Source of the DNA: an uncultured Dehalococcoidia bacterium
GTDB taxonomy: Bacteria > Chloroflexota > Dehalococcoidia > Lucifugimonadales > UBA1123
NCBI GenBank assembly: GCA_958296105.1
Contig: OY282441.1
Span: 1,089,800-1,153,799, forward strand
Direction: 5' to 3'
Length of the DNA: 64,000 bases
Shown here: positions 1-64,000 of the stretch, piece by piece
Position numbering within the stretch: position 1 is the first letter of the stretch
Layout of the letters: every line of letters begins with the position of its first letter
The notes under the pieces: model-generated
Database searches by the model: none
What the model was told of the DNA's origin: nothing
What the model saw: the letters and a program-made list of their open reading frames with translations, nothing else
Translations under genes and position numbers: made by a program

Positions 1-786
1 GCGGCGCTGGAGTCAGACCCCAACTTCCTGTCCACCGACAGGACGGGGCGCTGGCTGCTCTCGGCGTACTACATCGCGGGCAGGTGCGCAGTCCACCCCA
101 TAGACGAGGGCGGGGCGGTCCATGCGCCGCCGGTGGAGTGGCGCGCGACGGCGCGGGGCGCTCACTGTATGCAGACGGACCGCTCGAACCGCTTCGCCTT
201 CGTGCCGCACATCAGCGGCGGAAACGGTCCGAACACGATATATCAGCTCCTGTTCGACGAGGGAACGGGGCGGCTGACACCGAACGATCCTCCGACAGTG
301 CCGCAGGACGGCGAGCTGGGGCCAAGGCACTTCTGCTTCCACCCCACGCTGGACGTACTCTACTTCTCGAACGAGCAGGGATGCAGCGTGACTGCGTACA
401 GATTGGACTCCGAGTCAGGTACGCTCTCAGCGTTCCAGGAGATATCCACACTGCCGCCGTTCTGGTCGGGGAGAAACTCGTGCGCCCAGATTCAGATAAA
501 TCCGAAAGGCTCGATGCTGTTCGCTCCGAATCGAGGCCACGACAGTATAGCCTGCTTCTCGATAGACGCCGACACCGGGCGGATGGAGCGGACGGCGATA
601 GTGCCGTCCGAGTCTGTGCCGCGCGCGCTGAGTCTGGATCAGGCGGGGGAGTTCATGTACGCGGCGGGGCTGGACTCGGGCAGACTAGCCGCGTACAAAG
701 TCAACGAGGCGTGGGGAGGTCTCGACCGAATCGCCACTTACGAGGTGGGCAGAGAGCCTATGTGGGTCCTGCCCACAGCGGTATGA
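1..786 (+). CDS. Lactonase-family seven-bladed beta-propeller protein (5' truncated by window edge)
   Basis: The reading frame is open from the first base and ends at TGA 784-786, so the N-terminus lies outside the window; about 261 codons are visible. The protein shows repeated propeller-blade signatures of the 6-phosphogluconolactonase/YbhE type: GPRHFCFHPTLDVLYFSNE, QINPKGSMLFAPNRGHDSI and SLDQAGEFMYAAG, each a strand followed by a glycine turn. Members are cytosolic or secreted and hydrolyse sugar lactones or serve as carboxymuconate-cyclase-like enzymes; the substrate cannot be told here. No signal peptide can be judged. It lies 79 bp upstream of an ABC importer and could be transcribed with it or separately. 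Confidence 0.8.
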   Translation, partial: AALESDPNFLSTDRTGRWLLSAYYIAGRCAVHPIDEGGAVHAPPVEWRATARGAHCMQTDRSNRFAFVPHISGGNGPNTIYQLLFDEGTGRLTPNDPPTVPQDGELGPRHFCFHPTLDVLYFSNEQGCSVTAYRLDSESGTLSAFQEISTLPPFWSGRNSCAQIQINPKGSMLFAPNRGHDSIACFSIDADTGRMERTAIVPSESVPRALSLDQAGEFMYAAGLDSGRLAAYKVNEAWGGLDRIATYEVGREPMWVLPTAV

Positions 787-865
787 CGGGGTGAGAGCGA
801 CTGCTATTGACACGCCTGATAGAATTATGGCGATTGGCATGATTCGGATAATAAGGAAGTGAGAA

Positions 866-2824
866 TTGCGAAAGGATAGGGATGATAAAGTGAGAAAGTT
901 GCGATTGATAACCACTATGGCTTCGCTCGCGCTCCTGTTCGTTCTGGGCGTCGCCTGTTCGAGCAGTGAGCCGGCAGCGCCGGCGGCGCCAGCCGGAGCC
1001 ACAGCCGAAGAGGTTCAGGCGGCGATGCAGCAGGCTGTTCAGCAGGCGATGCAGGCGCAGCCGAGCCTGACGGAGGCGGAGGTGTCCGAGGCGATCGCCG
1101 AGGCGCTTGCCGACAGGCCGGGCGTCACGCAGGCGGATATTCAGTCCGCAGTCGAGCAGGCGGTCGCCAAGGCGGTGCCCGCTCCGACGGAAGCGCCGGA
1201 CATGATGATGATGGGGCCAAGCGGCAAGGTCACGGGCGCGGTGATAAGTGTGGGAACCCCCAGCGGCTGGCCCACGGACTGTGTCTGGTGCGCCACGTTC
1301 CCCAACATCGGCGCGGGCGAAGTGCTGGTCACAGCCACCAGATCATCCACCGGCGCATTCATCGCGGAGCCCTGGGTGGCGGAGTCTTGGACTCTTGCGC
1401 CAGACCAGAGCTACATAGACTGGAAGGTGCGCGAGGGCATCCAGTACCACAAGGGGTGGGGCGAGCTTACGGCTGAGGACGTGGTCTATACGTACAACGC
1501 CGGAAACCCCGCCATAACCCCGGAGGCTGTCCACGACACGCTCCCAAGCCCCACGATCGGCAAGCTGGATCTGCTCAGCAAGTACGTTGCGCGGATGAAC
1601 CTCAACTCCTTCTCGGCGAACACGATCCTTTCCATATCCGATCTGGGAGAGGGCGTGCCGATCATGTCCAGCAAGGTGCAGGCTCAGCAAGGCACGGACT
1701 GGATGCGCCAGAACATAATCCTCTCGGGCCCGTTCGAGGTGCCGGAGTGGACGCAGCAGAAGGGCATCTACCTGGAGGCGCGCTCGGACGGCGAGCATTG
1801 GAAGGGCATGCCCTTCATAGAGCGCTTCGACATGATCGAGGTGCCTGAGTCCGCCACTAGGCGCGCCATGATCGAGAGCGGGCAGGCGGACATGGCGGAT
1901 GTCCCGATCAAGGACTGGGCGGCGCTGATCGACGACTCGGGCATGGCAACGGCGCAGGAAGGCATCAGCAGTGCGCGGGGCGTCCTGTTCCAGGGCCACT
2001 ACTGGGAGACCGAACACCCCAGGAGCGGCGAGGCTCTGGAGCGCACGATCGACGACTCCAAGCCATGGATATCGAAGATGGATGACATGGCAGGGCGCGA
2101 GCGCGCCAGAGACGTGCGCACCGCGATCTCGCAGTGCGTGGACCGCGAGGCGATTCTCGACACCATCCTGGGCGGCCAGGGGCGCGTGGCCTACACCCAG
2201 TACATACACCCAGACACCGCGCTGTACGCGAAGGCGGACGGCGACACGCGCTGGAGCATCCCCTTCGACTGCGAGGGATCCAAGGCGCTTCTCGCCAAGC
2301 ACGGCTACGAAGACGGCTTCACCATCAACGACTACTGGGCGGGACCCAGCGGGGTGGTGGTCGAGACCGCCGAGGCGATGGCCGCCACGTGGCTGTCGGA
2401 GCTGAAAATCACGGTCGAGCTGGACAGGCAGATATACTCCACATGGAGGCCGGGCCTGATCTCGCGCTCGGTGAACGGTATGCACGGCAGCTTCAACCCG
2501 GGCACCGCGCCCCCGATATGGGCCAACGAGTGGACGTGGAGCGCGGTTGCCTCGCCTGCCGGGTACAACTCAGGCAACGAGCTGCCGAAAGCCAGCGAGA
2601 CGGTGCTGGCGAAGGAGCAGACCACCAACCAAGAGGAGCTGGAGCAGCTCACCCTGGACTGGGTGGACTTCATCTTCGAGGAGCGCTTCGGCTTCACCAT
2701 CGGCACCATGCCGAGCAACACCATCTACAATCCGAACGTGATCTCCTCTTGGGAGATGCGGCCAATGACCAACTTCAGGGTCGGCGGCATGAAGTCGCTG
2801 GAGAAGATCCAGCTAGCCAAGTAG
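866..2824 (+). CDS. ABC transporter substrate-binding lipoprotein, peptide/opine family 5 (SBP_bac_5)
   Basis: A 652-residue extracytoplasmic solute-binding protein. The N-terminus has basic residues, a hydrophobic stretch and the lipobox LGVAC with Cys31, so it is membrane-tethered. Residues 35-110 are an unusual Ala/Gln/Glu-rich helical linker (AAMQQAVQQAMQAQP and similar) before the binding domain. The binding domain carries family-5 features, including W-x-VREGIQYHKGWGELTAEDVVYTYN. TTG 866 follows AAGGAAG by about 7 nt; GTG 890 is an alternative that keeps the signal peptide. The two permeases follow, so this is the ligand-recognition part of a dipeptide-, oligopeptide- or opine-type importer. 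The ligand is unknown. No ATP-binding subunit is nearby. Confidence 0.88.
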   Translation: MRKDRDDKVRKLRLITTMASLALLFVLGVACSSSEPAAPAAPAGATAEEVQAAMQQAVQQAMQAQPSLTEAEVSEAIAEALADRPGVTQADIQSAVEQAVAKAVPAPTEAPDMMMMGPSGKVTGAVISVGTPSGWPTDCVWCATFPNIGAGEVLVTATRSSTGAFIAEPWVAESWTLAPDQSYIDWKVREGIQYHKGWGELTAEDVVYTYNAGNPAITPEAVHDTLPSPTIGKLDLLSKYVARMNLNSFSANTILSISDLGEGVPIMSSKVQAQQGTDWMRQNIILSGPFEVPEWTQQKGIYLEARSDGEHWKGMPFIERFDMIEVPESATRRAMIESGQADMADVPIKDWAALIDDSGMATAQEGISSARGVLFQGHYWETEHPRSGEALERTIDDSKPWISKMDDMAGRERARDVRTAISQCVDREAILDTILGGQGRVAYTQYIHPDTALYAKADGDTRWSIPFDCEGSKALLAKHGYEDGFTINDYWAGPSGVVVETAEAMAATWLSELKITVELDRQIYSTWRPGLISRSVNGMHGSFNPGTAPPIWANEWTWSAVASPAGYNSGNELPKASETVLAKEQTTNQEELEQLTLDWVDFIFEERFGFTIGTMPSNTIYNPNVISSWEMRPMTNFRVGGMKSLEKIQLAK

Positions 2825-2844
2825 CGTCGAGGCGCGTCCCGCTT

Positions 2845-2925
2845 CCCCGAAATCGGGGCGGCGGGCTTGGCTTCGATCAGTCTCAGGCAAGATATGGAGG
2901 GGCCGCCTCGCGCAGCCCCTCCATA
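2845..2925 (+). terminator. Two intercistronic hairpins between binding protein and permease
   Basis: CCCCGA (2845-2850) pairs with TCGGGG (2853-2858), then TATGGAGGGGC (2893-2903) pairs perfectly over 11 bp with GCCCCTCCATA (2915-2925). There is no T-tract. Such stem-loops after a binding-protein gene usually stabilise its mRNA or lower permease read-through. This role is inferred. Confidence 0.5.
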
Positions 2926-2954
2926 ATCGAGTTGCCGTCTGTCGAGGTGTCGTC

Positions 2955-3890
2955 ATAAGCACATTCATCATCCGCCGCTTCTTTACGTCCATACTGGCGC
3001 TGATGGGGGCTACGATCATCATATTCGCGGCGTCTCGGGTGCTGGGCGACCCAACGGTGCTGTTCCTGCCGGAAGAGGGCTACGGTCTGGACGCCGCAGA
3101 GCTGGACAAGGCGAGAAAACGTCTCCATCTGGACAAGCCCGTGCCGCTACAGTATGCCTTCTGGGTTGCGGACATCCTGCGCGGAGACCTGGGCCAGGAT
3201 CTGGGAGACAGGCACCCGATATCTTCCAAGCTGAGGGATAAGCTCCCGCCCACTCTCAGGCTCGCCGCAGCAGCGTACGTCATCGCCACCCTGATCGGGA
3301 TTCCGCTCGGCGTCCTGTCGGCGGTCAAGCGGGGAACGGTCTGGGACATGGCGGGGCGGACGTTCGCGCTTCTCGGGCAGGCGCTGCCCATCTTCTGGGT
3401 GGGCATACTCGGAATTCTCATCTTCGCAGTGTGGCTCCAGCTGCTTCCCGCCGGAACGGAGGGGGAGGGATTCTCCATCAAGCACTACATTCTGCCCACG
3501 CTCACGCTGGCGTGGTTTCCGGCGGCTGGCTACCTTCGTCTAATGCGCTCTGCCATGCTGGACGTGCTGGACTCGGAGTACGTGAAGCTGGCGCGCGCCA
3601 AGGGCGTCAGATCCAACGCCATCGTGTGGAAGCACGCATTCAAGAACGCCGCTATCGCGCCGCTCACCTTCTCGGGTCTGCTGCTTGCCGGATTCATCAC
3701 CGGCTCGGTTTCGGTCGAAGTGGTCTTTGGCTGGCCGGGCATAGCCAGGCTGGCGGTCGAGGCGGTGCAGACGAACAATCTGACCACGCTCTCGGTAATC
3801 ACGCTCATGTTCACTCTCATCTACGTGGTGGTGAACTTCCTTGTCGATCTGATGTACGGGTTCATAGACCCGAGGATCCGCTACTCCTGA
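2955..3890 (+). CDS. ABC transporter permease, DppB family (probable non-canonical ATA start)
   Basis: Inner-membrane permease of the peptide/opine importer. The first ATG in frame is at 3003, but the frame upstream of it encodes STFIIRRFFTSILAL, the standard first segment (TFxxRR then TM1) of DppB proteins. The frame is open there and contains no ATG, GTG or TTG. A GAGGTG Shine-Dalgarno-like sequence (2944-2949) lies 5 nt before ATA 2955, so I place the start at ATA. The remainder shows the conserved EAA-loop region (EYVKLARAKGVRSNAIVWKH) and a periplasmic loop after TM1. The length of about 311 residues is normal for the family; a start at 3003 would remove half of TM1. DppC follows after 12 bp. 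Confidence 0.8.
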   Translation: MSTFIIRRFFTSILALMGATIIIFAASRVLGDPTVLFLPEEGYGLDAAELDKARKRLHLDKPVPLQYAFWVADILRGDLGQDLGDRHPISSKLRDKLPPTLRLAAAAYVIATLIGIPLGVLSAVKRGTVWDMAGRTFALLGQALPIFWVGILGILIFAVWLQLLPAGTEGEGFSIKHYILPTLTLAWFPAAGYLRLMRSAMLDVLDSEYVKLARAKGVRSNAIVWKHAFKNAAIAPLTFSGLLLAGFITGSVSVEVVFGWPGIARLAVEAVQTNNLTTLSVITLMFTLIYVVVNFLVDLMYGFIDPRIRYS

Positions 3891-3902
3891 GGGGAGGAAA
3901 CG

Positions 3903-4817
3903 ATGGCCGAAGCGTCACAGGAACTGGCGATCACCAGAGGCGGCAATGCTCTCTCCAGAGTCTGGGGCGCATTTCGCAGGTGGCCCATAATCTCGATAGC
4001 TCTCATCGCCGTTCTGACCTTCGTAGCCGTGTTCGCTCCTCTGATCTCTCCGCAAAGCCCGATAGAGAGCCAGCTGCGGGACAGGAACGCGCCTCCGTTC
4101 TGGTATGGGCAGTGGTACGAGGAGAACCCGAAGGTGACGAGGACCTACGTTCTGGGCGCGGACCCCATCGGGCGAGACGTGCTGAGCCGTCTGATCCACG
4201 GCGCGAGGATATCCATGATGGTGGTCATCGTAGCCATGGTCAGCGGTACGGTGGTAGGCACGGCGCTGGGGCTGGTGGCTGGTTACGTTGGCGGTCTCAC
4301 GGACGAGATCATAACGCGCCTCGTGGACATCTGGCTGGGGCTTCCGTTCATTCTGCTGGCGCTGATAGTGGCGATAACCATAGGCGCGGGGCTGCTCACC
4401 ATGATGGGGCTGCTTGCCGCCACGTCATGGACGCCGTTCGTGCGCAACATAAGGGGCGAGGTGCTGACGCTTCGGGAGCGTGACTACGTATCGCTGGCCA
4501 AGGTGGCCGGGGCGTCTCCGATCAGAATTCTCATCCGCCACATTCTGCCCGGCGTGACCAACACCGTGCTGGTGATCGCCACGCTGCGCATAGGCCAGCT
4601 GATTCTCACCGAGTCGTTCCTCAGCTTCCTGGGGGCGGGCATACCGGCGCCCACGCCCACCTGGGGAGCCATGATCGCCGACGGACGCGAGTACCTGAGA
4701 GATGCCTGGTGGGTATCGGTGTTCGCGGGCATCGCCATCGGTCTCACCGTGCTGGCGCTGAATTTCTTCGGAGACTGGATGCGCGACACCTTCGACCCCA
4801 GACTCCGGCAGGTGTAG
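3903..4817 (+). CDS. ABC transporter permease, DppC family
   Basis: A 304-residue inner-membrane permease, partner of the upstream DppB-like protein. ATG 3903 follows GGGGAGG by 7 nt. An N-terminal OppC-type segment (RRWPIISIALIAVLTFVAVFAP) precedes the transport domain with DPIGRDVLSRLIHGARIS and the EAA loop DYVSLAKVAGASPIRIL. The family's ATPase genes (DppD/DppF) are missing directly downstream, where a repeat array begins; the importer must borrow ATPases encoded elsewhere. Only 12 bp separate it from the preceding permease, so co-transcription is likely. Confidence 0.9.
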   Translation: MAEASQELAITRGGNALSRVWGAFRRWPIISIALIAVLTFVAVFAPLISPQSPIESQLRDRNAPPFWYGQWYEENPKVTRTYVLGADPIGRDVLSRLIHGARISMMVVIVAMVSGTVVGTALGLVAGYVGGLTDEIITRLVDIWLGLPFILLALIVAITIGAGLLTMMGLLAATSWTPFVRNIRGEVLTLRERDYVSLAKVAGASPIRILIRHILPGVTNTVLVIATLRIGQLILTESFLSFLGAGIPAPTPTWGAMIADGREYLRDAWWVSVFAGIAIGLTVLALNFFGDWMRDTFDPRLRQV

Positions 4818-4849
4818 CGGGGCGAACTGGTTCCGGGCGAAGAACTCTT

Positions 4850-5578
4850 TCTCACCCTCACCCCAACCCTCTCCCTCTAGGGAGAGGGGGCTGTCGAATG
4901 GGGTTCAGGATTGGCTACTCCTCTACAGGGGGAGGGGGTTTGCCGAATGGGGTTCAGGATTGGCTGCGTATTTACCCACTCCTCGGAAGGCGGGGGTATC
5001 ACCCTCACCCCAACCCTCTCCCTCTAGGGAGAGGGGGTTTGTCGAATGGGGTTCAGGATTGGCTACTCCCCTACAGGGAGAGGGGCTGGTGATTGGGATT
5101 CAGGATTGGCTACTCCTCTACAGGGAGAGGGGCTGGTGATTGGGATTCAGGATTGGCTGCGTATTTGCCCACTCCTCGGAAGGCGGGGGTATCACCCTCT
5201 CCCCAACCCTCTCCCTCTAGGGAGAGGGGGTTTGTTGAATGGGGTTCAGGATTGGCTACTCCCCTACAGGGAGAGGGGCTGTCGAATGGGGTTCAGGATT
5301 GGCTACTCCCCTACAGGGAGAGGGGCTGTCGAATGGGGTTCGGGATTGGCTACTCCTCTACAGGGAGATGAGCTGGTGATTGGGATTCAGGCTTGGCTGC
5401 GTATTTGCCCACTCCTCGGAAGGCGGGGGTATCACCCTCACCCCAACCCTCTCCCTCTAAGGAGAGGGGGTTTGTTGGCTGGGGTTCAGGATTGGCTACT
5501 CCCCTACAGGGAGAGGGGCTGTCGATTGGGGTTCAGGATTGGCTACTCCTCTACAGGGAGAAGGGGGTTGTCGAATGG
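4850..5578. repeat. Hairpin-rich intergenic repeat array
   Basis: About 730 bp built from two elements. One is a palindrome with CCCTCTCCCT and AGGGAGAGGG arms around CT (near 4869, 5024, 5209). The other is a spacer block containing GGGTTCAGGATTGGCT, which occurs 11 times (near 4899, 4948, 5048, 5097, 5143, 5240, 5287, 5336, 5381, 5482, 5528). A longer unit starting GCGTATTTxCCCACTCCTCGG occurs three times (near 4967, 5158, 5398). Half-palindromes (CTACAGGGAGAGGGG) intervene. Copies are near-identical, so expansion is recent. No gene is supported; apparent reading frames here are translations of the repeat. Confidence 0.9.
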
Positions 5579-5581
5579 TAT

Positions 5582-5611
5582 TTGCTCTCTTTAGACATCC
5601 CAAAGTATAAT
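5582..5611 (+). promoter_or_regulatory. Candidate sigma-70 promoter for the acyl-CoA dehydrogenase
   Basis: TTGCTC (5582-5587) and consensus TATAAT (5606-5611) are 18 bp apart, just after the repeat array. The gene starts 66 bp downstream. The -35 match is weak. Confidence 0.4.
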
Positions 5612-5677
5612 CAGGTTGGCCCAATGAAACGGATTTACAGGGTCGTGATTACATTCCAGATCTGAGGTTGCCCACAA

Positions 5678-6820
5678 ATGGACCTTACGCTCAACGAGAT
5701 TCAGACCATGCTCCAGTCGTCGGCGCGGGAGTTCATGGAAGACCAGGTGCCAAAGACGCGCGTACTGGAGATAGACGACAGCGAATCAGGGTTCGACTCG
5801 AATCTGTGGGAGCAGATGTCCGATCTCGGATGGCCCTCTCTGACGATACCGGAGGAGTACGGCGGTCTCGGGCAGGGATGGGTCGAGCTGGGCGTGGTAT
5901 CGGAGGTCATGGGGTACTACGCATGTCCCAGCCCGCTGCTGTCGTCCGCAGTGCTGTCGGCGCAGGCGATCATCGCCGCCGGCTCCGAGGAGCAGAAGCA
6001 GACGATGCTTCCGGGAATCGCCGCCGGACAGCAGATATTCGCGCTCGCCTACACCGAGCCTGACTACTCATGGTCGCCGGACGCGATCCGCCTTCAGGCA
6101 GTCGAGAGCGGCGGCGGCTACGTGCTGAACGGCACGAAGCTGTTCATCCCAGACGCCAACGTCGCAGACCGCATTCTGGTGGTCGCGCGCACTTCGGAAG
6201 GCGAGGCGAGCGAGGACGGGCTGAGCCTCTTCGTGGTCGACCGCACCGCGCGCGGGGTTTCCACTCGCGTCATGGACGGCTGGATAGGGCCGAAGGCGTG
6301 CGAGGTCAACTTCGACGGCGTGGAGGTCGACGCTTCTGACGTTCTCGGCGAGCCGGGAAGGGCATGGGGCGCGGTCGAAGCGGCGATGGACAGGGCGACC
6401 GGCGTGCTGTGCGCGTTCATGGCGGGCGGGGCGCAGGCGGTGTACGACATGACGCGCGAGTACAGCCAGTCGCGCATCGCCTTCGGCGTTCCGATAGGCA
6501 CCTTCCAGCGTGTGCAGGACCACGTGATCGACGCGCTGACGGACGCGGACTCATCCAAGTGGACGGCGTTCGAGGCGCTGTGGCAGCTGGACGAGGGAAT
6601 GGCCGACGCTCCTGTGGGCGTGTCGACCGCCAAAGCCGTAGCCAGCCTCGGCTTTCCAAGGGCGTGCGACGCGGCGCACCACGTCCACGCGGGCATCGGC
6701 GCAGACCTCGAGTACGGACTCACGCAGTACACCAAGCGCGCGCGCACCCTCCAGCACTATCTCGGCGACCACGTGTACCACAAGGCGCGCATGGCTCGGC
6801 TCATGTCTCTGGCGGGATAG
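5678..6820 (+). CDS. Acyl-CoA dehydrogenase family flavoprotein
   Basis: A 380-residue FAD enzyme oxidising acyl-CoA thioesters at the alpha-beta bond in the cytosol. It has the three-part family fold: the N-terminal helical domain with IPEEYGGLGQG, the middle beta domain with FALAYTEPDYSWSPD and the flavin-contact segment GTKLFIPDANVADRILV, and the C-terminal helical domain with YSQSRIAFGVPIGTFQRVQDH. Near residue 350, HHVHAGIGADLEYGLTQYTKRA matches the usual H-GG-G segment in a diverged form. The catalytic Glu cannot be assigned by eye. The ATG has GAGG about 10 nt upstream. Substrate unknown; a second acyl-CoA dehydrogenase lies at 24334-25518. Confidence 0.88.
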   Translation: MDLTLNEIQTMLQSSAREFMEDQVPKTRVLEIDDSESGFDSNLWEQMSDLGWPSLTIPEEYGGLGQGWVELGVVSEVMGYYACPSPLLSSAVLSAQAIIAAGSEEQKQTMLPGIAAGQQIFALAYTEPDYSWSPDAIRLQAVESGGGYVLNGTKLFIPDANVADRILVVARTSEGEASEDGLSLFVVDRTARGVSTRVMDGWIGPKACEVNFDGVEVDASDVLGEPGRAWGAVEAAMDRATGVLCAFMAGGAQAVYDMTREYSQSRIAFGVPIGTFQRVQDHVIDALTDADSSKWTAFEALWQLDEGMADAPVGVSTAKAVASLGFPRACDAAHHVHAGIGADLEYGLTQYTKRARTLQHYLGDHVYHKARMARLMSLAG

Positions 6821-6834
6821 AGGCAAAGACGGGC

Positions 6835-7530
6835 ATGGTAAAGGCACAGGCTGCCAAGCGGCATATCTTCACGGTCGAAGACTACTACGCCATGTCCGAC
6901 GTGGGTATCCTTGCCCGTGACGAACACGTCGAGCTGCTGAACGGCGCCATCTACGACAAGTACGAGGGCAAGCCGCGTCTGTTCAACGTGGACGAGTACT
7001 ACATGATGGGCGAAGCGGGCATCCTTCCCATGGAGGCGCGGGGCGTAGAGCTGATCGACGGAGAGGTAATCGACATGTCGCCAGCTGGCGAGGGACACTC
7101 GTTCTCGGTTGACGGGCTGGTGAATCCGCTGGCATATCTGCTGTGGGGCCGCGCGTGGATACGCTGCCAGAATCCGCTTCGCATCGGCAACTTCAGAGAG
7201 CCCGAGCCGGACGTGATGGTTCTGAGGCTGCGCGACGACCGCTACTCCACCAGTCATCCCTCCGCTGACGATGTTCTGCTGCTGGCAGAGGTGGGCGATT
7301 CGTCGGTTCGCTACGATCGAAACGTGAAACTCGCCATGTACGCTCGCGCCGGCGTTCCCGAGGTGTGGCTGGTGAACTTGCCCGATCTGCTGGTGGAGGT
7401 TTACACCGAGCCGCCGGATGCCTATGGGGATGTCTATGGTCGCCGGCGGACGTTCCACCCGGGCGAGTCGCTGACTCCGACGGCGTTTCCGGACGTGTCG
7501 CTGCCGGTGTCGCGGATCGTGCCTGCATGA
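6835..7530 (+). CDS. Uma2-family PD-(D/E)XK protein with duplicated N-terminal module
   Basis: A 231-residue protein of the Uma2 family (DUF820), an endonuclease-like fold common in Cyanobacteria and Chloroflexota; its biological role is unsettled. The core is typical: VELIDGEVIDMSPAG, PEPDVMVLR, DVLLLAEVGDSSVRYDRNVKLAMYARAGVPEVWLVN, where the Asp/Glu and Lys form the PD-(D/E)XK-like site. The first 35 residues (FTVEDYYAMSDVGIL...VELLNGAIYDKY) repeat as FNVDEYYMMGEAGIL...VELIDGEVIDMS, so the entry module is present twice. I start at ATG 6835, 14 bp after the preceding stop; the same frame is open upstream but only as antisense-like shadow sequence. Confidence 0.82.
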   Translation: MVKAQAAKRHIFTVEDYYAMSDVGILARDEHVELLNGAIYDKYEGKPRLFNVDEYYMMGEAGILPMEARGVELIDGEVIDMSPAGEGHSFSVDGLVNPLAYLLWGRAWIRCQNPLRIGNFREPEPDVMVLRLRDDRYSTSHPSADDVLLLAEVGDSSVRYDRNVKLAMYARAGVPEVWLVNLPDLLVEVYTEPPDAYGDVYGRRRTFHPGESLTPTAFPDVSLPVSRIVPA

Positions 7531-7579
7531 TACGGGGATGGCTCGGAGTGGACGCTGTACTGGCGTGGGGAGGTGTCCG

Positions 7580-8293
7580 ATGACAGATCTGAAAACGGTC
7601 AGCGCGCTGACGTTCGACGTGGGGGGAACGGTGTTCGACTGGCGCGGCGGGATAGAGCGCGAGGTGCAGCGTCTCGCCGATATTCAGGGCGCAGTCGTCG
7701 ACGTGCCGCAGCTCGCCACCGACTGGCGCAGAGGCATGTTCGCAATGCTGGCGCGGGTCAGGTCTCGTGAGCTTCCATGGATGAACGCGGACGAGATACA
7801 CCGCCGCGTCTTGGACGACGTTCTAGCCAACCACGACTCGCTCGTTCTGTCCTCATCGGAACGGGACGAGCTGAACGAGGTCTGGCATCGGCTCAGCGCC
7901 TGGCCTGACGCGCCCGCCGCTATAGAGAGGCTGCGAAGCCGCTATACGGTGGTCGTCCTGACGGTGCTGAGCTGGTCGATAGTGGTCGACTGCTCCAAGC
8001 ACAACGGCATTGCCTGGGATGGGATCTTGTCGTGCGAATTCCTGGGGGACTACAAGCCGGACGCAGCGGCGTACCGTGCAGGGGTCGGGCTGCTGCGGCT
8101 CGATCCCGAGCGGGCGATGATGGTGGCGGCGCATCCGGGCGACTTGGGCGCGGCGATGGACGCAGGCCTGCGCTCCGCATACGTGCATCGTGAGGGGGAG
8201 ACGCACGTCCTCGCAGGCCCCGCCGGCTCGCCAGCCAGCTACGACGTAAGCGCCCGGGATTTCACGGAGCTTGCCGATCTGCTGCTGGCATAG
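7580..8293 (+). CDS. HAD-superfamily hydrolase resembling type II haloacid dehalogenase
   Basis: A 237-residue cytosolic hydrolase. Motif I is TFDVGGTVFDW (nucleophile Asp13), motif II is the Ser/Thr after VVVLTVLSW, motif III is Lys in DYKPDAAAY, and motif IV is AAHPGDLGAAMDAGL, which is the AAH-x-x-DL form typical of L-2-haloacid dehalogenases rather than phosphatases. Those enzymes hydrolyse 2-haloalkanoates to hydroxyacids by an aspartyl-ester intermediate. Actual substrate is unproven. ATG 7580 has GGGGAGGTG 6 nt upstream; an ATG 42 bp earlier lacks a ribosome site. Confidence 0.82.
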   Translation: MTDLKTVSALTFDVGGTVFDWRGGIEREVQRLADIQGAVVDVPQLATDWRRGMFAMLARVRSRELPWMNADEIHRRVLDDVLANHDSLVLSSSERDELNEVWHRLSAWPDAPAAIERLRSRYTVVVLTVLSWSIVVDCSKHNGIAWDGILSCEFLGDYKPDAAAYRAGVGLLRLDPERAMMVAAHPGDLGAAMDAGLRSAYVHREGETHVLAGPAGSPASYDVSARDFTELADLLLA

Positions 8294-8305
8294 CCTACTG
8301 CTGCG

Positions 8306-9355
8306 CTAGACGAGTGTCAGCAGTCGAGCGGCGTTGTCTTGGGTGAGGGCGCGGACCTGTCTATGGGTGAAGCCGCGTCTGAGCATTCTGGGTACGATGT
8401 TCTCGAAGATGTGGCCGTAGCCGTGTCCGCCGCAGCGCGCCAGCCGGTGGCGTGTGCAAATGTCATGCGCCAAGACTATCCTGTCCTCGCAGCCTATCTC
8501 GTCCACCGCCCGCTTTATCACGTCCAAGCGCTGACCATCGGACGGCATATCCACGTCCGACAGGGGATAGTGGCTGGACTCGTTGCCGAACAGATCCCAC
8601 TCCAGACAGCAGCCGGTGGCGGCAAGGGACTTCAATGTCTCGAACTCGGAAATGGTGCGGTCGAGATGGCCCATGATGACGCGGCTCACGTCCGCGCCGG
8701 CGTCTGCCAGCAGCTCGATTATCTCGATGGGCGCGGTCTCGTGGCGGCCGGGGTGGATGAGTATGGCGGCTCCGGTCTCTCGCTGTGCCGCAGCCGATGC
8801 GCGCAGTGACTTGCGCTCGTTGTCGGTGAGCTGCCACGTGCAGCCGACCTCGCCGATGATGCCGGCGCGAACGCCGGTGCCGTCTGCGCCTTCGCGGATA
8901 TCTCGGATGATCTGGCGCGCCAGATCGTCTTCGGAGCGCGAGTCCATGTCCGCAGGATGCACGGCGTCCACGTAGAACCCGGCGCCCATGACCACGTTGA
9001 TGCCAGCATCGCGCGCGATTCTGGCAAGGCCTAGAGGGTTCCTGCCGATTCCGATGGTGGTCGCATCTACAATAGTCCCTCCTCCGGCGCGCTCGAACAG
9101 CCGCGCCTCGCTCACGGCGGCGTCAACGTCCGAAAGCAGCAGGTTCGGGATGTTGGAGTAGTGGTTGTAGGCTATCCAGCCGCGATTTTCGAGTGTTATG
9201 TCCTCGTATGCTCTGTGACGGTCAGAGTCGTCAGCAGGCTCGCGGAACATGAAGCGGAAGTCTATGAGCAGATGCTCATGCGTGGTGGTTGGTCCGAGAT
9301 CCGCAGGGGACACGGGGCCAAGTACGGTCTGGACTTTGCCTCTGCTGCTGGACAC
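8306..9355 (-). CDS. Phosphotriesterase-related metal-dependent hydrolase (PHP/PTE family)
   Basis: A 349-residue amidohydrolase-superfamily TIM barrel. The metal site is visible as TTTHEHLLID near residue 25, IIGEVGCTW (Glu at the usual bridging-ligand strand), ILIHPGRHE, VIMGHLDR and the terminal Asp of IVLAHDICTRH. Glu in the fourth strand resembles E. coli Php, whereas true phosphotriesterases have carbamylated Lys. Known relatives act on lactones or organophosphates, so the reaction here is open. GTG 9355 is preceded by GAGGTGATC on the minus strand. It converges on the HAD gene with 12 bp between stops. Confidence 0.85.
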   Translation of the reverse strand: MSSSRGKVQTVLGPVSPADLGPTTTHEHLLIDFRFMFREPADDSDRHRAYEDITLENRGWIAYNHYSNIPNLLLSDVDAAVSEARLFERAGGGTIVDATTIGIGRNPLGLARIARDAGINVVMGAGFYVDAVHPADMDSRSEDDLARQIIRDIREGADGTGVRAGIIGEVGCTWQLTDNERKSLRASAAAQRETGAAILIHPGRHETAPIEIIELLADAGADVSRVIMGHLDRTISEFETLKSLAATGCCLEWDLFGNESSHYPLSDVDMPSDGQRLDVIKRAVDEIGCEDRIVLAHDICTRHRLARCGGHGYGHIFENIVPRMLRRGFTHRQVRALTQDNAARLLTLV

Positions 9356-9407
9356 GTCTGATCACCTCGGGAGGGTATGCCACATTCTACACCACTTCCG
9401 CGCCGAC

Positions 9408-9433
9408 TGCCGTATGCCGTATGCCGTATGCCG
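9408..9433. repeat. 7-bp tandem repeat (TGCCGTA, 3.7 copies)
   Basis: Perfect TGCCGTA repeats between two minus-strand genes. The reverse complement contains CATACGG, a core also seen in the 13-bp arrays near 28745 and 63810. Confidence 0.85.
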
Positions 9434-9436
9434 TGT

Positions 9437-10726
9437 TCAGTCCAGTCGGCGGAATCCGGGATACACTGCGGCGAAGACCAGTGTGGTCAGCGCCAGCAAG
9501 ATGCCGCTGATCATCAGAGAGTCGGGCGTTCCGGTGCGCTCGGCAAGGAAGGCGAACGGCAGCGAGCTCAAGGGCATGGCGCCGAACGTCATCATCCCAA
9601 TGCTCATCATGCGACCGCGCATCTCGGGGGCTGCCAGCGTCTGCATCAGCGTCATGGTCATGGACATCAGGATCGAGCTGATGACGCCGATGGTCAGCAG
9701 GAACGGGATGGACATGGCGTAGCTGGTCACCTGAGAGAATATCGCCAGCGAAACGCCCCACATGATGGACGATGCGATCATCACCAGCCCTCTGTGCCTT
9801 ACGTTGGAGAGCGCCGCCAGTGCGAGTGTTCCGAAGAGCGCTCCCACGCCCATGATGGTCATGAGGATGCCAAGCCCGTCAGACTGGACGTTCAGCGCTT
9901 CGCGCGCCCATGCGGGCATTAGCGCGTAGTACGAGAAGCCGAACAGAGTCGTAATCAGCATAATGAAGATCAGCCCGAATCGCCCCTGATCGGAGGAGGC
10001 GTACTTCAGCCCCTCCCATATGTCGCCCCAAACGCTCTTGCGAGATTTCGAGGCTGAACTCTTTCCGGCGTCGACCATCATCGTGGAGATGACGGAGAAG
10101 ACGTATATGCCTCCCACCGCGAAGAACACGCCGTGAGTTCCGACGAACAGTATCATAAAGCCTGCGAGCGCCGGGCCGACTATGCGCGTCAGGTTCATGC
10201 CCGAGTTGTTCAGGCTGATGGCGTTCATCAGGTTCTTTTCGGGTACTATCTCGGACAGCATCGCCTGACGGCTCGGCATGTTGAACGCCATTAGCGAGCC
10301 GTTGATGAACCCTATGACCAGCACGTGCCAGAATGTCACCAGCCCGGTGACGTCCAGCGCGCCTATGATCACCGTCATTAGCGCGTTGCCCGCCTGCGAG
10401 ATGATGACCAGATGCTTGCGCGGCATTCGGTCTGCGAGCGCGCCGCCGACCAGCGCCACGAAGGTCATGGGCAGGGAGAAGCTCATCATCACCGCCGCGA
10501 GCGCCAGCGGCGAGTCGTCCGACAGACGCAGCACCAGCCATCCTCTGGTGATCATCTGCATGTTCATCGCAAGGAACGACACGAATCCGCCGGCTGCCAT
10601 CCAGCGAAAGTCTCGGTACTGGAAAGAGCGCAAGATGGCATGGCGTTTCAGTGAAAGCCGGGAAGACTCGGGTTCTGGCGTAGATTGCGGGGTGGGGTCT
10701 GAAGCGGCGGTTGTCCGTTGGTCCAA
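9437..10726 (-). CDS. MFS transporter, EntS/MFS_3-like exporter
   Basis: A 429-residue integral membrane protein with about 12 hydrophobic segments. The loop 2-3 signature GGALADRMPRKHLVI matches the MFS motif G-x-x-x-D-R-x-G-R-K in the enterobactin-exporter/MFS_3 form. A mid-protein cytoplasmic loop follows TM6 (GKSSASKSRKSVWGDIWEGLKY). The first start in frame is TTG 10726, with only a weak ribosome site; about 38 residues of charged and Pro/Ser-rich tail precede TM1. Likely exports a small hydrophobic compound; substrate unknown. It ends 81 bp before the start of the phosphotriesterase-like gene on the same strand. Confidence 0.85.
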   Translation of the reverse strand: MDQRTTAASDPTPQSTPEPESSRLSLKRHAILRSFQYRDFRWMAAGGFVSFLAMNMQMITRGWLVLRLSDDSPLALAAVMMSFSLPMTFVALVGGALADRMPRKHLVIISQAGNALMTVIIGALDVTGLVTFWHVLVIGFINGSLMAFNMPSRQAMLSEIVPEKNLMNAISLNNSGMNLTRIVGPALAGFMILFVGTHGVFFAVGGIYVFSVISTMMVDAGKSSASKSRKSVWGDIWEGLKYASSDQGRFGLIFIMLITTLFGFSYYALMPAWAREALNVQSDGLGILMTIMGVGALFGTLALAALSNVRHRGLVMIASSIMWGVSLAIFSQVTSYAMSIPFLLTIGVISSILMSMTMTLMQTLAAPEMRGRMMSIGMMTFGAMPLSSLPFAFLAERTGTPDSLMISGILLALTTLVFAAVYPGFRRLD

Positions 10727-10944
10727 AATCTACACCAGTGGGAAGTCAGATTACAGAAATGCCTTGCGCATTGCAGTAACTCAGGTTACACCTGCCGTAA
10801 AGTTGCGGTCAACGGAAAGATGGTGTGGCGGAAGATGCAAAGACGCTATTTTCGGGAAGTAGGGTACAGGGGTGAGCGGCAATAGCCACCCAAAATCCTG
10901 CCCAATCGAGCGAATCCAAGACTTTGCAGCTCTCTTGGCGGGTA

Positions 10945-10956
10945 ATGGGATCCCAT
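10945..10956. promoter_or_regulatory. 12-bp perfect palindrome in a divergent intergenic region
   Basis: ATGGGATCCCAT lies between the MFS gene (minus) and the Uma2 gene (plus), 47 bp before the latter. It could be an operator; no regulator is nearby. The rest of 10727-11003 shows nothing else recognisable. Confidence 0.3.
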
Positions 10957-11003
10957 CGGTATGGTAAGATTGGACGGAACGCATCCGCAAGACGAGGCCA
11001 GCC

Positions 11004-11927
11004 ATGACTACGAAACCAGCTGTCAGCCCCACCGCGCCGAAGCGGTACGGCCCGGACTTCCAGCTGCCCGATCCGCCGAGCTCTTACGATATGAGGCAGC
11101 GCGCTCAGTTCAAGCGCTTCGACAGCGCACTGGACGCACACTTCGCCGACCGCCCGGATGTCCTCGTCTGCGGAGAGGGATACCTGCGGCTCGACGGCTA
11201 TGACAACGCAGAAGTGTTCATCCCCGACTGCGTGGTCGCGTTCGGAGTGGATCCTGACTCCATAGTCGCGCGCAACGGCTACATCATAGACGAGGTGGGA
11301 AAGCCCCCCGACTTCCTGATGGAGGTGGCGTCCAGAAGCACGGGCAAGCGCGACTACACGATCAAGCGCGAGAGCTACGCCCGAGACTACCAGGTGCCGG
11401 AGTACTGGCGCTTCGACGAGAGCGGCGGGCGCTGGCACGACGCGCCACTGGCTGGCGACACGCTGGTGGAAGGGGAGTACGTCCCCATACCGATCCGGCG
11501 GAACGAGGACGGTGTCTTGTGGGGGCGCAGCGAGGTGCTGGGTCTGGACGTGTGCTGGGACAATGGACGCCTGCGCTTCTACGACCCAGACGCTGGCAGG
11601 TATCTTCCGGACGCCGAGGAGCTGAGGCGCGAGCGGGACTCCGAAGGCATCCGGGCAGATGCCGCCGAAGCGCAGCGCGACATGGCAGAGGTCCAGCTGG
11701 ATTCCGAAGCCGCCAGAGCCAACACAGCCGAAGCGCAGCGTGACGCCGCCAGAGCCAAGCGAGACAATGCCAGAGCGCAGCGTGACGCAGACAGGGCCAA
11801 GCGAGAGGCAGCCGAAGCGCAGCGTGACACAGCCAGAGCGCAGCGCGATGAGGAAAGATCGCAGCGAGAGGCAGCCGAAGCCGAAGTCGAGCGACTCCGT
11901 GAGATGCTCCGCCGCATGAGCGAATAG
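11004..11927 (+). CDS. Uma2-family protein with C-terminal heptad-repeat coiled coil
   Basis: 307 residues. Residues 1-205 are a Uma2/PD-(D/E)XK-like domain: EVFIPDCVVAFG, PPDFLMEVASRSTGKRDY and YARDYQVPEYWRFD. From about residue 212 to 300 the protein is a regular seven-residue repeat of the form AEAQRDx/ARAQRDx (about 12 heptads), with Ala at the start of each heptad and Gln-Arg-Asp in the middle, which should form a long coiled coil. The DNA repeats every 21 bp (11640-11890). Uma2 proteins with this tail occur in Chloroflexota and Cyanobacteria; the tail probably mediates oligomerisation. ATG 11004 begins the conserved sequence. Confidence 0.83.
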   Translation: MTTKPAVSPTAPKRYGPDFQLPDPPSSYDMRQRAQFKRFDSALDAHFADRPDVLVCGEGYLRLDGYDNAEVFIPDCVVAFGVDPDSIVARNGYIIDEVGKPPDFLMEVASRSTGKRDYTIKRESYARDYQVPEYWRFDESGGRWHDAPLAGDTLVEGEYVPIPIRRNEDGVLWGRSEVLGLDVCWDNGRLRFYDPDAGRYLPDAEELRRERDSEGIRADAAEAQRDMAEVQLDSEAARANTAEAQRDAARAKRDNARAQRDADRAKREAAEAQRDTARAQRDEERSQREAAEAEVERLREMLRRMSE

Positions 11928-12025
11928 CGGGCTAGACGGTCTCGCGCTGAAATGACTTCGACTCCCACCACAGCGGCGATCTCTTCGGATTTCGCAGAAA
12001 GCGGCATCGCGCGGCGCGGGGCGGT

Positions 12026-13261
12026 ATGGCAGTGACCCTCGAACAGCGCCACCGCTCCCCAACGCGGCTGTGGACGCTGGATTTCGTTCTCGATCTGCTG
12101 ACGGCTCACTGTCTGTTCGCCTCGTACACGGCGATGTTCACCCTGATACCGCTCTATGTCTTCTATCGAGGCGGAGACGAATGGCAGCTGGGGATAGTGG
12201 TTGGCTCGTTCGGGATCGTTGGGCTGCTGGTGAGACCGTTCGCCGGCAGATGGATCTATACCGTGGGCGCCAAGAAGATCGCGATAGCGGGGCCTGCCGT
12301 ATTCGCGGCGGCGACTCTGCTCCACATTCTGGCGGTCGACGTGTGGCTCATAGTTCCCGCGCGCGTGCTTCAAGGGATCGGGCTTGCGATGGGTCCCGTG
12401 GCTACGTCCACGATCGTCGCCAATCTCGCTCCCGAACGGCGGCGCGCGGAAGCCATGGGGTACATGGGCAATTCGATAGCCGCCGCAAACCTGTACTCGC
12501 CCACGCTGGCGTTCTGGGTTCTGGACGCGCTCAATTTCCAAAGCGCGTTCGTGTACGCCGCGCTCATTGGGCTGGGCGGCTCATTCGCCGCCATGGGCAT
12601 GTCGGCGGCGCGAACCAACCTGCCCTCGCGCCCTCGCGCCGGAGAGCGAAAGATTCCGCTGATCAACCGTCGCGCGCTCTTTCCGGCGGTCGTCTTTCTG
12701 ACGTACACGATAACCACCGCGCCGGTGTCTACCTTCCTGCCGCTGCTGGCAGATGAGCGCGGATTCGGGAACCCGGGGTTCTACTTCACGCTGCATTCGA
12801 TCACGTCCATACCGGCTCTGGCGGTATCGGGGTTCGTTTCGGACAGGCTGGGCAGGGGAGCGGTGATCGTGCCGGGTCTGCTCGTGGCGGCGGCGGGGAT
12901 GTTCGTTCTTACGGCGGCGGGGATGTTCGTTCTTGCGGCGGCTGAAATCAGGCTGCTGTTCATGGCTTCGGGAGTCCTGAGCGGGCTGGGTTTCGGGATG
13001 CTCCAGCCTGCGATGCAGTCGCTGACGGTGGATCGGGTGCCGGCGAGGGAGCGCAGCTCCGCGCTCGCCACGCTTCAGGCGGCGTGGGACATTGGGGGAT
13101 CCGGCGGCGCATTCGTGTTCGGCACCATCGGGGCGGTCACGGGCGCGGCCGCCACCTTCGCTATGGCCGGCGTCGGAACCACGCTGGGCGCGCTGGGCTA
13201 CGTGGGCGGAAGCGTCCGCTCGTCGCGGACTGCGCAGCGGGACGAGATGCCCAGCGAATAG
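12026..13261 (+). CDS. MFS transporter, arabinose-efflux-like
   Basis: A 411-residue permease with 12 predicted segments beginning LLTAHCLFASYTAMFTLIPLYVF. The first-loop MFS motif appears as RPFAGRWIYTVGAKKI, and the motif of the second half as SGFVSDRLGRGAVIVPG. In TM9/10 an eight-residue segment (AAGMFVLT) is duplicated by a 24-bp tandem repeat at about 12888-12935, lengthening one helix. Substrate not predictable. It converges with tmk (15 bp between stops). Confidence 0.84.
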   Translation: MAVTLEQRHRSPTRLWTLDFVLDLLTAHCLFASYTAMFTLIPLYVFYRGGDEWQLGIVVGSFGIVGLLVRPFAGRWIYTVGAKKIAIAGPAVFAAATLLHILAVDVWLIVPARVLQGIGLAMGPVATSTIVANLAPERRRAEAMGYMGNSIAAANLYSPTLAFWVLDALNFQSAFVYAALIGLGGSFAAMGMSAARTNLPSRPRAGERKIPLINRRALFPAVVFLTYTITTAPVSTFLPLLADERGFGNPGFYFTLHSITSIPALAVSGFVSDRLGRGAVIVPGLLVAAAGMFVLTAAGMFVLAAAEIRLLFMASGVLSGLGFGMLQPAMQSLTVDRVPARERSSALATLQAAWDIGGSGGAFVFGTIGAVTGAAATFAMAGVGTTLGALGYVGGSVRSSRTAQRDEMPSE

Positions 13262-13276
13262 TACGCATAAGAGTCG

Positions 13277-14005
13277 TCAGCCCGGTTCCAAAGCCAATTC
13301 GACCTGCCGAGCCAAACTCTCTACGATCTTCCGAAAGTCTTCGACCGCTTGGAGCTGGTCCCAGATGCGCTCGAAGACCTCGTCCTCCGTCCCCATGCCG
13401 TCCACCACCACCCATCTTTCGGGTTCGGACTTGGCCAGAGCCAAGTATCCCCTGCGGACGCGGTTGTGGAATCTCAGCGGCTCCTCCTCGAACCTGCGAG
13501 AGCCTTCTTCGTCCAAGCGGCCGTCTGCTCCCATTTCGAACAGCGCCGTCTGCGCAGAGCCGACGCGCTTCAGTCCCTCCTCCGGAGGGCAGTCGATGAG
13601 GAACGTCCTGTTCGGCATCAAGCCCTGAGTCGCCAGAGTGTTGACTGCGTCGACCAGATCGAGCGGCAATCGCCTGCCATAGCCCTGATACGCCACCGTG
13701 GAATCGGCGTACCTATCGGCAATTACGATCAGCCCGTCAGAAGCCATCTGCTTGGACAGCACCTTGCCTACCAGCTCGGCGCGCGACGCCGCGAACAGCA
13801 TAAGCTCGGCTCTGGGAGAGATCGTCTCGTTGCCGAAGGGTCTGCCCTTGATCAGGCTTCTGATGTGGAAGCCCAGCCGTGTGTCTCCAGGCTCGTGGAA
13901 GGAGAATACGGGTATGCCTCGCTCAGTGAGCGCGGCTGCGAGACGCTTGGCTTGGGTACTCTTGCCTGACCCCTCCCCGCCCTCGAACGATATGAACAGC
14001 GCCAC
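13277..14005 (-). CDS. tmk: Thymidylate kinase
   Basis: A 242-residue cytosolic kinase making dTDP from dTMP. It begins LFISFEGGEGSGKSTQAKRL (P-loop near residues 8-16), followed by the LID/DRY motif VIADRYADSTVAYQGYGR and the NRTFLIDCPPEEGLKR strand. GTG 14005 follows AGAAGGAG by 7 nt and matches the family start; a longer frame upstream only overlaps the preceding gene. It lies 25 bp behind the R3H ATPase gene and is probably the last gene of the pdxS operon. Confidence 0.95.
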   Translation of the reverse strand: MALFISFEGGEGSGKSTQAKRLAAALTERGIPVFSFHEPGDTRLGFHIRSLIKGRPFGNETISPRAELMLFAASRAELVGKVLSKQMASDGLIVIADRYADSTVAYQGYGRRLPLDLVDAVNTLATQGLMPNRTFLIDCPPEEGLKRVGSAQTALFEMGADGRLDEEGSRRFEEEPLRFHNRVRRGYLALAKSEPERWVVVDGMGTEDEVFERIWDQLQAVEDFRKIVESLARQVELALEPG

Positions 14006-14030
14006 GCGGTCGCTCCTTCTGAGAGGGGTT

Positions 14031-15638
<1,608 letters not shown>

Positions 15639-15786
15639 CTGCGCCGGACCAATAGCGGATGTTCGATCTTCAGCTTACCATACCAGTATGCGCCGAGTTC
15701 TTCCAGCGTCTCACGGCGCGGGACGCATCGAGAAGATGGCTGGGGGCGTCATGCGAGCGCGCTTTTGCAATTTCCACAGCCGACCT

Positions 15787-16728
15787 CTACTCCGCCGCCG
15801 CCAGCGAGGAGTACGCCGGAGACACGGCCCCGACCGCGCGCGCAGTTGATCTGACCAGCATAGCGAACTCGCCCTCAGCGCGAAATCCCCTGCGCTCCAG
15901 CGCCGCGCTCAGCGCGGGGGCGTAATCCTGAACCAGCGCCACCACTCTGTCGGCGCCGTCCAGCGCGCGCAAGCCCGCGTCAAGCATGTCCTGGGTGAGG
16001 GATGCGTAACTGGGGGCGAGCAGCAGGGCGAGGGTGGCGACCCCTGCCCCGCGGGACGTCGCAAGCCAGCCCATCACCGATCCATCCACCTCGAACACCC
16101 GCTCCTCGCATGAGCCGGGTAAGCGCTCTCGGGAAGATGCCCACTGGTCGAAGGTCATTGCCGCCAGCTGGCGCACGCGAAGCGGCGCAGCCGCGTTGTA
16201 GAGGCGGAAGATGTCGTGGGCGTCCTCGTCGCGGCGCATCCTCAGCCTTGCGTCGGCGTGCAGCAAACCGCGCTCCGCCCTGTCGCCGGACACGCTCCCC
16301 GCGTACAGAGTCTCACGGAAGCAGGGGAAGAAGCCGGCAAGGCGCGCAGTCTCCGCCACGCCGCCATCCGCCTCCACCCTGAGAAATACCCTCTCTGCCC
16401 CGCCGCTCGCGGACGCCGCGGATGCCCTCTCCAGAAGCGCGACGATCGACGGCTCGGAAGTGGGGGCGGCGTACAGGTGCGCCAGCTCCCAGCTCTTCGC
16501 TCCAGATCTGGGACGCGCCGAGCATATGCCGTGAATGCGGGATCCCTCGCTCCACACCCACGCGCTGTTCTTCGAGCGGGGGGAGACGCTGGCTCTGGAC
16601 AAGCCGAGCAGAGAGACGCCGAACGCGCTGGGGCGGCACAGGTTCGCAAGGGTGTACGCGAGGTTGGTCATGCTGCGCCGCCCAAAGACGGCGCACCTGA
16701 GCGCATCCAGCGGCTCGAACGGTCTCAC
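15787..16728 (-). CDS. Putative GNAT-like acyltransferase domain protein
   Basis: 313 residues, 40 bp downstream of pdxT and 148 bp upstream of the R3H ATPase, same strand. The sequence suggests two tandem GNAT-like halves: an N-terminal one with WELAHLYAAPTSEPSIVALLERASA...VFLRVEADGGVAETARLAGF (the C-terminal helix-strand of a GNAT fold) and a second one with LRMRRDEDAHDIFRLYNAAAP and LERRGFRAEGEFAMLVR. A clear acetyl-CoA P-loop (R/Q-x-x-G-x-G/A) is not seen, so activity is doubtful. GTG 16728 is the longest start; ATG 57 bp later is possible. Confidence 0.6.
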   Translation of the reverse strand: MRPFEPLDALRCAVFGRRSMTNLAYTLANLCRPSAFGVSLLGLSRASVSPRSKNSAWVWSEGSRIHGICSARPRSGAKSWELAHLYAAPTSEPSIVALLERASAASASGGAERVFLRVEADGGVAETARLAGFFPCFRETLYAGSVSGDRAERGLLHADARLRMRRDEDAHDIFRLYNAAAPLRVRQLAAMTFDQWASSRERLPGSCEERVFEVDGSVMGWLATSRGAGVATLALLLAPSYASLTQDMLDAGLRALDGADRVVALVQDYAPALSAALERRGFRAEGEFAMLVRSTARAVGAVSPAYSSLAAAE

Positions 16729-16768
16729 ACTGTTGTCTTCGAGGCTCGTGGGTCAGCCTCCGCCGCAG

Positions 16769-17353
16769 TTAAGCCCTCCGCTCGACCATGTCGACGAAGA
16801 GACGGTGCATCCTGTCGTCATCCGTAAGCTCGGGGTGGAAGGACGTTGCCAGCATGTGTCCCTGCCGAACGGCCACGGGGCGGCCATCGTCCAGGCTCGC
16901 CAGCACCTCGACGCTCTCGCCCACAGACTCGAACACCGGCGCCCTTATGAATACCGCGCAGTAAGGGGGGCCATCCATGCCGCTGACTTCCAGCTCCGTT
17001 TCGAAGCTATCCACCTGCCGCCCGAAGGCGTTGCGGCTGACCCGTGTATCCATGAGACGCAGCGGCTGCGGGCGATGGTCGGAGAGATATCCCGCCATCA
17101 CGATCATTCCCGCGCACGTTCCCCAAGTGGGCATACGGTCGCGCAGAATGCGCTCGCGCAGCCTTTCGCGCATCTCGTAGATGTCGATTAGCTGCACGAT
17201 GGTCGTACTCTCTCCGCCCGGTATTATCAGCCCTTCGATGTCGTCGAGCTGGTGGGGCATACGTATCTCGCGCACGTGGACGCCGAGCCGTTCGAGCGTC
17301 TTGCGATGCTCTGCGAAGTCACCCTGTATGGCGAGGACGCCGACTGTGGTCAA
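16769..17353 (-). CDS. pdxT: Pyridoxal 5'-phosphate synthase glutaminase subunit
   Basis: A 194-residue class I glutamine amidotransferase giving ammonia to PdxS. The full triad is visible: nucleophile Cys80 in WGTCAGM and the His/Glu pair in SFHPELT, plus the IPGGEST oxyanion segment. The TTG start at 17353 lies 3 nt after the pdxS stop with GGGGGTGGTG upstream, which indicates translational coupling. Length is normal. Confidence 0.96.
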   Translation of the reverse strand: MTTVGVLAIQGDFAEHRKTLERLGVHVREIRMPHQLDDIEGLIIPGGESTTIVQLIDIYEMRERLRERILRDRMPTWGTCAGMIVMAGYLSDHRPQPLRLMDTRVSRNAFGRQVDSFETELEVSGMDGPPYCAVFIRAPVFESVGESVEVLASLDDGRPVAVRQGHMLATSFHPELTDDDRMHRLFVDMVERRA

Positions 17354-17356
17354 CGG

Positions 17357-18265
17357 TCACCACCCCCTAGTGGCGAGCCGCTCGGACTCGGGCATGTCTG
17401 CCACGTTCAGGCCGGGCATGGCATCTCCGAGACCCTTGGAGACGTCCGCGAGGATGGACGGGTCTTGGTAGTGTGTGGTGGCTTTGACTATGGCATCCGC
17501 CATCCTGTCCGGGTTGGCGGACTTGAATATGCCGGAGCCGACGAATATGCCGTCGACGCCAAGCTGCATCATCAGCGCCGCGTCCGCAGGGGTGGAGACT
17601 CCGCCGGCGGCGAAGTTGACCACTGGCAGGCTGCCGTTCTCCTGCACATCTTTGACAAGCTCGTAGGGAGCGCGCAGATCACGGGCAGTAGCCATGAGCT
17701 CGTCGTCTCCCATGTTCCGGATACGGCGAATCTCGCCCAGCACTCTGCGCGCGTGGCGGACTGCCTCTACTATGTTGCCCGATCCGGCCTCGCCCTTGGT
17801 GCGGATCATCGCGGCGCCTTCGCCGATGCGCCTGAGCGCCTCGCCGAGATCGCGCGCGCCGCACACGAACGGCACTTTGAAGTCGTGCTTGTTGATGTGG
17901 TTGTTCTCGTCCGCCGGGGTCAGCACCTCGGACTCGTCGACGTAGTCGACGCCCAGCGCCTCCAGCACCTGCGCCTCGACGAAGTGGCCGATGCGCGCCT
18001 TAGCCATGACGGGGATGGTAACTGCCTCTACAATCTCGGCGACCTTGGACGGGTCGGACATTCGCGCTACGCCGCCCGCCTTGCGGATGTCCGCCGGCAC
18101 TCGCTCCAGCGCCATGACTGCCACGGCTCCGGCGTTCTCGGCGATCATCGCCTGATCAGCGGTGACCACGTCCATGATGACGCCACCCTTGAGCATCTGA
18201 GCAAGTCCTGCCTTGACTCTCCAGGTGCCAGTCTCGGTTCGCGTGGTTAGCGTATCGATCGCCAT
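17357..18265 (-). CDS. pdxS: Pyridoxal 5'-phosphate synthase lyase subunit
   Basis: 302 residues; with PdxT it makes PLP from ribose 5-phosphate, glyceraldehyde 3-phosphate and glutamine (DXP-independent route). Conserved segments include [28 protein letters not shown] (catalytic Lys), [14 protein letters not shown] and [23 protein letters not shown] 18265 has GGAGG 8 nt upstream; an ATG 15 bp earlier contains that ribosome site inside its own codons and lacks one of its own, so I reject it. Promoter at 18306-18334. Confidence 0.96.
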
Positions 18266-18305
18266 GTCATGGGCCTCCATAGTTCAGCAAGAGTATTGAA
18301 GTCTC

Positions 18306-18334
18306 ATTATACCCACGCGCATACTCTCTGACAA
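18306..18334 (-). promoter_or_regulatory. Sigma-70 promoter of the pdxST operon
   Basis: On the minus strand TTGTCA (18334-18329) and consensus TATAAT (18311-18306) are exactly 17 bp apart, giving a leader of about 34 nt to the pdxS ATG. One of the best promoter matches in the window. Confidence 0.75.
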
Positions 18335-18348
18335 TGAATCGCGGCTGT

Positions 18349-18377
18349 TTTCACGCCGGCGGGGATTGCGCTACACT
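18349..18377 (+). promoter_or_regulatory. Candidate promoter for the FAH-family gene
   Basis: TTTCAC (18349-18354), 17 bp, TACACT (18372-18377), about 50 bp before ATG 18429. It is divergent from the pdxS promoter. The -35 is weak. Confidence 0.45.
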
Positions 18378-18428
18378 GTGACCCATATTCAGAAAATTCC
18401 CCAAACCGGTGAGGAGCGAGTTACAGCT

Positions 18429-19199
18429 ATGGCCACATATGCAAGATACCTAGCGCACGGCGAAATCGCCTACGGCGTCGTAGAGGGAGACGCCGTACAT
18501 CAGCTGACCGCCGCCCCATACGAAGACCATGAGGTGACGGATCATACCCACGGACTATCGGAAGTGAAGCTGCTTGCGCCGGTGGTTCCGGGCAAGGTGG
18601 TTGCCATCGGGCTGAACTACCGCAGCCACATCGGGGATCGCACCCCGCCGAGCGTGCCGGAGCCGTTCTTCAAGACCACATCTTCGGTCATCGGGCCGGG
18701 TGACGACATCGTAATCCCGAAAGAGGCTGTCGAGGAGAACGTCACCATGCAGCCGGAGGCCGAGCTTGCGCTGGTCATCGGCAAGAGGGCCAAGCGCGTG
18801 AGCGCCGCCGACGCGCTCGACTGCATTCTGGGCTTCACTTGCGGAAACGACGTGAGCGCGCGCGACTGGCAAGCCAACGATCTCTCTTGGTGGAGGGCGA
18901 AATCTTCGGACACCTTCACCCCGCTCGGACCGGTCATCGTCTCCGGACTCGATCCGTCCTCTCTGCACCTCGTGGGCAGGATCAACGGCAAGGTGGATCA
19001 GGAGCAGATGACCAGCGACCTGCTGTACGGGGTGCCGGAGATCATCGCGTTCGTGACCAGAGTCTTGACGCTGGAGCCGGGCGACGTGGTTATGACCGGC
19101 ACTCCCGGCACGCCGGGAAACATTCACGACGGCGACGTGGTCGAGATAGAGATAGACGGTATCGGCACGCTGAAGAACGCGGTGCGAAACGAGGATTAG
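18429..19199 (+). CDS. Fumarylacetoacetate hydrolase-family protein
   Basis: A 256-residue FAH-fold enzyme that hydrolyses or decarboxylates 2-oxo acids such as acylpyruvates or 2-oxohept-3-ene-dioate. Visible features: KVVAIGLNYRSH, EPFFKTTSSVIGPGDDI, the Mg-binding carboxylates in MQPEAELALVIGKRAK and GNDVSARDWQ, and the terminal LEPGDVVMTGTPGTPG. Length fits bacterial monodomain FAH proteins. ATG 18429 has GAGGAGCGAG 8 nt upstream; an ATG 63 bp earlier has no ribosome site. Likely part of aromatic ring-cleavage catabolism, substrate unknown. Confidence 0.9.
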   Translation: MATYARYLAHGEIAYGVVEGDAVHQLTAAPYEDHEVTDHTHGLSEVKLLAPVVPGKVVAIGLNYRSHIGDRTPPSVPEPFFKTTSSVIGPGDDIVIPKEAVEENVTMQPEAELALVIGKRAKRVSAADALDCILGFTCGNDVSARDWQANDLSWWRAKSSDTFTPLGPVIVSGLDPSSLHLVGRINGKVDQEQMTSDLLYGVPEIIAFVTRVLTLEPGDVVMTGTPGTPGNIHDGDVVEIEIDGIGTLKNAVRNED

Positions 19200-19281
19200 A
19201 GGGCGTCGTTGTCATCGGGCGGGCATCATCGGGCGGGCATCATCGGGCGGGCGGGCAAAGCCGATCGGCGCGCTCATGCGC

Positions 19282-20175
19282 CTATCCGACCGTCCCTCGA
19301 GCGTCCCTCAGTCCGGCGGCGGACAGGATGGCGGGGATGCGCGATTCCCAGCCGATTGCCATGACGTGCGCGCCGTGACACACGTCGCGCGCCTCTCGGA
19401 TCAGGCGCGCGGTAAGCTCGACGCCTGCCGCCGCCCTGTCGGTGGCGGCGGCAAGGTCCGCTATGACACTCTGCGGCACGCTCACGCCCGGCAGATTGTC
19501 GTTCAGGAATCGCGCCATGCGCGCCGACTTCAGCACGATCATGCCCGCCAATACGGGGATGCCGAAGTCGCGCGCCGACTGCATGAACTTTTCCAAGATC
19601 GCGGTGTCGTACACGGCTTGAGTCTGGAAGAAGGAAGCGCCCATGCGCGCCTTCTCCTCCATGCGCGCAAGCTCGCGCTCCAAGTCGTCCGCGCCCGGAT
19701 TCGCCACCGCCCCCGGGAACAGCGAGGTCGCGCCGCTCAGCGCGCTGCCGTACATGTCTTCGCCGGAGTTCAGCGCGCTGACGGCTGCCAGCAGCGCCTC
19801 CGCGCCCAGATCGAAGACGCCAACGGCGTCCGGGTGATCGCCTCGTCCGGGCGGGTCGCCGCTCATGCACAGCACGTTGGAGACGCCGAGCGCGGACGCG
19901 GCGAGCATATCGCCCTGAAGCGCAATGCGGTTGCGGTCGCGCCCGGTTATCTGAAGGATCGGCTCGATTCCCCTGTCCAGCATGGCGTGCGCCGCGGCTA
20001 TGGGCGCCATGGACATGTTGGCGCCTGCGGAGTCGGTCAGGTTGAAGGCGTCCACCGCGCCGCTGAGGGCTTGTGCCTGCCTCAGCAGCGGCTCTAGGTC
20101 TGCGCCCTTGGGCGGATTCAGCTCGGCGGTCACGATGAACCTGTCGGACTTCAGGAGTTCGGGAAACGGATTCAA
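19282..20175 (-). CDS. metF: Methylenetetrahydrofolate reductase family protein
   Basis: A cytosolic flavoprotein TIM barrel of about 297 residues reducing 5,10-methylene-THF to 5-methyl-THF. Recognisable segments: FIVTAELNPPKGAD (N-terminal catalytic Glu strand), the folate/flavin loops NLTDSAGANMS and GVSNVLCMSGDPPGRGDH, and ASFFQTQAVYD plus GIPVLAGMIVLKSARMARF. TTG 20175 follows TGGAGG by 5 nt; GTG 20187, 12 bp upstream, is itself part of that ribosome site, so I prefer TTG. Last gene of a three-gene minus-strand set with an Fe-S protein and a dimethylglycine dehydrogenase-like enzyme, which fits use of the methylene-THF made there. Confidence 0.88.
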   Translation of the reverse strand: MNPFPELLKSDRFIVTAELNPPKGADLEPLLRQAQALSGAVDAFNLTDSAGANMSMAPIAAAHAMLDRGIEPILQITGRDRNRIALQGDMLAASALGVSNVLCMSGDPPGRGDHPDAVGVFDLGAEALLAAVSALNSGEDMYGSALSGATSLFPGAVANPGADDLERELARMEEKARMGASFFQTQAVYDTAILEKFMQSARDFGIPVLAGMIVLKSARMARFLNDNLPGVSVPQSVIADLAAATDRAAAGVELTARLIREARDVCHGAHVMAIGWESRIPAILSAAGLRDARGTVG

Positions 20176-20195
20176 TTTTGCCTCCACTGCCGCGC

Positions 20196-21446
20196 TCAGG
20201 CGATGTCGAAGGTCGTCTCGCCCTTGTCCAGCGCCTTCTTGACCTCGCTGGCGAATTCTACCAGCGCGGCCTCGTCCGGCACGCCTCCAGACGCCAGCCG
20301 CTCCTTGAACTGCTGGAACAGCCAGTCTTCTTCGCGCCCTTTTGGGATATCGAACAGATCGCGCTCGAAGCTCGGAAGCTCGCCGCGTCCGAAGTAGCCC
20401 TTCTCACCCATCGAGTAGCCTTCTAGGTTCTCGGTTCCCTTTCCGAGAACTTCGCCGGTCTCTACGTAGTGGCTCATAACGGGCTTCATGCCGTAGCGCT
20501 GGACGGGGCATACCTTCATGCACACGGCGCAGCCGTGATACGTGACCATGATCGGTCTGCACCGCTCATAGACGAGCTTGTTCTTCTCGACGCCCCGCCA
20601 CCATACCTTGTCACGCATGAGCGCGCGTCCGGGACAGCGGCTGACGCACACCTGGCACTCTTGGCAGAACTTATGGATGCCGTAGTCCTGCGGCTCGTCG
20701 TAGGTCAGCGGCGCGTTCGTGGTCACCAGCATCAGACGCGCGCGCGAGCCGAAGTGCGGAGACAGCAGCTGTCCGTTCGCGCCGAGCTGTCCCAGTCCGG
20801 CTGCCACGAACAGCGGGATGTAGGGGCCGCTGTTGTCGGCGCCGTCGTGGAGCTGGGCGCGGTATCCTCTGTATCTCAGGTAGTCCGCAAGCTCGAAGCA
20901 CATCTTCATCTGGATCTCGTAGGTCTCGAACCGCGCCTGATCAGCTTCGATGCTGGGCGCGGTCTGCGTCTGGCGGTAGTCCTGCTCGACCGCAAGACAG
21001 ATGGCGCTCTCGAACTTTGCCCAGCGCTTCGCGCCCGCGAAGGTGTAGCGGCGGTCGTATCTGGTGAAGCCGACCTCTCCGAAGCCCATCTTGCGCGCCA
21101 GCCGGCGGACGTCTTCGGTGAGGTCTTCGCCGGGGACGGGCGTTCCAGTGGGGGCGACGTCCGCGGAGACATGCGCCGCCTCGTACAGCGACTCCATGCG
21201 CTCTTCCTGATCGTCTCGGAACTCGATGAGGTCGTCCGGCTGCGCCGCCCACGCCCACTGTCGATCGGCGGACATATCTATGGACTGCGACTCCAGCGGG
21301 TGTTCCCTGCTGAAGAAAGACACGTCCGCCGACCTCTGCGGGATGCCCGGCACGGATGCCAGCTGCTCGGGAACGGGAACCTCTATCTCGGCGTCTTCGT
21401 ATCTTCTGCCTAGCCGCTTCACCGTGTGGCTCAGCTGCATGGACAT
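20196..21446 (-). CDS. Reductive-dehalogenase/QueG-like [4Fe-4S] protein, soluble
   Basis: 416 residues. Two cluster motifs are visible: Cys261, 264, 267 and 271 (CQECQVCVSRCP) and Cys296, 306, 309 and 313 (GCAVCMKVCP). Upstream, FVAAGLGQLGANGQLLSPHFGSRARLML is the segment that in reductive dehalogenases and epoxyqueuosine reductase cradles the corrinoid. There is no Tat signal and no membrane anchor gene (RdhB) adjacent, so a cytosolic corrinoid-Fe-S reductase is more likely than a respiratory dehalogenase. Neighbours handle N-methyl groups and folate, suggesting demethylation or reductive activation. ATG 21446 follows GGAGGG. It stops 20 bp before the metF start. Confidence 0.78.
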   Translation of the reverse strand: MSMQLSHTVKRLGRRYEDAEIEVPVPEQLASVPGIPQRSADVSFFSREHPLESQSIDMSADRQWAWAAQPDDLIEFRDDQEERMESLYEAAHVSADVAPTGTPVPGEDLTEDVRRLARKMGFGEVGFTRYDRRYTFAGAKRWAKFESAICLAVEQDYRQTQTAPSIEADQARFETYEIQMKMCFELADYLRYRGYRAQLHDGADNSGPYIPLFVAAGLGQLGANGQLLSPHFGSRARLMLVTTNAPLTYDEPQDYGIHKFCQECQVCVSRCPGRALMRDKVWWRGVEKNKLVYERCRPIMVTYHGCAVCMKVCPVQRYGMKPVMSHYVETGEVLGKGTENLEGYSMGEKGYFGRGELPSFERDLFDIPKGREEDWLFQQFKERLASGGVPDEAALVEFASEVKKALDKGETTFDIA

Positions 21447-21555
21447 TTGGACCCTCCCTCTCCGCTTTCGGGATCGAAGCGCCAGCGCGCCAGCGCTCCC
21501 GTCGCGGTGTGGATATCGCGATTGTCTTAAGCGTCGCTCGCGCTCTTCTTCCGAG

Positions 21556-24033
21556 TCACCCCCTCATCCTGCTGCCGTCGGGATCGTACAGAGGCTCTCT
21601 GGCAACGGTCGCCTGTAGACGCTCGCCGAAGTAGATGACGTCCACGCTCGTACCCGTCTCGGCGTGGCTGGCGGGCAGGTAGCCGTACACGATGCCGCGC
21701 CCTATGGAGTGTCCGTAGCCGGCGCTCGTGACGTAGCCAAGCACGCGGTCGCCGTCCATGATGGGTTCCTTGCCCACCACGACGGCGCTGGGGTCGTCCA
21801 GCGTCATGCAGCGCAGGCTTCGCGCCGCTGCGCGCGAGCGGAGAGCGCGCAGGGCGTCTCTGCCCACGAAGTCGCCCTTCCTCATCCTCACCGCGAAGCC
21901 TATGCCCGCCTCGTATGGGTCGTAATCCGTGTGGATGTCGTTTCCCCACAGGCGATAGCCCTTTTCCAGGCGCAGCGAGTCGAACGCGCCGCCGCCGGCG
22001 GCTATGACTCCGAGCGGCTGCCCCGCCTCCCACAGGGTATCCCACAGGCGCAAGCCCTGCTCGGTGGGGGCGTATATCTCCCAGCCCAGCTCGCCCACGT
22101 ATGAGATTCTCAGCGCGAGAGCGGGGACGTCGCCAACGGTGATACGCCTCGCGCTCACGTATGGAAAGCCCTTGCCGCTCAGGTCGTCCTCGCTCACCCG
22201 ACTCAGCAGGTCGCGCGCTCTGGGTCCCCACAGGCCGACGCAGCACAGCGACGAGGAGACGTCCGATATGGAGACCGAGCCATCTTCCGGCAGGTGAGAG
22301 CGTATCCAGTCCAGATCGTGCAGCCCCATCGCTCCGCCGGTGACGACCATGAAGCGCTGGTCTCCCAGCCGAGTCACGGTCAGGTCGCACTTGATCCCTC
22401 CGCTCGGCGTGAGCATGGACGTATAGGTGATGGAGCCTACGGGCTTGTTCATCTGGTTGGTGGCGAGACGCTGGAGCGCGCCGAGCGCGCCGGGGCCGCG
22501 CAGGTCGAACTTGGCGAAGGGCGTCAGGTCGAACATGGCGACACGTTCGCGGGCCGCGGCGTGTTCGGCGGCGACCGTTGGCGACCACTCGCGCGCCGCC
22601 CAGCCGTGTCGCTCCGCGCCTGCGACGTCCAGAGAGTCGAGCAAGCCCTCGTTGGCGTCGTACCACTGGGGGCGCTCCCAGCCCGCGTTCTCGAAGAACA
22701 CGCCGCCAAGCTCCTCTTGGCGTATGTGGAATGGCGACAGGCGCAGACCGCGCGGCTTGGCGGGCTGCTGTCGCGGGTGGATGATGTCGTACACTTCGCG
22801 GTACTGCTGGGCTGCGCGCTCGCGCACGTATGGGCGAGCGTTGGCGTGGGGGTGGAAGCGTCTTATGTCGCACTCGCGCAGGTCGATGGTCGGCTCGCCG
22901 TTCACGATCCACTCGGCGACCGCCTTTCCGACTCCCCCGGCGTGGGTGATCCAGACTGCCTGCGCCGACCAGAAGCCGCGTGTCTGGGGCGACTCGCCCA
23001 ACACGGGGAATCCGTCCGTGGTGAAGGAGAACATGCCGTTGAACTTGCGCGTCAGCCCCGCGCCTTTCAGACATGGGAGCAGCTCGCCCGCAGCCGCAGC
23101 CGCGTTCTCGAAGTGGCGCGGCGTGAACGGCATCTCGGCGGGGGCGACGGGCGCTTCATCGTGGCTGAGAATGTCTTCCGCCTCCACGAGGAGCGGCTCG
23201 TGGCTGTACGAGCCGATGCCGAAGCTCTCGCCCTCCTGTCTGAAGTACATGGCTTCGTCCTGATGGCGCAGCAGCGGCAGCGATATCTCCTCAGTCGCGC
23301 CAGCCAGATCAGCTACGGGGGTGGTGACGGCGTACAGGTGCTGCATGGGGGACAGGGGGATGGGGACGCCTGCCAGACTGCCGAGCTTGGGCGCCCATAT
23401 GCCAGCGCAGGCGACTACGGTCTCGGTGGCTATGTCGCCGCGCGTGGTGTGGACTGCGGCGATTCGCCCGTCCGAGATTCCGAAGCCTGTTACCTCCACG
23501 CCTGCGAAGAATGCCGCCGCGCCCCTGCGCTCCGCCTCCTGCGCCATTGCCTGCGCGGGCCTGGTTGCCTTCGTGTGGATGTCGGACGGGACATACAGCG
23601 CGCCCAGAACGCGCTCGGACAGCATGGGTATCAGCTTGCGCGCCTCGCTGGGGCTGATGAGATGCGCTTCGATGCCCCAGCTCAAGCCGTAGCCCGCCTT
23701 GCGCTTCAGATCGAGCAGGCGCTCCGGCGTCCACGCGATCTCCAAGCTGCCGACGGTCTTGGCGCACGGCTCGCCGTCCAGCTCCATCCGCGTCCACAGG
23801 TCGACGGTGCAGCGCGCGAACTCTGCCATAGTCTTGGACGGGTTGACCTGATAGACGAGGCCCGGCGCGTGGGAGGTGGAGCCGCCAGTCTCGAACAGCG
23901 GTCCCTGCTCCACTACGACGATGTCTCGCCATCCAAGCTCGGCCAAGTGGTACGCCACGCTGCACCCTGCGATTCCGGCGCCGATGACGACGACCCTGGC
24001 GCGCTCTGGCAACGTGATGTCGGGGTGTGTCAT
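21556..24033 (-). CDS. Dimethylglycine/sarcosine dehydrogenase-like flavoprotein with GcvT domain
   Basis: 825 residues. An N-terminal DAO-type FAD domain (VVVIGAGIAGCS, residues 14-24; His55 in STSHAPG sits where related enzymes bind FAD covalently) precedes a DUF1989/FAO-like linker and a C-terminal aminomethyltransferase (GcvT) domain with VAMFDLTPFAKFDLRGPGA, ISYVGELGWEIY and a C-terminal barrel. Such enzymes oxidatively demethylate dimethylglycine or sarcosine and pass the C1 unit to tetrahydrofolate. ATG 24033 has GGGAGG 5 nt upstream; an ATG 45 bp earlier has none. Shares an operon-like arrangement with the Fe-S protein (109 bp) and metF. Confidence 0.88.
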   Translation of the reverse strand: MTHPDITLPERARVVVIGAGIAGCSVAYHLAELGWRDIVVVEQGPLFETGGSTSHAPGLVYQVNPSKTMAEFARCTVDLWTRMELDGEPCAKTVGSLEIAWTPERLLDLKRKAGYGLSWGIEAHLISPSEARKLIPMLSERVLGALYVPSDIHTKATRPAQAMAQEAERRGAAAFFAGVEVTGFGISDGRIAAVHTTRGDIATETVVACAGIWAPKLGSLAGVPIPLSPMQHLYAVTTPVADLAGATEEISLPLLRHQDEAMYFRQEGESFGIGSYSHEPLLVEAEDILSHDEAPVAPAEMPFTPRHFENAAAAAGELLPCLKGAGLTRKFNGMFSFTTDGFPVLGESPQTRGFWSAQAVWITHAGGVGKAVAEWIVNGEPTIDLRECDIRRFHPHANARPYVRERAAQQYREVYDIIHPRQQPAKPRGLRLSPFHIRQEELGGVFFENAGWERPQWYDANEGLLDSLDVAGAERHGWAAREWSPTVAAEHAAARERVAMFDLTPFAKFDLRGPGALGALQRLATNQMNKPVGSITYTSMLTPSGGIKCDLTVTRLGDQRFMVVTGGAMGLHDLDWIRSHLPEDGSVSISDVSSSLCCVGLWGPRARDLLSRVSEDDLSGKGFPYVSARRITVGDVPALALRISYVGELGWEIYAPTEQGLRLWDTLWEAGQPLGVIAAGGGAFDSLRLEKGYRLWGNDIHTDYDPYEAGIGFAVRMRKGDFVGRDALRALRSRAAARSLRCMTLDDPSAVVVGKEPIMDGDRVLGYVTSAGYGHSIGRGIVYGYLPASHAETGTSVDVIYFGERLQATVAREPLYDPDGSRMRG

Positions 24034-24333
24034 GCCTACCTCCCGCTGGGGTCGAAGCCCTGTATACGATGCTACCACAAGCGGCGAAGAAGTGGGATGT
24101 CGATATGCCTAGTGATATCCAGATATACGGTGCAACATCGAGGGTGGGCAGTACATCACAGGTCTGCTGAGTGGGGGAGAGTGCGAGCGCGTCGAGCTCG
24201 AAGAATCGCTTCGGATACGCAGTGCGGCGGCACGGCATCGGTCTAGGTCATCCTGCAAGGGGTGTGACGACTCTAGGGACATGGGGAAGGGTATCGTCAA
24301 CGCATCCCGGAGACAAGGGGGCGGTGGACGCGC
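24034..24333. other. Intergenic region, no gene seen
   Basis: 300 bp between two minus-strand genes. No coding signal, terminator hairpin with T-tract, or good promoter was recognised; it must hold the leader of the dehydrogenase operon. Confidence 0.6.
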
Positions 24334-25518
24334 CTATCTCGGCAAGCCGAGTCCGCGCTGGGCTACGATGTTGCGCTGTATCTCCGAGGTTCCCGCCGCG
24401 ATCGTCGATGACGTGGACATCAGATAGGAGCGCTGGACGTGTCCGCTCAACGGCGCCCACTTCGACCCCTGAGACAGCTGCCCCGCCATGCCCAATATCT
24501 CCATGCCGGTTCGCGCCACTCGCTGGGTCAGCTCCGTCCCGTACATCTTGGACATCGAGGCTTCGGCGTTGGGGACCATGTCTTGGCTCTGCATCCACGC
24601 CACCTTGTACGACAGCCAGCGGGATATCTCGGTCTCCACGAAGCGGCGCGCCAGCTTGCGGCGAACGTGCGGATCTTGGCTCAGCGGCGCGCCGCCGCGC
24701 TCGGTCTCCTTCGCGTACTGTGTGAGGGATTCCAGCGTTCTCCGCGCCGTGGCGGAGTAGCCTACGCCCGATCTCTCGAAGTCCAGCGCCAGCGCCAGCG
24801 TGTACCAGCCGCGATCCTCCTGCCCCACCAAGTTGGCGCTGGGGACGCGGACGTCGTCGAAATAGACTTCGTTGAACTCGTGCGACCCTGCCATGTTCAC
24901 GATGGGCCTGACCTGCACGCCCGGGCTCTTCATGTCGAGCATGAACAGGCTGATGCCGCGATGCTTGGGGGCGTCCGGGTTGGTGCGCGCCGCCAGCCAG
25001 CCCCAATCGGCTATGTGGGCGCTGGACGTCCATATCTTCTGTCCGTTTATCACGTAGTCGTCGCCGTCGCGCAGCGCGGAAGTCTGGAGCGAGGCAAGGT
25101 CGGAGCCGGAGCCGGGTTCGCTGTACAGGGTACACCAGTAGCGTTCGGCGCGCGCTATGGGCGGCAGATGCTCGCGCTTCTGGTCTTCGGTGCCCGCGAT
25201 CATCAGCACCGGACCGACCCACGATATGGCTCCCGTTCCCAAGTCGGTGCCGGGGACGTTCCAGTAGGACATCTCCTCGCGGTAGATCACCTGCTCCATG
25301 ATCGAGCGACCCTGTCCGCCGTACTGCTGCGGCCAAGCGAGGGTCAGCCAGCCTTTGTTCGCCAGCCGCTTCGCCATATCGCGCGTGAAGGCGTGGCGCT
25401 GCTCGGGCGTCTGCCCCGCCTGCCCCAGCGGGTCCCAGTCTTTGGGCAGCTCATCGGCTAGGAAGTCGCGTATCTCTTGGCGGAAATCTTCTTCCTGTTG
25501 GGTGAACGTTATGTTCAT
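24334..25518 (-). CDS. Acyl-CoA dehydrogenase family flavoprotein
   Basis: 394 residues, closer to canonical acyl-CoA dehydrogenases than the copy at 5678. N-terminal WPQQYGGQGRSIMEQVIYREE; middle domain CTLYSEPGSGSDLASLQTSA and GQKIWTSSAHIADWGWLAARTN; C-terminal ILGMAGQLSQGS and STIAAGTSEIQRNIVAQRGLGLPR, the last being the family terminus that binds FAD. Catalyses alpha-beta desaturation of an acyl-CoA. ATG 25518 follows GGAGG by 6 nt. Neighbouring enolase-superfamily, thioesterase and CoA-transferase genes suggest a shared catabolic route, though only partly on the same strand. Confidence 0.93.
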   Translation of the reverse strand: MNITFTQQEEDFRQEIRDFLADELPKDWDPLGQAGQTPEQRHAFTRDMAKRLANKGWLTLAWPQQYGGQGRSIMEQVIYREEMSYWNVPGTDLGTGAISWVGPVLMIAGTEDQKREHLPPIARAERYWCTLYSEPGSGSDLASLQTSALRDGDDYVINGQKIWTSSAHIADWGWLAARTNPDAPKHRGISLFMLDMKSPGVQVRPIVNMAGSHEFNEVYFDDVRVPSANLVGQEDRGWYTLALALDFERSGVGYSATARRTLESLTQYAKETERGGAPLSQDPHVRRKLARRFVETEISRWLSYKVAWMQSQDMVPNAEASMSKMYGTELTQRVARTGMEILGMAGQLSQGSKWAPLSGHVQRSYLMSTSSTIAAGTSEIQRNIVAQRGLGLPR

Positions 25519-25610
25519 GGCGCGCCTCCGACGTAAGTATGGGCAGTCTAGGAACAGGCTGTTGGCATGTCAAGAATGAGTCGTTATCTTCGGGGCTGTA
25601 TCGTCGTCCG

Positions 25611-26693
25611 CTACGTCTGCGCCAGCCGACGAACCATCTCCTCGTCCAGCTCCACCCCGAGCCCGGGGCCATCGGGGACGGCTATGCGGCCGTCGATCAC
25701 TTCGAGCGGCTCTTTGAGGATGGGCCACTCGTCGCGAATCGAGATCGGCTCTATGTTGTACTCCTGCGAATAGGGAACCATCGAGCTGGCGGCGCAGAAG
25801 TGCAGATGGGCAACCGTGCTGAGTATGGGCTGGGTGTTGTGGACGGTGATCGGAACGTCGAACGCCGACGCCAGCGCCTCGATTCGCTGGAATTCGGTGA
25901 ATCCCGGCGCCTTCACGATGTCGGGCTGAATTATGTCCACTCGTCCATCGAGTATCAGATCGCGGTATTCGTGATGGGTGTAGATCATCTCGCCGGAGGC
26001 TATGGGAATGGTCAGCGCGTCCGCTACTGCCGCCAAGCCCTGCAAGTCGCGCGCCGGGCGAGGCTCCTCGAAGTGAAACACTCCCAAGTCTTCGAGCGCC
26101 TTGCCTATCTCTATGGAGTGGTGAACCGAGAAAGCGCCGTTGACGTCCACCAGTATGTCCACGTCGTCTCCGACCGCCGCGCGCACCTCGCTCACGGTGG
26201 CGACGGTCTGATCCGCGGGATGGTCTATGGCGCCGGGAACCGCGCTGTGGAGCTTGTAGCCGGAGTATCCAAGATCGGCGAAGTGCGCAGCTCTCCTTCC
26301 CTCCTCGACTGGGGTCAGATCGCGGCGCATCGAGCTTGCGTAGACGGGGATGTTGTCTCTCGCGCTGCCGCCTAGGAGCTTGTGAATCGGAACAGCGAAC
26401 GCCTTGCCCTTGATGTCCCACAGCGCGATGTCGAGTCCGGCGATGGCGCAGAACACGGCGCCGCCCATCTCGACTGCGGAGCCGGCGCGTGTCATGTCGT
26501 CGAACCGCCGGCCGGTGTCCAGTGGATCCTTGCCGATGAGCGCCGGCGTCAGCAGGTCTTCGACCAGCGCCTTCGTCACCGAGGGCTGTCGGCGGAAGCA
26601 CTCGCCTATGCCGGTTATCCCCTCGTCGGTATGCACCCACACGAAAGGGTAGTCTCCATCGAGTATCAGGCATTCGACGGACGTAATCTTCAT
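25611..26693 (-). CDS. Enolase-superfamily enzyme (mandelate racemase/muconate lactonising group)
   Basis: A 360-residue acid-sugar dehydratase or racemase. Visible: GLDIALWDIKGKAFAVPIHKLLGG (barrel entry), GYSGYKLHSA (Lys-x-His near residue 150, the KxH pattern), metal ligands in ILVDVNGAF, FHFEEPRPA and IPIASGEM, and a His in VPITVHNTQP that would pair with Asp in DIIQPDIVKA. This His-Asp plus K-x-H layout fits the mandelate racemase subgroup. ATG 26693 follows GGAGGG by 6 nt; the TTG 6 bp upstream is adjacent to that site and is rejected. Substrate unknown. Confidence 0.88.
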   Translation of the reverse strand: MKITSVECLILDGDYPFVWVHTDEGITGIGECFRRQPSVTKALVEDLLTPALIGKDPLDTGRRFDDMTRAGSAVEMGGAVFCAIAGLDIALWDIKGKAFAVPIHKLLGGSARDNIPVYASSMRRDLTPVEEGRRAAHFADLGYSGYKLHSAVPGAIDHPADQTVATVSEVRAAVGDDVDILVDVNGAFSVHHSIEIGKALEDLGVFHFEEPRPARDLQGLAAVADALTIPIASGEMIYTHHEYRDLILDGRVDIIQPDIVKAPGFTEFQRIEALASAFDVPITVHNTQPILSTVAHLHFCAASSMVPYSQEYNIEPISIRDEWPILKEPLEVIDGRIAVPDGPGLGVELDEEMVRRLAQT

Positions 26694-26869
26694 TCGCAAC
26701 CCTCCGCGCGGACCAGTGGCACATGATAGCGCTCAGCATACATTCGAGCGGGGCGTTCTGTCACTATCGCAGTATCGCGTTGCGCAGCATCGCAGGCGGG
26801 CGCAGTATCTTAGGCTTGCAAGCGCAGGCTTGCGGGCGGAGGATTGCGGGCGCGCAGCGGCGCATCTGC

Positions 26870-26875
26870 TACAAT
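26870..26875 (+). promoter_or_regulatory. Candidate -10 element before the minisatellite
   Basis: TACAAT immediately precedes the 13-bp repeat array; no -35 at standard spacing (TTGCGG is 20 bp upstream). If active, the array would be transcribed in the leader of the thioesterase gene. Confidence 0.3.
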
Positions 26876-26878
26876 CAG

Positions 26879-27094
26879 CGCGCCAAGGCAACGCGCCAAG
26901 GCAACGCGCCAAGGCAACGCGCCAAGGCAACGCGCCAAGGCAACGCGCCAAGGCAACGCGCCAAGGCAACGCGCCAAGGCAACGCGCCAAGGCAACGCGC
27001 CAAGGCAACGCGCCAAGGCAACGCGCCAAGGCAACGCGCCAAGGCAACGCGCCAAGGCAACGCGCCAAGGCAACGCGCCAAGGCAACGCGCCAA
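26879..27094. repeat. 13-bp minisatellite, 16 perfect copies
   Basis: Unit CGCGCCAAGGCAA repeats 16 times without a mismatch from 26879 to 27086, followed by a partial unit (27087-27094). Because 13 is not a multiple of 3, all frames stay open through it, producing spurious reading frames on both strands. It occupies the leader of the thioesterase gene and separates it from the divergent enolase-superfamily gene. Confidence 0.97.
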
Positions 27095-27154
27095 AGCGCG
27101 AATCATGGGAGCGCGGCGAATCTCGCGCTCAGAACGACGGAGGACAGACTGGAT

Positions 27155-27523
27155 ATGGATTTGGACAACGTATCGCCCGGACAGGAGGGCATCCTGGAAG
27201 TGGAAGTCACCACGGCTCTGACGACCAACCGAATGGGGAGGGCGGGGGCGGACGTGCTTTCCACTCCGCACCTGCTCGGGCTGATGGAGAACGCCAGCAT
27301 CGAGGCTACGGACGCTCACCTGCCAGAAGGGTACACGACGGTGGGATACGCGGTGGACGGGCTGAGGCACATCGCGCCCACCAGCGTGGGCGGCCGCGTG
27401 ACCGTTCGCTCGGTGCTTACCGAGGTGGACAGAAACCGACTGACCTACGAGGTAGAAGCTCACGAAGGCGACAAGCAGATAGGCAGGTGCGTACACAAGC
27501 GCGCGATCATACCCACAGGCTGA
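27155..27523 (+). CDS. Hot-dog thioesterase, fluoroacetyl-CoA thioesterase (FlK)-like
   Basis: A 122-residue single-domain hot-dog protein. The FlK catalytic triad can be placed: Thr37 in VLSTPHLLGLMENAS, Glu45 in the same helix (eight residues on, as in FlK) and His72 in GLRHIAPTSVG. The family cleaves acyl-CoA thioesters; only a few members prefer fluoroacetyl-CoA, so specificity is not claimed. ATG 27155 has GGAGGA 10 nt upstream; the longer open frame upstream is minisatellite sequence. The CoA-transferase starts 2 nt after the stop, so the two are translationally linked. Confidence 0.85.
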   Translation: MDLDNVSPGQEGILEVEVTTALTTNRMGRAGADVLSTPHLLGLMENASIEATDAHLPEGYTTVGYAVDGLRHIAPTSVGGRVTVRSVLTEVDRNRLTYEVEAHEGDKQIGRCVHKRAIIPTG

Positions 27524-27525
27524 AT

Positions 27526-28722
27526 GTGTCTGGATTTCTCGAAGGGCTGAAAGTCCTCGATCTCACCCACTTCGTGGCAGGGCCCTACGCCACCCGCCTG
27601 ATGGCGGCGCAAGGGGCGGACGTGATCAAGGTCGAGCGCGTGGGCGGAGGTGACCCGTCTCGGCGCGCGGGGCCGTTCCCCGATGGCGTTCCGCACCCGG
27701 AAAAGAGCGCGCTGTTCTCGTATCTCAACCCGTCCAAGAAGAGCGTAACGCTCGATCTCAAGACGGCTGCGGGGCGGCGCATAGCGCGCCAGCTGGTCGA
27801 GTGGGCGGACGCGCTGATCGAGAACTTTCGGCCCGGCGTCATGCGCTCGCTCGGCTTGGGCTACGAGAGCCTGTCCGCGCTCGATCCCTCGCTGGTCGTG
27901 GTCTCGATCTCCAACTTCGGACAGACAGGCCCCAAAAGGGACGACCTCGCGCGCGAGATCAACCTGTACGCCTTCGGCGGGCTGATGTACATAACGGGTC
28001 ACGCCGAGCGCGAGCCGCTTCAGATGGCCGCCCGTCTCGCGCAGTACGGCGCGGGACAGAACGCCTTCGCAGCCACGCTTTCGGCGCTGTTCCACCGCGA
28101 CTCCACCGGCGCGGGGCAGTGGGTGGACGTTGCCATATCCGAATACTTGGCGACCATTCTGGAGAATGCGCTGAGCATGTACTCCTACACGGGGGCGAAC
28201 TTTCCTCGCACCGGCAACCGCGGCTACGGGCGCGCGGCGTGGGGTCCGTATCCGTGCAGGGACGGGTACGCTGGGGTGGTCGCTGGACCCGATCACAAGT
28301 GGCCGGAGATGGCAAAGCTAATGGGGATCTCCGCGCTGGACGATCCGAAGTTCGCGGACCGCGCCGGACGGGGGGCGAATGCGGACGAGCTGGACGCGCT
28401 CATGCTCCCCTGGCTCATGCGCCACGACAAGCGCGAGATATTCGAGAGAGCGCAGCGGCGCGGGCTGGCATTCTCCTACGTAGCCACCGCCGAAGACATA
28501 CTCCAGTGGGAGCATCTCGACGAGCGGGGCTACTTCGCAGAAGTGGATCATCCTCACGCCGGCAGGCATCTACACCCCGCCGGACCCTTCGCCTCGGACG
28601 GGACAGGCTGGCGGCTCGCCCCCGCGCCAACTCTCGGACAGCACAACAGGGAGGTGATCCGCGGGCTTCTGGGCTACTCGGCAGGCGACCTCGTCGCCCT
28701 GCGCGGACAGGGCGTTATCTAG
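27526..28722 (+). CDS. CaiB/BaiF class III CoA-transferase
   Basis: 398 residues. Starts with the family hallmark LKVLDLTHFVAGPYATRLMAAQGADVIKVE, then GGDPSRR, NPSKKSVTLDLKTAAGRR, ENFRPGVMRSLGLGYESLS and the catalytic Asp in GQWVDVAISEY. It moves CoA between a thioester and a free acid. GTG 27526 begins 2 nt past the upstream stop; no separate ribosome site is clear, which fits coupling. A second member is at 40735-41997. Confidence 0.93.
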   Translation: MSGFLEGLKVLDLTHFVAGPYATRLMAAQGADVIKVERVGGGDPSRRAGPFPDGVPHPEKSALFSYLNPSKKSVTLDLKTAAGRRIARQLVEWADALIENFRPGVMRSLGLGYESLSALDPSLVVVSISNFGQTGPKRDDLAREINLYAFGGLMYITGHAEREPLQMAARLAQYGAGQNAFAATLSALFHRDSTGAGQWVDVAISEYLATILENALSMYSYTGANFPRTGNRGYGRAAWGPYPCRDGYAGVVAGPDHKWPEMAKLMGISALDDPKFADRAGRGANADELDALMLPWLMRHDKREIFERAQRRGLAFSYVATAEDILQWEHLDERGYFAEVDHPHAGRHLHPAGPFASDGTGWRLAPAPTLGQHNREVIRGLLGYSAGDLVALRGQGVI

Positions 28723-28744
28723 CGCCGTCTCTCCTTTATCATAT

Positions 28745-28793
28745 GGCGCGGGCATACGGCGCGGGCATACGGCGCGGGCATACGGCGCAGGCA
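28745..28793. repeat. 13-bp tandem repeat, 3 copies plus partial
   Basis: GGCGCGGGCATAC repeated at 28745, 28758 and 28771, then a diverged partial. Shares the CATACGGC core with the array at 63810. No gene lies between 28723 and 28931. Confidence 0.9.
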
Positions 28794-28931
28794 GAGCCAA
28801 CGGCCCCGACGCAGCTATTGCGCGGCTGGGCGGGGCTTCATGCGCGAATGGCAAGATGAACGCCGATGCCCAACTGTGCTACTCTCAGAAGAAGCTGGCA
28901 TCCACCACTCGACACAATCTGTGCAGGCAAG

Positions 28932-29627
28932 ATGCGCGATACCGTTCTGGTAGTAGAAGACGAACCCAACCTGCTCACCGCCCTCAAATACACGCTGGAG
29001 CGGGAGGGTTACAACGCTCTGACCGCCGCCGACGGCGAATCCGGGCTGCGGCTCGCGCGGGAGAGAGACCCCGCCATCGTCATCTTGGACGTCATGCTGC
29101 CCGCGCTGGACGGGTTCGAGGTGTGCCGAATACTCAGGCGGGAATCAGCAGTCCCCATCCTGATGCTGACGGCGCGGGGCGACGAGGTGGACAGGGTGGT
29201 GGGTCTGGAGCTGGGAGCCGACGACTACGTAACCAAGCCGTTCAGCATGAGGGAGCTGCTCGCGCGCATCCGCAACATGCTTCGCCGCTCGTCCGCGCCC
29301 GCTGTGGGCGGCTCGGAGTATCAGGCGGAGGTGATAAGGTCAGGAAACCTGATGATAGACCTCGTTGGCTACTCTGTGACGCTGGACGGCAAGCCTTTGG
29401 AGATGAAACCGCGCGAGTTCTCGCTGATCGCTCTCTTGGCAGGGAACAAGGGACGCGCATTCACCCGCGACCAGATGCTGGAACGGCTGTGGGGACACGA
29501 CTACATCGGAGACTCGCGCACTGTGGACGTGCATGTTAGGTGGCTTCGAGAGAAGATCGAGCTGGATCCATCCAATCCCAAGAGGATCGTGACGATTCGA
29601 GGGGTGGGCTACCGATTCGACGGATGA
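28932..29627 (+). CDS. phoB: Two-component response regulator, PhoB/OmpR type
   Basis: 231 residues. Receiver domain with acidic pocket VVEDEP, phospho-acceptor Asp53 in VILDVMLP, Thr in MLTARG and Lys in VTKPFS. C-terminal winged helix with MKPREFSLIALLAGNKGRAFTRDQML and SRTVDVHVRWLREKIE. Position beside phoR and the pst operon supports PhoB (PhoP in Gram-positive terms). ATG 28932 starts the conserved domain; the ribosome site is weak (CAGG). The kinase ATG overlaps its stop. It should bind the 11-bp repeats at 31869-31929 and 32042-32080. Confidence 0.93.
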   Translation: MRDTVLVVEDEPNLLTALKYTLEREGYNALTAADGESGLRLARERDPAIVILDVMLPALDGFEVCRILRRESAVPILMLTARGDEVDRVVGLELGADDYVTKPFSMRELLARIRNMLRRSSAPAVGGSEYQAEVIRSGNLMIDLVGYSVTLDGKPLEMKPREFSLIALLAGNKGRAFTRDQMLERLWGHDYIGDSRTVDVHVRWLREKIELDPSNPKRIVTIRGVGYRFDG

Positions 29628-30997
29628 GACTCTCCCGCTCCCCGAGCGCGCGAATCGCCATCGTATATGCGGCCCTCGTCACGCTCTTGACGGGGGCGGT
29701 GTGCTTTATGGCGGCAGACGCCGCTGAAGTCACGGGGCCGATTGGCGCAGCTGCGACCGCGACCTTCGTTATTGGGGCAGGCTCGATTGGGCTGACGCTG
29801 TGGATGGGGCGCAGAGCTGCACGGACTATCAGGACGGTGACGGACGCGGCTCGCCATCTGGCGAATGGCGAGCTAGACCACAGGATAGCCGCGCCCGCCT
29901 CGCACGAGAGCCGAGAGCTGGCAGAGTCGTTCAATCGAATGGCAGACCTGTTTCAGGACAGGATGCGCGACCTCGAAGCCGAACAGCGTCTGCTGGCGGT
30001 GGTCATGGAGACGATGGCTGACGGGGTGATAGCTCTCGACGCCAACAACAGGGTGAGGCTGATCAACCGTCCGGCGCAGCGCCTTCTGATGACGGACGCC
30101 CAAGCCACTCATGGCCGCCCGCTGGCGGAGGTGGTGCGCGACTTCGAGGTGCTGGAGGTCGCCACACGCTCGGCGGCGACGCGACAGATTCAGCACGCTG
30201 AGCTAGAGCTCCTGCACCAGCGCAGATTCCTGAGCGTCATCGCCACGCCCATCTCGGCGGACATCGGCGAAGGGGTCTTGCTGACTCTCCAAGACGTGAC
30301 CGATCTCAGGCAGGTGCAGACCACTAGGCGCGAGTTCGTCAGCAACGTGTCCCACGAGCTGCGCAACCCGCTCGCATCGGTTAGCGCGATGGTCGAGATA
30401 CTGGAGAGCGGGGCGATAGACGACCGCGAAGCCACGCTGGACTTCCTCGGGCGCATACAGAACGACGTGGGGCGCATGACCGCGCTGGTGAACGAGCTGC
30501 TGGAGCTTTCCAGCCTAGAGAGCGGTCAGATGCCGATTCACCTTGCCCCCGTGAATCTGGTCGAGGTGGTGGGCGTGGTGGTGGAGCGGTTCAGGCTGAC
30601 GGCGGCTGTCCAAGAGGTCGAGATCGGCCACTGCGTGCCTGCGGACGCGCCCTACGTCATGGCGGAGCGGGCGAAGCTCGGCCAGATTCTCACCAATCTC
30701 ATCGAGAACGCGCTGAGATTCACCCCGCGCGGCGGGCGCGTCACGCTGTCATCGAGCGCAACTGCCAGATGGGTGGAGATCAGGGTCGCCGACAGCGGGG
30801 TGGGCATACCCAGAGAGCATCTGCCCCACGTATTCGAGCGATTCTACAAGGTGGACAGGTCTCGGAGCGACGGCGGGACCGGTCTCGGTCTCGCCATAGT
30901 GAAGCATCTGGTTCAGGCGCACGGCGGCGACGTAACCGCAGCCAGCGCGGAGGGGGAGGGGAGCGTGTTCACGCTAACGCTGAGACGGGCGACGTGA
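29624..30997 (+). CDS. phoR: Phosphate-sensing histidine kinase, PhoR type
   Basis: 457 residues. Two membrane segments (about 10-31 and 42-61) with a very short outer loop, a HAMP domain (62-115), a PAS domain (about 125-230: VMETMADGVIALDANNRVRLINRPAQ), HisKA with His244 in FVSNVSHELRNPLASV, and the HATPase with N box LIENALRF, G1 DSGVGIP, F box FERFYKVDRS and G2 GTGLGLAIVKH. The architecture is that of PhoR. ATGA overlap with phoB means coupled translation. The small sensor loop is typical since phosphate status is read via PstSCAB-PhoU. Confidence 0.93.
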   Translation: MRLSRSPSARIAIVYAALVTLLTGAVCFMAADAAEVTGPIGAAATATFVIGAGSIGLTLWMGRRAARTIRTVTDAARHLANGELDHRIAAPASHESRELAESFNRMADLFQDRMRDLEAEQRLLAVVMETMADGVIALDANNRVRLINRPAQRLLMTDAQATHGRPLAEVVRDFEVLEVATRSAATRQIQHAELELLHQRRFLSVIATPISADIGEGVLLTLQDVTDLRQVQTTRREFVSNVSHELRNPLASVSAMVEILESGAIDDREATLDFLGRIQNDVGRMTALVNELLELSSLESGQMPIHLAPVNLVEVVGVVVERFRLTAAVQEVEIGHCVPADAPYVMAERAKLGQILTNLIENALRFTPRGGRVTLSSSATARWVEIRVADSGVGIPREHLPHVFERFYKVDRSRSDGGTGLGLAIVKHLVQAHGGDVTAASAEGEGSVFTLTLRRAT

Positions 30998-31785
30998 ACT
31001 TCGCCGAAGCGGCTCTGCTCGGGCTGATTCAGGGCGTGGTGGAGTGGCTGCCGATAAGCTCGGAAGGCGTGGTGGCGACGGCTCATACCCTCTTCTTCCA
31101 ATCCTCGCTCGCCGAGTCGGTGTCGTTCTCCCTGTGGCTGCACTTGGGGACGGCGCTTTCGGCGCTTTCGGCGCTGAGAGGCGATGCAGCGGATGCGGTG
31201 CGCGGCGCGCTCGGGCGTCCACTGCGTCCCACGCCGATGGTCGTCTTCCTGACGGTGGCGACGCTGGTCAGCGCGCCCATCGGGTTCTGGCTGCTCACGG
31301 GATTGGAGGGCTTCTCGGAGCGGGCGGGCGCGGCGGCGATGGCAGCCGTGGGCGCGCTGATGCTGGTCACGGGGGCGGCGCTTCTTCTGAGTCGATACAG
31401 CGGAACGCGGACGAGAGACGAACTGACGTGGCTGGATGCGGTCATTACGGGGGCGGCTCAAGGGCTTGCCACGCTTCCCGGTCTGAGCAGATCGGGGCTA
31501 ACCGTGTCTGCGCTGCTGTGGCGCGGGGTGGAGCGTCGCGAGGCGCTGACGCTCAGCTTCCTGCTCAGCGCGCCTGCCAGCCTTGCCGCAGGGCTGTACG
31601 CCGCGCTCGATTCGGGTTTCCACTCCTCGCCCGAGGCGCTGACCGCGCTCGCAGTGTCCACAGCCGCCGGTTTCGTCACCATACGGGCGCTGCTGAGGGC
31701 CGCCGAGCGCGTTCGATTCGGCTGGTTCGTCATTCTGGTGGGCGTGAGCGTCATGGCCAGCGGAATCTTGCAGGCGCTCGTCTGA
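30994..31785 (+). CDS. uppP: Undecaprenyl-diphosphatase-like protein (BacA/UppP family), archaeal-like variant
   Basis: 263 residues, multi-pass membrane protein. Family motif 1 appears as LIQGVVEWLPISSEGVV: Gln13, Glu17 and the SS pair are kept, but the His that follows SSxG in bacterial BacA is Val26, as in the SSEG form seen in archaeal homologues. Motif 2 is LPGLSRSGLTVS with the catalytic Arg. It should release phosphate from undecaprenyl or another polyprenyl diphosphate. GTG 30994 overlaps the phoR stop (GTGA), so it is an integral member of the phoB-phoR operon, linking lipid-carrier phosphate release to phosphate control. Exact substrate is uncertain. Confidence 0.85.
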   Translation: MNFAEAALLGLIQGVVEWLPISSEGVVATAHTLFFQSSLAESVSFSLWLHLGTALSALSALRGDAADAVRGALGRPLRPTPMVVFLTVATLVSAPIGFWLLTGLEGFSERAGAAAMAAVGALMLVTGAALLLSRYSGTRTRDELTWLDAVITGAAQGLATLPGLSRSGLTVSALLWRGVERREALTLSFLLSAPASLAAGLYAALDSGFHSSPEALTALAVSTAAGFVTIRALLRAAERVRFGWFVILVGVSVMASGILQALV

Positions 31786-31868
31786 CGCAGGCAGCTCGGT
31801 CGCGGGGCAGGCATACGGACTGGATCCGGGCGACCGCAAAGCCTGCCCAAACCGTTAACGCTCCCCTC

Positions 31869-31945
31869 GTTAACGAGACTTTCACCGTCTCACAACAGCC
31901 GCTTAACTGCGCGTTAAACGCGCGTTCAACAGCAGGCGGTAGAGT
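31869..31945 (+). promoter_or_regulatory. Upstream Pho-box array with candidate -10
   Basis: Six hexamers at exact 11-bp spacing: GTTAAC (31869), TTTCAC (31880), CACAAC (31891), CTTAAC (31902), GTTAAA (31913), GTTCAA (31924). An out-of-phase GTTAAC is at 31854. TAGAGT (31940-31945) follows the last unit start by 16 bp, the same offset as in the downstream array. The pattern resembles PhoP/PhoB direct repeats (TTAACA or GTTCACC with 11-bp period). Confidence 0.7.
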
Positions 31946-32040
31946 TCCTCCATCCCGAATAGCGGGCATCCCGAATAGCGGGGCGACCGTGCGAGGCTCT
32001 GCAACAGACGATGCGGCGCTCTCCCGCGTTTTCGGGCATG

Positions 32041-32096
32041 TGTTAACGGGCTGTTAAATGTTCGTTCACCGTCGATTAACAGGCGATACATACAAT
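32041..32096 (+). promoter_or_regulatory. Pho-box array and -10 of the pstS promoter
   Basis: Four units of 11 bp: GTTAAC (32042), GTTAAA (32053), GTTCAC (32064), ATTAAC (32075). TACAAT at 32091-32096 is the -10 hexamer, so the last repeats replace a -35 as in activator-dependent Pho promoters. Expected start near 32103, about 11 nt before the ATG. The 328-bp gap 31786-32113 otherwise holds only the upstream array and a short duplicated CCCGAATAGCGGG. Confidence 0.8.
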
Positions 32097-32113
32097 GCTC
32101 CGGAGGATATACG

Positions 32114-33163
32114 ATGGCTATGAAGATATACATTCGCCCCGCGAAAGTGGGCATTCCGGCGCTGTGGCTGCTGGGAATTCTGGCGGGGGCGCTCATCGCG
32201 TCCGCGTGCGGCTCGGCTCAGGCGACATCCGCCGCCGTCTCCGCCCCGACAGCGGCGCCCGCTCCCATGTCTGCCGCCGTCTCTGGCTCGACATCCGCTT
32301 CCGCAGAAGTCGAGCAGCCGCTCGCTCAGCTGAGCGGCACGATAGAGATAGACGGATCCAGCACGGTGTTTCCGATCAGCGAGGCGGTGGCGGAGGAGTT
32401 CGGCAAGGTCGCGCCCGACGTTCACGTCAACGTTGGCGTGTCGGGATCGGGAGGCGGGTTCAAGCGCTTCACCGCAGGCGAAACGGACATATCCGACGCG
32501 TCGAGGCCGATCAGCGACGAGGAGGCCGCCGCCGCCGCCGAGAACGGCATCGGCTACTTGGAGTTTCTGGTTGGGCTGGACGGGCTTTCGGTGATGGTCA
32601 GCCCGCAGAACGACTTCGTGGAGTGCATGACCGTCGAGCAGCTCGAGGCGCTCTGGCAGCCCGGAAGCTCGGTGGACAGCTGGAACGACCTGGATCCAAG
32701 CTGGCCAGAGCGGGGCATCAACCTGTACGGACCCGGCACCGACTCCGGCACGTTCGACTACTTCACGGAGGAGATAGTGGGAGAGATGCAGGCATCGCGC
32801 GCAGACTATACGGCATCGGAGGACGACAACGTTCTGGTGCAGGGCGTCAGTGGAGACCGCAACGCGCTCGGCTACTTCGGATACGCCTACTACGCAGAGA
32901 ACGCGGACAAGCTCAAGCTGGTGGGCGTGGACGCTGGCGATGGCTGTGTGAAGCCCACCATAGACGCCATAGCCAGCGGCGAGTACAAGCCGCTGTCGCG
33001 TCCGCTGTTCATATACGTCAACGAGGAGCGCGTACAGCGGCGCGCCGAGCTTCGCTCGTTCGTGGAGTTCTACATGGAGAACGGCGCAGCTCTCACCCGC
33101 GAGGTCGGCTACGTGCCGCTCAGCGCGGAGGCGTATGCGGACAACGCGGCGCAGCTGAAATAA
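32114..33163 (+). CDS. pstS: Phosphate ABC transporter substrate-binding lipoprotein
   Basis: 349 residues. Signal peptide with lipobox IASAC (Cys32), an Ala/Ser/Thr/Pro-rich tether (33-72), then the binding domain. Phosphate contacts are visible in [22 protein letters not shown] and [15 protein letters not shown] 32114 has GGAGG 7 nt upstream. It sits first in pstSCAB behind two Pho-box arrays, and is followed by a strong hairpin, consistent with high expression under phosphate limitation. Confidence 0.96.
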
Positions 33164-33280
33164 CGGGCGGCTCGCGCGGCGTCCGAGACCGCGAGAGGCT
33201 GGGGGTCGTTCGGGCGGTCCTCGACCCCCAGCTGAAATAACGGGCGGCTCGCGCGGCGTCCGAGACCGCGAGAGGCTGGG
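33152..33280. repeat. 52-bp direct duplication covering the pstS 3' end
   Basis: Bases 33152-33203 (last codons, stop and 38 bp downstream) recur at 33229-33280 with a 77-bp offset and no mismatch. Each copy includes an imperfect CTCGCG...CCGCGAG inverted repeat. Confidence 0.93.
33198..33232 (+). terminator. Strong hairpin between pstS and pstC
   Basis: GCTGGGGGTCG (33198-33208) pairs with CGACCCCCAGC (33222-33232), 11 bp perfect with a 13-nt loop; no T-tract. Likely protects pstS mRNA or attenuates read-through into pstCAB. Confidence 0.6.
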
Positions 33281-33335
33281 AGGCTCGCCGCCCGTCAAGC
33301 TGTATCGGCGAACAGGAATCAGCGGAGGCGATCGG

Positions 33336-34286
33336 TTGGAGACGACAGCGCGGGGAGCGGCGACTGTTCGCGGCGACAGAGCCGCCACTGGCAGATTTCG
33401 GCGCAGGCGCGGCGCAAGCCTGGAAAGCCGAGTGATCTGGTGGGTGTTCTTCCTGTGCGCGATGCTCTCCGTCCTGACGACGGTCGCCATCGTGTTCAGC
33501 CTGCTGAGCCAAGCCTTGAGCTTCTTCAGGGAAGTGGGCGTGTGGGAGTTCATCAGCGGCACGCGCTGGACGCCCATCCTCAAGCCGCGCTCGTATGGCG
33601 TTCTCCCACTGGTCAATGGAACGCTGCTGGTGGCGTTCCTCGCGGCGATAGTGGCGCTTCCCGTAGGCCTCGCCACTGCTATCTTTCTGGCGGAGTACGC
33701 GCCGGACAAGGTGCGCCGAATCATCAAGCCCGCGCTCGAAGTTCTAGCGGGCGTTCCGACGGTGGTGTACGGCTACTTCGCGCTCACCTTCGTGACTCCG
33801 CAGCTTCAGAGGGTCTTTCCGGACATGATCGTGTTCAACGCGCTGAGCGCGGGAATCGTCATGGGCATAATGATCATTCCGATGGTGTCCTCTCTGAGCG
33901 AGGACGCGATGATCAGCGTTCCGCGCTCGCTTCGTCAGGCGGCATACGCGCTGGGCGCGACCAAGCTGGAAACCAGCGTCAAGGTGGTCGTGCCGGCTGC
34001 GCTGTCGGGGATAGTGGCGTCGTTCATCCTGGCGATCTCGCGCGCTATTGGCGAGACGATGCTGGTCACGATAGCGGCGGGGGCTACGCCCAGAATGACA
34101 GCCAACCCGCTCGACAGCATTCAGACTATGACCGCGTACATCGTGCAGCTGGCGCTGGGCGAGGCGGCGCACGGCTCTCTGGAATACAACACGATATTCG
34201 CGGTGGGCTTGCTGCTGTTCGTGATGACGCTGTGCATGAATCTGCTCGGATACTGGGTGGTCCGACGCTGGAGGCAGGCGTACTGA
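33336..34286 (+). CDS. pstC: Phosphate ABC transporter permease
   Basis: 316 residues, six membrane segments. Conserved parts: [55 protein letters not shown] (typical of PstC), EAA loop [25 protein letters not shown] and [13 protein letters not shown] 33336 has GGAGG 7 nt upstream, which favours it over internal starts. Overlaps pstA by one base. Confidence 0.95.
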
Positions 34287-35167
34287 TGGCCAAGTCCAAA
34301 GTCAACTTCGACCCCAGACTGGCGCGGCGCAAGATGATCGGAGGCGTGTTCTACTTCGTGTTCCTGTGCGCCGTCATGGTCGGGATACTCAGCCTCCTCG
34401 TGCTGCTGACGCGCATTCTGATGGAGGGGCTGCCCTGGCTGAGCTTGGGCTTCCTCACCAACTACCCCTCGCGCCACCCGGAGATCGCCGGGATCCGCTC
34501 GGCAATGATGGGTACGATCTGGGTCATGGCGCTGACGGCGCTGTTCACGGTGCCCGTCGGCGTGGGCGCCGCCATATATCTGGAGGAGTACGCCCCGAAG
34601 AACCGACTGACTCAGCTAATCGAGATCAACATATCCAACCTCGCCGGCGTGCCGTCCATCGTGTACGGGCTGCTGGGGTGGGCGCTGTTCGTGCAGATCA
34701 TGTCCATGGGGCGCGTGGTGCTGGCGGGCGCGCTGACGCTCTCGCTGCTGGTGCTTCCCATCGTGATCCTCGCCTCGCGCGAGGCGATCAGGGCCGTCCC
34801 AAACGAGTACAGACTGGGGGCTTTCGCTCTCGGAGCCGACCAGTGGCAGGTCATCAAAGGCGCGGTGCTGCCGTCCGCTATTCCGGGGATACTCACGGGA
34901 ACCATACTGGCGCTGTCTCGCGCCATAGGGGAGGCGGCGCCGGTGATCGCCATAAGCGCGCTGGTGTACCTGACCTTCGTCCCCGCCGATCCGTTCGACC
35001 AGTTCACGGTAATGCCAATCCAGATATTCAACTGGGTGGGCAGACCGCAGGACGACTTCCAATCGCTGGCGGCAGCGGGGATAATCGTACTGCTCGCCAT
35101 ACTGCTGACGATGAACGCGCTGGCAGTAATCTTGCGAAACAGGTATCAGACCAGATCCGAGGACTGA
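34286..35167 (+). CDS. pstA: Phosphate ABC transporter permease
   Basis: 293 residues, partner of PstC. Segments [59 protein letters not shown] and [12 protein letters not shown] are diagnostic for PstA. ATG 34286 shares its A with the pstC stop (TGATG) and has GGAGGCAGG upstream, so it is coupled to pstC. The frame is open far upstream but only as out-of-frame pstC sequence. Confidence 0.95.
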
Positions 35168-35168
35168 C

Positions 35169-35942
35169 TTGAACGACGACGCTCCGATCTTCGAGGTCTC
35201 CAGCCTCAGCCTCTACTACGACGACTTCAGGGCGCTGAAGGACATAGACATGGAGATCAGGCGGTACGCGATAACCGCGCTGATCGGGCCGTCCGGCTGC
35301 GGAAAGAGTACGCTGCTGCGCTGCTTCAACCGCATGAACGATCTCATTCCAACGGCGCGAATCGAGGGGCGGATACTCTTCGAAGGCTCGGACCTGTACC
35401 ACCCCGACGTGGACGCCACGGAGATAAGGTCGCGCATAGGCATGGTGTTCCAGCGACCGAATCCGTTTCCCAAGTCGATCTACGACAACGTGGCGTTCGG
35501 TCTGAAGATCAACGGCTACCGTGGCGACATAGACGAGGCGATAGAGCGCTCGCTGAGGCAGGCGGCGCTGTGGGACGAGGTGAAGGACCGGCTCAAAGAC
35601 AGCGCGCTGGAGCTGTCCGGCGGCCAGCAGCAGCGGCTGTGCATCGCGCGCGCGCTGGCGGTGGAGCCTGAAGTCATACTCATGGACGAGCCGGCGTCCG
35701 CGCTCGACCCGATCGCCACTCTCGCAATCGAAGAGCTGGTGCGCGAGCTGAGCGAGAGCTACACCATCGTCATAGTCACTCACAACATGCAGCAAGCCGC
35801 GCGCGTCTCCCACGAGACGGCCTTTCTGATGGCGGGGGAAGACCGCTCCGGATACCTCGTAGAACACGGCGCTACCAGCCAGATATTCACCACGCCCAAG
35901 AGCGAGCGCACCGAGGCGTACATCACGGGAAGATTCAGCTAA
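35169..35942 (+). CDS. pstB: Phosphate ABC transporter ATP-binding protein
   Basis: 257 residues. Walker [22 protein letters not shown]-loop [18 protein letters not shown] (PstB hallmark), signature [10 protein letters not shown], Walker [14 protein letters not shown] and switch His in [11 protein letters not shown] 35169 lies 1 nt after the pstA stop with GAGG upstream. Completes PstSCAB. Confidence 0.97.
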
Positions 35943-36103
35943 TGTGGATTCTCAGGGGCGCTCCCCGCCAAGCGAGTGTCGGCTTTCGCACGGACGCGCG
36001 CAGATGGACAGGATGGGTCGAATCGTCAGCGGCGGCTCGCGCGGCGACATCCTGAACATCCTGTGAATCTACGCCAACTATGTGGTGGAGGGTGAAGACA
36101 ACA

Positions 36104-36769
36104 ATGCTCCGTTCCGAATATCACAGAGACCTCAGATCCCTCGAAGACGACCTGCTGGCGCTCGGCAGCATGGTCGAAAAGGCGATTGCCAAGTCTCTCG
36201 ACGCGCTCAAGAACCGCGACATGGCTCTGGCGGAACAGGTCATAGAGGAGGACGACGTCATCGACGAAAAGCGCTTCTCCCTAGAGGAGCAGTGCATAGA
36301 CCTGATCGCCACTCAGCAGCCGCTCGCAAGCGATCTGCGCACGCTCATAACGGTCTTGCACGTCTCGGTGGAGCTGGAGCGGATGGGCGACTACGCGGAG
36401 GGCATCGCCAAGATCAGCGTAGCGATGGGCGACGAGCCGCCGCTGAAGCCGCTCATAGACATTCCCAGAATGGCGGACCGCTGCATGGACATGCTCAGGC
36501 GCAGCCTAGATGCCTTCGTCAACAGGGACACGGCGGAGGCGTACCAGATATGCGATGACGACGACGAGGTGGACGCGCTCTACGATCAGGTCTACCGCGA
36601 GCTTCTGGTGTACATGATGACCGACCCGAGCGCCATACGCCGCGCCACGTATCTGCTGTGGGTGGCGCACGACATCGAGCGCATCGCCGACCGCGCCACC
36701 AACATAGCCGAGCGTGTGGTGTTCCTCGTCACGGGGCGGCTGACGGACACGCGGGCTTCCACCTACTGA
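36104..36769 (+). CDS. phoU: Phosphate signalling protein PhoU
   Basis: 221 residues, two three-helix repeats. Both metal-binding motifs of the E/D-x-x-x-D type are present: ELERMGDYAEGIAK near residue 95 and HDIERIADRATNIAE near residue 195. PhoU links PstB to PhoR and represses the regulon when phosphate is plentiful. ATG 36104 has GGAGGGTG 10 nt upstream; ATG 36080 has no ribosome site and is rejected. The 161-bp gap after pstB contains only small inverted CAGGATG/CATCCTG words. Confidence 0.95.
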   Translation: MLRSEYHRDLRSLEDDLLALGSMVEKAIAKSLDALKNRDMALAEQVIEEDDVIDEKRFSLEEQCIDLIATQQPLASDLRTLITVLHVSVELERMGDYAEGIAKISVAMGDEPPLKPLIDIPRMADRCMDMLRRSLDAFVNRDTAEAYQICDDDDEVDALYDQVYRELLVYMMTDPSAIRRATYLLWVAHDIERIADRATNIAERVVFLVTGRLTDTRASTY

Positions 36770-36787
36770 GCATGATCCGATTGGGGA

Positions 36788-36904
36788 GCTACAGACGCTC
36801 GCGCTCTGGCGGAGTGCCTGCACGACAGGGGCAGGCTGGATCCGAGCGAGTGTTTCATAGACGGCGCTTTCGCAGCTGCCAAAAAACGGAGAGGGGCGGG
36901 GTGA
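36788..36904 (+). pseudogene. IS5-family transposase remnant
   Basis: One frame reads ATDARALAECLHDRGRLDP then SECFIDGAFAAAKKRRGAG and stops. This matches the segment of IS5-type transposases around the first catalytic Asp (ECFIDGTF-x-x-AKKGG). No start, no rest of the gene, no terminal repeats seen; about 39 codons of an old insertion remain. It ends inside a solo relic of the 4850-5578 repeat (36889-36909). Confidence 0.65.
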
Positions 36905-36918
36905 GGGTGAACAGTCAA

Positions 36919-37671
36919 ATGCGAGAGCCGAAGCGGTCGAACCGAGAATCGTTGTCCGAGCGGTCGGCGGACTCATACGCGCGCATGGCTGGGGCGCTGC
37001 TGATACTGACCGCGCTCGCTACCGCAGTGGCGGTCGGCGGGCGCGTTGCGGCTGACGCGGATCAGCAGACGATAGCGCAGTCGCTGGACAGGATCGCGCT
37101 GAACGGCGGGCTGTACGGATTCGGCGGAGCGGCAAGGCTGATATCCGGCGTCGCGCTGATCGCGGGCGCGTGGCTGCTGATGAATACGTGGATCGTCCGC
37201 GAACGGCTTGGAACTCCGCTGGTACCCGCGCTGTTCGCGGTGTCCGGGCTGTTCACGGCAGTCAGCGGCGGATGCGCGCTCGCGCTTGCGGTGTCGGCTC
37301 CGGATTCGAGCGACGCCGCAGCTCTGGCTCAGGCGGCGACAGACCCGCTGAACGAGACGATCTACAACATCCGCTGGATGAGCGGCAAGATAGGCTTCGC
37401 GGCGGCGGGGCTGGCGCTGCTGGTCGCGGCTAGATACCAGTGGAAAGTCGGCGGAACTCTGAAGTACATCGCGCCGGTATCCGCGCTGATCGGCTTGGGG
37501 ATGCAGCTCATCTGGGTAGACTCGGCGACAGTCGCGCATCGGATCACTGGGCCTGCGTTCTTCGTCTGGCTTCTGGCAATCGGCACGATGCTCGCATCCG
37601 GACAGGTGGAGCGGCATTTCGTCTCAATGGTCTCAGTGCTGGAAGCCGAAACGAGTGAATCGCGGACATGA
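36919..37671 (+). CDS. Hypothetical membrane protein, DUF4386-like
   Basis: 250 residues with about six hydrophobic segments: MAGALLILTALATAVAV, LISGVALIAGAWLLM, PALFAVSGLFTAVSGGCALALA, IGFAAAGLALLVA, APVSALIGLGMQLIWV and PAFFVWLLAIGTMLA. The SYARMAGALLIL opening and spacing recall DUF4386 proteins, a tentative match. I start at ATG 36919, because the upstream GTG codons lie inside a repeat relic whose GAGGGTGA could serve as ribosome site. No function can be given. Confidence 0.6.
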   Translation: MREPKRSNRESLSERSADSYARMAGALLILTALATAVAVGGRVAADADQQTIAQSLDRIALNGGLYGFGGAARLISGVALIAGAWLLMNTWIVRERLGTPLVPALFAVSGLFTAVSGGCALALAVSAPDSSDAAALAQAATDPLNETIYNIRWMSGKIGFAAAGLALLVAARYQWKVGGTLKYIAPVSALIGLGMQLIWVDSATVAHRITGPAFFVWLLAIGTMLASGQVERHFVSMVSVLEAETSESRT

Positions 37672-37886
37672 GCTTGGCAGAACGGGCATCCGAGTCGAGC
37701 CTGACCGCCGCATACGACAGACGCCCGGCGCTCAGGGACGGCAGGCGGCGCAGCGGGTGAGGCGATTCAGCCGAACACGCTGCGGGCGGTGTTCGGCATA
37801 GGCGCGCAAGTCGGCAAAGACCCGCTCACACAGCGCCCTGTATGCTACCCTTATCGTCTGGAATGGCAGAGAAAGAGGGTGAGCGA

Positions 37887-38213
37887 ATGTTCGTAGGAAC
37901 CAACAGAATCAGGGTGGAGAAAGGCGCAGGCGGCAAGCTGGAGGAGCGGTTCGCGCGGCAAGGCGGAGTCGAAGACGAGCCCGGCTTCATCGGATTCCAA
38001 ATGTGGAAGCTGGACGCCGACGGAGACTTCGAGGAGTATCTGATAGTCACGCACTGGGAATCGAAAGAGGCGCAGAAGGCATGGGTCCGGGGCGACGGCT
38101 TCAGGCAGGCGCACTCCGGGCCGCGAGCGGACTACATCATCGGACACGCGCGATTCAATGGGTACGACGTGCGGCTGGCGTCCGAACCGCATGGGGCAAA
38201 AGCGCCGCTCTAG
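37887..38213 (+). CDS. IsdG-type haem-degrading monooxygenase
   Basis: A 108-residue dimeric alpha/beta-barrel (ABM) protein. All three residues of the IsdG/IsdI site are at near-identical positions: Asn6 (TNRIRV), Trp66 (AWVRGDGF) and His76 (FRQAHSG), against Asn7, Trp67 and His77 in IsdG. GFIGFQMWKLDADGDFEEYLIVTHWESKEA is the usual core. Such enzymes open the haem ring and release iron in the cytosol. ATG 37887 has GAGGGTGAG 3-5 nt upstream; earlier ATGs are less well placed. Ferritin follows 82 bp downstream. Confidence 0.85.
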   Translation: MFVGTNRIRVEKGAGGKLEERFARQGGVEDEPGFIGFQMWKLDADGDFEEYLIVTHWESKEAQKAWVRGDGFRQAHSGPRADYIIGHARFNGYDVRLASEPHGAKAPL

Positions 38214-38295
38214 GGTACAATGTATATTGAGCGAACCCACTCACGTCGGACGCGCGCATCGAACCGTTCTCATCCTTTGCAATCAGGAATTGCCC

Positions 38296-38820
38296 ATGCT
38301 GACAGATCGCATCCAGGACGCAATCAACCGACAGATCAACAACGAGCTCTACTCCGCGCACCTCTATCTATCCATGTCGGCGTACTTCGAGGCGCTCGAC
38401 CTCAACGGGTTCGCCCACTGGATGAGACTCCAGTTCGAGGAAGAGACTGCGCACGCGATGAAGCTGTTCGACTACGTGAATGACAGGGACGGGCGCGTGG
38501 TCTTGCACGCCATAGATCAGCCGCCCATCGAGTTCGAGTCCCCTCACAGCGTGATGCGGAGCGCTCTGGAACACGAACGGCTGATCACCTCGATGATAAA
38601 CGACCTGTACGCGCTGGCAGTCGCCGAGCGGGATTATCCGTCTCACGTCCTGCTGGAGTGGTTCGTGTCCGAGCAGGTGGAAGAGGAGAAGGCGCTGAAC
38701 GAGATCGTCGCCCACATGGATCTGATCGGCAACGACGGCACCGGACTGCTGATCATGGATCAGCGGCTCGGCGACCGCACTGCGGATGCGGATGCCGAAG
38801 CAGGGGAGGGAGAGGCATAA
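38296..38820 (+). CDS. Ferritin (non-haem, FtnA type)
   Basis: 174 residues forming the iron-storage shell. Ferroxidase ligands can be placed: Glu in NNELYSAHLYLSM, Glu and His in FEEETAHAMKLFDYV, Glu in ALEHERLITSMIN, and Gln/Glu in FVSEQVEEEKAL. The C-terminus is acidic (DADAEAGEGEA). ATG 38296 follows AGGA; an upstream extension lacks similarity. Adjacent haem monooxygenase suggests release and storage of haem iron. TACAAT at 38216-38221 may be its -10. Confidence 0.94.
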   Translation: MLTDRIQDAINRQINNELYSAHLYLSMSAYFEALDLNGFAHWMRLQFEEETAHAMKLFDYVNDRDGRVVLHAIDQPPIEFESPHSVMRSALEHERLITSMINDLYALAVAERDYPSHVLLEWFVSEQVEEEKALNEIVAHMDLIGNDGTGLLIMDQRLGDRTADADAEAGEGEA

Positions 38821-39046
38821 CTCGTGCGAGGCTCTTTGGGAAGCTGTGTCTCTTCATGTCCATCTACTCTGACTGTCGCCCGGAATGGATCGGCGTGAGA
38901 CACTGGATAAATCACTTTGCGCTCAAGACCCGAATATACCTCTACCTCAAGGCGCTCCGCCATGCCTTCGACGAACTCCAACTACTCGAGACTGCGTAAG
39001 GTCAGTTAAGAAATCTAGCCATGCGAGATTCCGGCGTGCCAGTAAT
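38821..39046. other. Left flank of the CBASS insertion
   Basis: 226 bp with base composition dropping toward the CD-NTase gene. A 47-codon frame (38856-38999) has no recognisable similarity and is not called. No direct repeat or tRNA end marks the junction by eye. Confidence 0.4.
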
Positions 39047-39964
39047 ATGTGGATTCCAAACTCTGATGAGAGGGAGGACATCATCTTGTCCATACCAGAA
39101 TCACAACTCGGCAGGTGGTCAGATCACGGATCGCAGGACGCAGCCAAGCGCACCCATGAAGAGATTCGGAGGATTTTAGCCGCCCACACGTGGCCCCCGG
39201 GTGTAAGATACGATTTCTACCTTCAGGGTTCGTACCAGAATGACACCAATATCGGAGGCGGCAGCGACGTCGACGCGGTGTTGGAATTGAAATCAACGGT
39301 TCACTACGACACGGAATCTCTTACCGCACGGGACCGCCAAAGGCTCGAATCGACATTTTCACCGCCTGCCTATGGTTGGAACCACTTCAGACGAGAGGCG
39401 CTCAAGGTACTGGAGCAGAGGCTCGGCAGTAGATTTGTGGGACAGGGCAACAAGACCATCAAAGTGAAGGCACATCGCCAACGCCTAGCCGCGGATGTAG
39501 TCATCTGCTCTACACTCCGCCGCCACACGAGCTACAGCGAATATGTGGAAGGCATAACTCTGTATGCGTTACAGGACAAGCGGTGGATAGTCAACTATCC
39601 CAAGCTGCACTATGAAAACAACACGGCAAAGGGCAGAAGAACCTTTGATCGTTACAAACGGACTGTACGGATGTTCAAGAATGCGAGGAACTGCCTGGAA
39701 TCCGACGGTCGTATTCGTCGAGGTCTGGCACCCTCGTACTTCGTTGAGTGTCTCCTGTATAATGCCCCAGACGATACGTTCAAGTCTGGATTTCAGGATA
39801 CCTACTGTTCAATCGTCAATTGGATGGTAAGCGCAAACCTCGAAAATCTAGTCTGCCAGCACGGTCAGCAACGCCTATTTGGGACACGTCCCGAACAGTG
39901 GTCAGTATCGGATGCCAAGACATTCTCGAATGGATTGGCAGATCTGTGGAACAAGTGGGACTGA
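39047..39964 (+). CDS. CBASS CD-NTase (cyclic oligonucleotide synthase)
   Basis: 305 residues of the polymerase-beta/OAS nucleotidyltransferase superfamily. Active site: LQGSYQNDTNIGGGSDVDAV, with Gly61-Ser62 and catalytic Asp74 and Asp76, and the third carboxylate Asp150 in LAADVVICSTL. The C-terminal helical part (RTFDRYKRTVRMFKNARN...APSYFVECLLYNAPDD) is the OAS1-C-like half seen in CD-NTases. On phage infection such enzymes make cyclic di- or trinucleotides. The effector follows 10 nt after the stop. Composition is visibly AT-richer than the flanks. ATG 39047 lacks a strong ribosome site. Clade and product cannot be set by eye. Confidence 0.88.
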   Translation: MWIPNSDEREDIILSIPESQLGRWSDHGSQDAAKRTHEEIRRILAAHTWPPGVRYDFYLQGSYQNDTNIGGGSDVDAVLELKSTVHYDTESLTARDRQRLESTFSPPAYGWNHFRREALKVLEQRLGSRFVGQGNKTIKVKAHRQRLAADVVICSTLRRHTSYSEYVEGITLYALQDKRWIVNYPKLHYENNTAKGRRTFDRYKRTVRMFKNARNCLESDGRIRRGLAPSYFVECLLYNAPDDTFKSGFQDTYCSIVNWMVSANLENLVCQHGQQRLFGTRPEQWSVSDAKTFSNGLADLWNKWD

Positions 39965-39974
39965 CTCGTTAGCG

Positions 39975-40556
39975 ATGCATTCGTATGAAATCGAGGGGCG
40001 AAAAGGGGTGTTCATCATCCTTGCCACCCCCAGCTTCTTGCTGGTCTGGCTGGTTGACTTTACATCGAAGGCTGTGGGAATTGATCCTCCTTGGTGGATA
40101 ACAACTCCTTCCTTCGCAGGCTTCTATTCCGTCCTCCATATGCTGTTCGACCGTTACATCTGGCGTTCGAAGATTCTGCATCGAGTAGGACTTATCAAAG
40201 TCCCCAACCTCAACGGAAAATGGAAGGGAGCAATTCGGTCGTCTTATAGTCATAATGGATCAGAGCGGCCAGTGTCCGTTGTCATAACCCAGAGGTGGTC
40301 CAAGATTCTGATAAGGCTCGACAGCGCCGACTCGCACTCGTATAGCGAGTCGGCGACTCTGCGAAGCGCTGATCCTGACGCGCCCGAATTGGCCTATCTA
40401 TACTTGAACGAACCTAAGACAGGCGCCGTGGACTCAATGGCTATGCACAGGGGTACAGCCATAATGCGTCTGAGAGAGTCGGCGCTCGCAGGCAACTACT
40501 ACACGGATAGAGGCCGAAGGGAGATAGGGACTATCAGGCTGACTCGACGAGAGTGA
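39975..40556 (+). CDS. cap15: CBASS effector Cap15 (two TM helices plus beta-barrel)
   Basis: 193 residues. Two membrane helices (about 11-29 and 41-60) precede a lipocalin-like beta-barrel domain beginning VPNLNGKWKGAIRSSYSHNG, continuing VVITQRWSKILIRLDS, and closing AGNYYTDRGRREIGTIRL. That order and the terminal G-x-Y-x-x-x-R-G-R-x-x-G-T-I strand are the Cap15 pattern. Known Cap15 proteins bind the CD-NTase product through the barrel, oligomerise in the inner membrane and break it, killing the infected cell. Ten nt from the CD-NTase, same composition; no Cap2/Cap3 or SAVED genes, so a type I CBASS. Confidence 0.85.
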   Translation: MHSYEIEGRKGVFIILATPSFLLVWLVDFTSKAVGIDPPWWITTPSFAGFYSVLHMLFDRYIWRSKILHRVGLIKVPNLNGKWKGAIRSSYSHNGSERPVSVVITQRWSKILIRLDSADSHSYSESATLRSADPDAPELAYLYLNEPKTGAVDSMAMHRGTAIMRLRESALAGNYYTDRGRREIGTIRLTRRE

Positions 40557-40699
40557 CCGACCGGCATAGGATTGGCTTCGCTGCCTGTCCAATATCCCCC
40601 ATGTTCCCGCATAGATAGAGGGGCGAAACTGGCGGGTAGCTTATCTCTGTGCTATGGCTCTGCCCTATGGCTGTCAGGGTGTAGGGTGTATAGATCGCT

Positions 40700-40728
40700 T
40701 TCATTGTGTGGCTCGTTTGGGCGATAAT
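40700..40728 (+). promoter_or_regulatory. Candidate leaderless promoter of the second CoA-transferase
   Basis: TTCATT (40700-40705), 17 bp, GATAAT (40723-40728); the ATG at 40735 begins 7 bp beyond the -10, where transcription should start. The gene lacks a Shine-Dalgarno, which agrees. Confidence 0.5.
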
Positions 40729-40734
40729 GGACCC

Positions 40735-41997
40735 ATGAATCCCGATGCTCCACCGCTTGCGCTCGATGGGGTCAGAGTCTTGGACTTCTCCCGCATATGG
40801 GCTGGGCCGCACTGCACCAAGCTGCTGGCGGACATGGGCGCGGAGGTCATCAAGGTCGAGTCGGCGCGCAGCTGGGACCCGCACCGCATGATCGCAGGCT
40901 CCGGCAATCTGCCGAATGGCGAACCCGGCGAAGAGCCGTGGAACCGCTCCGGCTGGTTCAACACGCTGCACATGTCCAAGCACGGGATAACGTGCGAGAT
41001 TCGCCAGCCGCTGGGCAAAACCGTCTTGGAAGAGCTAGTGGCGATTAGTGATGTAGTGGTGGAGAACTTCCGCGCCGGACTGCTTGCGCGTCGCGGCTTG
41101 GGCTACGCGCGGCTGCGCCAGCTGCGCCCGGACATCATCGTCCTGTCCATGCCCGCGTTCGGCAACAGCGGACCGTGGAAGGACTTCATCCAGTACGGCA
41201 TAGGGCAAGAGCAGCTGGGCGGCATAGCGGCGATGAACGGCTACGAGGGCGAAGACGCTCCCGTAAAGTCCGGCGTGAACTTCGGCGATCCGATAAGCGG
41301 CGCGCACGCGGCGGGCGCGATTCTGTCCGCGCTGTGGCGGCGAAGGCGCGCGGGCAAGGGCGCGTTCATAGACGTATCTCAGCTCGAATCCTCTATCTCG
41401 GTGGTGGGCGAGCATATGGTGGGCTGGCAGATGGACGGACGCCTGCCCGAAAAGCGAGGCAACCGCCACCCGTCCATGGCTCCGCATGGCGCGTACCCGT
41501 GCGCCGGCGAAGATCGCTGGCTCACGATTGCGGTGGCGTCGGATGACGAGTGGCGTCGGCTGTGCCGCGCGATGGACGCGCCCTCGCTCGCGGACGACGT
41601 CCGCTTCTCTGACATGCTCGCCAGACTGCGAAATCAGGACGCGCTGGACGATACGATCTCGGCTTGGACTTCTCAGCGCGACGTCCACGACTTGGCAGCG
41701 CTCCTTCAGCGCCGCCGAATCGCCGCCGCGCCCGTAATGACCGGCGAGGATATCTTCGACGATCCTCACTATCAGCAGCGCGAGCTTCTGGAGCTGGTGG
41801 ATCATCCGTCTGCCGGCGCGTACTTCCTGCCGGGCGCGGCATGGAAGATGTCCGAAACGCCGGGAAGAGTACGCTCGCCCGCTCCCATGCTCGGAGAGCA
41901 TAACCAGCTCGTCTTCGGCGACCTGCTCGGCATGTCGGACGAAGCCATCGCCCATCTGGACGAACAGGGCATAACCGGCTCCGAACCCGCCTACTGA
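40735..41997 (+). CDS. CaiB/BaiF class III CoA-transferase
   Basis: 420 residues. VRVLDFSRIWAGPHCTKLLADMGAEVIKVES, MSKHGITCEIRQPLGK, ENFRAGLLARRGLGYARL, the catalytic Asp region GAFIDVSQLESSI, and PAPMLGEHNQLVFGDLLG at the end. Transfers CoA to a carboxylic acid; partners unknown. The ATG begins the conserved domain and probably also the mRNA. It borders the CBASS pair on the right and restores the genome's normal composition. Confidence 0.93.
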   Translation: MNPDAPPLALDGVRVLDFSRIWAGPHCTKLLADMGAEVIKVESARSWDPHRMIAGSGNLPNGEPGEEPWNRSGWFNTLHMSKHGITCEIRQPLGKTVLEELVAISDVVVENFRAGLLARRGLGYARLRQLRPDIIVLSMPAFGNSGPWKDFIQYGIGQEQLGGIAAMNGYEGEDAPVKSGVNFGDPISGAHAAGAILSALWRRRRAGKGAFIDVSQLESSISVVGEHMVGWQMDGRLPEKRGNRHPSMAPHGAYPCAGEDRWLTIAVASDDEWRRLCRAMDAPSLADDVRFSDMLARLRNQDALDDTISAWTSQRDVHDLAALLQRRRIAAAPVMTGEDIFDDPHYQQRELLELVDHPSAGAYFLPGAAWKMSETPGRVRSPAPMLGEHNQLVFGDLLGMSDEAIAHLDEQGITGSEPAY

Positions 41998-42055
41998 CTC
42001 GAATGTCAGATCCCAACGCTGCCCAAGCTCCACATGGACGCTGCGCTGTCTATTC

Positions 42056-42167
42056 GCGCCAAGCTCGGTTACTCAGTATGCGCTCTCGTCTTCTGGTGTA
42101 CCTCGTCGAGGGGCAGACTCCGCAGACAGGCGCCAAGCTCGGTTACTCAGTATGCGCTCTCGTCTTC
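42056..42167. repeat. 38-bp direct duplication covering the otsB 3' end
   Basis: Bases 42130-42167, which include the last codons and stop of the minus-strand phosphatase gene, recur at 42056-42093 (offset 74 bp, no mismatch). A short CCTCG-T-CGAGG palindrome sits between the copies. Confidence 0.93.
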
Positions 42168-42949
42168 GCCATCAGATCGAGCAGGTCCGCCACCTCTTCG
42201 ACGCTGCGCACCGTAAAGTCGGCGGCGGCGATCAGCGGCGGCGGCGTCTCGTCCGACAGCACGGCTACGCTGACGGCGGCTATGCTGGTGAGCGAGGACA
42301 GCGCGCGCATGGCGTCTAGGTCTGTCGTGTCGTCACCCACGAACATCACGGCGTCCAGCGAGTGGTCGGAGACGAGCGCGGTCACGGCGTCGCCCTTGTT
42401 CAGCGCGCTGATGGGTCTCAGATCCAGTATCATCCGCCCCCAAGACGATTCGATTTCGTCCATGTTCGGAGCGCTGACGAGCGCGGCCTCTAGCTGACGC
42501 CTAGCCTTATCCGGATCCGCGGCATTTCGGAAGTGGGCGGACGCGCTGAAGCGCTTGTCCTGATAGTACAGCCCAGCCACGCTGACGGCTCGCTTCAGGT
42601 GATCGAGAGTAGAGGCGATGGCGTCTGCTTTCAGAACGGCGCCCGCCGCCACGCTGTAAACGCCGTCCGCTATGTACTCGGAGCCGTGGTTGCCGATGTA
42701 AACCACGTGGGGGATGTCCACCCTGTCGACCACTTCGTCTACCCGCCGCCCAGACAGCACTGCCACGAGTGGGAACTTTTCGCTCGCCCGACGCAGCGCA
42801 GATGCGTTTCGAGGGTGAATCACCGCGTGATCTCCGACCGGGATGATCTCGGAGAGTGTGCCATCGAAATCGAGAACCAGTCCCGGGCGCTCTGCTTCGG
42901 TCACGCGCCGTATTGCGGCTGGGCGTTCGAGTATGCTCGGGGGGGTCAC
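42143..42949 (-). CDS. otsB: Trehalose-6-phosphate phosphatase
   Basis: 268 residues, HAD superfamily. Motif I LVLDFDGTLSEI (Asp27, Asp29), motif II AVLSGRR, trehalose-phosphatase segment YIGNHGSEYIADG, motif III Lys in ISALNKGDAV and motif IV FVGDDTTDLDAM. It makes trehalose from trehalose 6-phosphate; no synthase (otsA) is in the window. GTG 42949 overlaps the upstream stop (GTGA), so it is coupled to the FAD-subunit gene, an odd partner. Confidence 0.9.
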   Translation of the reverse strand: MTPPSILERPAAIRRVTEAERPGLVLDFDGTLSEIIPVGDHAVIHPRNASALRRASEKFPLVAVLSGRRVDEVVDRVDIPHVVYIGNHGSEYIADGVYSVAAGAVLKADAIASTLDHLKRAVSVAGLYYQDKRFSASAHFRNAADPDKARRQLEAALVSAPNMDEIESSWGRMILDLRPISALNKGDAVTALVSDHSLDAVMFVGDDTTDLDAMRALSSLTSIAAVSVAVLSDETPPPLIAAADFTVRSVEEVADLLDLMAKTRAHTE

Positions 42950-43932
42950 TGGGGCGGCTCGTCGGATGTGAGAATCGTCAGCGCGCGAGCGACCAAGTTG
43001 GCAGTCAGGCGCACCTTGTAGCGGTTGTCGCTCAGCGGGCGGGCGTGGCGCACCGCCAACTGACCGATCTCGGCGGCGTCTATCTCGCCTGCCGCAGCGC
43101 CTTCGAGCGCGAGAGAGACTTCGGCGGCGAAGTGGGGAACTGGCGATACTCCGCCGAGAGCCACGCGCGCATTCGCAACGATGTCCTCGTCCATCTCCAA
43201 GTATGCGCCCACGCTGGCTAGGGCGAAGTCGTATGCCCGTCGCTCCTTCGCCTTGAGATAGACGCTGCGCGCGGCGGCGGCGGGCGGCGGCAGGACGATT
43301 CCGGCAACGATTTCGGCGTGTCCGAGAACGGTCTCGGAGATCATGCTTCTGCTCGGACCCACGAAGAAATCGACGATCGCAAGACGGCGAAAGCCGCTAC
43401 CGTCGAATATCTCCACCTCCGCGTTCAGTGCCGCGAGCGCGACGGCGGGGTCGGACGGATGGACTATGTGGCAGCCGTCGCCGCCCAGAATGGCATGGTA
43501 CTTGCTGCTGCCGGAGACCGCGAAGCAGGTGTCGCCGCCCTTCTTGAGGCAGTCGAACAGCGGGCTTCTGTAGTACCAGCACCTCGGACGCTGGCACAGA
43601 TTGCCCCCCAGCGTGCCTACGTTTCTGATCTGCGGAGTCGCCACGGACGCCGCCGCCTGCGCGAGCGCGGGATAGAGACGGGCGATGTCCGCGCTGCCTG
43701 CTATCTCTGCCAGCGTCACGCCGCCGCCGATGGACGCGCCGCTGGCTGAGACCTCGATTCCGCCGAGCTCGGGCAGGTCGCCAACGCTCACGAGCGCGCT
43801 CGGGGAGATGATGCCCTCCTTCGTCTCGCCGAGGATATCCGTGCCGCCCGCCACGATCGCGGCGTCGCCAGCGAGCAGCGCGGCATGGGCATCGGAGAGG
43901 GTGGCGGGCGTGTGTATCTGGAACGGTCTCAT
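42946..43932 (-). CDS. Molybdenum hydroxylase FAD subunit with extra [4Fe-4S] loop (PaoB/YagS-like)
   Basis: 328 residues. FAD-binding segments AAIVAGGTDILGE and ATPQIRNVGTLGGNL are those of the CoxM/XdhB family. Cys113, 118, 128 and 136 (LCQRPRCWYY...DCLKKGGDTC) form the inserted loop that in PaoB and HBCR-type beta subunits carries a [4Fe-4S] cluster. It passes electrons from the Mo subunit. Overlaps the Mo-subunit gene by 4 bp. Confidence 0.9.
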   Translation of the reverse strand: MRPFQIHTPATLSDAHAALLAGDAAIVAGGTDILGETKEGIISPSALVSVGDLPELGGIEVSASGASIGGGVTLAEIAGSADIARLYPALAQAAASVATPQIRNVGTLGGNLCQRPRCWYYRSPLFDCLKKGGDTCFAVSGSSKYHAILGGDGCHIVHPSDPAVALAALNAEVEIFDGSGFRRLAIVDFFVGPSRSMISETVLGHAEIVAGIVLPPPAAAARSVYLKAKERRAYDFALASVGAYLEMDEDIVANARVALGGVSPVPHFAAEVSLALEGAAAGEIDAAEIGQLAVRHARPLSDNRYKVRLTANLVARALTILTSDEPPQ

Positions 43933-46211
43933 GGGGTGGTCGGGCTGCGCTCGTCCAAGAGGTCTAGGATGCGGTCCGGGGTGGCGGGCAGGTCTTTGAC
44001 TTCGATGCCGACGGCGTCTCGGATCGCGTTGATGACGGCTGGCGCGACGCCGATGCTCGGCGGCTCGCCGAGCGCCTTCGCGCCGTATGGTCCGACGGGG
44101 TCCGCCACGTCCGCAAATATGACCTCGATGTCGGGGTATTCGAGGATGGTAGGGCTCTTGTGTTCCAAGAAGCTCGCGTTCAGGGTGGCTCCGCTCATGG
44201 GATCAGTTATCATCTGCTCGCTGAGCGTGAAGCCGAGCATCTGCGACACTCCGCCCTCCACCTGATTGACCGCCAAGCGCGGGTTGATGATGCGTCCCGA
44301 GTCGTGCGCTGCCACGTATCGAACAACGCGCGTCTCGCCTGTATCTGTGTTCACCTCCACCTCGGCGAAGTGCGCGCCGAACGAGTTGACCACGTAATCC
44401 GAGCTTCCGGGAGAGATCGCGGCTTCGACTTCGATGGGGCCCGAGCGAGAGGCGAGGTCTGCCAGGGAGACGGCGGCCGCGCCCTCGCGCTGGCGGACGC
44501 TCGCGCCGAATATATCGAGTGTGGACGCGGGAACTCCGAGCGCTTTCGAGGCGGATTCGAGTATGCGCGCCCTCAGATCGGACGCCGCCCGCTTCACCGC
44601 CAGCCCCGCTGAGAAGGTGGCAGTGGAGCCTGCGGTTATCGGCGAGTCCGGAGTCATGTCAGTATCCCCGAACGTGGTCGTGATCCGCTCGACGCTCACG
44701 CCAAGAGACTCGGCGGCGATCTGCGAAAGCGCGGTGTAACTGCCCTCCCCAACGTCCATGACTCCGGAGACGAGACGGAAGGATCCAGCGGCTTCGAGGC
44801 GCATCCTGGCGATGGAGCGACCGCCGGGGCCGCCCCTGTATATGAAGATCGCCATGCCCTTGCCGCGACGGAGGGGGCCTTCCGCGCTCGGTTGGAACTG
44901 GCTCCATCCGAACGCTTCTGCCCCGCGCTCTATGCACTCGCGCAAGCCGTTGCTGGAGAACGGAATTCCGCCTTCGAGCGGCTGAGTGTCTATGATCTCG
45001 TTGGCGGGGGTCGTTCGCTCGCCGGGCTGCCCTTCTGGGCCGACGTGGTTTTTGAGCCTGAATTCGAGCGCGTCCATGCCTGCGGCTTTGGCGGCGCGGT
45101 CGGCGATCACCTCCAGGGCGAAGTGTCCCTGCGGAGCGCCGAGCGCGCGGTATGAGCCGCCGGACGGGGTGTTGGTGTAGCAGAGGTAGCCATCGTAGCG
45201 AACGTTCGGGCAGCGGTAGAGATAGAGCGCGCCCTGTCCAGCGCGCCGAATGACGCCGGGCCCTGACGAGAGATACGCCCCTGTATCCATCACTGTGGAG
45301 GCGTGAACGGCGGTGACCGTCCCATCTCGTTTCACGCCCATCTTTACGGTGGTGAATGTGCCGTGCCTGTGGCGTCCCGCCACGAACTCCTCGTGTCGGC
45401 TGGCCTCGATCTTCACTGGCCTTCGGGCGCGCCGAGCGAGTATAGCCGCCAAGACGGACAGGCGGGTTTCGTCTTTGTTTCCGTATCCAGCGCCCATGTT
45501 CTGGCCGATCACCCTGACGCTCTTTCGCGGCACGCCGAGCGCGAGCGACAGCAGGAGCTGATCCTGATGAACGCCGCGACTGGACTTCCAGACGGTCAGG
45601 CGGTCGTCTTCCCACGCCGCTACCGCCGCCCTGGGTTCGAGCGCGGCGCCGGAGTGGGACGGGGTGCTGAACGTGTCCTCCACGATGAAATCCGCTTGGT
45701 CGAAGCCCTCTTCCACGCTGCCGCGTTCCAGCGTGAGCGGATTGCCGCCCGCCAGATTGCCGCCGGGGTGGACGGGAGGGGCATGGGGGGACATCGCCTC
45801 GACAGCGTCGGTCACGAACGGCAGCGTCTCGTATTCGACCCGAAGCAGATCGAGGGCGTGCCGAGCTAGGTCTTCGTCTTCGGCTGCGAGCGCGGCGACC
45901 TCGTCGCCCACGAAACGAACTTCCGTATCCAGTATGAGCGCGTCGGGCGCGATCTTGCCATCGGGGACGTCGAACGGGGTGACTGCGGCGCAGACGCCCG
46001 GCAGAGCCAGCGCGTGGGAGGCGTCTACGGACACTATCTTCGCGTGAGGGTGCGGGCTGCGCAGTATCTTCCCGATCAGCATACGCGGCAGGTACACGTC
46101 GGCGGCGTACATCGCCTCCCCAGTCAGCTTCTCCGCCAAGTCTCTGCGGACTGCGGACTGACCGATTGCGGCGAACGGCTTGCTCTGCGTGTCAGGCGGC
46201 GCGGTCTTCAT
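43929..46211 (-). CDS. Molybdenum hydroxylase large (molybdopterin-binding) subunit
   Basis: 760 residues of the xanthine dehydrogenase/aldehyde oxidase family. LTGEAMYAADVYLPRMLIGKILRSPHPHAKI at the N-terminus, GQNMGAGYGNKDETRL for cofactor contact, SGGSYRALGAPQGHFALE, VMDVGEGSYTALSQIAAE, and the catalytic Glu in AKALGEPPSIGVAPA. It hydroxylates an aromatic heterocycle, aldehyde or aromatic-CoA; the substrate is not deducible. The 2Fe-2S partner is not adjacent but at 48869-49339. TATAAG lies 14-9 bp before the ATG, so this mRNA may also be nearly leaderless. Confidence 0.92.
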   Translation of the reverse strand: MKTAPPDTQSKPFAAIGQSAVRRDLAEKLTGEAMYAADVYLPRMLIGKILRSPHPHAKIVSVDASHALALPGVCAAVTPFDVPDGKIAPDALILDTEVRFVGDEVAALAAEDEDLARHALDLLRVEYETLPFVTDAVEAMSPHAPPVHPGGNLAGGNPLTLERGSVEEGFDQADFIVEDTFSTPSHSGAALEPRAAVAAWEDDRLTVWKSSRGVHQDQLLLSLALGVPRKSVRVIGQNMGAGYGNKDETRLSVLAAILARRARRPVKIEASRHEEFVAGRHRHGTFTTVKMGVKRDGTVTAVHASTVMDTGAYLSSGPGVIRRAGQGALYLYRCPNVRYDGYLCYTNTPSGGSYRALGAPQGHFALEVIADRAAKAAGMDALEFRLKNHVGPEGQPGERTTPANEIIDTQPLEGGIPFSSNGLRECIERGAEAFGWSQFQPSAEGPLRRGKGMAIFIYRGGPGGRSIARMRLEAAGSFRLVSGVMDVGEGSYTALSQIAAESLGVSVERITTTFGDTDMTPDSPITAGSTATFSAGLAVKRAASDLRARILESASKALGVPASTLDIFGASVRQREGAAAVSLADLASRSGPIEVEAAISPGSSDYVVNSFGAHFAEVEVNTDTGETRVVRYVAAHDSGRIINPRLAVNQVEGGVSQMLGFTLSEQMITDPMSGATLNASFLEHKSPTILEYPDIEVIFADVADPVGPYGAKALGEPPSIGVAPAVINAIRDAVGIEVKDLPATPDRILDLLDERSPTTP

Positions 46212-46271
46212 GCTTCTATCTTATACCAGCTTACACCAGCTTACGCCAGAAGCGCGCCGCCTGAAGGGTGA

Positions 46272-46300
46272 TTGTCGAGACGAAAGAAACGCGCTACGAT
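46272..46300 (+). promoter_or_regulatory. Candidate leaderless promoter of the biotin carboxylase gene
   Basis: TTGTCG (46272-46277), exactly 17 bp, TACGAT (46295-46300), then 7 bp to ATG 46308. It supports that ATG as both transcription and translation start. Confidence 0.55.
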
Positions 46301-46307
46301 GCTCCTC

Positions 46308-47636
46308 ATGTTCGAGAGGGTTTTGACAGCCAACCGAGGGGAGATCGCCTGCCGCGTCATGCGGACGTGCGCGCGGCTTGGGGTCGAGACGGTGGCTGTC
46401 TACTCGGAGTCCGAAGGCGCGCCACTGCACGCGGAGCTTGCCGACCACGCCGTGATTCTGCCGTCTGGCCCGAATCCGGTGGCGGAGTATCTCGACATCG
46501 GCGCGGTGATCGAGGCTGCGCTGCGGACGGGAGCGGACGCGATACATCCCGGTTACGGCTTCCTATCCGAAAACGCCGATTTCGCCACGGCGTGCGCGGA
46601 CGCTGGCATCGCGTTCATCGGCCCGGCGGCGGACGTCGTCCGAAGCATGGGCAACAAGCGCGAGGCTCGGCGCAGGCTGGCGGCTGGCGGAGTCCCCATC
46701 CTTCCCGGAAGCGCAGCCACGCTCGACGGGTCGGAAGATGCGCAGTCGCTGGCGGAATCGGTCGGCTTCCCGCTCATGGTCAAGGCGAGCGAGGGCGGCG
46801 GAGGAATCGGAATGCAGCTCGTGACCGATCCCCGAAGGCTTGGGCGCGCAATCGACCGCGCGCGGTCCTCGGCGCGCAGGTCGTTCGGAAGCGAGGACGT
46901 GTATCTCGAAAAGTTCATCATGGACGCCAGACACGTGGAAGTTCAGATACTCGCCGACTCCAGCGGCGTCTGCGCCCACCTGTGGGAGCGCGAATGCTCG
47001 ATTCAGCGCAGGCGGCAGAAGGTGATCGAGGAAGCGCCTTCGCCCTCTATGTCCGAGCAGGCGAGGGACAGGCTGATCGAGTCCGCCGTGGGCGCGGCGC
47101 GCAGTCTGGGCTACACGAACGCGGGCACCTTCGAGTTCGTAGTGGACGGGGACGACGCCTTCTACTTCTTGGAAGCCAACACCCGCCTTCAGGTGGAACA
47201 CGGCGTTACGGAGATGGTCACGGGGGTGGACATAGTGGAGCAGCAGCTTCGGATTGCGGCGGGATACGCGCTGGACGTGGGCGCGGCGCGGGTGGAAGGC
47301 CACTCGATCCAGTGCAGGATATACGCCGAAGACCCGCAGACCTTCATACCCTCGCCCGGCAGGCTGTCCGTGTTCCACATGCCGCAGATGGAGAACGTCC
47401 GCGTGGACACCGGCTTCAGGGCGGGGGACGAGGTGACGCCGTTCTTCGACCCGCTCCTGTCCAAGATCATAGTGTGGGGCGAATCCAGAGGCGCAGCCGT
47501 CTCGCTCATGTCGGGCGCGCTGTCCGAGTGTCGAGTCGAGGGCGTCAAGACGAACGTCCCCGCGCTTCGCTCGGTCATAGCGCGCCCGGATTTCCTGCGA
47601 GGCAGATACACCACCGGACTGCTGGCTGGCGGGTAG
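46308..47636 (+). CDS. accC: Biotin carboxylase (AccC-like)
   Basis: 442 residues, ATP-grasp enzyme carboxylating biotin on a carrier protein. FERVLTANRGEIACRVMRTCARLG, IHPGYGFLSENADFA, the glycine loop KASEGGGGIGM, HVEVQILAD, EECSIQRRRQKVIEEAPSP-type segment (here RECSIQRRRQ) and NTRLQVEHGVTEMVTG. No biotin carrier or carboxyltransferase is nearby. I chose ATG 46308 because family members start MF-x-R-x-L-x-ANRGE and a promoter ends 7 bp upstream; ATG 46299 and TTG 46272 overlap that promoter. Confidence 0.88.
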   Translation: MFERVLTANRGEIACRVMRTCARLGVETVAVYSESEGAPLHAELADHAVILPSGPNPVAEYLDIGAVIEAALRTGADAIHPGYGFLSENADFATACADAGIAFIGPAADVVRSMGNKREARRRLAAGGVPILPGSAATLDGSEDAQSLAESVGFPLMVKASEGGGGIGMQLVTDPRRLGRAIDRARSSARRSFGSEDVYLEKFIMDARHVEVQILADSSGVCAHLWERECSIQRRRQKVIEEAPSPSMSEQARDRLIESAVGAARSLGYTNAGTFEFVVDGDDAFYFLEANTRLQVEHGVTEMVTGVDIVEQQLRIAAGYALDVGAARVEGHSIQCRIYAEDPQTFIPSPGRLSVFHMPQMENVRVDTGFRAGDEVTPFFDPLLSKIIVWGESRGAAVSLMSGALSECRVEGVKTNVPALRSVIARPDFLRGRYTTGLLAGG

Positions 47637-47680
47637 GCGCAATCTGCGCGGACAGCCAGCCAGCGCAGCGCCGGTTCGCG

Positions 47681-48469
47681 CTAGAGCTTGCCGGGCATTC
47701 CGCCGTCTACGTTTATGATCTCGCCGGTGAGGAACCTGGCCTCGTCGCTCACGAGGAACAGCACGGTGTTGGCGACGTCCTCGGGGCGGCCCCTGCCGTT
47801 CAAGATCTGGATGAAGTCGAACATCGCCTCTAGGCTGTGATGTCCGCCGCCGGTATCCACCGCCGGGGTTATGATCTGTCCGGGTCTGACGCCGTTGACC
47901 CTTATGTTGTGCTGTCCGCCCATGCTCGCCGCGTAGCGAGTGAATGCGTCCACGCCCGCTTTGGCGGCGTAGTAAGACGCGGATGGACCTCTGCCAACGA
48001 GGTCGTACATCTTCTTGCTGAAGCCTCGCTGGGCGGCGACCGAAGACATGTTGACGATCTTGCCGCCTCCGCCCGCTATCATGTGCGGCCAAACGGCTCT
48101 GGACATGTAGAAGGTTCCAGTCAGGTTGACATCGAGGACGCGCTTCCAGACGTCGTCTTCCTCGTTGGGGAAGTTGCCCGGGCCGCCTCCGCCCGCGTTG
48201 TTGAAGAGAACGTCTATGCGTCCCCAGCGGTCGGCGACCGTCTGGACTGCCGAATCCACCTGCTGACGGTCTGATACGTCGCAGCTTATGAAGATGGCTT
48301 CGCCGCCCCGATCTTCGACCGCTTGGCGCACAGTCTGGCCCTCCTTCTCCCGTCTTGCGAGGATGGCGACCTTCGCCCCCTCTTCTGCGAAGCGGTGAAC
48401 CGCCGCCTCCCCTATTCCGCTGTTTCCGCCTGTGACGATTGCCGTCTGGCTGGCAAGTTTTCCGGACAT
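47681..48469 (-). CDS. Short-chain dehydrogenase/reductase
   Basis: 262 residues. NAD(P) motif VTGGNSGIGEAA (residues 12-23), NNAG, catalytic Ser in NMSSVAAQ and Y-x-x-x-K in SYYAAKAGVDAF, and the classical ending TGEIINVDGGMPGKL. An insertion (FSKKMYDLVGRG) lies between Ser and Tyr. ATG 48469 has AAGGAG 9 nt upstream. Oxidises or reduces an unknown alcohol/ketone. Confidence 0.92.
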   Translation of the reverse strand: MSGKLASQTAIVTGGNSGIGEAAVHRFAEEGAKVAILARREKEGQTVRQAVEDRGGEAIFISCDVSDRQQVDSAVQTVADRWGRIDVLFNNAGGGGPGNFPNEEDDVWKRVLDVNLTGTFYMSRAVWPHMIAGGGGKIVNMSSVAAQRGFSKKMYDLVGRGPSASYYAAKAGVDAFTRYAASMGGQHNIRVNGVRPGQIITPAVDTGGGHHSLEAMFDFIQILNGRGRPEDVANTVLFLVSDEARFLTGEIINVDGGMPGKL

Positions 48470-48582
48470 GGCATGATCTCCTTGTAATCTCCCTGACGTG
48501 TTGGGCTGTGAAGGGGCATCGCGCGCCCCCGCAGGCATGATACTATCTTCGGGCTAACGACAGATCGTCTATAGGGGGACTC

Positions 48583-48864
48583 ATGCTGTTTCTAGCCATC
48601 AGCTCGCCGCTGCCGACTCGTCCGTCCGAGGCGCGGGATCAGCGCAAGCTCTACTGGCCCTGGGCGCAGGACAAGCTGGACAGCGGACTCGCCCGCTTCT
48701 TCTTCGCGCGCACCGGGCGCGGGGCGGTGGCGCTGTTCGACGTCGACTCCAACGAGACGCTCCACCGCCTGCTGACGGAGTGGGCGGAGATGATACCGGC
48801 GGAGTTCGACGTGTACCCATTGATAGACCCGGAAGCGGCGCAGGCGTTCTTGAACGAGGGCTGA
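48583..48864 (+). CDS. Small dimeric alpha/beta-barrel protein, muconolactone isomerase-like
   Basis: 93 residues. KLYWPWAQDKLDSGLARFFFARTGRGAVALFDVDSNETLHRLLTEW...EFDVYPLID has the beta-alpha-beta-beta layout of muconolactone delta-isomerase-like ferredoxin folds, where a strand ends FDV-S and a helix begins E-L-x-x-L-L. Catalytic residues are not assignable. ATG 48583 follows GGGGGA. Its stop faces the end of the 2Fe-2S gene 4 bp away. Confidence 0.65.
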   Translation: MLFLAISSPLPTRPSEARDQRKLYWPWAQDKLDSGLARFFFARTGRGAVALFDVDSNETLHRLLTEWAEMIPAEFDVYPLIDPEAAQAFLNEG

Positions 48865-48868
48865 TCTC

Positions 48869-49339
48869 TCACTGCCGAGCCGCCGCCCGAACCGATTCGA
48901 TGATGCGCCCGTAGGCGTTGCACCTGCATATGCAGCCTGCCAGCGCAGCCTTGATCTCATCGTCGCTCGGGCGTGGGTTGGACTCCAGCAGCGCGGCTGC
49001 GCTCATCAGGAATCCGGGCGAGCAGAAGCCGCACTGCGCGCCGTCGTTCTCCAGAAAGGCGCGCTGGAGCGGGTTCAGCGAGTGCGCGGTTCCTAGGCTT
49101 TCGACCGTTCGGACGGCGCGGCCATCCATCAGCGCAGCCAGCGCCATGCACGAGTTGATCGGGACGTCATCGAGCAGGACGGTGCAGGCGCCGCACTCTC
49201 CCCGGTCGCAGCCGCGCTTCGCGCCGGTCAGTCCAAGCTCGTCGCGCAGTACGCTGAGGAGCGTCCAGCGCGTATCGACCTCGATTTCGTGAAACTCGCC
49301 GTTGACCTCTATTCGTATTCGGCGCGTAAATCTGGGCAT
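48869..49339 (-). CDS. Molybdenum hydroxylase [2Fe-2S] subunit (CoxS/XdhC type)
   Basis: 156 residues. Plant-type cluster Cys44, 49, 52 and 64 (GCDRGECGACTVLLDDVPINSC) and second cluster Cys103, 106, 138 and 140 (CGFC...CICRC). All eight ligands are present. It should pair with the Mo and FAD subunits at 42946-46211, about 2.7 kb away and behind other genes; here it ends a separate operon after an SDR and a DUF2332 gene. Confidence 0.95.
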   Translation of the reverse strand: MPRFTRRIRIEVNGEFHEIEVDTRWTLLSVLRDELGLTGAKRGCDRGECGACTVLLDDVPINSCMALAALMDGRAVRTVESLGTAHSLNPLQRAFLENDGAQCGFCSPGFLMSAAALLESNPRPSDDEIKAALAGCICRCNAYGRIIESVRAAARQ

Positions 49340-49342
49340 GGC

Positions 49343-50449
49343 TCAGGGCGTCTCCTCCCACTCGATCCATCTGCCGTGCGCGTTGCGCCTCGCCGACAGA
49401 ATGGTCGTCGAGCGCCCTTCGCGTATTCTGTCGACGGACATGCGCTCTCCTTCGGATGGTATGTGGTAAAGCGTCCGTCGGCGCGACTCGTCCCTGAGAA
49501 TCTGGTAGAAGGCGTCGCGCGCCTCGACCGGAAACTGGTTGAGCGTGTGGCAGTGGAATACGCACAGGGCGCAGTCTGCGGGAACGTCTCTGAGGACTCT
49601 CGGAAGAACATCGAGCGCGTCCCCGGCTTCCACTGCGGGCGGGTTCGCCAGCCATAGGTCTCTGGCTGCGGACAGTAGAGCCATCCTGCCGGGGTGGTCG
49701 GGCCACACCAGCGCCATCATCCACGCGAATTGATCCTCGTCCGACAGGTCGACGGGGTTCAGGTCCACGCCCGCGCTGAAGGCGACGGACGGGAATGCGG
49801 CGGGCAGATTCGGCATCGGCGAGCGCGTCTCGCACTCGATCACGACGGGGGATTCCGCCGCGCCGAATGAGGAGCCGTCCGAGTAGATGTATCTGTACTG
49901 ATCCCACAGCAGGTTGAGGCCCGCGCTCGCGCCCACGTCCACGACGGCCAGAGGTCTGCCGTCCGCGTCCGCCGAGGCGACGCCGAACGCGGGCATCAGG
50001 TAGGAGCATCGCCTGATCTCGTTGGTCTGGACACGCCGCGTTCTCACTAGCTCGATGATGGCGTCTCGATTGTCCGCGCAGAACCGCGCGAGCGCGGCGG
50101 GCAGAGCATCGGAAGGAGCTTCGCCCTCGGATATGCGCGAGTACAGACGGGAAAGCTCGGCTTCGGGCTGCGTCGAGCCTATCATCTTCACTGCGGCGAA
50201 GAACAGGTTGGGTACGGGCTGCCCAGTCCTGCACTCGCGCGCCAAGTCTAGCATGTCGGGGCTGGCGGCGATCTTGCGTGACAGCAGCGCGTAGGTGGGC
50301 GAGAAGACGTTGAGACCGGACTCGCCGGAACATTCCACGTCCGCGAACAGGCGGAAGCGGCTGGCGAGCGCCTCGATCTCGCGCTCGCGCGGCGGGCGCA
50401 GGTCCACGCGGTCGCGCCCCTGATGCAGGTCTGCCTGTTTCAGAACCAC
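49343..50449 (-). CDS. DUF2332 family protein
   Basis: 368 residues. Conserved DUF2332 traits: SRLYSRISEGEAP, NEIRRCSYLMPAF, VDVGASAGLNLLWDQYRYIY (a methyltransferase-like VDVGASAGL loop) and VFHCHTLNQFP. Function is not known; the glycine loop hints at nucleotide or AdoMet binding. GTG 50449 begins 3 nt after the SDR stop, and the 2Fe-2S gene starts 3 nt after this stop, so the three form a tight operon. Confidence 0.8.
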   Translation of the reverse strand: MVLKQADLHQGRDRVDLRPPREREIEALASRFRLFADVECSGESGLNVFSPTYALLSRKIAASPDMLDLARECRTGQPVPNLFFAAVKMIGSTQPEAELSRLYSRISEGEAPSDALPAALARFCADNRDAIIELVRTRRVQTNEIRRCSYLMPAFGVASADADGRPLAVVDVGASAGLNLLWDQYRYIYSDGSSFGAAESPVVIECETRSPMPNLPAAFPSVAFSAGVDLNPVDLSDEDQFAWMMALVWPDHPGRMALLSAARDLWLANPPAVEAGDALDVLPRVLRDVPADCALCVFHCHTLNQFPVEARDAFYQILRDESRRRTLYHIPSEGERMSVDRIREGRSTTILSARRNAHGRWIEWEETP

Positions 50450-50452
50450 GAG

Positions 50453-51202
50453 CTATCGCGCTGTGACGCCGCCGTCTATGACCAGCTCCGCGCCGGTCAT
50501 GTACGAAGCCTCGTCCGAAGCCAGAAACAGCGCGCCGTATGCCACGTCCATCACCGAGCCTATCCGTCCGAGCGGAACCCGCGACTCGGACTCAGCCCTG
50601 CCCTCCGGGGTGGATATGTTGTCGGCGATCATTTCGGTGTCTATCGGACCGGGATGTATCGAGTTGGCGCGTATGCCGTCTCTGGCGTGCTGTATGGCGG
50701 TGTACTTGGTGAACAGGCGCACGCTGCCCTTCGATGCGCCGTAGGCGCTTCCGCGTCCGCTCCCGACCAAGCCGGCGGTGGACGAGACGTTGATTATCGA
50801 GCCGCCGCCCGAAGCCTGCATCGCAGGCACGGCGCGCTTGGTGCCGAGAAATACCCCCGTGCTGTTGACGTCCATGATGCGCTTCCACTCTTCGAGGTCG
50901 GTATCCACGATGGGCGTGCGGCGGTATATGGCGGCGTTGTTGATCAGGACGTCGAGTCTACCGTAGGTCTCGACCGTGAACTCGACTGCGCTTCTCCAGT
51001 CGTCTTCGGAGGTCACGTCCAGCCTGACGAACGACGCATCTCCGCCGGCTTCGCGGATGTCGGCGACCACGCCTTCGCCCTCGCCTTCCAGAATGTCTGC
51101 GACAACCACTCTGGCGCCCTCCTGTACGAACAGGCGCGCCTCGGCTGCCCCCTGCCCTCTTGCGCCGCCGGAAATCAGCGCGACCTTGCCTTTGAGTCTC
51201 AT
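50453..51202 (-). CDS. Short-chain dehydrogenase/reductase
   Basis: 249 residues. ISGGARGQGAAEARLFV, NNAAIY, Ser in NVSSTAGLVG, Tyr/Lys in SAYGASKGSVR and the ending TGAELVIDGGVTAR. ATG 51202 follows GAGAGGGG; a much longer open frame upstream is not coding. First gene of the operon with DUF2332 and the 2Fe-2S subunit. Confidence 0.92.
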   Translation of the reverse strand: MRLKGKVALISGGARGQGAAEARLFVQEGARVVVADILEGEGEGVVADIREAGGDASFVRLDVTSEDDWRSAVEFTVETYGRLDVLINNAAIYRRTPIVDTDLEEWKRIMDVNSTGVFLGTKRAVPAMQASGGGSIINVSSTAGLVGSGRGSAYGASKGSVRLFTKYTAIQHARDGIRANSIHPGPIDTEMIADNISTPEGRAESESRVPLGRIGSVMDVAYGALFLASDEASYMTGAELVIDGGVTAR

Positions 51203-51366
51203 GCTCTGCCCCTCTCGACGCCCCCCCTCGATGGGCGCGCGTATCGGTTTCCAAGATTGTAACACCGCAAACGTCAGGCGCAAGCGTCGAGAGGGGCAGA
51301 ATCTCCGATGCCGCGTCTGCGGGGCGGTATGAACACGTCTCTCGCGCTTCACTTCTCGAAATCGGC

Positions 51367-51372
51367 TATAAT
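51367..51372 (+). promoter_or_regulatory. Consensus TATAAT before the DUF1802 gene
   Basis: Perfect -10 hexamer 47 bp before the ATG; no convincing -35 (CTTCAC is 14 bp upstream). Confidence 0.35.
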
Positions 51373-51418
51373 CGTAAGCATATCTTCGTTCGCCATGTTC
51401 ATTCCGAGAGGTTCCGAG

Positions 51419-52012
51419 ATGCTTCTTCCACCCGTATCCGATCTGGCGCTCAAGGAGTGGGCCGTGGCGGTCAAGAGCTTGGGAAGCGGCGAGCAGGCGC
51501 TCATCCTCAGAAAGGGCGGAATTCACAGGGACGACCGCGATTTCCGTCTGGTGCATCCTGAATTCCTGCTCTTCCCGACTTACGAGCATCAGAAGGAGGA
51601 GCTGATCAAGCCCGAATTCCGCCGCGCGCTGGAGGAGACGCGCCGAGAGGCAGACGTAGAGGGGCTGGTGGATCTGGCGTACTTCTGCCGCGTGACCGAG
51701 AAGTTCGAGCTGCGCGACGAGTCCGCGCTGGACAGGCTGTCCGATCTCCACATCTGGACGGACGACTACGCGCGCAAGCGACTTCACTGGCGACCGAAGC
51801 AGCCGCTCACGCTGGCGCTGCTGCGAGTGTACGAGCTTCAGCAGCCCCAGGCGCTGCCCGTGCTGGACGAGTATTCGGGCTGCAAGTCTTGGGTCGAGCT
51901 TGGGCAGGACGTCCCGCTTGGGCTGATGTCGCCAGCGCTTGGCGATTCCGAGTACGAGCGCGCCTGCGACGATGTCAGAAACGCGCTGGGCGCGGCTCAT
52001 GCCGCCGTGTGA
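51419..52012 (+). CDS. DUF1802 family protein
   Basis: 197 residues. ALKEWAVAVKSLGSGEQALILRKGGI and FLLFPTYEHQKEELIKPE are the DUF1802 signatures. Function unknown in any organism I can name. ATG 51419 starts the conserved part with GAGAGGTT upstream. The aldo-keto reductase ATG lies 6 bp downstream, so they are probably one transcript. Confidence 0.82.
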   Translation: MLLPPVSDLALKEWAVAVKSLGSGEQALILRKGGIHRDDRDFRLVHPEFLLFPTYEHQKEELIKPEFRRALEETRREADVEGLVDLAYFCRVTEKFELRDESALDRLSDLHIWTDDYARKRLHWRPKQPLTLALLRVYELQQPQALPVLDEYSGCKSWVELGQDVPLGLMSPALGDSEYERACDDVRNALGAAHAAV

Positions 52013-52018
52013 CGTGAG

Positions 52019-53002
52019 ATGAAATATCGACGGCTTGCGGATACGGAGCTGATCGTATCCGAGATCGGGGTTCCCCTGCGTCCGCTGGCGACGGACGACT
52101 ACGGCCACGTGACCGAGCAGGACACCATCAATCTGCTGACTCGCGCGTTCGACATGGGGTTCACCTACTTCGACGTCGCCGACTCCTACACGGAGGGCTA
52201 CGGCGAACGGACTCTGGCGCGCGCGCTCGGCAGGCGGCGACACGACATCGTGATTTCGACCAAAGCAGGGTACGATTTCTACCGCCCCGCCATATATCCC
52301 GACAGGCGCGGCAGATCCAGAGTCTGGACGCCGGGCTTCATTCAGTACGCCTGCGAGCAGAGTCTGAGACGGCTGGACACCGACTACATAGACGTATTGC
52401 AGCTGCACCACCCCGCCCCTGACCAGATCGAGGACGACGAGCTGTTCGGGTGTCTGGACGATCTGATCGCCGCCGGCAAGATCAGGTACTACGGGGTGGC
52501 GCTGGGCGATGACGCGCAGTGTGAAGAGACGGGCGAGGGCGCGATAGACGTTCGGGCGGTGTCTTCGATCCAGACTCGATTCAGCCTTCTCGACCAGCAG
52601 CCGGGGCGAAACCTGATCTCACGCGCGCAGGGGACGCCCACCGCTATCATCGCATACGACCCGAGCGCGTCCGGCGCGCTCGATAACGTCTCATCGACTG
52701 AGGCGGCTGACGCCACCGCCAGCGCCGAGCTGCGTCGCGAGGCGTTCGAGAGCCGCGCCACGGAGCGCGAGACGATGGTTAGGGCGCTGCGCAAGTTCGG
52801 CGGAGACGCGGCGACGTGGTCCATCAAGTTCGCGCTCGCGTCTCCGGTCGTGGCGGCGACGCTGCCAGTCGTCACAAGCTACCCGCAGCTGATCGCGCTC
52901 GGTGAAACAGCCGACATGCCCGACCTGCCGAGCGAGCTGGTGGAGACTGCGTTCGAGGCATACGACGAAGCGCATGGCGCTGGCGGCGTGTGGCGCGAGT
53001 AG
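52019..53002 (+). CDS. Aldo/keto reductase
   Basis: 327 residues. Catalytic tetrad visible: Asp52 and Tyr57 in FDVADSYTEGYGE, Lys81 in ISTKAGYDF and His in VLQLHHPAP. The N-terminal strand SEIGVPLRPLA departs from the usual GFG-x-W. NADPH-linked reduction of a carbonyl is expected. Follows the DUF1802 gene closely and is followed by a GC-rich hairpin. Confidence 0.88.
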   Translation: MKYRRLADTELIVSEIGVPLRPLATDDYGHVTEQDTINLLTRAFDMGFTYFDVADSYTEGYGERTLARALGRRRHDIVISTKAGYDFYRPAIYPDRRGRSRVWTPGFIQYACEQSLRRLDTDYIDVLQLHHPAPDQIEDDELFGCLDDLIAAGKIRYYGVALGDDAQCEETGEGAIDVRAVSSIQTRFSLLDQQPGRNLISRAQGTPTAIIAYDPSASGALDNVSSTEAADATASAELRREAFESRATERETMVRALRKFGGDAATWSIKFALASPVVAATLPVVTSYPQLIALGETADMPDLPSELVETAFEAYDEAHGAGGVWRE

Positions 53003-53050
53003 GGCGGCTTCGGTCTGACTTCGCAGGTGTCCCCAGCGGAGACCTGCCTT

Positions 53051-53071
53051 CGCGCCGCGCCCAGCGGCGCG
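53051..53071 (+). terminator. GC-rich hairpin after the aldo/keto reductase
   Basis: CGCGCCGC and GCGGCGCG pair over 8 bp around a 5-nt loop; no T-tract, so terminator status is tentative. Confidence 0.35.
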
Positions 53072-53087
53072 GCACAGTGTGACCGCG

Positions 53088-54401
53088 ATGGAACATAGCC
53101 CGGAACAGACGAGCGAGCCGGCGCGAGCGCAGCCCGGCGCGGCAAGATCGCGCCGCTTCGGGTGGCTGCGCAAGACGCTGCTGGTCGTCCTCGCGCTCGG
53201 ATTGGTGGTTCCTCGCAGCGACGACCTTCACATAACCCCAGTGGAGCTTATCGCATACGAGCGGCTCTTTTCGCTGGTCGAGTGGGAGGCTGCCAACTTT
53301 CCCAAGAAGTGGATTCACCGCGCAGCCAGTCTGATGCCCGGCTCCAAGCCGTCCAGAGACGAGCGGCTGGCGATCATAGACGAGTACCTAGAGGTGACGC
53401 GCAGGGCGAACAAGGAAGAGCGGCGAATAGAGGGCGCGGCGCAGCTTCGCAGCTTTCGCGGCTCGACTTCAGGGGCGAGGGAGGGCGCGGCGTCGGAGGT
53501 GTATCTCGATGAGCTGCTGGCGCGCAGGCGCGCGCTCCAGCCGGAGGCGGAAGAGGCGGTCGAGGCGGAGGTGAGCGCGGCGCTTGCAGACTTCGGGCTG
53601 CGCTCACGTATCGGGCTGATATGGCCTCCTGTGGACATCAGCTTCGGAGAGCCGCCTACTCTGCTGGTCATATCGCCCCGAGACAGGATCGACATGATAG
53701 GCGGCGTGTTCCTCGACCCTGACATCGAGCCGTTCGAGCGCGACGACGTGGAGAAGAGGGTGCTGGAGGATCTGGACCTCATCGCATACGTGGACAATCT
53801 GGCAGGGCTGGCGACCTTCCCCAACATGGTCAACGATCTGTACACCAAGCGAACCGTGATGAGAACGGCGGCGCACGAGTGGCTTCATGCCTACTGGTTC
53901 TTCGAGCCGTTCGGCAGAAACTACTTCGCATCCGTGGAGATGACCACCCTCAACGAGACCGCGGCTACGCTTGCCGGAAACGAGATAGGCGACATGGTGT
54001 TCGAGCGGATGGGGGGCGATCTCAGCGAGAACGCGCGCCGATACGATGCCGAGCATCGGGTCGATCCGAACTTCACCGGCTTCATGCGCGAGACGCGAAT
54101 AGAGGCGGAGCGTCTGCTCTCCGAGGGCATGGTGGACGAGGCGGAGGAGTACATGCGAAAGCGACAGTGGGAGCTGCGTCTGCGCGGCTACTACATTCGC
54201 AAGCTGAACCAAGCGTACTTCGCCTTCCGCGGTCGCTACGCGGACAGCCCCGAGTCGGTGAGTCCGGTGGGTGAGCAGATGCGCGAGCTGCGCTCGTACA
54301 CGTCCGACGTTGGCGAGTTCATCCACACCATATCGGAGGTCTCGTCTCCGTCCGAATTCGATGCGCTGCTCGATAGGCTGAGGTCCGAGCGCGGGGACTG
54401 A
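53088..54401 (+). CDS. Membrane-anchored HExxH zinc metallopeptidase, unrecognised family
   Basis: 437 residues. A single N-terminal membrane segment (KTLLVVLALGLVV) follows a basic cytoplasmic start, so the body lies outside the membrane. Zinc motif HEWLH begins at residue 263, and NETAATLAG 27 residues on offers the third ligand Glu, the gluzincin layout. Two long Glu/Arg-rich helical regions flank it. I do not recognise a named family; substrate unknown. GTG 53079 is an alternative start three codons upstream; neither has a strong ribosome site. Confidence 0.7.
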   Translation: MEHSPEQTSEPARAQPGAARSRRFGWLRKTLLVVLALGLVVPRSDDLHITPVELIAYERLFSLVEWEAANFPKKWIHRAASLMPGSKPSRDERLAIIDEYLEVTRRANKEERRIEGAAQLRSFRGSTSGAREGAASEVYLDELLARRRALQPEAEEAVEAEVSAALADFGLRSRIGLIWPPVDISFGEPPTLLVISPRDRIDMIGGVFLDPDIEPFERDDVEKRVLEDLDLIAYVDNLAGLATFPNMVNDLYTKRTVMRTAAHEWLHAYWFFEPFGRNYFASVEMTTLNETAATLAGNEIGDMVFERMGGDLSENARRYDAEHRVDPNFTGFMRETRIEAERLLSEGMVDEAEEYMRKRQWELRLRGYYIRKLNQAYFAFRGRYADSPESVSPVGEQMRELRSYTSDVGEFIHTISEVSSPSEFDALLDRLRSERGD

Positions 54402-54489
54402 AAGCGGCGCGGATGCGCAGGATCGGGATAACGAGAGGGGCAACAGCCTGACTGCCGAACTCCGAGCGCGGCTCGGCATCCCGTCTACT

Positions 54490-54598
54490 CTGCGCATCCA
54501 TCCCTATAATAGAACAATAGAACGCACTATCCCGCGCCTCAGCCAAAACAGCTATGCCTCGACTGCGCACCCATCCCTATAATGGAACAATAGAACGC
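54490..54598. repeat. 36-bp direct duplication next to the arylsulfotransferase 3' end
   Basis: 54490-54525 and 54563-54598 match at all but two positions, offset 73 bp; each contains TCCCTATAAT and AGAACAATAGAACGC. The second copy abuts the stop of the minus-strand gene. Confidence 0.9.
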
Positions 54599-55717
54599 TC
54601 ACATAACCCCCATTACCCTGTTCAGGTTGGCGTGGCGCGCAGGGTCGAGATCGCGGCCCGTGAATCCGGGGAAGTCGGGCGCGTAGCGGTGGACTCTGAA
54701 CGTGGAGTTGCTCGGGTTCTCTCCGCTGCGGTCAGGGGTGAAGAACGGGTTGACGAACTCCCAGACGATCTCGCCGCGCCGCGTGACCTCGAAGATGCGG
54801 CCGTGCGCGCCCTCGCAGATGAGCGTGTTGCCGTTCGGCAGCCTGTCCGCTCCGCTGATGTAGGAGCTGTAGAAAGACACAGGCGGGCTGCCCTCGTAGG
54901 TCCACTCTATCTGGCTGGTCTCCGGGTTGACCTCGATCACCCGCGATGCCGCGCGCCCCCTGGAGTGGGTGCCGTTGTCGAATACGAGGATGTTTCCGCT
55001 GTCCAGATGGGTGGCGTGGTGCTGGTGGCTAATCTCTCCGGCGCCCCATTTCCAGGTGACGTCGCCGGTCTCGCGCGAGACGATGGCGATGCTGCTGGTC
55101 TGTCGGAAGCTGAGCAGGAAATCGTTCCCGTTGGTGAGGCTCAGGGAGTTGGAATGTGTCCACTCGCGCCGACCTTCGAGGGGGCAGATCACGTCCTCTT
55201 CGACGCTCAGCTTCTCCCATATCTTCCACTCGCCCGATGTGTGTCCGTCCGTGTCGACTTCTCGGATCGTGTCTCCGAGCATGTGGATCGGGTCTTGCGG
55301 GTCTCGGTATCCGCCCCTGACGCGCGCGGACAGATCGGCGGGCATCGGCTCCCATCTCAGGTAGAGAGTCTCCCCAGTCAGCGCGCGCTCTTGGTCGTGG
55401 TGCATCCAAGGGTCTCTGTGTTCCCACACCTTCACGCCGTCCCAGCTCAGCTCCACGATGGAGCCGCCGGAGCCGCCCAGTCCGCGCGTGCTCTCGAAAT
55501 CGGGAGGAAGTGGAGTCCGCACCAGCAGATTGCCGTTCGGCAGCAGAACCGCGTAGCTGATCCCCTCGTGATAGTCCCACCTGTGGCACACGCGCCCTTC
55601 CATATCCAGCAGCGCCGCGAACTTGCCGGAGTTGGTGAACACCAGAGTGTATCCCTTGCAGGACAGCATCGGCGAGTGGTGGATAAGGCCCACCTTATGA
55701 TGTATGGACCAGCCCAT
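54599..55717 (-). CDS. Arylsulfotransferase (ASST)-like beta-propeller protein
   Basis: 372 residues. Repeated blade motifs with LLPNGNLLVR, LTNGNDFLLSFR, LDSGNILVFDNGTH and RLPNGNTLICEGAHG, where N-G-N turns end each blade, and conserved His in WTHSNSLSL and SHQHHATHL, where ASST enzymes place catalytic and substrate His residues. They move sulfate between phenolic compounds. No signal peptide is evident, unusual for periplasmic AssT. ATG 55717 follows GAGAGAAAG. Confidence 0.83.
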   Translation of the reverse strand: MGWSIHHKVGLIHHSPMLSCKGYTLVFTNSGKFAALLDMEGRVCHRWDYHEGISYAVLLPNGNLLVRTPLPPDFESTRGLGGSGGSIVELSWDGVKVWEHRDPWMHHDQERALTGETLYLRWEPMPADLSARVRGGYRDPQDPIHMLGDTIREVDTDGHTSGEWKIWEKLSVEEDVICPLEGRREWTHSNSLSLTNGNDFLLSFRQTSSIAIVSRETGDVTWKWGAGEISHQHHATHLDSGNILVFDNGTHSRGRAASRVIEVNPETSQIEWTYEGSPPVSFYSSYISGADRLPNGNTLICEGAHGRIFEVTRRGEIVWEFVNPFFTPDRSGENPSNSTFRVHRYAPDFPGFTGRDLDPARHANLNRVMGVM

Positions 55718-55741
55718 GGTTCTTTCTCTCAGGGTTAGGGA

Positions 55742-56683
55742 CTAGAGCGCAAGGTCCAGCGCTGGCTGTCTGGCGGTCTGCGATGCTGGGCAATGGTGAG
55801 ATTGCCGCTCCAGTCTTTCGATGGCTTTTCGGTGAAACTCCGGCTCTATCTCGAAGCCTATGAAGCGGCGGTTCAAGCGCATCGCCGCCACCGCGGTAGT
55901 CCCGCTTCCCATGAACGGATCGAGAACCGTGTGATCTTCACGTGTAGTCAGCTCGATGAGGAACTCCATGAGCTGAAGCGGCTTTTGCGTATCGTGGATA
56001 CGCCGTTCGCCCTTTCGGAATCCAAATTCAAGTAAATTAGTCGGATTGCCGCCGCACGCTTCGATGTTCATAGCCCCTACGCCATGTTCCAAGACATTAT
56101 CCGCTATCGTTCCGCCGATTCTATAAGGTTTTATGAACCATGCGACAGGTTCGTAAATGGGAGCTAGATTCCCGACACGCCATCCTCGCCACGTATGGGC
56201 TGTGTCCATCATGCCGCGCCGTTCGTAAATTACGCTCAGCCGCTGCGCCCTGCGATGCGCCGCCTCCTTCTTCCAAGCGAGGATATCTTTGAGAAGGAAT
56301 CCGCTGTTCTCGAATGCGTTGACGACCCTGTGAATAGTGCGTCTCGCGCCGAATACGAAGGCCGACGCTCCGCTCTTCAGCTTTGGGAAAGCCATTCTAA
56401 CCCAAGACTCGCACCATTCTTGATATTCCCTGCCCGCGTTTCTATCCGCTTGCGACCAGCCGTTGATGGGCTTGCCCCTACGCTCGAACCCCGACTTGCC
56501 AATTTGCGCCGGTGACTGGCCCAGCAATGCCGAGTTGGTATTGCTGTGAAGAACATCCCAGTCATCGAGATTTATGCCATAAGGAATATCCGAAAGAAGA
56601 AGATCCACGCTGCTGTCCGAAAGCGAGGGGATGTGTTCTTTGCAGTCGGCGAGGGCTATCTTGTCGAGGTATGCGTGGTTCAT
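55742..56683 (-). CDS. DNA methyltransferase of a HindIII-like restriction-modification system
   Basis: 313 residues. Catalytic motif IV is DIPY (residues 32-35) near the N-terminus and the AdoMet motif DPFMGSGTTAVAA lies near the C-terminus, the beta-class order; NDMLAW-type motif VIII is DILAWKK. Expected to methylate adenine (or cytosine N4) in the site cut by its partner. ATG 56683 lies 4 nt after the nuclease stop. AT-richer than flanks. Confidence 0.88.
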   Translation of the reverse strand: MNHAYLDKIALADCKEHIPSLSDSSVDLLLSDIPYGINLDDWDVLHSNTNSALLGQSPAQIGKSGFERRGKPINGWSQADRNAGREYQEWCESWVRMAFPKLKSGASAFVFGARRTIHRVVNAFENSGFLLKDILAWKKEAAHRRAQRLSVIYERRGMMDTAHTWRGWRVGNLAPIYEPVAWFIKPYRIGGTIADNVLEHGVGAMNIEACGGNPTNLLEFGFRKGERRIHDTQKPLQLMEFLIELTTREDHTVLDPFMGSGTTAVAAMRLNRRFIGFEIEPEFHRKAIERLERQSHHCPASQTARQPALDLAL

Positions 56684-56687
56684 GGGT

Positions 56688-57638
56688 TCATTCGATCTCC
56701 AACAGACCTCTATCCGCAACGGACTCTACGACTCTCACCTTATTGTCTATTCTGCGCCACCGAATCACTTCTCGAATCGCATCGCTGCGGGATAACTTCA
56801 TAATGCGCTCGCGTTCTCCCGCCAGAAAGCCAAGCGCCTCGTCTCGCCCTATGCGGATCGATTCCACTGAGGCTATCTTCTCTTGTCGCCAGAGGTCGGC
56901 TGTACCATCTGCCGCGTCCAGCATCTTTCGGTTTAACGCCTGCCAATACAAGTTCGCGCTCTTTGATGGATTCATGGCTTCTACGGTTCGAAAGATATCG
57001 AGCAGCAGCTCGATAGCCCTGCGCTGTCCTGCTGTCTCGGCATATCTAACAAGTACCGCAAGGTGCGTGTAGGTATAGACACAGACCGATCTGCTTGCGG
57101 CTTGTTGGTATATCTGGCTTATTCGAGAAGGCAGCTGGTACACGGGACACACAATCATGGCGAAAGGCTTGCCATGTTTCCAGTTGTCCATGGCCAGCAC
57201 TTTGAAATCTTTTTGGTTCTTGGCTGTACGGCTCATGCGAAATGCTTTAGCATCTGCCACGAAGCTGTAATCATCGCATACACACTCGACATCGGCGGAG
57301 TCAGCGCGCTCCCTCAAGACCAAACTGGTAAATCCCATAGAGGCGTAAGCTGCGGAGATTACAACGTCCGTGTACTTGGAATACAACTTCTCCTCACTGC
57401 TGTCGTGATCGTAACTTTCGGGGATTGCGCCGCAAAGTCTGAGATGCGAAAGCAACGGCGAGATGCCGTCTCGTTCTATTTCCTCGGCTATCTCGCGTTC
57501 TACACGATCCGAGCCTATAACGAAGTCGCCGCTCAGCCGCCTGATCTCTTCGATCCAGAATCTTCGCCTGTTTACGTCTTGCTCTGTGACCGTCGTCATA
57601 TCCACGTTCAGCCGTTCCAGTTCTGCGAAACGTGGCAT
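56688..57638 (-). CDS. Type II restriction endonuclease, HindIII family
   Basis: 316 residues from ATG 57638 (303 from ATG 57599; HindIII has 300). The block VADAKAFRMSRTAKNQKDF is almost the same as in HindIII, and PD-(D/E)XK residues line up: Glu83 (EEKLYSK), Asp116 (ADVECV), Asp129 and Lys131 (ADAK). It should cut a HindIII-like site, AAGCTT by analogy. Sits upstream of its methyltransferase and 41 bp after the sulfurtransferase end. The longer open frame upstream is antisense to that gene and is rejected. Confidence 0.9.
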   Translation of the reverse strand: MPRFAELERLNVDMTTVTEQDVNRRRFWIEEIRRLSGDFVIGSDRVEREIAEEIERDGISPLLSHLRLCGAIPESYDHDSSEEKLYSKYTDVVISAAYASMGFTSLVLRERADSADVECVCDDYSFVADAKAFRMSRTAKNQKDFKVLAMDNWKHGKPFAMIVCPVYQLPSRISQIYQQAASRSVCVYTYTHLAVLVRYAETAGQRRAIELLLDIFRTVEAMNPSKSANLYWQALNRKMLDAADGTADLWRQEKIASVESIRIGRDEALGFLAGERERIMKLSRSDAIREVIRWRRIDNKVRVVESVADRGLLEIE

Positions 57639-57679
57639 AGGGCGCCGGACTTGCGACGCCCTATGCTCGCCGCTCCTGT

Positions 57680-58528
57680 CTAGACCTCCAACGGCGTGTG
57701 TTCGCGGTTTGCCCACTCGCCCATGGAGCCGTCGTAGTTGCGCGTTCTGTCGTAGCCGAGAAGCCGCAGGGTGAACACTCCGTGCGCCGCACGGATTCCA
57801 CCCTGTCAATAGGTGACGACGTTCTTGTCGGGAGTCACCCCGAGGGGTTCGAGCAGCGCCCGAAGCTCTGCGGCAGGCTTGAACGTTCGATGCCTGTCTT
57901 CGGTGATCAGGTTCAGCCATTCCAGATGCACCGCGCCGGGAATGCGACCTGCGCGCGCGTTGCCCCTGTCGCTGGAGCCGTCCCACTCGCCATCCGAGCG
58001 CACGTCCAGGAACACCGTATCGGGGTTTCCGACCTGCCCAAGTCCGTAGTCGAGCGAGCATACCAGCGAGTCGTCGGCGCGCGGGGTGAACGTCACCGAT
58101 CCGACGGCCGGCGGCCTGTCTATGGAGATGGGGCGGCCTTCGTCCACCCACTTCTTCCAGCCGCCGTTCAGCACCCTTACGCTGGTGTGTCCGTAGTAGT
58201 TCAAGACCCACCAGAAGCGTGTGGAGTAGAGGCTGCCGGAGTTGTCGTAGGCGACCACTAGGGTATCGTCTCCAATGCCCATCTCCTCCATCAGACCTTT
58301 CATCACGTCCGGCTCCGCCACCAGCGGATATTCTCGCGGGGCGGACGGGTAATCGGGGTGCTTGATGTAGTGGTGGACGCGAATGCCCACGGCGTTCCTG
58401 ACGTGGGCGCGCAGGTACAGATCGAACTCGTCGCAATCCACGATTCGGATGTTTTCATCGTCCAGACGCTCTGCCAGCCACTCGGTGGATGCCAAGAGCT
58501 CGGGGCGGGCGTAACCTTGTTCTGTCAT
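57680..58528 (-). CDS. Thiosulfate sulfurtransferase (rhodanese), probable selenoprotein with Sec241
   Basis: Two tandem rhodanese domains, 282 residues if TGA 57808-57806 is read as selenocysteine, the usual family length; 240 if it is a stop. The N-terminal domain (LLASTEWLAERLDDENIRIVDC) is the inactive one. The C-terminal domain ends NVVTY, then TGA, then QGGIRAAHGVFTLRLLGYDR and the standard terminal NYDGSMGEWANR, closing with TAG. TGA sits exactly where the catalytic Cys of TYC-x-x-G-x-R-A belongs. A two-part hairpin begins at the next base. ATG 58528 has GGAGG 8 nt upstream. A plain nonsense mutation is the alternative but would not explain the hairpin or the intact tail. Confidence 0.88.
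57767..57805 (-). ncRNA. SECIS-like hairpin directly after the in-frame UGA
   Basis: On the minus strand CAGGGTG (57805-57799) pairs with CACCCTG (57773-57767), and inside it TCCGTGC pairs with GCACGGA around a GGC loop; internal loops are GAA and GTGTT. The apical loop starts 17 nt after UGA and begins with G, meeting the bacterial SECIS model (loop 16-37 nt downstream, early G, long upper stem). Confidence 0.8.
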
Positions 58529-58670
58529 TGGTGCGCCTCCATTCGGTTCAGTCGTCCTAGCCGTCGTGGAACGAGCCGACGTCCGCCGGTGTATCGGTGA
58601 GCCGCCGCCGTCAGCGGTATTGTAGCACTATCCATAGCGCAGCGGCCCATAGCGCAGCGGCGCGCGGCGC

Positions 58671-58699
58671 ATGACTATCGCCCGAAATCCGTCTATAAT
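58671..58699 (+). promoter_or_regulatory. Sigma-70 promoter of the BNR propeller gene
   Basis: ATGACT (58671-58676), 17 bp, consensus TATAAT (58694-58699), 40 bp before the ATG. Divergent from the sulfurtransferase gene. Confidence 0.6.
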
Positions 58700-58738
58700 C
58701 AGCCTTACACGACAAACCTCAGCGGGAGGCGCGCCGCC

Positions 58739-61700
58739 ATGACCATTTCCCACAGCGACATAGACCCCAAGATGCTCAGCGCGCTGGAGTGGCGCTGCAT
58801 CGGACCGCCGAGGGGCGGGCGCGTGGTGGCAGTCGCCGGCGACCCTAAAGACATCGGCACGTTCTACTTCGGCGCGTGCGCCGGGGGCGTGTGGAAGACA
58901 TACGACGGCGGCACGTACTGGGAGAACGTCTCGGACGGCTACTTCGAGACGGCATCGGTGGGGGCTATCGCCGTCTCCGACTCCGATCCGTCAGTCGTGT
59001 ACGCGGGCATGGGCGAGGCGTGCATCAGGCTGGACGTGACCCACGGCGACGGCGTATACGGGTCTACGGACGCCGGACGCTCATGGAAGCATCTGGGACT
59101 GGAGGACACGCGCCACATCTCGCGCGTGAGAATCCACCCATCCAACCCGGACATCGTCTACGTGGGCGCGCTCGGACACGCCTTCGGGCCGAACGAGCAG
59201 CGCGGGGTGTTCAGGTCGACCAACGGGGGCGGAGACTGGGAGCGCGTCCTGTTCAAGAGCGAGAACGCAGGCGCGGCGGATCTTGCCATAGACTCGAACA
59301 ATCCGCGCATCCTGTTCGCCTCGATATGGCAGGCGCGGCGCAATTTCTGGAACATGAGCAGCGGGGGGCCGGACAGCGGTCTGTGGCGCAGCATGGACGG
59401 AGGGGACACATGGGAAGACGTGTCCGCCAAGTCGGGGCTGCCCGAAGGGCCGTTCGGTCGCATCGGCGTGTCCATCGCGTCATCGAAGCCGGGCCGAGTC
59501 TATGCCACGATAGAGGCGCGCAAGCCGGGCGTCTTCAGATCGGACGACTACGGAGACACCTGGCAGCTGGTCTCGGACGACCACGATCTACAGGGCCGCC
59601 CCTGGTACTATCAGCACATCTTCGCCGACCCGGTGGACGCCGACACGGTATGGGTTCTCAACTATGGGGCGTGGAAGTCCATAGACGCGGGGGCTACGTG
59701 GGACGAGGTGAACACTCCGCACGGCGACAACCACGATCTGTGGATAGACGCGCGCAACCCCCAGCGCATGATAGAGGGCAACGACGGCGGCGCGTGTGTC
59801 AGCTTCAACGGCGGCGACACCTTTTCGACCATCTACAACCAGCTCACGGCGCAGTTCTACCACGTGACGACCGACAATCAGATCCCCTACCGCGTCTATG
59901 GAACGCAGCAGGACAACAGCGCGATCAGCGTGCCGTCCCGCTCGCACAAGGGCGGGATTCCGTGGAACGACTGCTATACGGTGGGCAGCTCCGAGAGTGG
60001 CTATATCGTGGTGGATCCGAACGACCCCAACGTGGTGATATCCGGGGCAATCGGCTCATCGCCGGGCGGGGGCGGCAACATGCTGCGCTACGACCACGCC
60101 AGCGGGCAGGTGCGAATAATCACCGTCTGGCCCGAGATGAACACCGGGTTCGGGCCGGTGGACGCCAAGTACAGGTTTCAGTGGACGTATCCGATCATGT
60201 TCTCCCCGCACGACTCCAGCGTCCTGTACGCCGCGGGCAACATCGTCTTTCGCTCCAACGATCAGGGAGGGAGCTGGGAGGCGATCAGCCCAGACCTCAC
60301 GCGCAACGATCCGACCAAGCTACAGCCCTCCGGCGGCGATGTGACGGGCGACGCATCCGGAGCCGAGACGTACTGTACGGTGTTCTCGTTCGTGGAGTCG
60401 CCCCACGAGCGGGGCGTGTTCTGGGCGGGGTCGGACGACGGCCTCGTACACATCTCGAAGGACGGCGGCGCAAGCTGGCAAGACGTCACGCCGTCTCAGC
60501 TCGAAGAGTGGACGCGAATCGACATGATAGAGGTCTCGCCCCACGATCCGGCGACGGCGTACATGTGCGCCACGCGCTACAAGCTCGACGACAACCGGCC
60601 GTTCCTGTTCAAGACACCGGACTACGGCCAGACGTGGGCATCTATCACGGGCAACCTGCCGGACGATGACTTCACGCGCTGCATCCGCGAGGACACGGAG
60701 CGCGCGGGGATGCTGTACGCGGGCACCGAGACGGGAGTTTATCTGTCCTTCGACGACGGTCAGTCGTGGCTCTCCATGAGAGCCAACCTGCCCGTCGTCC
60801 CCGTGTACGACATGGTGATCGCGGACGACGATCTGGTGGCTGCCACGCACGGGCGCAGCTTCTGGATACTGGACGACCTGAGCCAGCTGAGGCAGGTATC
60901 GGGGGCGCTCGCCGACGCCGACGCGCATCTCATCGAACCCGCTACGAAGGTGCGCATGGCAGCGCCCTTCAGAGGCCGCGCAGGGAGCAGGAAGAAGAAC
61001 TACCAGCTGGCGCTGGGGGCGGCGGTGGGGTTCGTGGACGTGGAGGGTCCGAGCGGTGAGATCGAGCGCAAGTTCCTAGACGCGGGCGCGAACCCGCCTG
61101 CGGGCGTCCGCGTGTGGTACTGGCTGAAGAGCAAGCCGGTCGACGATGTGACGCTCACGTTCATGGATGACAAGGGCGCGGAGATCGAGACGTTCTCCAG
61201 CGCGGAGAGCGACCGGGACGATGACTCCCGAGCGCGGCGCATACAGGCGGAGGCGGGGATGAACCGCTTCGACTGGAATATGCGCTACCCGGGGCCGAGC
61301 AAGGTTCCCGGAGACAAGACCACCGAGGGCAGCCTGCGAGGCCCGCTCGCGCCTCCGGGGACATATCAGGTCAGGCTGACGGTGGGCGAGCAGTCGCACA
61401 CGCAGAGCTTCGACATGGTGAAGGACCCTCGCGTTTCGGCTACGCAGGAGGATTTCGAGGCGCAGTTCGATCTGCTCATACGGATTCGGGACAAGCTGTC
61501 GGAGACGCACGACAACATCAACCGCCTTCGCAGCGCGCGCGCTCAGGTGGAGGAGTGGGCGAAACGGGCGAAGGGGAGCGCCGCGGAGGAGCCGGTATCG
61601 AGCGCGGCGGAGTCGATAGGGGCCAAGCTAGGCGAAATCGAATCTGCGCTGATCCAGACGGAATACAGGGGGGCGCGCGACCGCCTCCACCTGCCGATAC

Positions 61701-61915
61701 GCTGGAACGCCAAGCTCGCCGGGCTGGTTCCGGTGGTGGCAGCCGCCGATTTCAAGCCGCCACAGCAGGCATACGATGTGTTCGCCGAGTTCTCGGAGAC
61801 TCTGGATAGCCACTTCGCATCCCTGCATCAGGCGCTGAGCCAAGACCTAGACGAGTTCCAGAATCTACTGGCAGAGCTGGAGGTGCCGGCTATCGCGCCG
61901 AGCGCAGGGGTCTAG
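58739..61915 (+). CDS. Large BNR/sortilin-like beta-propeller protein (glycosyl hydrolase-like)
   Basis: 1058 residues. At least eight Asp-box blades (S-x-D-x-G-x-x-W: STDAGRSW, SMDGGDTW, SDDYGDTW, SIDAGATW, SNDQGGSW, SKDGGASW and similar) in two propellers across residues 20-690, then a beta-sandwich region (about 740-890) and a helical C-terminus with coiled-coil character. This is the VPS10/sortilin-like WD40/YVTN/BNR family common in environmental bacteria. No signal peptide is seen, which is odd since most relatives are exported. ATG 58739 follows GGGAGG. Ligand or substrate unknown; catalytic residues not assignable. Confidence 0.85.
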   Translation: MTISHSDIDPKMLSALEWRCIGPPRGGRVVAVAGDPKDIGTFYFGACAGGVWKTYDGGTYWENVSDGYFETASVGAIAVSDSDPSVVYAGMGEACIRLDVTHGDGVYGSTDAGRSWKHLGLEDTRHISRVRIHPSNPDIVYVGALGHAFGPNEQRGVFRSTNGGGDWERVLFKSENAGAADLAIDSNNPRILFASIWQARRNFWNMSSGGPDSGLWRSMDGGDTWEDVSAKSGLPEGPFGRIGVSIASSKPGRVYATIEARKPGVFRSDDYGDTWQLVSDDHDLQGRPWYYQHIFADPVDADTVWVLNYGAWKSIDAGATWDEVNTPHGDNHDLWIDARNPQRMIEGNDGGACVSFNGGDTFSTIYNQLTAQFYHVTTDNQIPYRVYGTQQDNSAISVPSRSHKGGIPWNDCYTVGSSESGYIVVDPNDPNVVISGAIGSSPGGGGNMLRYDHASGQVRIITVWPEMNTGFGPVDAKYRFQWTYPIMFSPHDSSVLYAAGNIVFRSNDQGGSWEAISPDLTRNDPTKLQPSGGDVTGDASGAETYCTVFSFVESPHERGVFWAGSDDGLVHISKDGGASWQDVTPSQLEEWTRIDMIEVSPHDPATAYMCATRYKLDDNRPFLFKTPDYGQTWASITGNLPDDDFTRCIREDTERAGMLYAGTETGVYLSFDDGQSWLSMRANLPVVPVYDMVIADDDLVAATHGRSFWILDDLSQLRQVSGALADADAHLIEPATKVRMAAPFRGRAGSRKKNYQLALGAAVGFVDVEGPSGEIERKFLDAGANPPAGVRVWYWLKSKPVDDVTLTFMDDKGAEIETFSSAESDRDDDSRARRIQAEAGMNRFDWNMRYPGPSKVPGDKTTEGSLRGPLAPPGTYQVRLTVGEQSHTQSFDMVKDPRVSATQEDFEAQFDLLIRIRDKLSETHDNINRLRSARAQVEEWAKRAKGSAAEEPVSSAAESIGAKLGEIESALIQTEYRGARDRLHLPIRWNAKLAGLVPVVAAADFKPPQQAYDVFAEFSETLDSHFASLHQALSQDLDEFQNLLAELEVPAIAPSAGV

Positions 61916-61972
61916 CTTCGGGTTCGCGCCATCAGGCGCGGACTCCGAGCCGACCCGGAAAGAGAGAGAACG

Positions 61973-62446
61973 ATGATCGCAGCCAAGCTCGCAGTCTGCA
62001 TCTCGGCGACAGTCATTCTGGCGCTGGCGGGCGTCGGATGCGGCGGCTCGGACAGCGCGCCAGCCACGCCGCCCACGCCAGCCACGTCAGCCGCGCCGCC
62101 CACGCCAGCCACGTCAGCCACGAGCTACGTAACTGGAAGCGTCACATACGCGGAAGACGTTACGCTGTCCGCGGACGTGGTTTTGGAAGTCCTGCTGATG
62201 GACGTAAGCCTGATGGACGTGGCGGCGACCACAATCGCCGAATATGTCGCAGTCAATCCGGGTCAGGTCCCAATCGAGTTCGAGATCGCCTACGACCGCG
62301 CAGACATAGACGAGAGGCTGGACTACGCTATTCAAGCCAGCATCACCGAGGGCGGCAGGCTGCTGTTCACCAACGACACGGTTTACAGTGTCATCACGCG
62401 CGAGAACCCCGATCATGTAGAGATGATGCTGGTGCAAGTGAATTAG
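61973..62446 (+). CDS. YbaY-family lipoprotein
   Basis: 157 residues. Signal peptide with lipobox LAGVGC (Cys23), then a tether of Pro-Thr-Ala repeats (PPTPATSA, twice, from a repeated 33-bp DNA unit), then a YbaY-type domain: VTGSVTYAEDVTLSADVVLEVLLMDVS, VNPGQVPIEFEIAYD and GGRLLFTNDTVYSVIT. Surface-anchored; function unknown, perhaps glycan or envelope related. ATG 61973 follows AGAGAGA. Confidence 0.8.
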   Translation: MIAAKLAVCISATVILALAGVGCGGSDSAPATPPTPATSAAPPTPATSATSYVTGSVTYAEDVTLSADVVLEVLLMDVSLMDVAATTIAEYVAVNPGQVPIEFEIAYDRADIDERLDYAIQASITEGGRLLFTNDTVYSVITRENPDHVEMMLVQVN

Positions 62447-62593
62447 CAGCGCGCTGGCAGCTTACGCCGAACGATCCGTGCGAAGACTATGCGACTATGC
62501 GCGACTATGCCCAAGCCCTGCGGCGGCACGGGTTCGCCATGCCGTGACGCTGTCATCGTGCAGCGTCATGCGATGTTCTTGCGCGCCGCCGTC

Positions 62594-63031
62594 TCAGGCT
62601 TCTTCGGCGTCTCGCCACAGGTGGAAGCCGGTTGCGCCCATGACAGGCACGCTCAGCACGGGGTTGATGAACGCCCACATCATCAGGTGAATCTGTCCAA
62701 CCGCGGCCGGCTCGTTATCCGGGAACAGCGAGTAGAACCAGTTCCAGTAGAACCAGAGCGCCAACAGCAAGGATGCGTAGAACGCTATGTTCGCTTCCAA
62801 GTACTTGCGCGTGACGGGGGCATCGGAGCCGCTGGAAGCCAGATCGCGCTTTCGCGTGAAGTTCACCACAAGCGCAATCACCACGCCCAGCGCCATCGGC
62901 CAGTTCAGAATCACCCACACGGGATAGTCGCCGGAGCTGTTGTCGTACAGCGGGGAGGCGATCCAGTGGACTCCCACCACCAGCGCCATCAGCGCGAGGA
63001 ACACGGCAAGCAACCGTTTCAGTATGATCAT
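62594..63031 (-). CDS. Small membrane protein, paralogue 1
   Basis: 145 residues, four hydrophobic segments (LAVFLALMALVVGVHWIASPLY, VWVILNWPMALGVVIALVVNF, YLEANIAFYASLLLALWFYWNWFY, MMWAFINPVLSVPVMGATGFHLWRD). ATG 63031 follows AAAGGAGATG. No named family recognised. Paralogue of 63191-63625. Confidence 0.75.
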   Translation of the reverse strand: MIILKRLLAVFLALMALVVGVHWIASPLYDNSSGDYPVWVILNWPMALGVVIALVVNFTRKRDLASSGSDAPVTRKYLEANIAFYASLLLALWFYWNWFYSLFPDNEPAAVGQIHLMMWAFINPVLSVPVMGATGFHLWRDAEEA

Positions 63032-63190
63032 CTTTGCATCTCCTTTCCCAGCTTCCGCCCATCCCGTCATATGAACGGGCGCGCGGCTCGGACTGAAACG
63101 ACATAGGATACAGCGTCGTCACGGACGGGAACCCCGATCATGTCAATACGAGGATGGATCCCCACATAGATGTTCTTGCGCGTCGCCGTC

Positions 63191-63625
63191 TCAGGCTTCT
63201 TCGGCGTCTCGCCACAGGTGGAAGCCGGTCGCGCCCATGACAGGCACGCTCAGCACGGGGATGATGAACGCCCACATCATCAGGTGAATCTGTGCAACCG
63301 CGTCAGGCTCGTTATCCGGGAACAGCGAGTAGAACCAGTTCCAATAGAACCAGAGCGTCAGCAGCAGGGATGCGTAGAACGCTATGTTCACTTCCAAGTA
63401 CTTGCGCGTGACAGAGGCGCCGGAGCCGTTGGAATCCAGATCGCGCTTTCGCAAGAAGTTCACCACGAGGACGATCACCACGCCCAGCGCTATCGGCCAG
63501 TCCAGAATCTCCCACACGGGATAGCCGGAGCTGTTGTCGTACAGCGGGGTGGCGATCCAGTTGACTCCCGCCGCCAACGCCGTCAGCGCGAGGAACACGG
63601 CAAGCACTCGTTTCAGTATGCTCAT
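63191..63625 (-). CDS. Small membrane protein, paralogue 2
   Basis: 144 residues, near-identical to the preceding paralogue, with most changes conservative (one residue deleted in NSSGYPVW). Same ribosome site (AAAGGAG) before ATG 63625. Both frames are intact, so purifying selection is likely acting on both copies. Function unknown. Confidence 0.75.
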   Translation of the reverse strand: MSILKRVLAVFLALTALAAGVNWIATPLYDNSSGYPVWEILDWPIALGVVIVLVVNFLRKRDLDSNGSGASVTRKYLEVNIAFYASLLLTLWFYWNWFYSLFPDNEPDAVAQIHLMMWAFIIPVLSVPVMGATGFHLWRDAEEA

Positions 63626-64000
63626 CTTTGCATCTCCTTTCCCAGCCTCCACCCGCCCCGTCAGCGGATGTCGGACATATCCTCGGACACACCATCCAAG
63701 CCGATTTACGGGCGGGCGCGGCTCGGACTGCGTCATGTTAATCTCGGCGCGCGGGGTTTGCTAGGCTGAAGATGCCGCGAATATGCGGCGTTCCGTCTCT
63801 ATCTCTATACATACGGCTGTGGCATACGGCTGTGGCATACGGCTGTGGCGCTGGCTTCCGAATGGGTGGCGCGGTGAAGGTGAAACGGGGAGGGCGCAGG
63901 CAGCTCGTCTGCTGGAACTGAATGGAGTCAATGTGATAGAGATATACTAAAGGCTCACCCTACCTGTGGATGGAAGGTCTATGCAAGCGCCAGCAGCATA
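63626..64000. other. Right-edge region without a called gene
   Basis: Holds the end of the duplication, the 13-bp array and then no recognisable product. ATG 63981, preceded by GGAAGG at about 7 nt and TATACT at 63943-63948, may start a gene that continues past the edge; seven codons are too few to judge. Confidence 0.4.
63810..63848. repeat. 13-bp tandem repeat, 3 copies
   Basis: CATACGGCTGTGG at 63810, 63823 and 63836, perfect. Same period and CATACGGC core as the array at 28745. Confidence 0.9.

Follow-up and report, generated by a model that had tools for sequence, protein, structure and literature searches.

Two 11-bp repeat arrays with fixed -10 offsets suggest tandem PhoB-activated promoters upstream of the pst operon in an uncultured Dehalococcoidia bacterium

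In an uncultured Dehalococcoidia bacterium (GCA_958296105.1), the gene for the phosphate-binding lipoprotein PstS is preceded by two separate arrays of short direct repeats, which raises the question of whether the operon is served by two tandem phosphate-starvation promoters, as a first-pass annotation had proposed. The window analyzed is a 64-kb stretch of contig OY282441.1 (positions 1,089,800-1,153,799, forward strand); coordinates are those of the window unless given as genome positions, and the genes and promoter elements of the locus are on the plus strand. The gene order is phoB-phoR-uppP, then the arrays, then pstSCAB-phoU. The phoB-type response regulator gene (28932-29627) is followed by a phoR-type sensor kinase gene with HAMP, PAS, HisKA and HATPase domains (29624-30997), its start picked at an ATGA overlap with phoB, and by uppP/bacA for undecaprenyl-diphosphatase (31009-31785, the first base being the start of the BacA domain; PF02673, 6.7e-46). 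The placement of uppP/bacA between phoR and the pst arrays is also kept in G001, G003 and G006. Downstream of the arrays, pstS (32114-33163; ATG at 32114, with its ribosome-binding site GGAGG at 32102-32106) scores 288.2 bits against TIGR02136 (cut-off 206.6), and pstC (33336-34286; TIGR02138), pstA (34280-35167; TIGR00974), pstB (35169-35942; TIGR00972) and phoU (36080-36769; TIGR02135) also score above their cut-offs. The two things expected of a Pho box in its surroundings, phosphate-acquisition genes downstream and a PhoBR pair in the genome, are both present. Adjoining the phosphate locus, 39047-40556 holds a short CBASS anti-phage system made up of a CD-NTase (PADLOC cyclase, 3.5e-98) and, after it, a Cap15 effector (PF18153, 4.6e-29).

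The PhoB-type regulator, the presumed binder of the arrays, consists of a receiver and an OmpR-type winged helix (Pfam Response_reg and Trans_reg_C). It scores 225.6 bits against the PhoB model TIGR02154, under the equivalog cut-off of 296.2, so the name PhoB rests on neighbourhood and domain make-up. The closest solved chain is RegX3 (2oqr; phmmer 4.6e-66), with whose DNA-binding domain that of the regulator aligns well, and a RTVDVHxRxLR stretch presumably corresponds to a similar one in E. coli PhoB. The OmpR-type DNA-binding domain PF00486 occurs in only two proteins of the genome, this regulator and a GlnR-like protein. We considered autoregulation of phoB and rejected it, the region upstream of phoB being without an array. 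That region does hold a 13-bp tandem repeat, CATACGGCGCGGG, in 4.2 copies (28740-28793), and a perfect 13-bp tandem repeat, CGCGCCAAGGCAA, runs for 16.6 copies at 26879-27094 with several frames open.

Direct reading of 31850-32120 bore out the annotated pattern of GTTAAC-like hexamers, six and then four, with neighbouring units exactly 11 bp apart throughout both arrays. Array 1 (31869-31929) contains six putative PhoB half-sites: GTTAAC (31869), TTTCAC (31880), CACAAC (31891), CTTAAC (31902), GTTAAA (31913) and GTTCAA (31924). Array 2 (32042-32080) contains four, GTTAAC (32042), GTTAAA (32053), GTTCAC (32064) and ATTAAC (32075), and has the better-preserved units of the two. The pattern [ACG]TT[AC]A[AC] is matched exactly by eight of the ten units, TTTCAC being off by one base and CACAAC by two. 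CACAAC, the third unit of array 1, is degenerate, with a score of 1.0 against 7.3-10 for the other nine. The ten units, nine of them near consensus, thus have the 6-7 nt core, direct orientation and 11-bp period of Pho boxes. An extra GTTAAC (31854-31859) lies 15 bp upstream of array 1, out of the 11-bp register.

Both arrays far exceed what is expected by chance. By a simple unit score they reach 24.0 (array 1) and 23.5 (array 2), whereas the best runs in 150 third-order Markov sequences of 64 kb averaged 9.0 and peaked at 14.0; in the real window, the highest score at any other period tried (8-10 and 12-15) was likewise 14.0. Across the 3.18-Mb genome, the four-unit pattern with up to three mismatches was found at 14 places, against one for the reversed control, and array 2 was its sole exact match. 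A pattern of three units plus TAnnnT at +16 had exactly two perfect matches in the genome, arrays 1 and 2; a Markov genome gave no match with two mismatches or fewer and about two when three were allowed.

The two -10-like hexamers, TAGAGT (31940-31945, predicted for promoter P1) and TACAAT (32091-32096, predicted for P2), were said to follow the last unit of each array by 16 bp. This is correct when counted from the start of that unit; the gap from its end is 10 bp in both cases. They are the only TAnnnT hexamers within the 328-bp intergenic region. Neither is paired with a -35 hexamer, and no sigma70 -35/-10 pair was found in 31600-33400. Each array therefore has the layout of a PhoB-activated sigma70-type promoter, in which the array replaces the -35 element and the -10 element begins at +16.

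We then asked how far this arrangement extends, using PstS relatives from Chloroflexota and beyond, whose 700 bp of upstream DNA were scored with orientation corrected. Arrays of this unit with an 11-bp period, 3-6 units long, precede most pstS genes in the Dehalococcoidia/SAR202 sample; a minority of the sampled pstS genes, many in AT-rich genomes, have none. When 49 non-redundant pstS-upstream arrays, including the two of this window, were aligned on their last unit, TAnnnT occurred at +16 in 22 (20 of 47 without the window's two). The next most frequent offsets were +27 (9 arrays), +38 (6), +28 (6) and +30 (4), most others having 0-2. We infer that the peaks at +27 and +38, one and two units further on, reflect arrays whose last one or two units were too weak for the scorer to include. 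This conservation of the offset is the strongest evidence that an array and its -10 element probably act as one functional unit.

The same sample bears on the number of units. Most of the Chloroflexota pstS loci sampled have one array, of the usual four units; five to six units are also found, six having been seen in L129 and G001. Within the genus, G001 has a single six-unit array directly after uppP with an identical TAGAGT, like P1, and G002 and G003 have a single four-unit array each, with TAACCT. L134 (5 and 4 units) and L052 (4 and 4) have two arrays apiece, and every one of these is followed by TAnnnT at +16. The doubling is thus not kept within the genus and has at least two parallels elsewhere. 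The annotation had called ten units before one gene unusually many, and ten is indeed at the upper end of the range; it is not unique, however, since the doubled layout arose or persisted elsewhere. The surrounding intergenic DNA gives no reliable alignment between species, so the orthology of individual arrays rests on position and -10 sequence. In G003 (L168, 5979-8111, numbered on the reverse-complemented strand), a single open frame of 711 residues carries two tandem PstS domains, an apparent PstS-PstS fusion.

The operon context, the recurrence of the arrays upstream of pstS across Chloroflexota, the conserved -10 element at +16 and the identical spacing in E. coli phoA and pstS all support the annotation's proposal of two tandem phosphate-starvation promoters, and we put the probability that P1 and P2, both PhoB-activated, drive pstSCAB-phoU at about 0.83. 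Under phosphate limitation the neighbouring PhoR would phosphorylate PhoB, and PhoB~P would bind the 11-bp repeats head to tail, array 1 taking as many as three dimers and array 2 two. PhoB on the last unit would replace the missing -35 element through contact with sigma region 4, allowing RNA polymerase to open the DNA at TAGAGT and TACAAT. A PhoB-activated sigma70-type promoter is induced by phosphate limitation and starts transcription about 7 nt after the -10 element. With this usual spacing, P1 is predicted to start at about 31952 and P2 at about 32103 (range about 32102-32104), giving leaders of about 160 nt and 10-12 nt, respectively. Because no plus-strand terminator was found in 31600-33400, and hence none between P1 and pstS, transcripts from P1 are expected to continue across array 2 and into pstS. 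The presumed P1 leader contains two exact 16-bp tandem copies of CATCCCGAATAGCGGG (31951-31982); the CCCGAATAGCGGG pair, a local duplication, is not repeated exactly anywhere else in the window. An RNA element in this leader was considered and rejected, there being no Rfam match of note and a fold no better than that of shuffled sequences (z -0.26).

A potential concern with two working promoters is the position of the P2 start, which is predicted to fall at or within GGAGG (32102-32106), so that the transcript could be poorly translated. It is possible, if on the unlikely side, that there is a single working promoter, with P1 making the translatable message and array 2 left as a PhoB site that is modulatory, redundant or in decay; the roles of the two could also be exchanged. 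The doubt over translation of the P2 message is what keeps this reading in contention, and the single arrays of G001, G002 and G003 fit it as well: with no doubled layout in these congeners, one of the two arrays here might be redundant. It is opposed by array 2 itself, which combines the best-preserved units with a perfect +16 TACAAT, and by the doubled arrays of L134 and L052, where the recurrence of both -10 elements suggests that selection keeps both. We also entertain, as a rather improbable elaboration of two working promoters, a graded device in which P2 would supply a nearly leaderless message with its 5' end at or in the ribosome-binding site and P1, served by the larger array of six units, a long-leader, well-translated one. 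The depth of phosphate stress would then alter how much pst mRNA is made and how well it can be translated.

The identity of the binding protein is a separate matter. A GlnR-like protein of the OmpR family might bind the arrays also or instead of PhoB and so couple pst to nitrogen status. GlnR boxes, of the form GTnAC-n6-GTnAC, likewise have an 11-bp period (PMC10704036), and the genome encodes a GlnR-like winged-helix protein (genome 2107933-2108535, minus strand) with no receiver domain recognisable in Pfam, which looks like an orphan GlnR. The same genome has a four-unit GTAAC-type array upstream of glnA. The cores differ, however: the glnA site is mostly GTAAC, whereas the pst units are TTAAC or TTCAC and so lack the GTnAC core that, with its 6-nt spacer, defines the GlnR box. 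In addition, phoB adjoins pst, and TTAAC arrays go with pstS across families. We consider control of the pst arrays by GlnR very unlikely. The glnA-upstream site itself (G000:C1:2288924-2288961; L013, 1501-1538), about 0.4 kb from the gene, has one TTAAC and three GTAAC units 11 bp apart and agrees with the actinobacterial GlnR box. Finally, tandem repeats do occur nearby (16-bp at 31951-31982, 13-bp at 26879-27094), and yet chance or non-regulatory repeats of a minisatellite-like kind that merely resemble Pho boxes are scarcely credible here, given that the hexamer alone repeats and the spacer does not, that the expectation by chance is essentially nil, and that arrays with the -10 offset recur in relatives whose intergenic DNA does not align.

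The annotation had suggested a genome scan to define the regulon. The signature of an array with its -10 element marks two candidate regulon genes elsewhere in the genome, and perhaps a third. It was found (G000:C1:1857227-1857280, minus strand; L005, L186) upstream of a CBS-domain gene for a 129-residue protein, where the array and TAnnnT at +16 are also present in the same-genus and same-family genomes G001, G004, G005, G006 and G007. The regulator of the CBS gene is uncertain because PhoB-like and GlnR-like cores are mixed in its array, some units being TGTAACA, which is intermediate between the two types. An array also lies upstream of a gene for a 67-residue, zinc-ribbon-like protein with two CxxC pairs (genome 1037727-1037764, minus strand), and G002, G003, G004, G005 and G007 have arrays there as well, where TAnnnT follows at +16 or a further unit downstream. 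Array and gene together span G000:C1:1037476-1037764 (minus strand; L007, L195), and the protein is 91% identical in two same-genus genomes. A weaker signature (genome 79844-79897, minus strand) precedes a MIP channel gene and is shared only with G002 among four relatives tested.

We regard the locus as a well-preserved representative of a familiar type of switch, with a doubled layout that is only occasional in relatives. What it offers is a testable definition of the Pho promoter for uncultured Chloroflexota (SAR202/Dehalococcoidia relatives): TTMAC units at 11 bp and TAnnnT at +16. With such a definition the phosphate regulon becomes readable from sequence in organisms without genetics, and it points already to the zinc-ribbon-like and CBS-domain proteins with their conserved arrays. 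Our literature search found no published study of Pho boxes in Chloroflexi, which does not exclude one.

The arrangement can be compared with related systems. A PHO box consists of two 11-nt repeat units (PMC4415409). The PHO boxes of Streptomyces PhoP are 11-nt direct repeat units of the GTTCACC type (PMC4415409, PMC6988585), and the unit at 32064 here reads GTTCACC; the pstS genes of S. lividans and S. coelicolor have two such units in tandem (PMC2605767), compared with six and four here. Actinomycete GlnR boxes share the 11-bp period and the OmpR-family winged helix of the presumed binder, but have a GTnAC core and accompany nitrogen genes, which fits the glnA-upstream site and not the pst arrays. 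In other Chloroflexota arrays (for example L134, L052, L129 and G001), unit, period, -10 offset and target gene are all as here. In E. coli MG1655, phoA reads CTGTCATAAAGTTGTCAC GGCCGAGACT TATAGT and pstS reads CTGTCATAAAACTGTCATATTCCTTACATATAACTGTCAC CTGTTTGTCC TATTTT, the last unit TGTCAC (the counterpart of GTTCAC) being separated by 10 bp from TATAGT and TATTTT, respectively, so that counted from TGTCAC the -10 element starts at +16 in both. In E. coli, too, head-to-tail 11-bp units stand where the -35 element would be, and the third of the four units at its pstS is weak (CTGTCAT/CTGTCAT/CTTACAT/CTGTCAC), as in several of the Chloroflexota arrays. The two differ in the unit, TGTCA there and TTAAC or TTCAC here, and in the presence here of two full modules of array and -10 element before one gene, the larger having six units. 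Spacing of the pho box to the core promoter is strict (PMC10294691), and the arrays described here extend the strict spacing of E. coli PhoB sites to the -10 element to a distant phylum.

What the first reader, a model, noticed from the sequence alone, without database searches (positions are those of the whole stretch)
57680..58528. Rhodanese with selenocysteine in place of the catalytic cysteine
Seen: the reading frame meets TGA exactly at the catalytic Cys position of the second rhodanese domain (TY-TGA-QGGIRAAHG) and then runs on for 41 further codons of perfect rhodanese C-terminus to TAG. The total, 282 residues, equals the family length. A bipartite hairpin starts at the base after TGA. 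Known: bacterial Sec insertion needs UGA followed by a SECIS loop 16-37 nt downstream, and Sec usually replaces a redox or nucleophilic Cys. From memory, Sec-containing rhodanese-related proteins have been proposed in metagenome surveys, but a full-length thiosulfate sulfurtransferase of this kind is not something I know to be characterised. A standard annotation would truncate it and lose the active site.
Basis: partly seen in the sequence, partly recalled or inferred. Interest (0 to 1): 0.93.

Follow-up and report, generated by a model that had tools for sequence, protein, structure and literature searches.

The report
Rhodanese with selenocysteine at active site
A marine SAR202-type Chloroflexota bacterium almost certainly builds a two-domain sulfur-transfer enzyme (rhodanese) with selenocysteine in place of the catalytic cysteine; the prediction is very well supported by comparison with relatives, but this kind of selenoprotein has been predicted from sea-water DNA since 2005, so it is a solid new member rather than a new discovery.

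Summary
On the minus strand, 58528..57680 reads as a 282-residue two-domain rhodanese interrupted once, by TGA (57808-57806), exactly at the catalytic Cys column; 41 more codons follow to TAG. The genome has tRNA-Sec, selA, selB and a selD that itself carries an in-frame TGA at its catalytic site. In 127 homologues the column is Sec (TGA) in 52 and Cys in 75, nothing else, with at least 4 Sec/Cys switches on the tree. TGA is an ordinary stop elsewhere in the genome, so this is local recoding. A bacterial SECIS hairpin starts right after UGA: published bSECIS constraints are met by 47/49 Sec genes and 2/75 Cys homologues, codon choice is bent towards pairing far beyond the synonymous expectation, and compensatory changes occur. 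Read error, pseudogene and code reassignment are excluded. The most likely function is sulfane-sulfur transfer through an enzyme Se-S intermediate; substrate and activity are untested. The family is not new: COG2897/SseA-type rhodanese selenoproteins were predicted in 2005, 2008 and later reviews. New here: how common it is across a SAR202-like order, a second Sec lineage, the SECIS shaping the catalytic loop, and a conserved arylsulfotransferase-like neighbour.

The parts
57680..58528 (-). Full selenoprotein gene: two-domain rhodanese (COG2897/SseA-like), 282 residues with Sec241, stop TAG 57682-57680
   Evidence: Translation with TGA=U; Pfam Rhodanese 1.2e-35, two stretches; predicted fold mean pLDDT 96, nearest solved structure Thermus rhodanese 1uar
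57806..57808 (-). In-frame TGA decoded as selenocysteine, at the catalytic Cys position
   Evidence: Column is Sec in 52 and Cys in 75 of 127 homologues, nothing else; aligns with the Cys of 1uar, 8k55 and Azotobacter RhdA 1e0c
57767..57805 (-). SECIS region (39 nt, two-part hairpin beginning at the base after UGA)
   Evidence: -24.6 kcal/mol, z -4.97, 0/200 shuffles as stable; lower stem only weakly conserved
57779..57795 (-). SECIS apical hairpin: 7-bp stem UCCGUGC/GCACGGA, GGC loop, loop begins 17 nt after UGA
   Evidence: Meets the published bSECIS constraints (PMC13188914 Fig 2); 47/49 Sec genes against 2/75 Cys homologues meet them; pairing far above the synonymous-codon expectation in Sec genes only
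58142..58489 (-). N-terminal rhodanese domain, without an active-site Cys (structural domain)
   Evidence: PF00581 match G000:C1:1147941-1148288
57707..58033 (-). C-terminal catalytic rhodanese domain, holding the TGA
   Evidence: PF00581 match G000:C1:1147506-1147832 with 1 TGA inside
54599..55717 (-). Arylsulfotransferase-like gene (PF05935/PF14269), conserved downstream neighbour of the Sec rhodanese; linked by position only
   Evidence: Pfam 2.4e-17; same neighbour at about a dozen Sec loci, directly adjacent in same-genus G001 and G002

Best explanation
The gene encodes a selenoprotein. SelB, loaded with Sec-tRNA(UCA), binds the hairpin just 3' of UGA241 and inserts selenocysteine instead of terminating (machinery and SECIS shown by sequence; insertion itself inferred). 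The product is a complete two-domain rhodanese whose catalytic nucleophile is the selenolate of Sec241 at the bottom of the cleft between the domains. Most likely it takes sulfane sulfur from a donor (thiosulfate, a persulfide or polysulfide) to form an enzyme Se-S(-) intermediate and passes it to a thiol, thioredoxin or cyanide-like acceptor, as Cys rhodaneses do through Cys-S-S(-) (inferred from homology). If UGA is read as stop, only an inactive 240-residue protein without the active site results. Sec and Cys forms replaced each other several times within Chloroflexota. Confidence that it is a genuine Sec-encoding gene: about 0.97; that its activity is sulfur transfer: about 0.75. The figure given is for the statement as a whole.
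For: Sec machinery in the same genome: tRNA-Sec 66.2 bits, over the cut-off, anticodon TCA by ARAGORN; selB 2.0e-98; selA 2.3e-157; selD 1.7e-113 with its own in-frame TGA in GUASK. Of 60 related genomes 51 have selB and 54 tRNA-Sec over the cut-off. About half of the 60 relatives carry a homologue with exactly one TGA; named loci are Dehalococcoidia / SAR202 / Chloroflexi MAGs. Catalytic column: 52 Sec, 75 Cys, 0 other; 10 changes on the best tree, at least 4 forced by starred branches. SECIS: 47/49 Sec genes form at least 6 of 7 apical pairs, mean 6.55 against 4.22 expected from synonymous codons (Wilcoxon 3.6e-15), while Cys homologues sit at expectation (3.17 against 2.95); bSECIS constraints met in 47/49 Sec and 2/75 Cys. 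Two-sided pair changes at pairs 11-27, 12-26, 15-23 and 16-22. Tail after TGA under purifying selection. TGA used as the normal stop of neighbouring genes and of selB. Fold pLDDT 96.2; top PDB hits all rhodaneses, 1uar and 1e0c.
Against: No expression, mass-spectrometry or activity data. The active-site loop UQGGIR differs from TST (CRKGVT) and MST loops, so donor and acceptor are unknown, and the score against the NCBIfam MST equivalog is far below its cut-off (106 of 250). Selection for a stable hairpin overlapping conserved codons is judged from models, not probed. Two AT-rich Sec homologues (L059, L147) fall short of the energy limit.
Confidence: 0.75

Rival explanations
1. Genuine selenoprotein, but Sec serves a redox or selenium-handling role (peroxide or electrophile reduction, or selenium delivery to SelD as a perselenide) rather than sulfur transfer.
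For: Almost all selenoproteins of known function serve antioxidant or redox roles (PMC9312934). Cys rhodaneses bind selenium as a perselenide in vitro and have been proposed as selenium carriers (PMC9369223; PMC8538045). The genome makes selenoproteins. The loop is not a classical TST or MST loop.
Against: The whole fold and the cleft match sulfurtransferases. There is no second Cys or Sec at a UxxC position (UQGG), as thiol-disulfide redox proteins usually have. The gene is not linked to sel genes: selA, selB, selD and tRNA-Sec lie elsewhere in the genome, and its recurrent neighbour is arylsulfotransferase-like.
Confidence: 0.2
2. TGA is a real stop: a truncated 240-aa protein, a pseudogene, or a read error for TGC/TGT.
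For: A mechanical ORF caller ends there. Some paralogues in a related draft genome (G005: L136, L151, L152) do carry stray stops.
Against: The same TGA at the same column in 52 homologues from many assemblies; the tail is conserved as protein and is predicted with pLDDT of 93 or more; the SECIS is found almost only in the TGA versions. The stray stops of G005 are not at the catalytic column.
Confidence: 0.01
3. General reassignment of TGA (for example to Trp) in this lineage.
For: In-frame TGAs inside conserved genes (rhodanese, selD).
Against: 17 of 37 long non-overlapping ORFs in the window end in TGA, as do selB, the arylsulfotransferase-like gene and the restriction enzyme gene; the homologues put Cys, not Trp, at the position; tRNA-Sec, selA and selB are present.
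Confidence: 0.01

Closest known systems
Rhodanese-related sulfurtransferase selenoprotein, COG2897 / SseA (Sargasso Sea set, PMC1088965; GOS cd01449 and COG2897 entries, PMC2398784; MQG53192.1 in PMC9312934; 'form 4, UxxG', MCY3690685.1 in PMC13188914)
   Same: Two-domain rhodanese assignment (COG2897/SseA), Sec in a UxxG motif (here UQGG), a SECIS-like hairpin downstream; predicted, function unknown.
   Different: I could not retrieve those accessions, so identity with this clade is unproven. The 2005 set had 3 sequences; here 52 with conserved SECIS, a tree of Sec/Cys switches, and a second Sec lineage.
Azotobacter vinelandii RhdA (1e0c), a Cys thiosulfate sulfurtransferase
   Same: Fold (TM 0.88-0.91), two domains, catalytic residue in the same place; loop CQTHHR shares Q at position 2 and R at position 6 with UQGGIR.
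   Different: Cys instead of Sec; loop residues 3-5 differ; 31% identity.
Thermus thermophilus rhodanese (1uar)
   Same: Best sequence and structure match (E 3e-49; 7.4e-27 and 37% identity).
   Different: Cys in the catalytic position; loop begins CRIAER.
Other rhodanese selenoproteins: forms 1-3 (PF00581, COG0607, NF041203) and the rhodanese/DsbD fusion TsoB (PMC13188914)
   Same: Rhodanese domain with Sec.
   Different: Other families and Sec motifs (form 1 UxxS, form 3 CxU, TsoB UxxxxU; form 2 shares UxxG but is COG0607); this protein scores 32.6 against the NF041203 cut-off of 115.

Membership tests
Bacterial selenoprotein (SelB/SECIS-dependent UGA decoding) | tRNA-Sec, selA, selB and selD in the same genome | tested here: met
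Bacterial selenoprotein (SelB/SECIS-dependent UGA decoding) | bSECIS: 3-9 nt loop, 4-16 bp stem, G in the first two loop positions, 16-37 nt from UGA, MFE <= -7.5 (PMC13188914) | tested here: met
   Loop GGC, 7 bp, 17 nt, -9.9 kcal/mol for the hairpin; 47/49 Sec homologues against 2/75 Cys
Bacterial selenoprotein (SelB/SECIS-dependent UGA decoding) | Conserved Sec/Cys column with conserved flanks on both sides | tested here: met
   52 Sec, 75 Cys, 0 other; tail under purifying selection
Bacterial selenoprotein (SelB/SECIS-dependent UGA decoding) | Selenium present in the expressed protein | not testable with these tools
   Needs 75Se labelling or mass spectrometry
Two-domain rhodanese (COG2897/SseA-like) | Two tandem rhodanese domains, catalytic residue only in the second | tested here: met
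   Pfam, two stretches; fold match over full length to 1uar, 1e0c, 3hzu
Thiosulfate sulfurtransferase (TST) in the narrow sense | CRKGVT-type active-site loop | tested here: not met
   Loop is UQGGIR; motif from PMC9369223. Nearer to RhdA's CQTHHR
Thiosulfate sulfurtransferase (TST) in the narrow sense | Thiosulfate:cyanide activity | not testable with these tools
   No assay
3-mercaptopyruvate sulfurtransferase (NF008557 equivalog) | Score above the curated cut-off | tested here: not met
   106.1 bits against 250
Published COG2897 rhodanese selenoprotein family | Same architecture, Sec in UxxG at the catalytic position, SECIS | tested here: met
   UQGG at the catalytic column with SECIS; published descriptors
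Published COG2897 rhodanese selenoprotein family | Sequence identity or common clade with the published entries (AACY01016424, MQG53192.1, MCY3690685.1) | not testable with these tools
   Accessions not retrievable here

The most novel reading that the evidence does not exclude
Sec has changed the chemistry: the enzyme works through a selenenylsulfide (Se-S) or perselenide intermediate with a donor or acceptor that Cys rhodaneses cannot use well (for example selenium delivery, or organic sulfur linked to the neighbouring arylsulfotransferase-like gene), and the overlapping SECIS dictates part of the catalytic loop (Gly after His; paired A->S and H->N changes), so that an RNA signal steers active-site evolution.
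Probability: 0.2. Interest if true: 0.65.

Novelty: new member of a known kind. Interest (0 to 1): 0.4.

Why it matters
Ordinary annotation would cut this enzyme at residue 240 and lose its active site, so a widespread marine lineage would look as if this enzyme were broken. The locus gives a well-supported, expressible example of a Sec sulfurtransferase, a class predicted for twenty years without biochemical characterisation in the papers I could read. Natural Sec/Cys pairs within one order allow a direct test of what Sec gains in sulfur transfer. It also shows an RNA element constraining a catalytic loop.

Tried and rejected
Read error, pseudogene or true stop: rejected (52 TGA homologues from many assemblies, conserved tail, SECIS). 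General TGA reassignment: rejected (TGA is a normal stop). Lower stem of the hairpin as an essential part: only weakly supported. Rfam on the locus: no SECIS or other RNA family at this place. Function from neighbours: only a recurrent arylsulfotransferase-like gene, of uncertain meaning. Literature search for SAR202 with selenocysteine: two papers, neither on this protein; one, on sponge symbionts, reports SelA/SelB enrichment (PMC5649159).

Full report
OBSERVATION. The gene is on the minus strand, 58528..57680. A mechanical ORF ends at TGA 57808-57806 after 240 residues; reading on gives 282 residues to TAG. The TGA lies in VVTY-U-QGGIRAAHG, and in sequence alignments with solved rhodaneses it falls on their Cys (1uar, 8k55, and Azotobacter RhdA 1e0c). 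Pfam finds two rhodanese stretches. An AlphaFold model from 42 aligned homologues has mean pLDDT 96.2, high also in the part after the TGA, and its nearest solved structures are two-domain rhodaneses.

ORGANISM AND MACHINERY. The window lies in a single-contig genome of 3.18 Mb. Named relatives of the protein are mostly Dehalococcoidia / SAR202 / Chloroflexi MAGs; the nearest named one, Dehalococcoidia SB0664_bin_33, has a contig of the same length as that of same-genus genome G002. The genome holds tRNA-Sec, selB, selA and selD; selD itself has an in-frame TGA at GUASK, a second case of UGA decoding. Of 60 related genomes 51 have selB and 54 tRNA-Sec over the curated cut-offs. TGA is also an ordinary stop here: 17 of 37 long ORFs of the window end in it, as do selB and neighbouring genes. 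Decoding as Sec is therefore local.

COMPARISON. Searching 60 relatives gave about thirty genomes with a full-length or partial homologue holding exactly one TGA, and a scan of GTDB genomes gave further Sec and Cys homologues. Aligned together, the catalytic column is Sec in 52 and Cys in 75 of 127, and nothing else (a few sequences were fetched from two collections, and three degenerate G005 copies with stray stops elsewhere, L136, L151 and L152, were left out). On the tree Sec and Cys change 10 times, at least 4 of them forced by starred branches. One pair of sequences (L134 in G049, L135 in G005) forms a separate, distant Sec lineage, so these genomes have two kinds of Sec rhodanese. The window's own genome also keeps a Cys paralogue (L133). 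After the TGA, codons differ from same-genus relatives mainly at third positions (15 synonymous and 3 non-synonymous differences against L010).

SECIS. The 39 nt after UGA fold at -24.6 kcal/mol (z -4.97). The part under selection is the apical hairpin: seven pairs, nt 11-17 with 21-27, loop GGC or GUC. To separate RNA selection from protein conservation I re-drew synonymous codons for each gene. Sec genes form 6.55 of 7 pairs where 4.22 are expected; Cys homologues form 3.17 where 2.95 are expected. The published bSECIS constraints (PMC13188914) are met by 47 of 49 Sec genes and 2 of 75 Cys genes. Pairs 11-27, 12-26, 15-23 and 16-22 show two-sided changes. In L035, L036 and L061 the pair 16-22 goes from G-C to U-A, which also changes the protein, Ala to Ser and His to Asn; this Ser/Asn combination is absent from the Cys homologues. 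Gly follows the His in 39 of 49 Sec genes but 4 of 75 Cys genes, which fits its codon being the 3' side of the stem; shared ancestry contributes to this count. L068 and L073 have lost this hairpin but have another, 8 nt further on, that meets the constraints. The lower stem is only weakly conserved.

FUNCTION. Shown: a complete rhodanese, Sec codon at the catalytic place, a Sec-decoding genome, a SECIS. Inferred: that SelB inserts Sec, that the selenolate takes up sulfane sulfur to give Se-S(-), and that it hands it to an acceptor. The loop UQGGIR is not the TST loop CRKGVT (PMC9369223), and the MST equivalog cut-off is not reached; Q2 and R6 recall RhdA's CQTHHR. The donor is therefore open. 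A selenium-handling role is a live rival, since Cys rhodaneses can carry selenium as a perselenide in vitro (PMC9369223; PMC8538045). An arylsulfotransferase-like gene (PF05935/PF14269) lies near the Sec rhodanese at about a dozen Sec loci, a hint of organic sulfur metabolism but no more.

NOVELTY. The family is known as a prediction: 'Rhodanese-related sulfurtransferase, COG2897' with three sequences in the Sargasso Sea (PMC1088965), cd01449 and COG2897 entries in GOS (PMC2398784), SseA/MQG53192.1 (PMC9312934) and 'form 4, UxxG, MCY3690685.1' (PMC13188914). UQGG fits UxxG. I could not fetch those accessions, so identity with this clade is likely but unproven. I rate the finding a new member of a known kind. 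What it adds: order-wide occurrence in SAR202-like Chloroflexota, repeated Sec/Cys exchange, a second Sec lineage, and strong evidence that the SECIS shapes the codons, and probably some residues, of the catalytic loop.

Noticed in passing
55742-57638 (-): HindIII-type restriction-modification pair: DNA methylase (PF01555, 1.4e-39) and RE_HindIII endonuclease (PF09518, 1.7e-104), lying between the Sec rhodanese and its arylsulfotransferase-like neighbour, which are adjacent in same-genus genomes. AAGCTT is strongly depleted: 18 sites in this genome against 127-252 in three same-genus genomes, and 0 in the window against 6.3 expected, so the system is probably active with HindIII specificity.
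   Followed up: partly
L048:1501-2418: selD of this genome is itself a selenoprotein gene, TGA at the catalytic position (GUASK).
   Followed up: yes
L134 (G049), L135 (G005): A second, distant lineage of two-domain rhodanese with TGA at the catalytic column and its own SECIS-like hairpin.
   Followed up: partly
L136, L151, L152 (G005): Rhodanese paralogues of one related draft genome with stray TGA/TAG away from the catalytic column: decay or assembly errors.
   Followed up: no
L060: A close Sec homologue on a contig labelled Candidatus Binatia that falls among the Chloroflexota sequences on the tree: misbinning or transfer.
   Followed up: no
58739-61915 (+): Large Sortilin-Vps10/BNR-repeat protein divergent from the Sec rhodanese; homologues also lie near it in G001, G005 and G007.
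   Followed up: no
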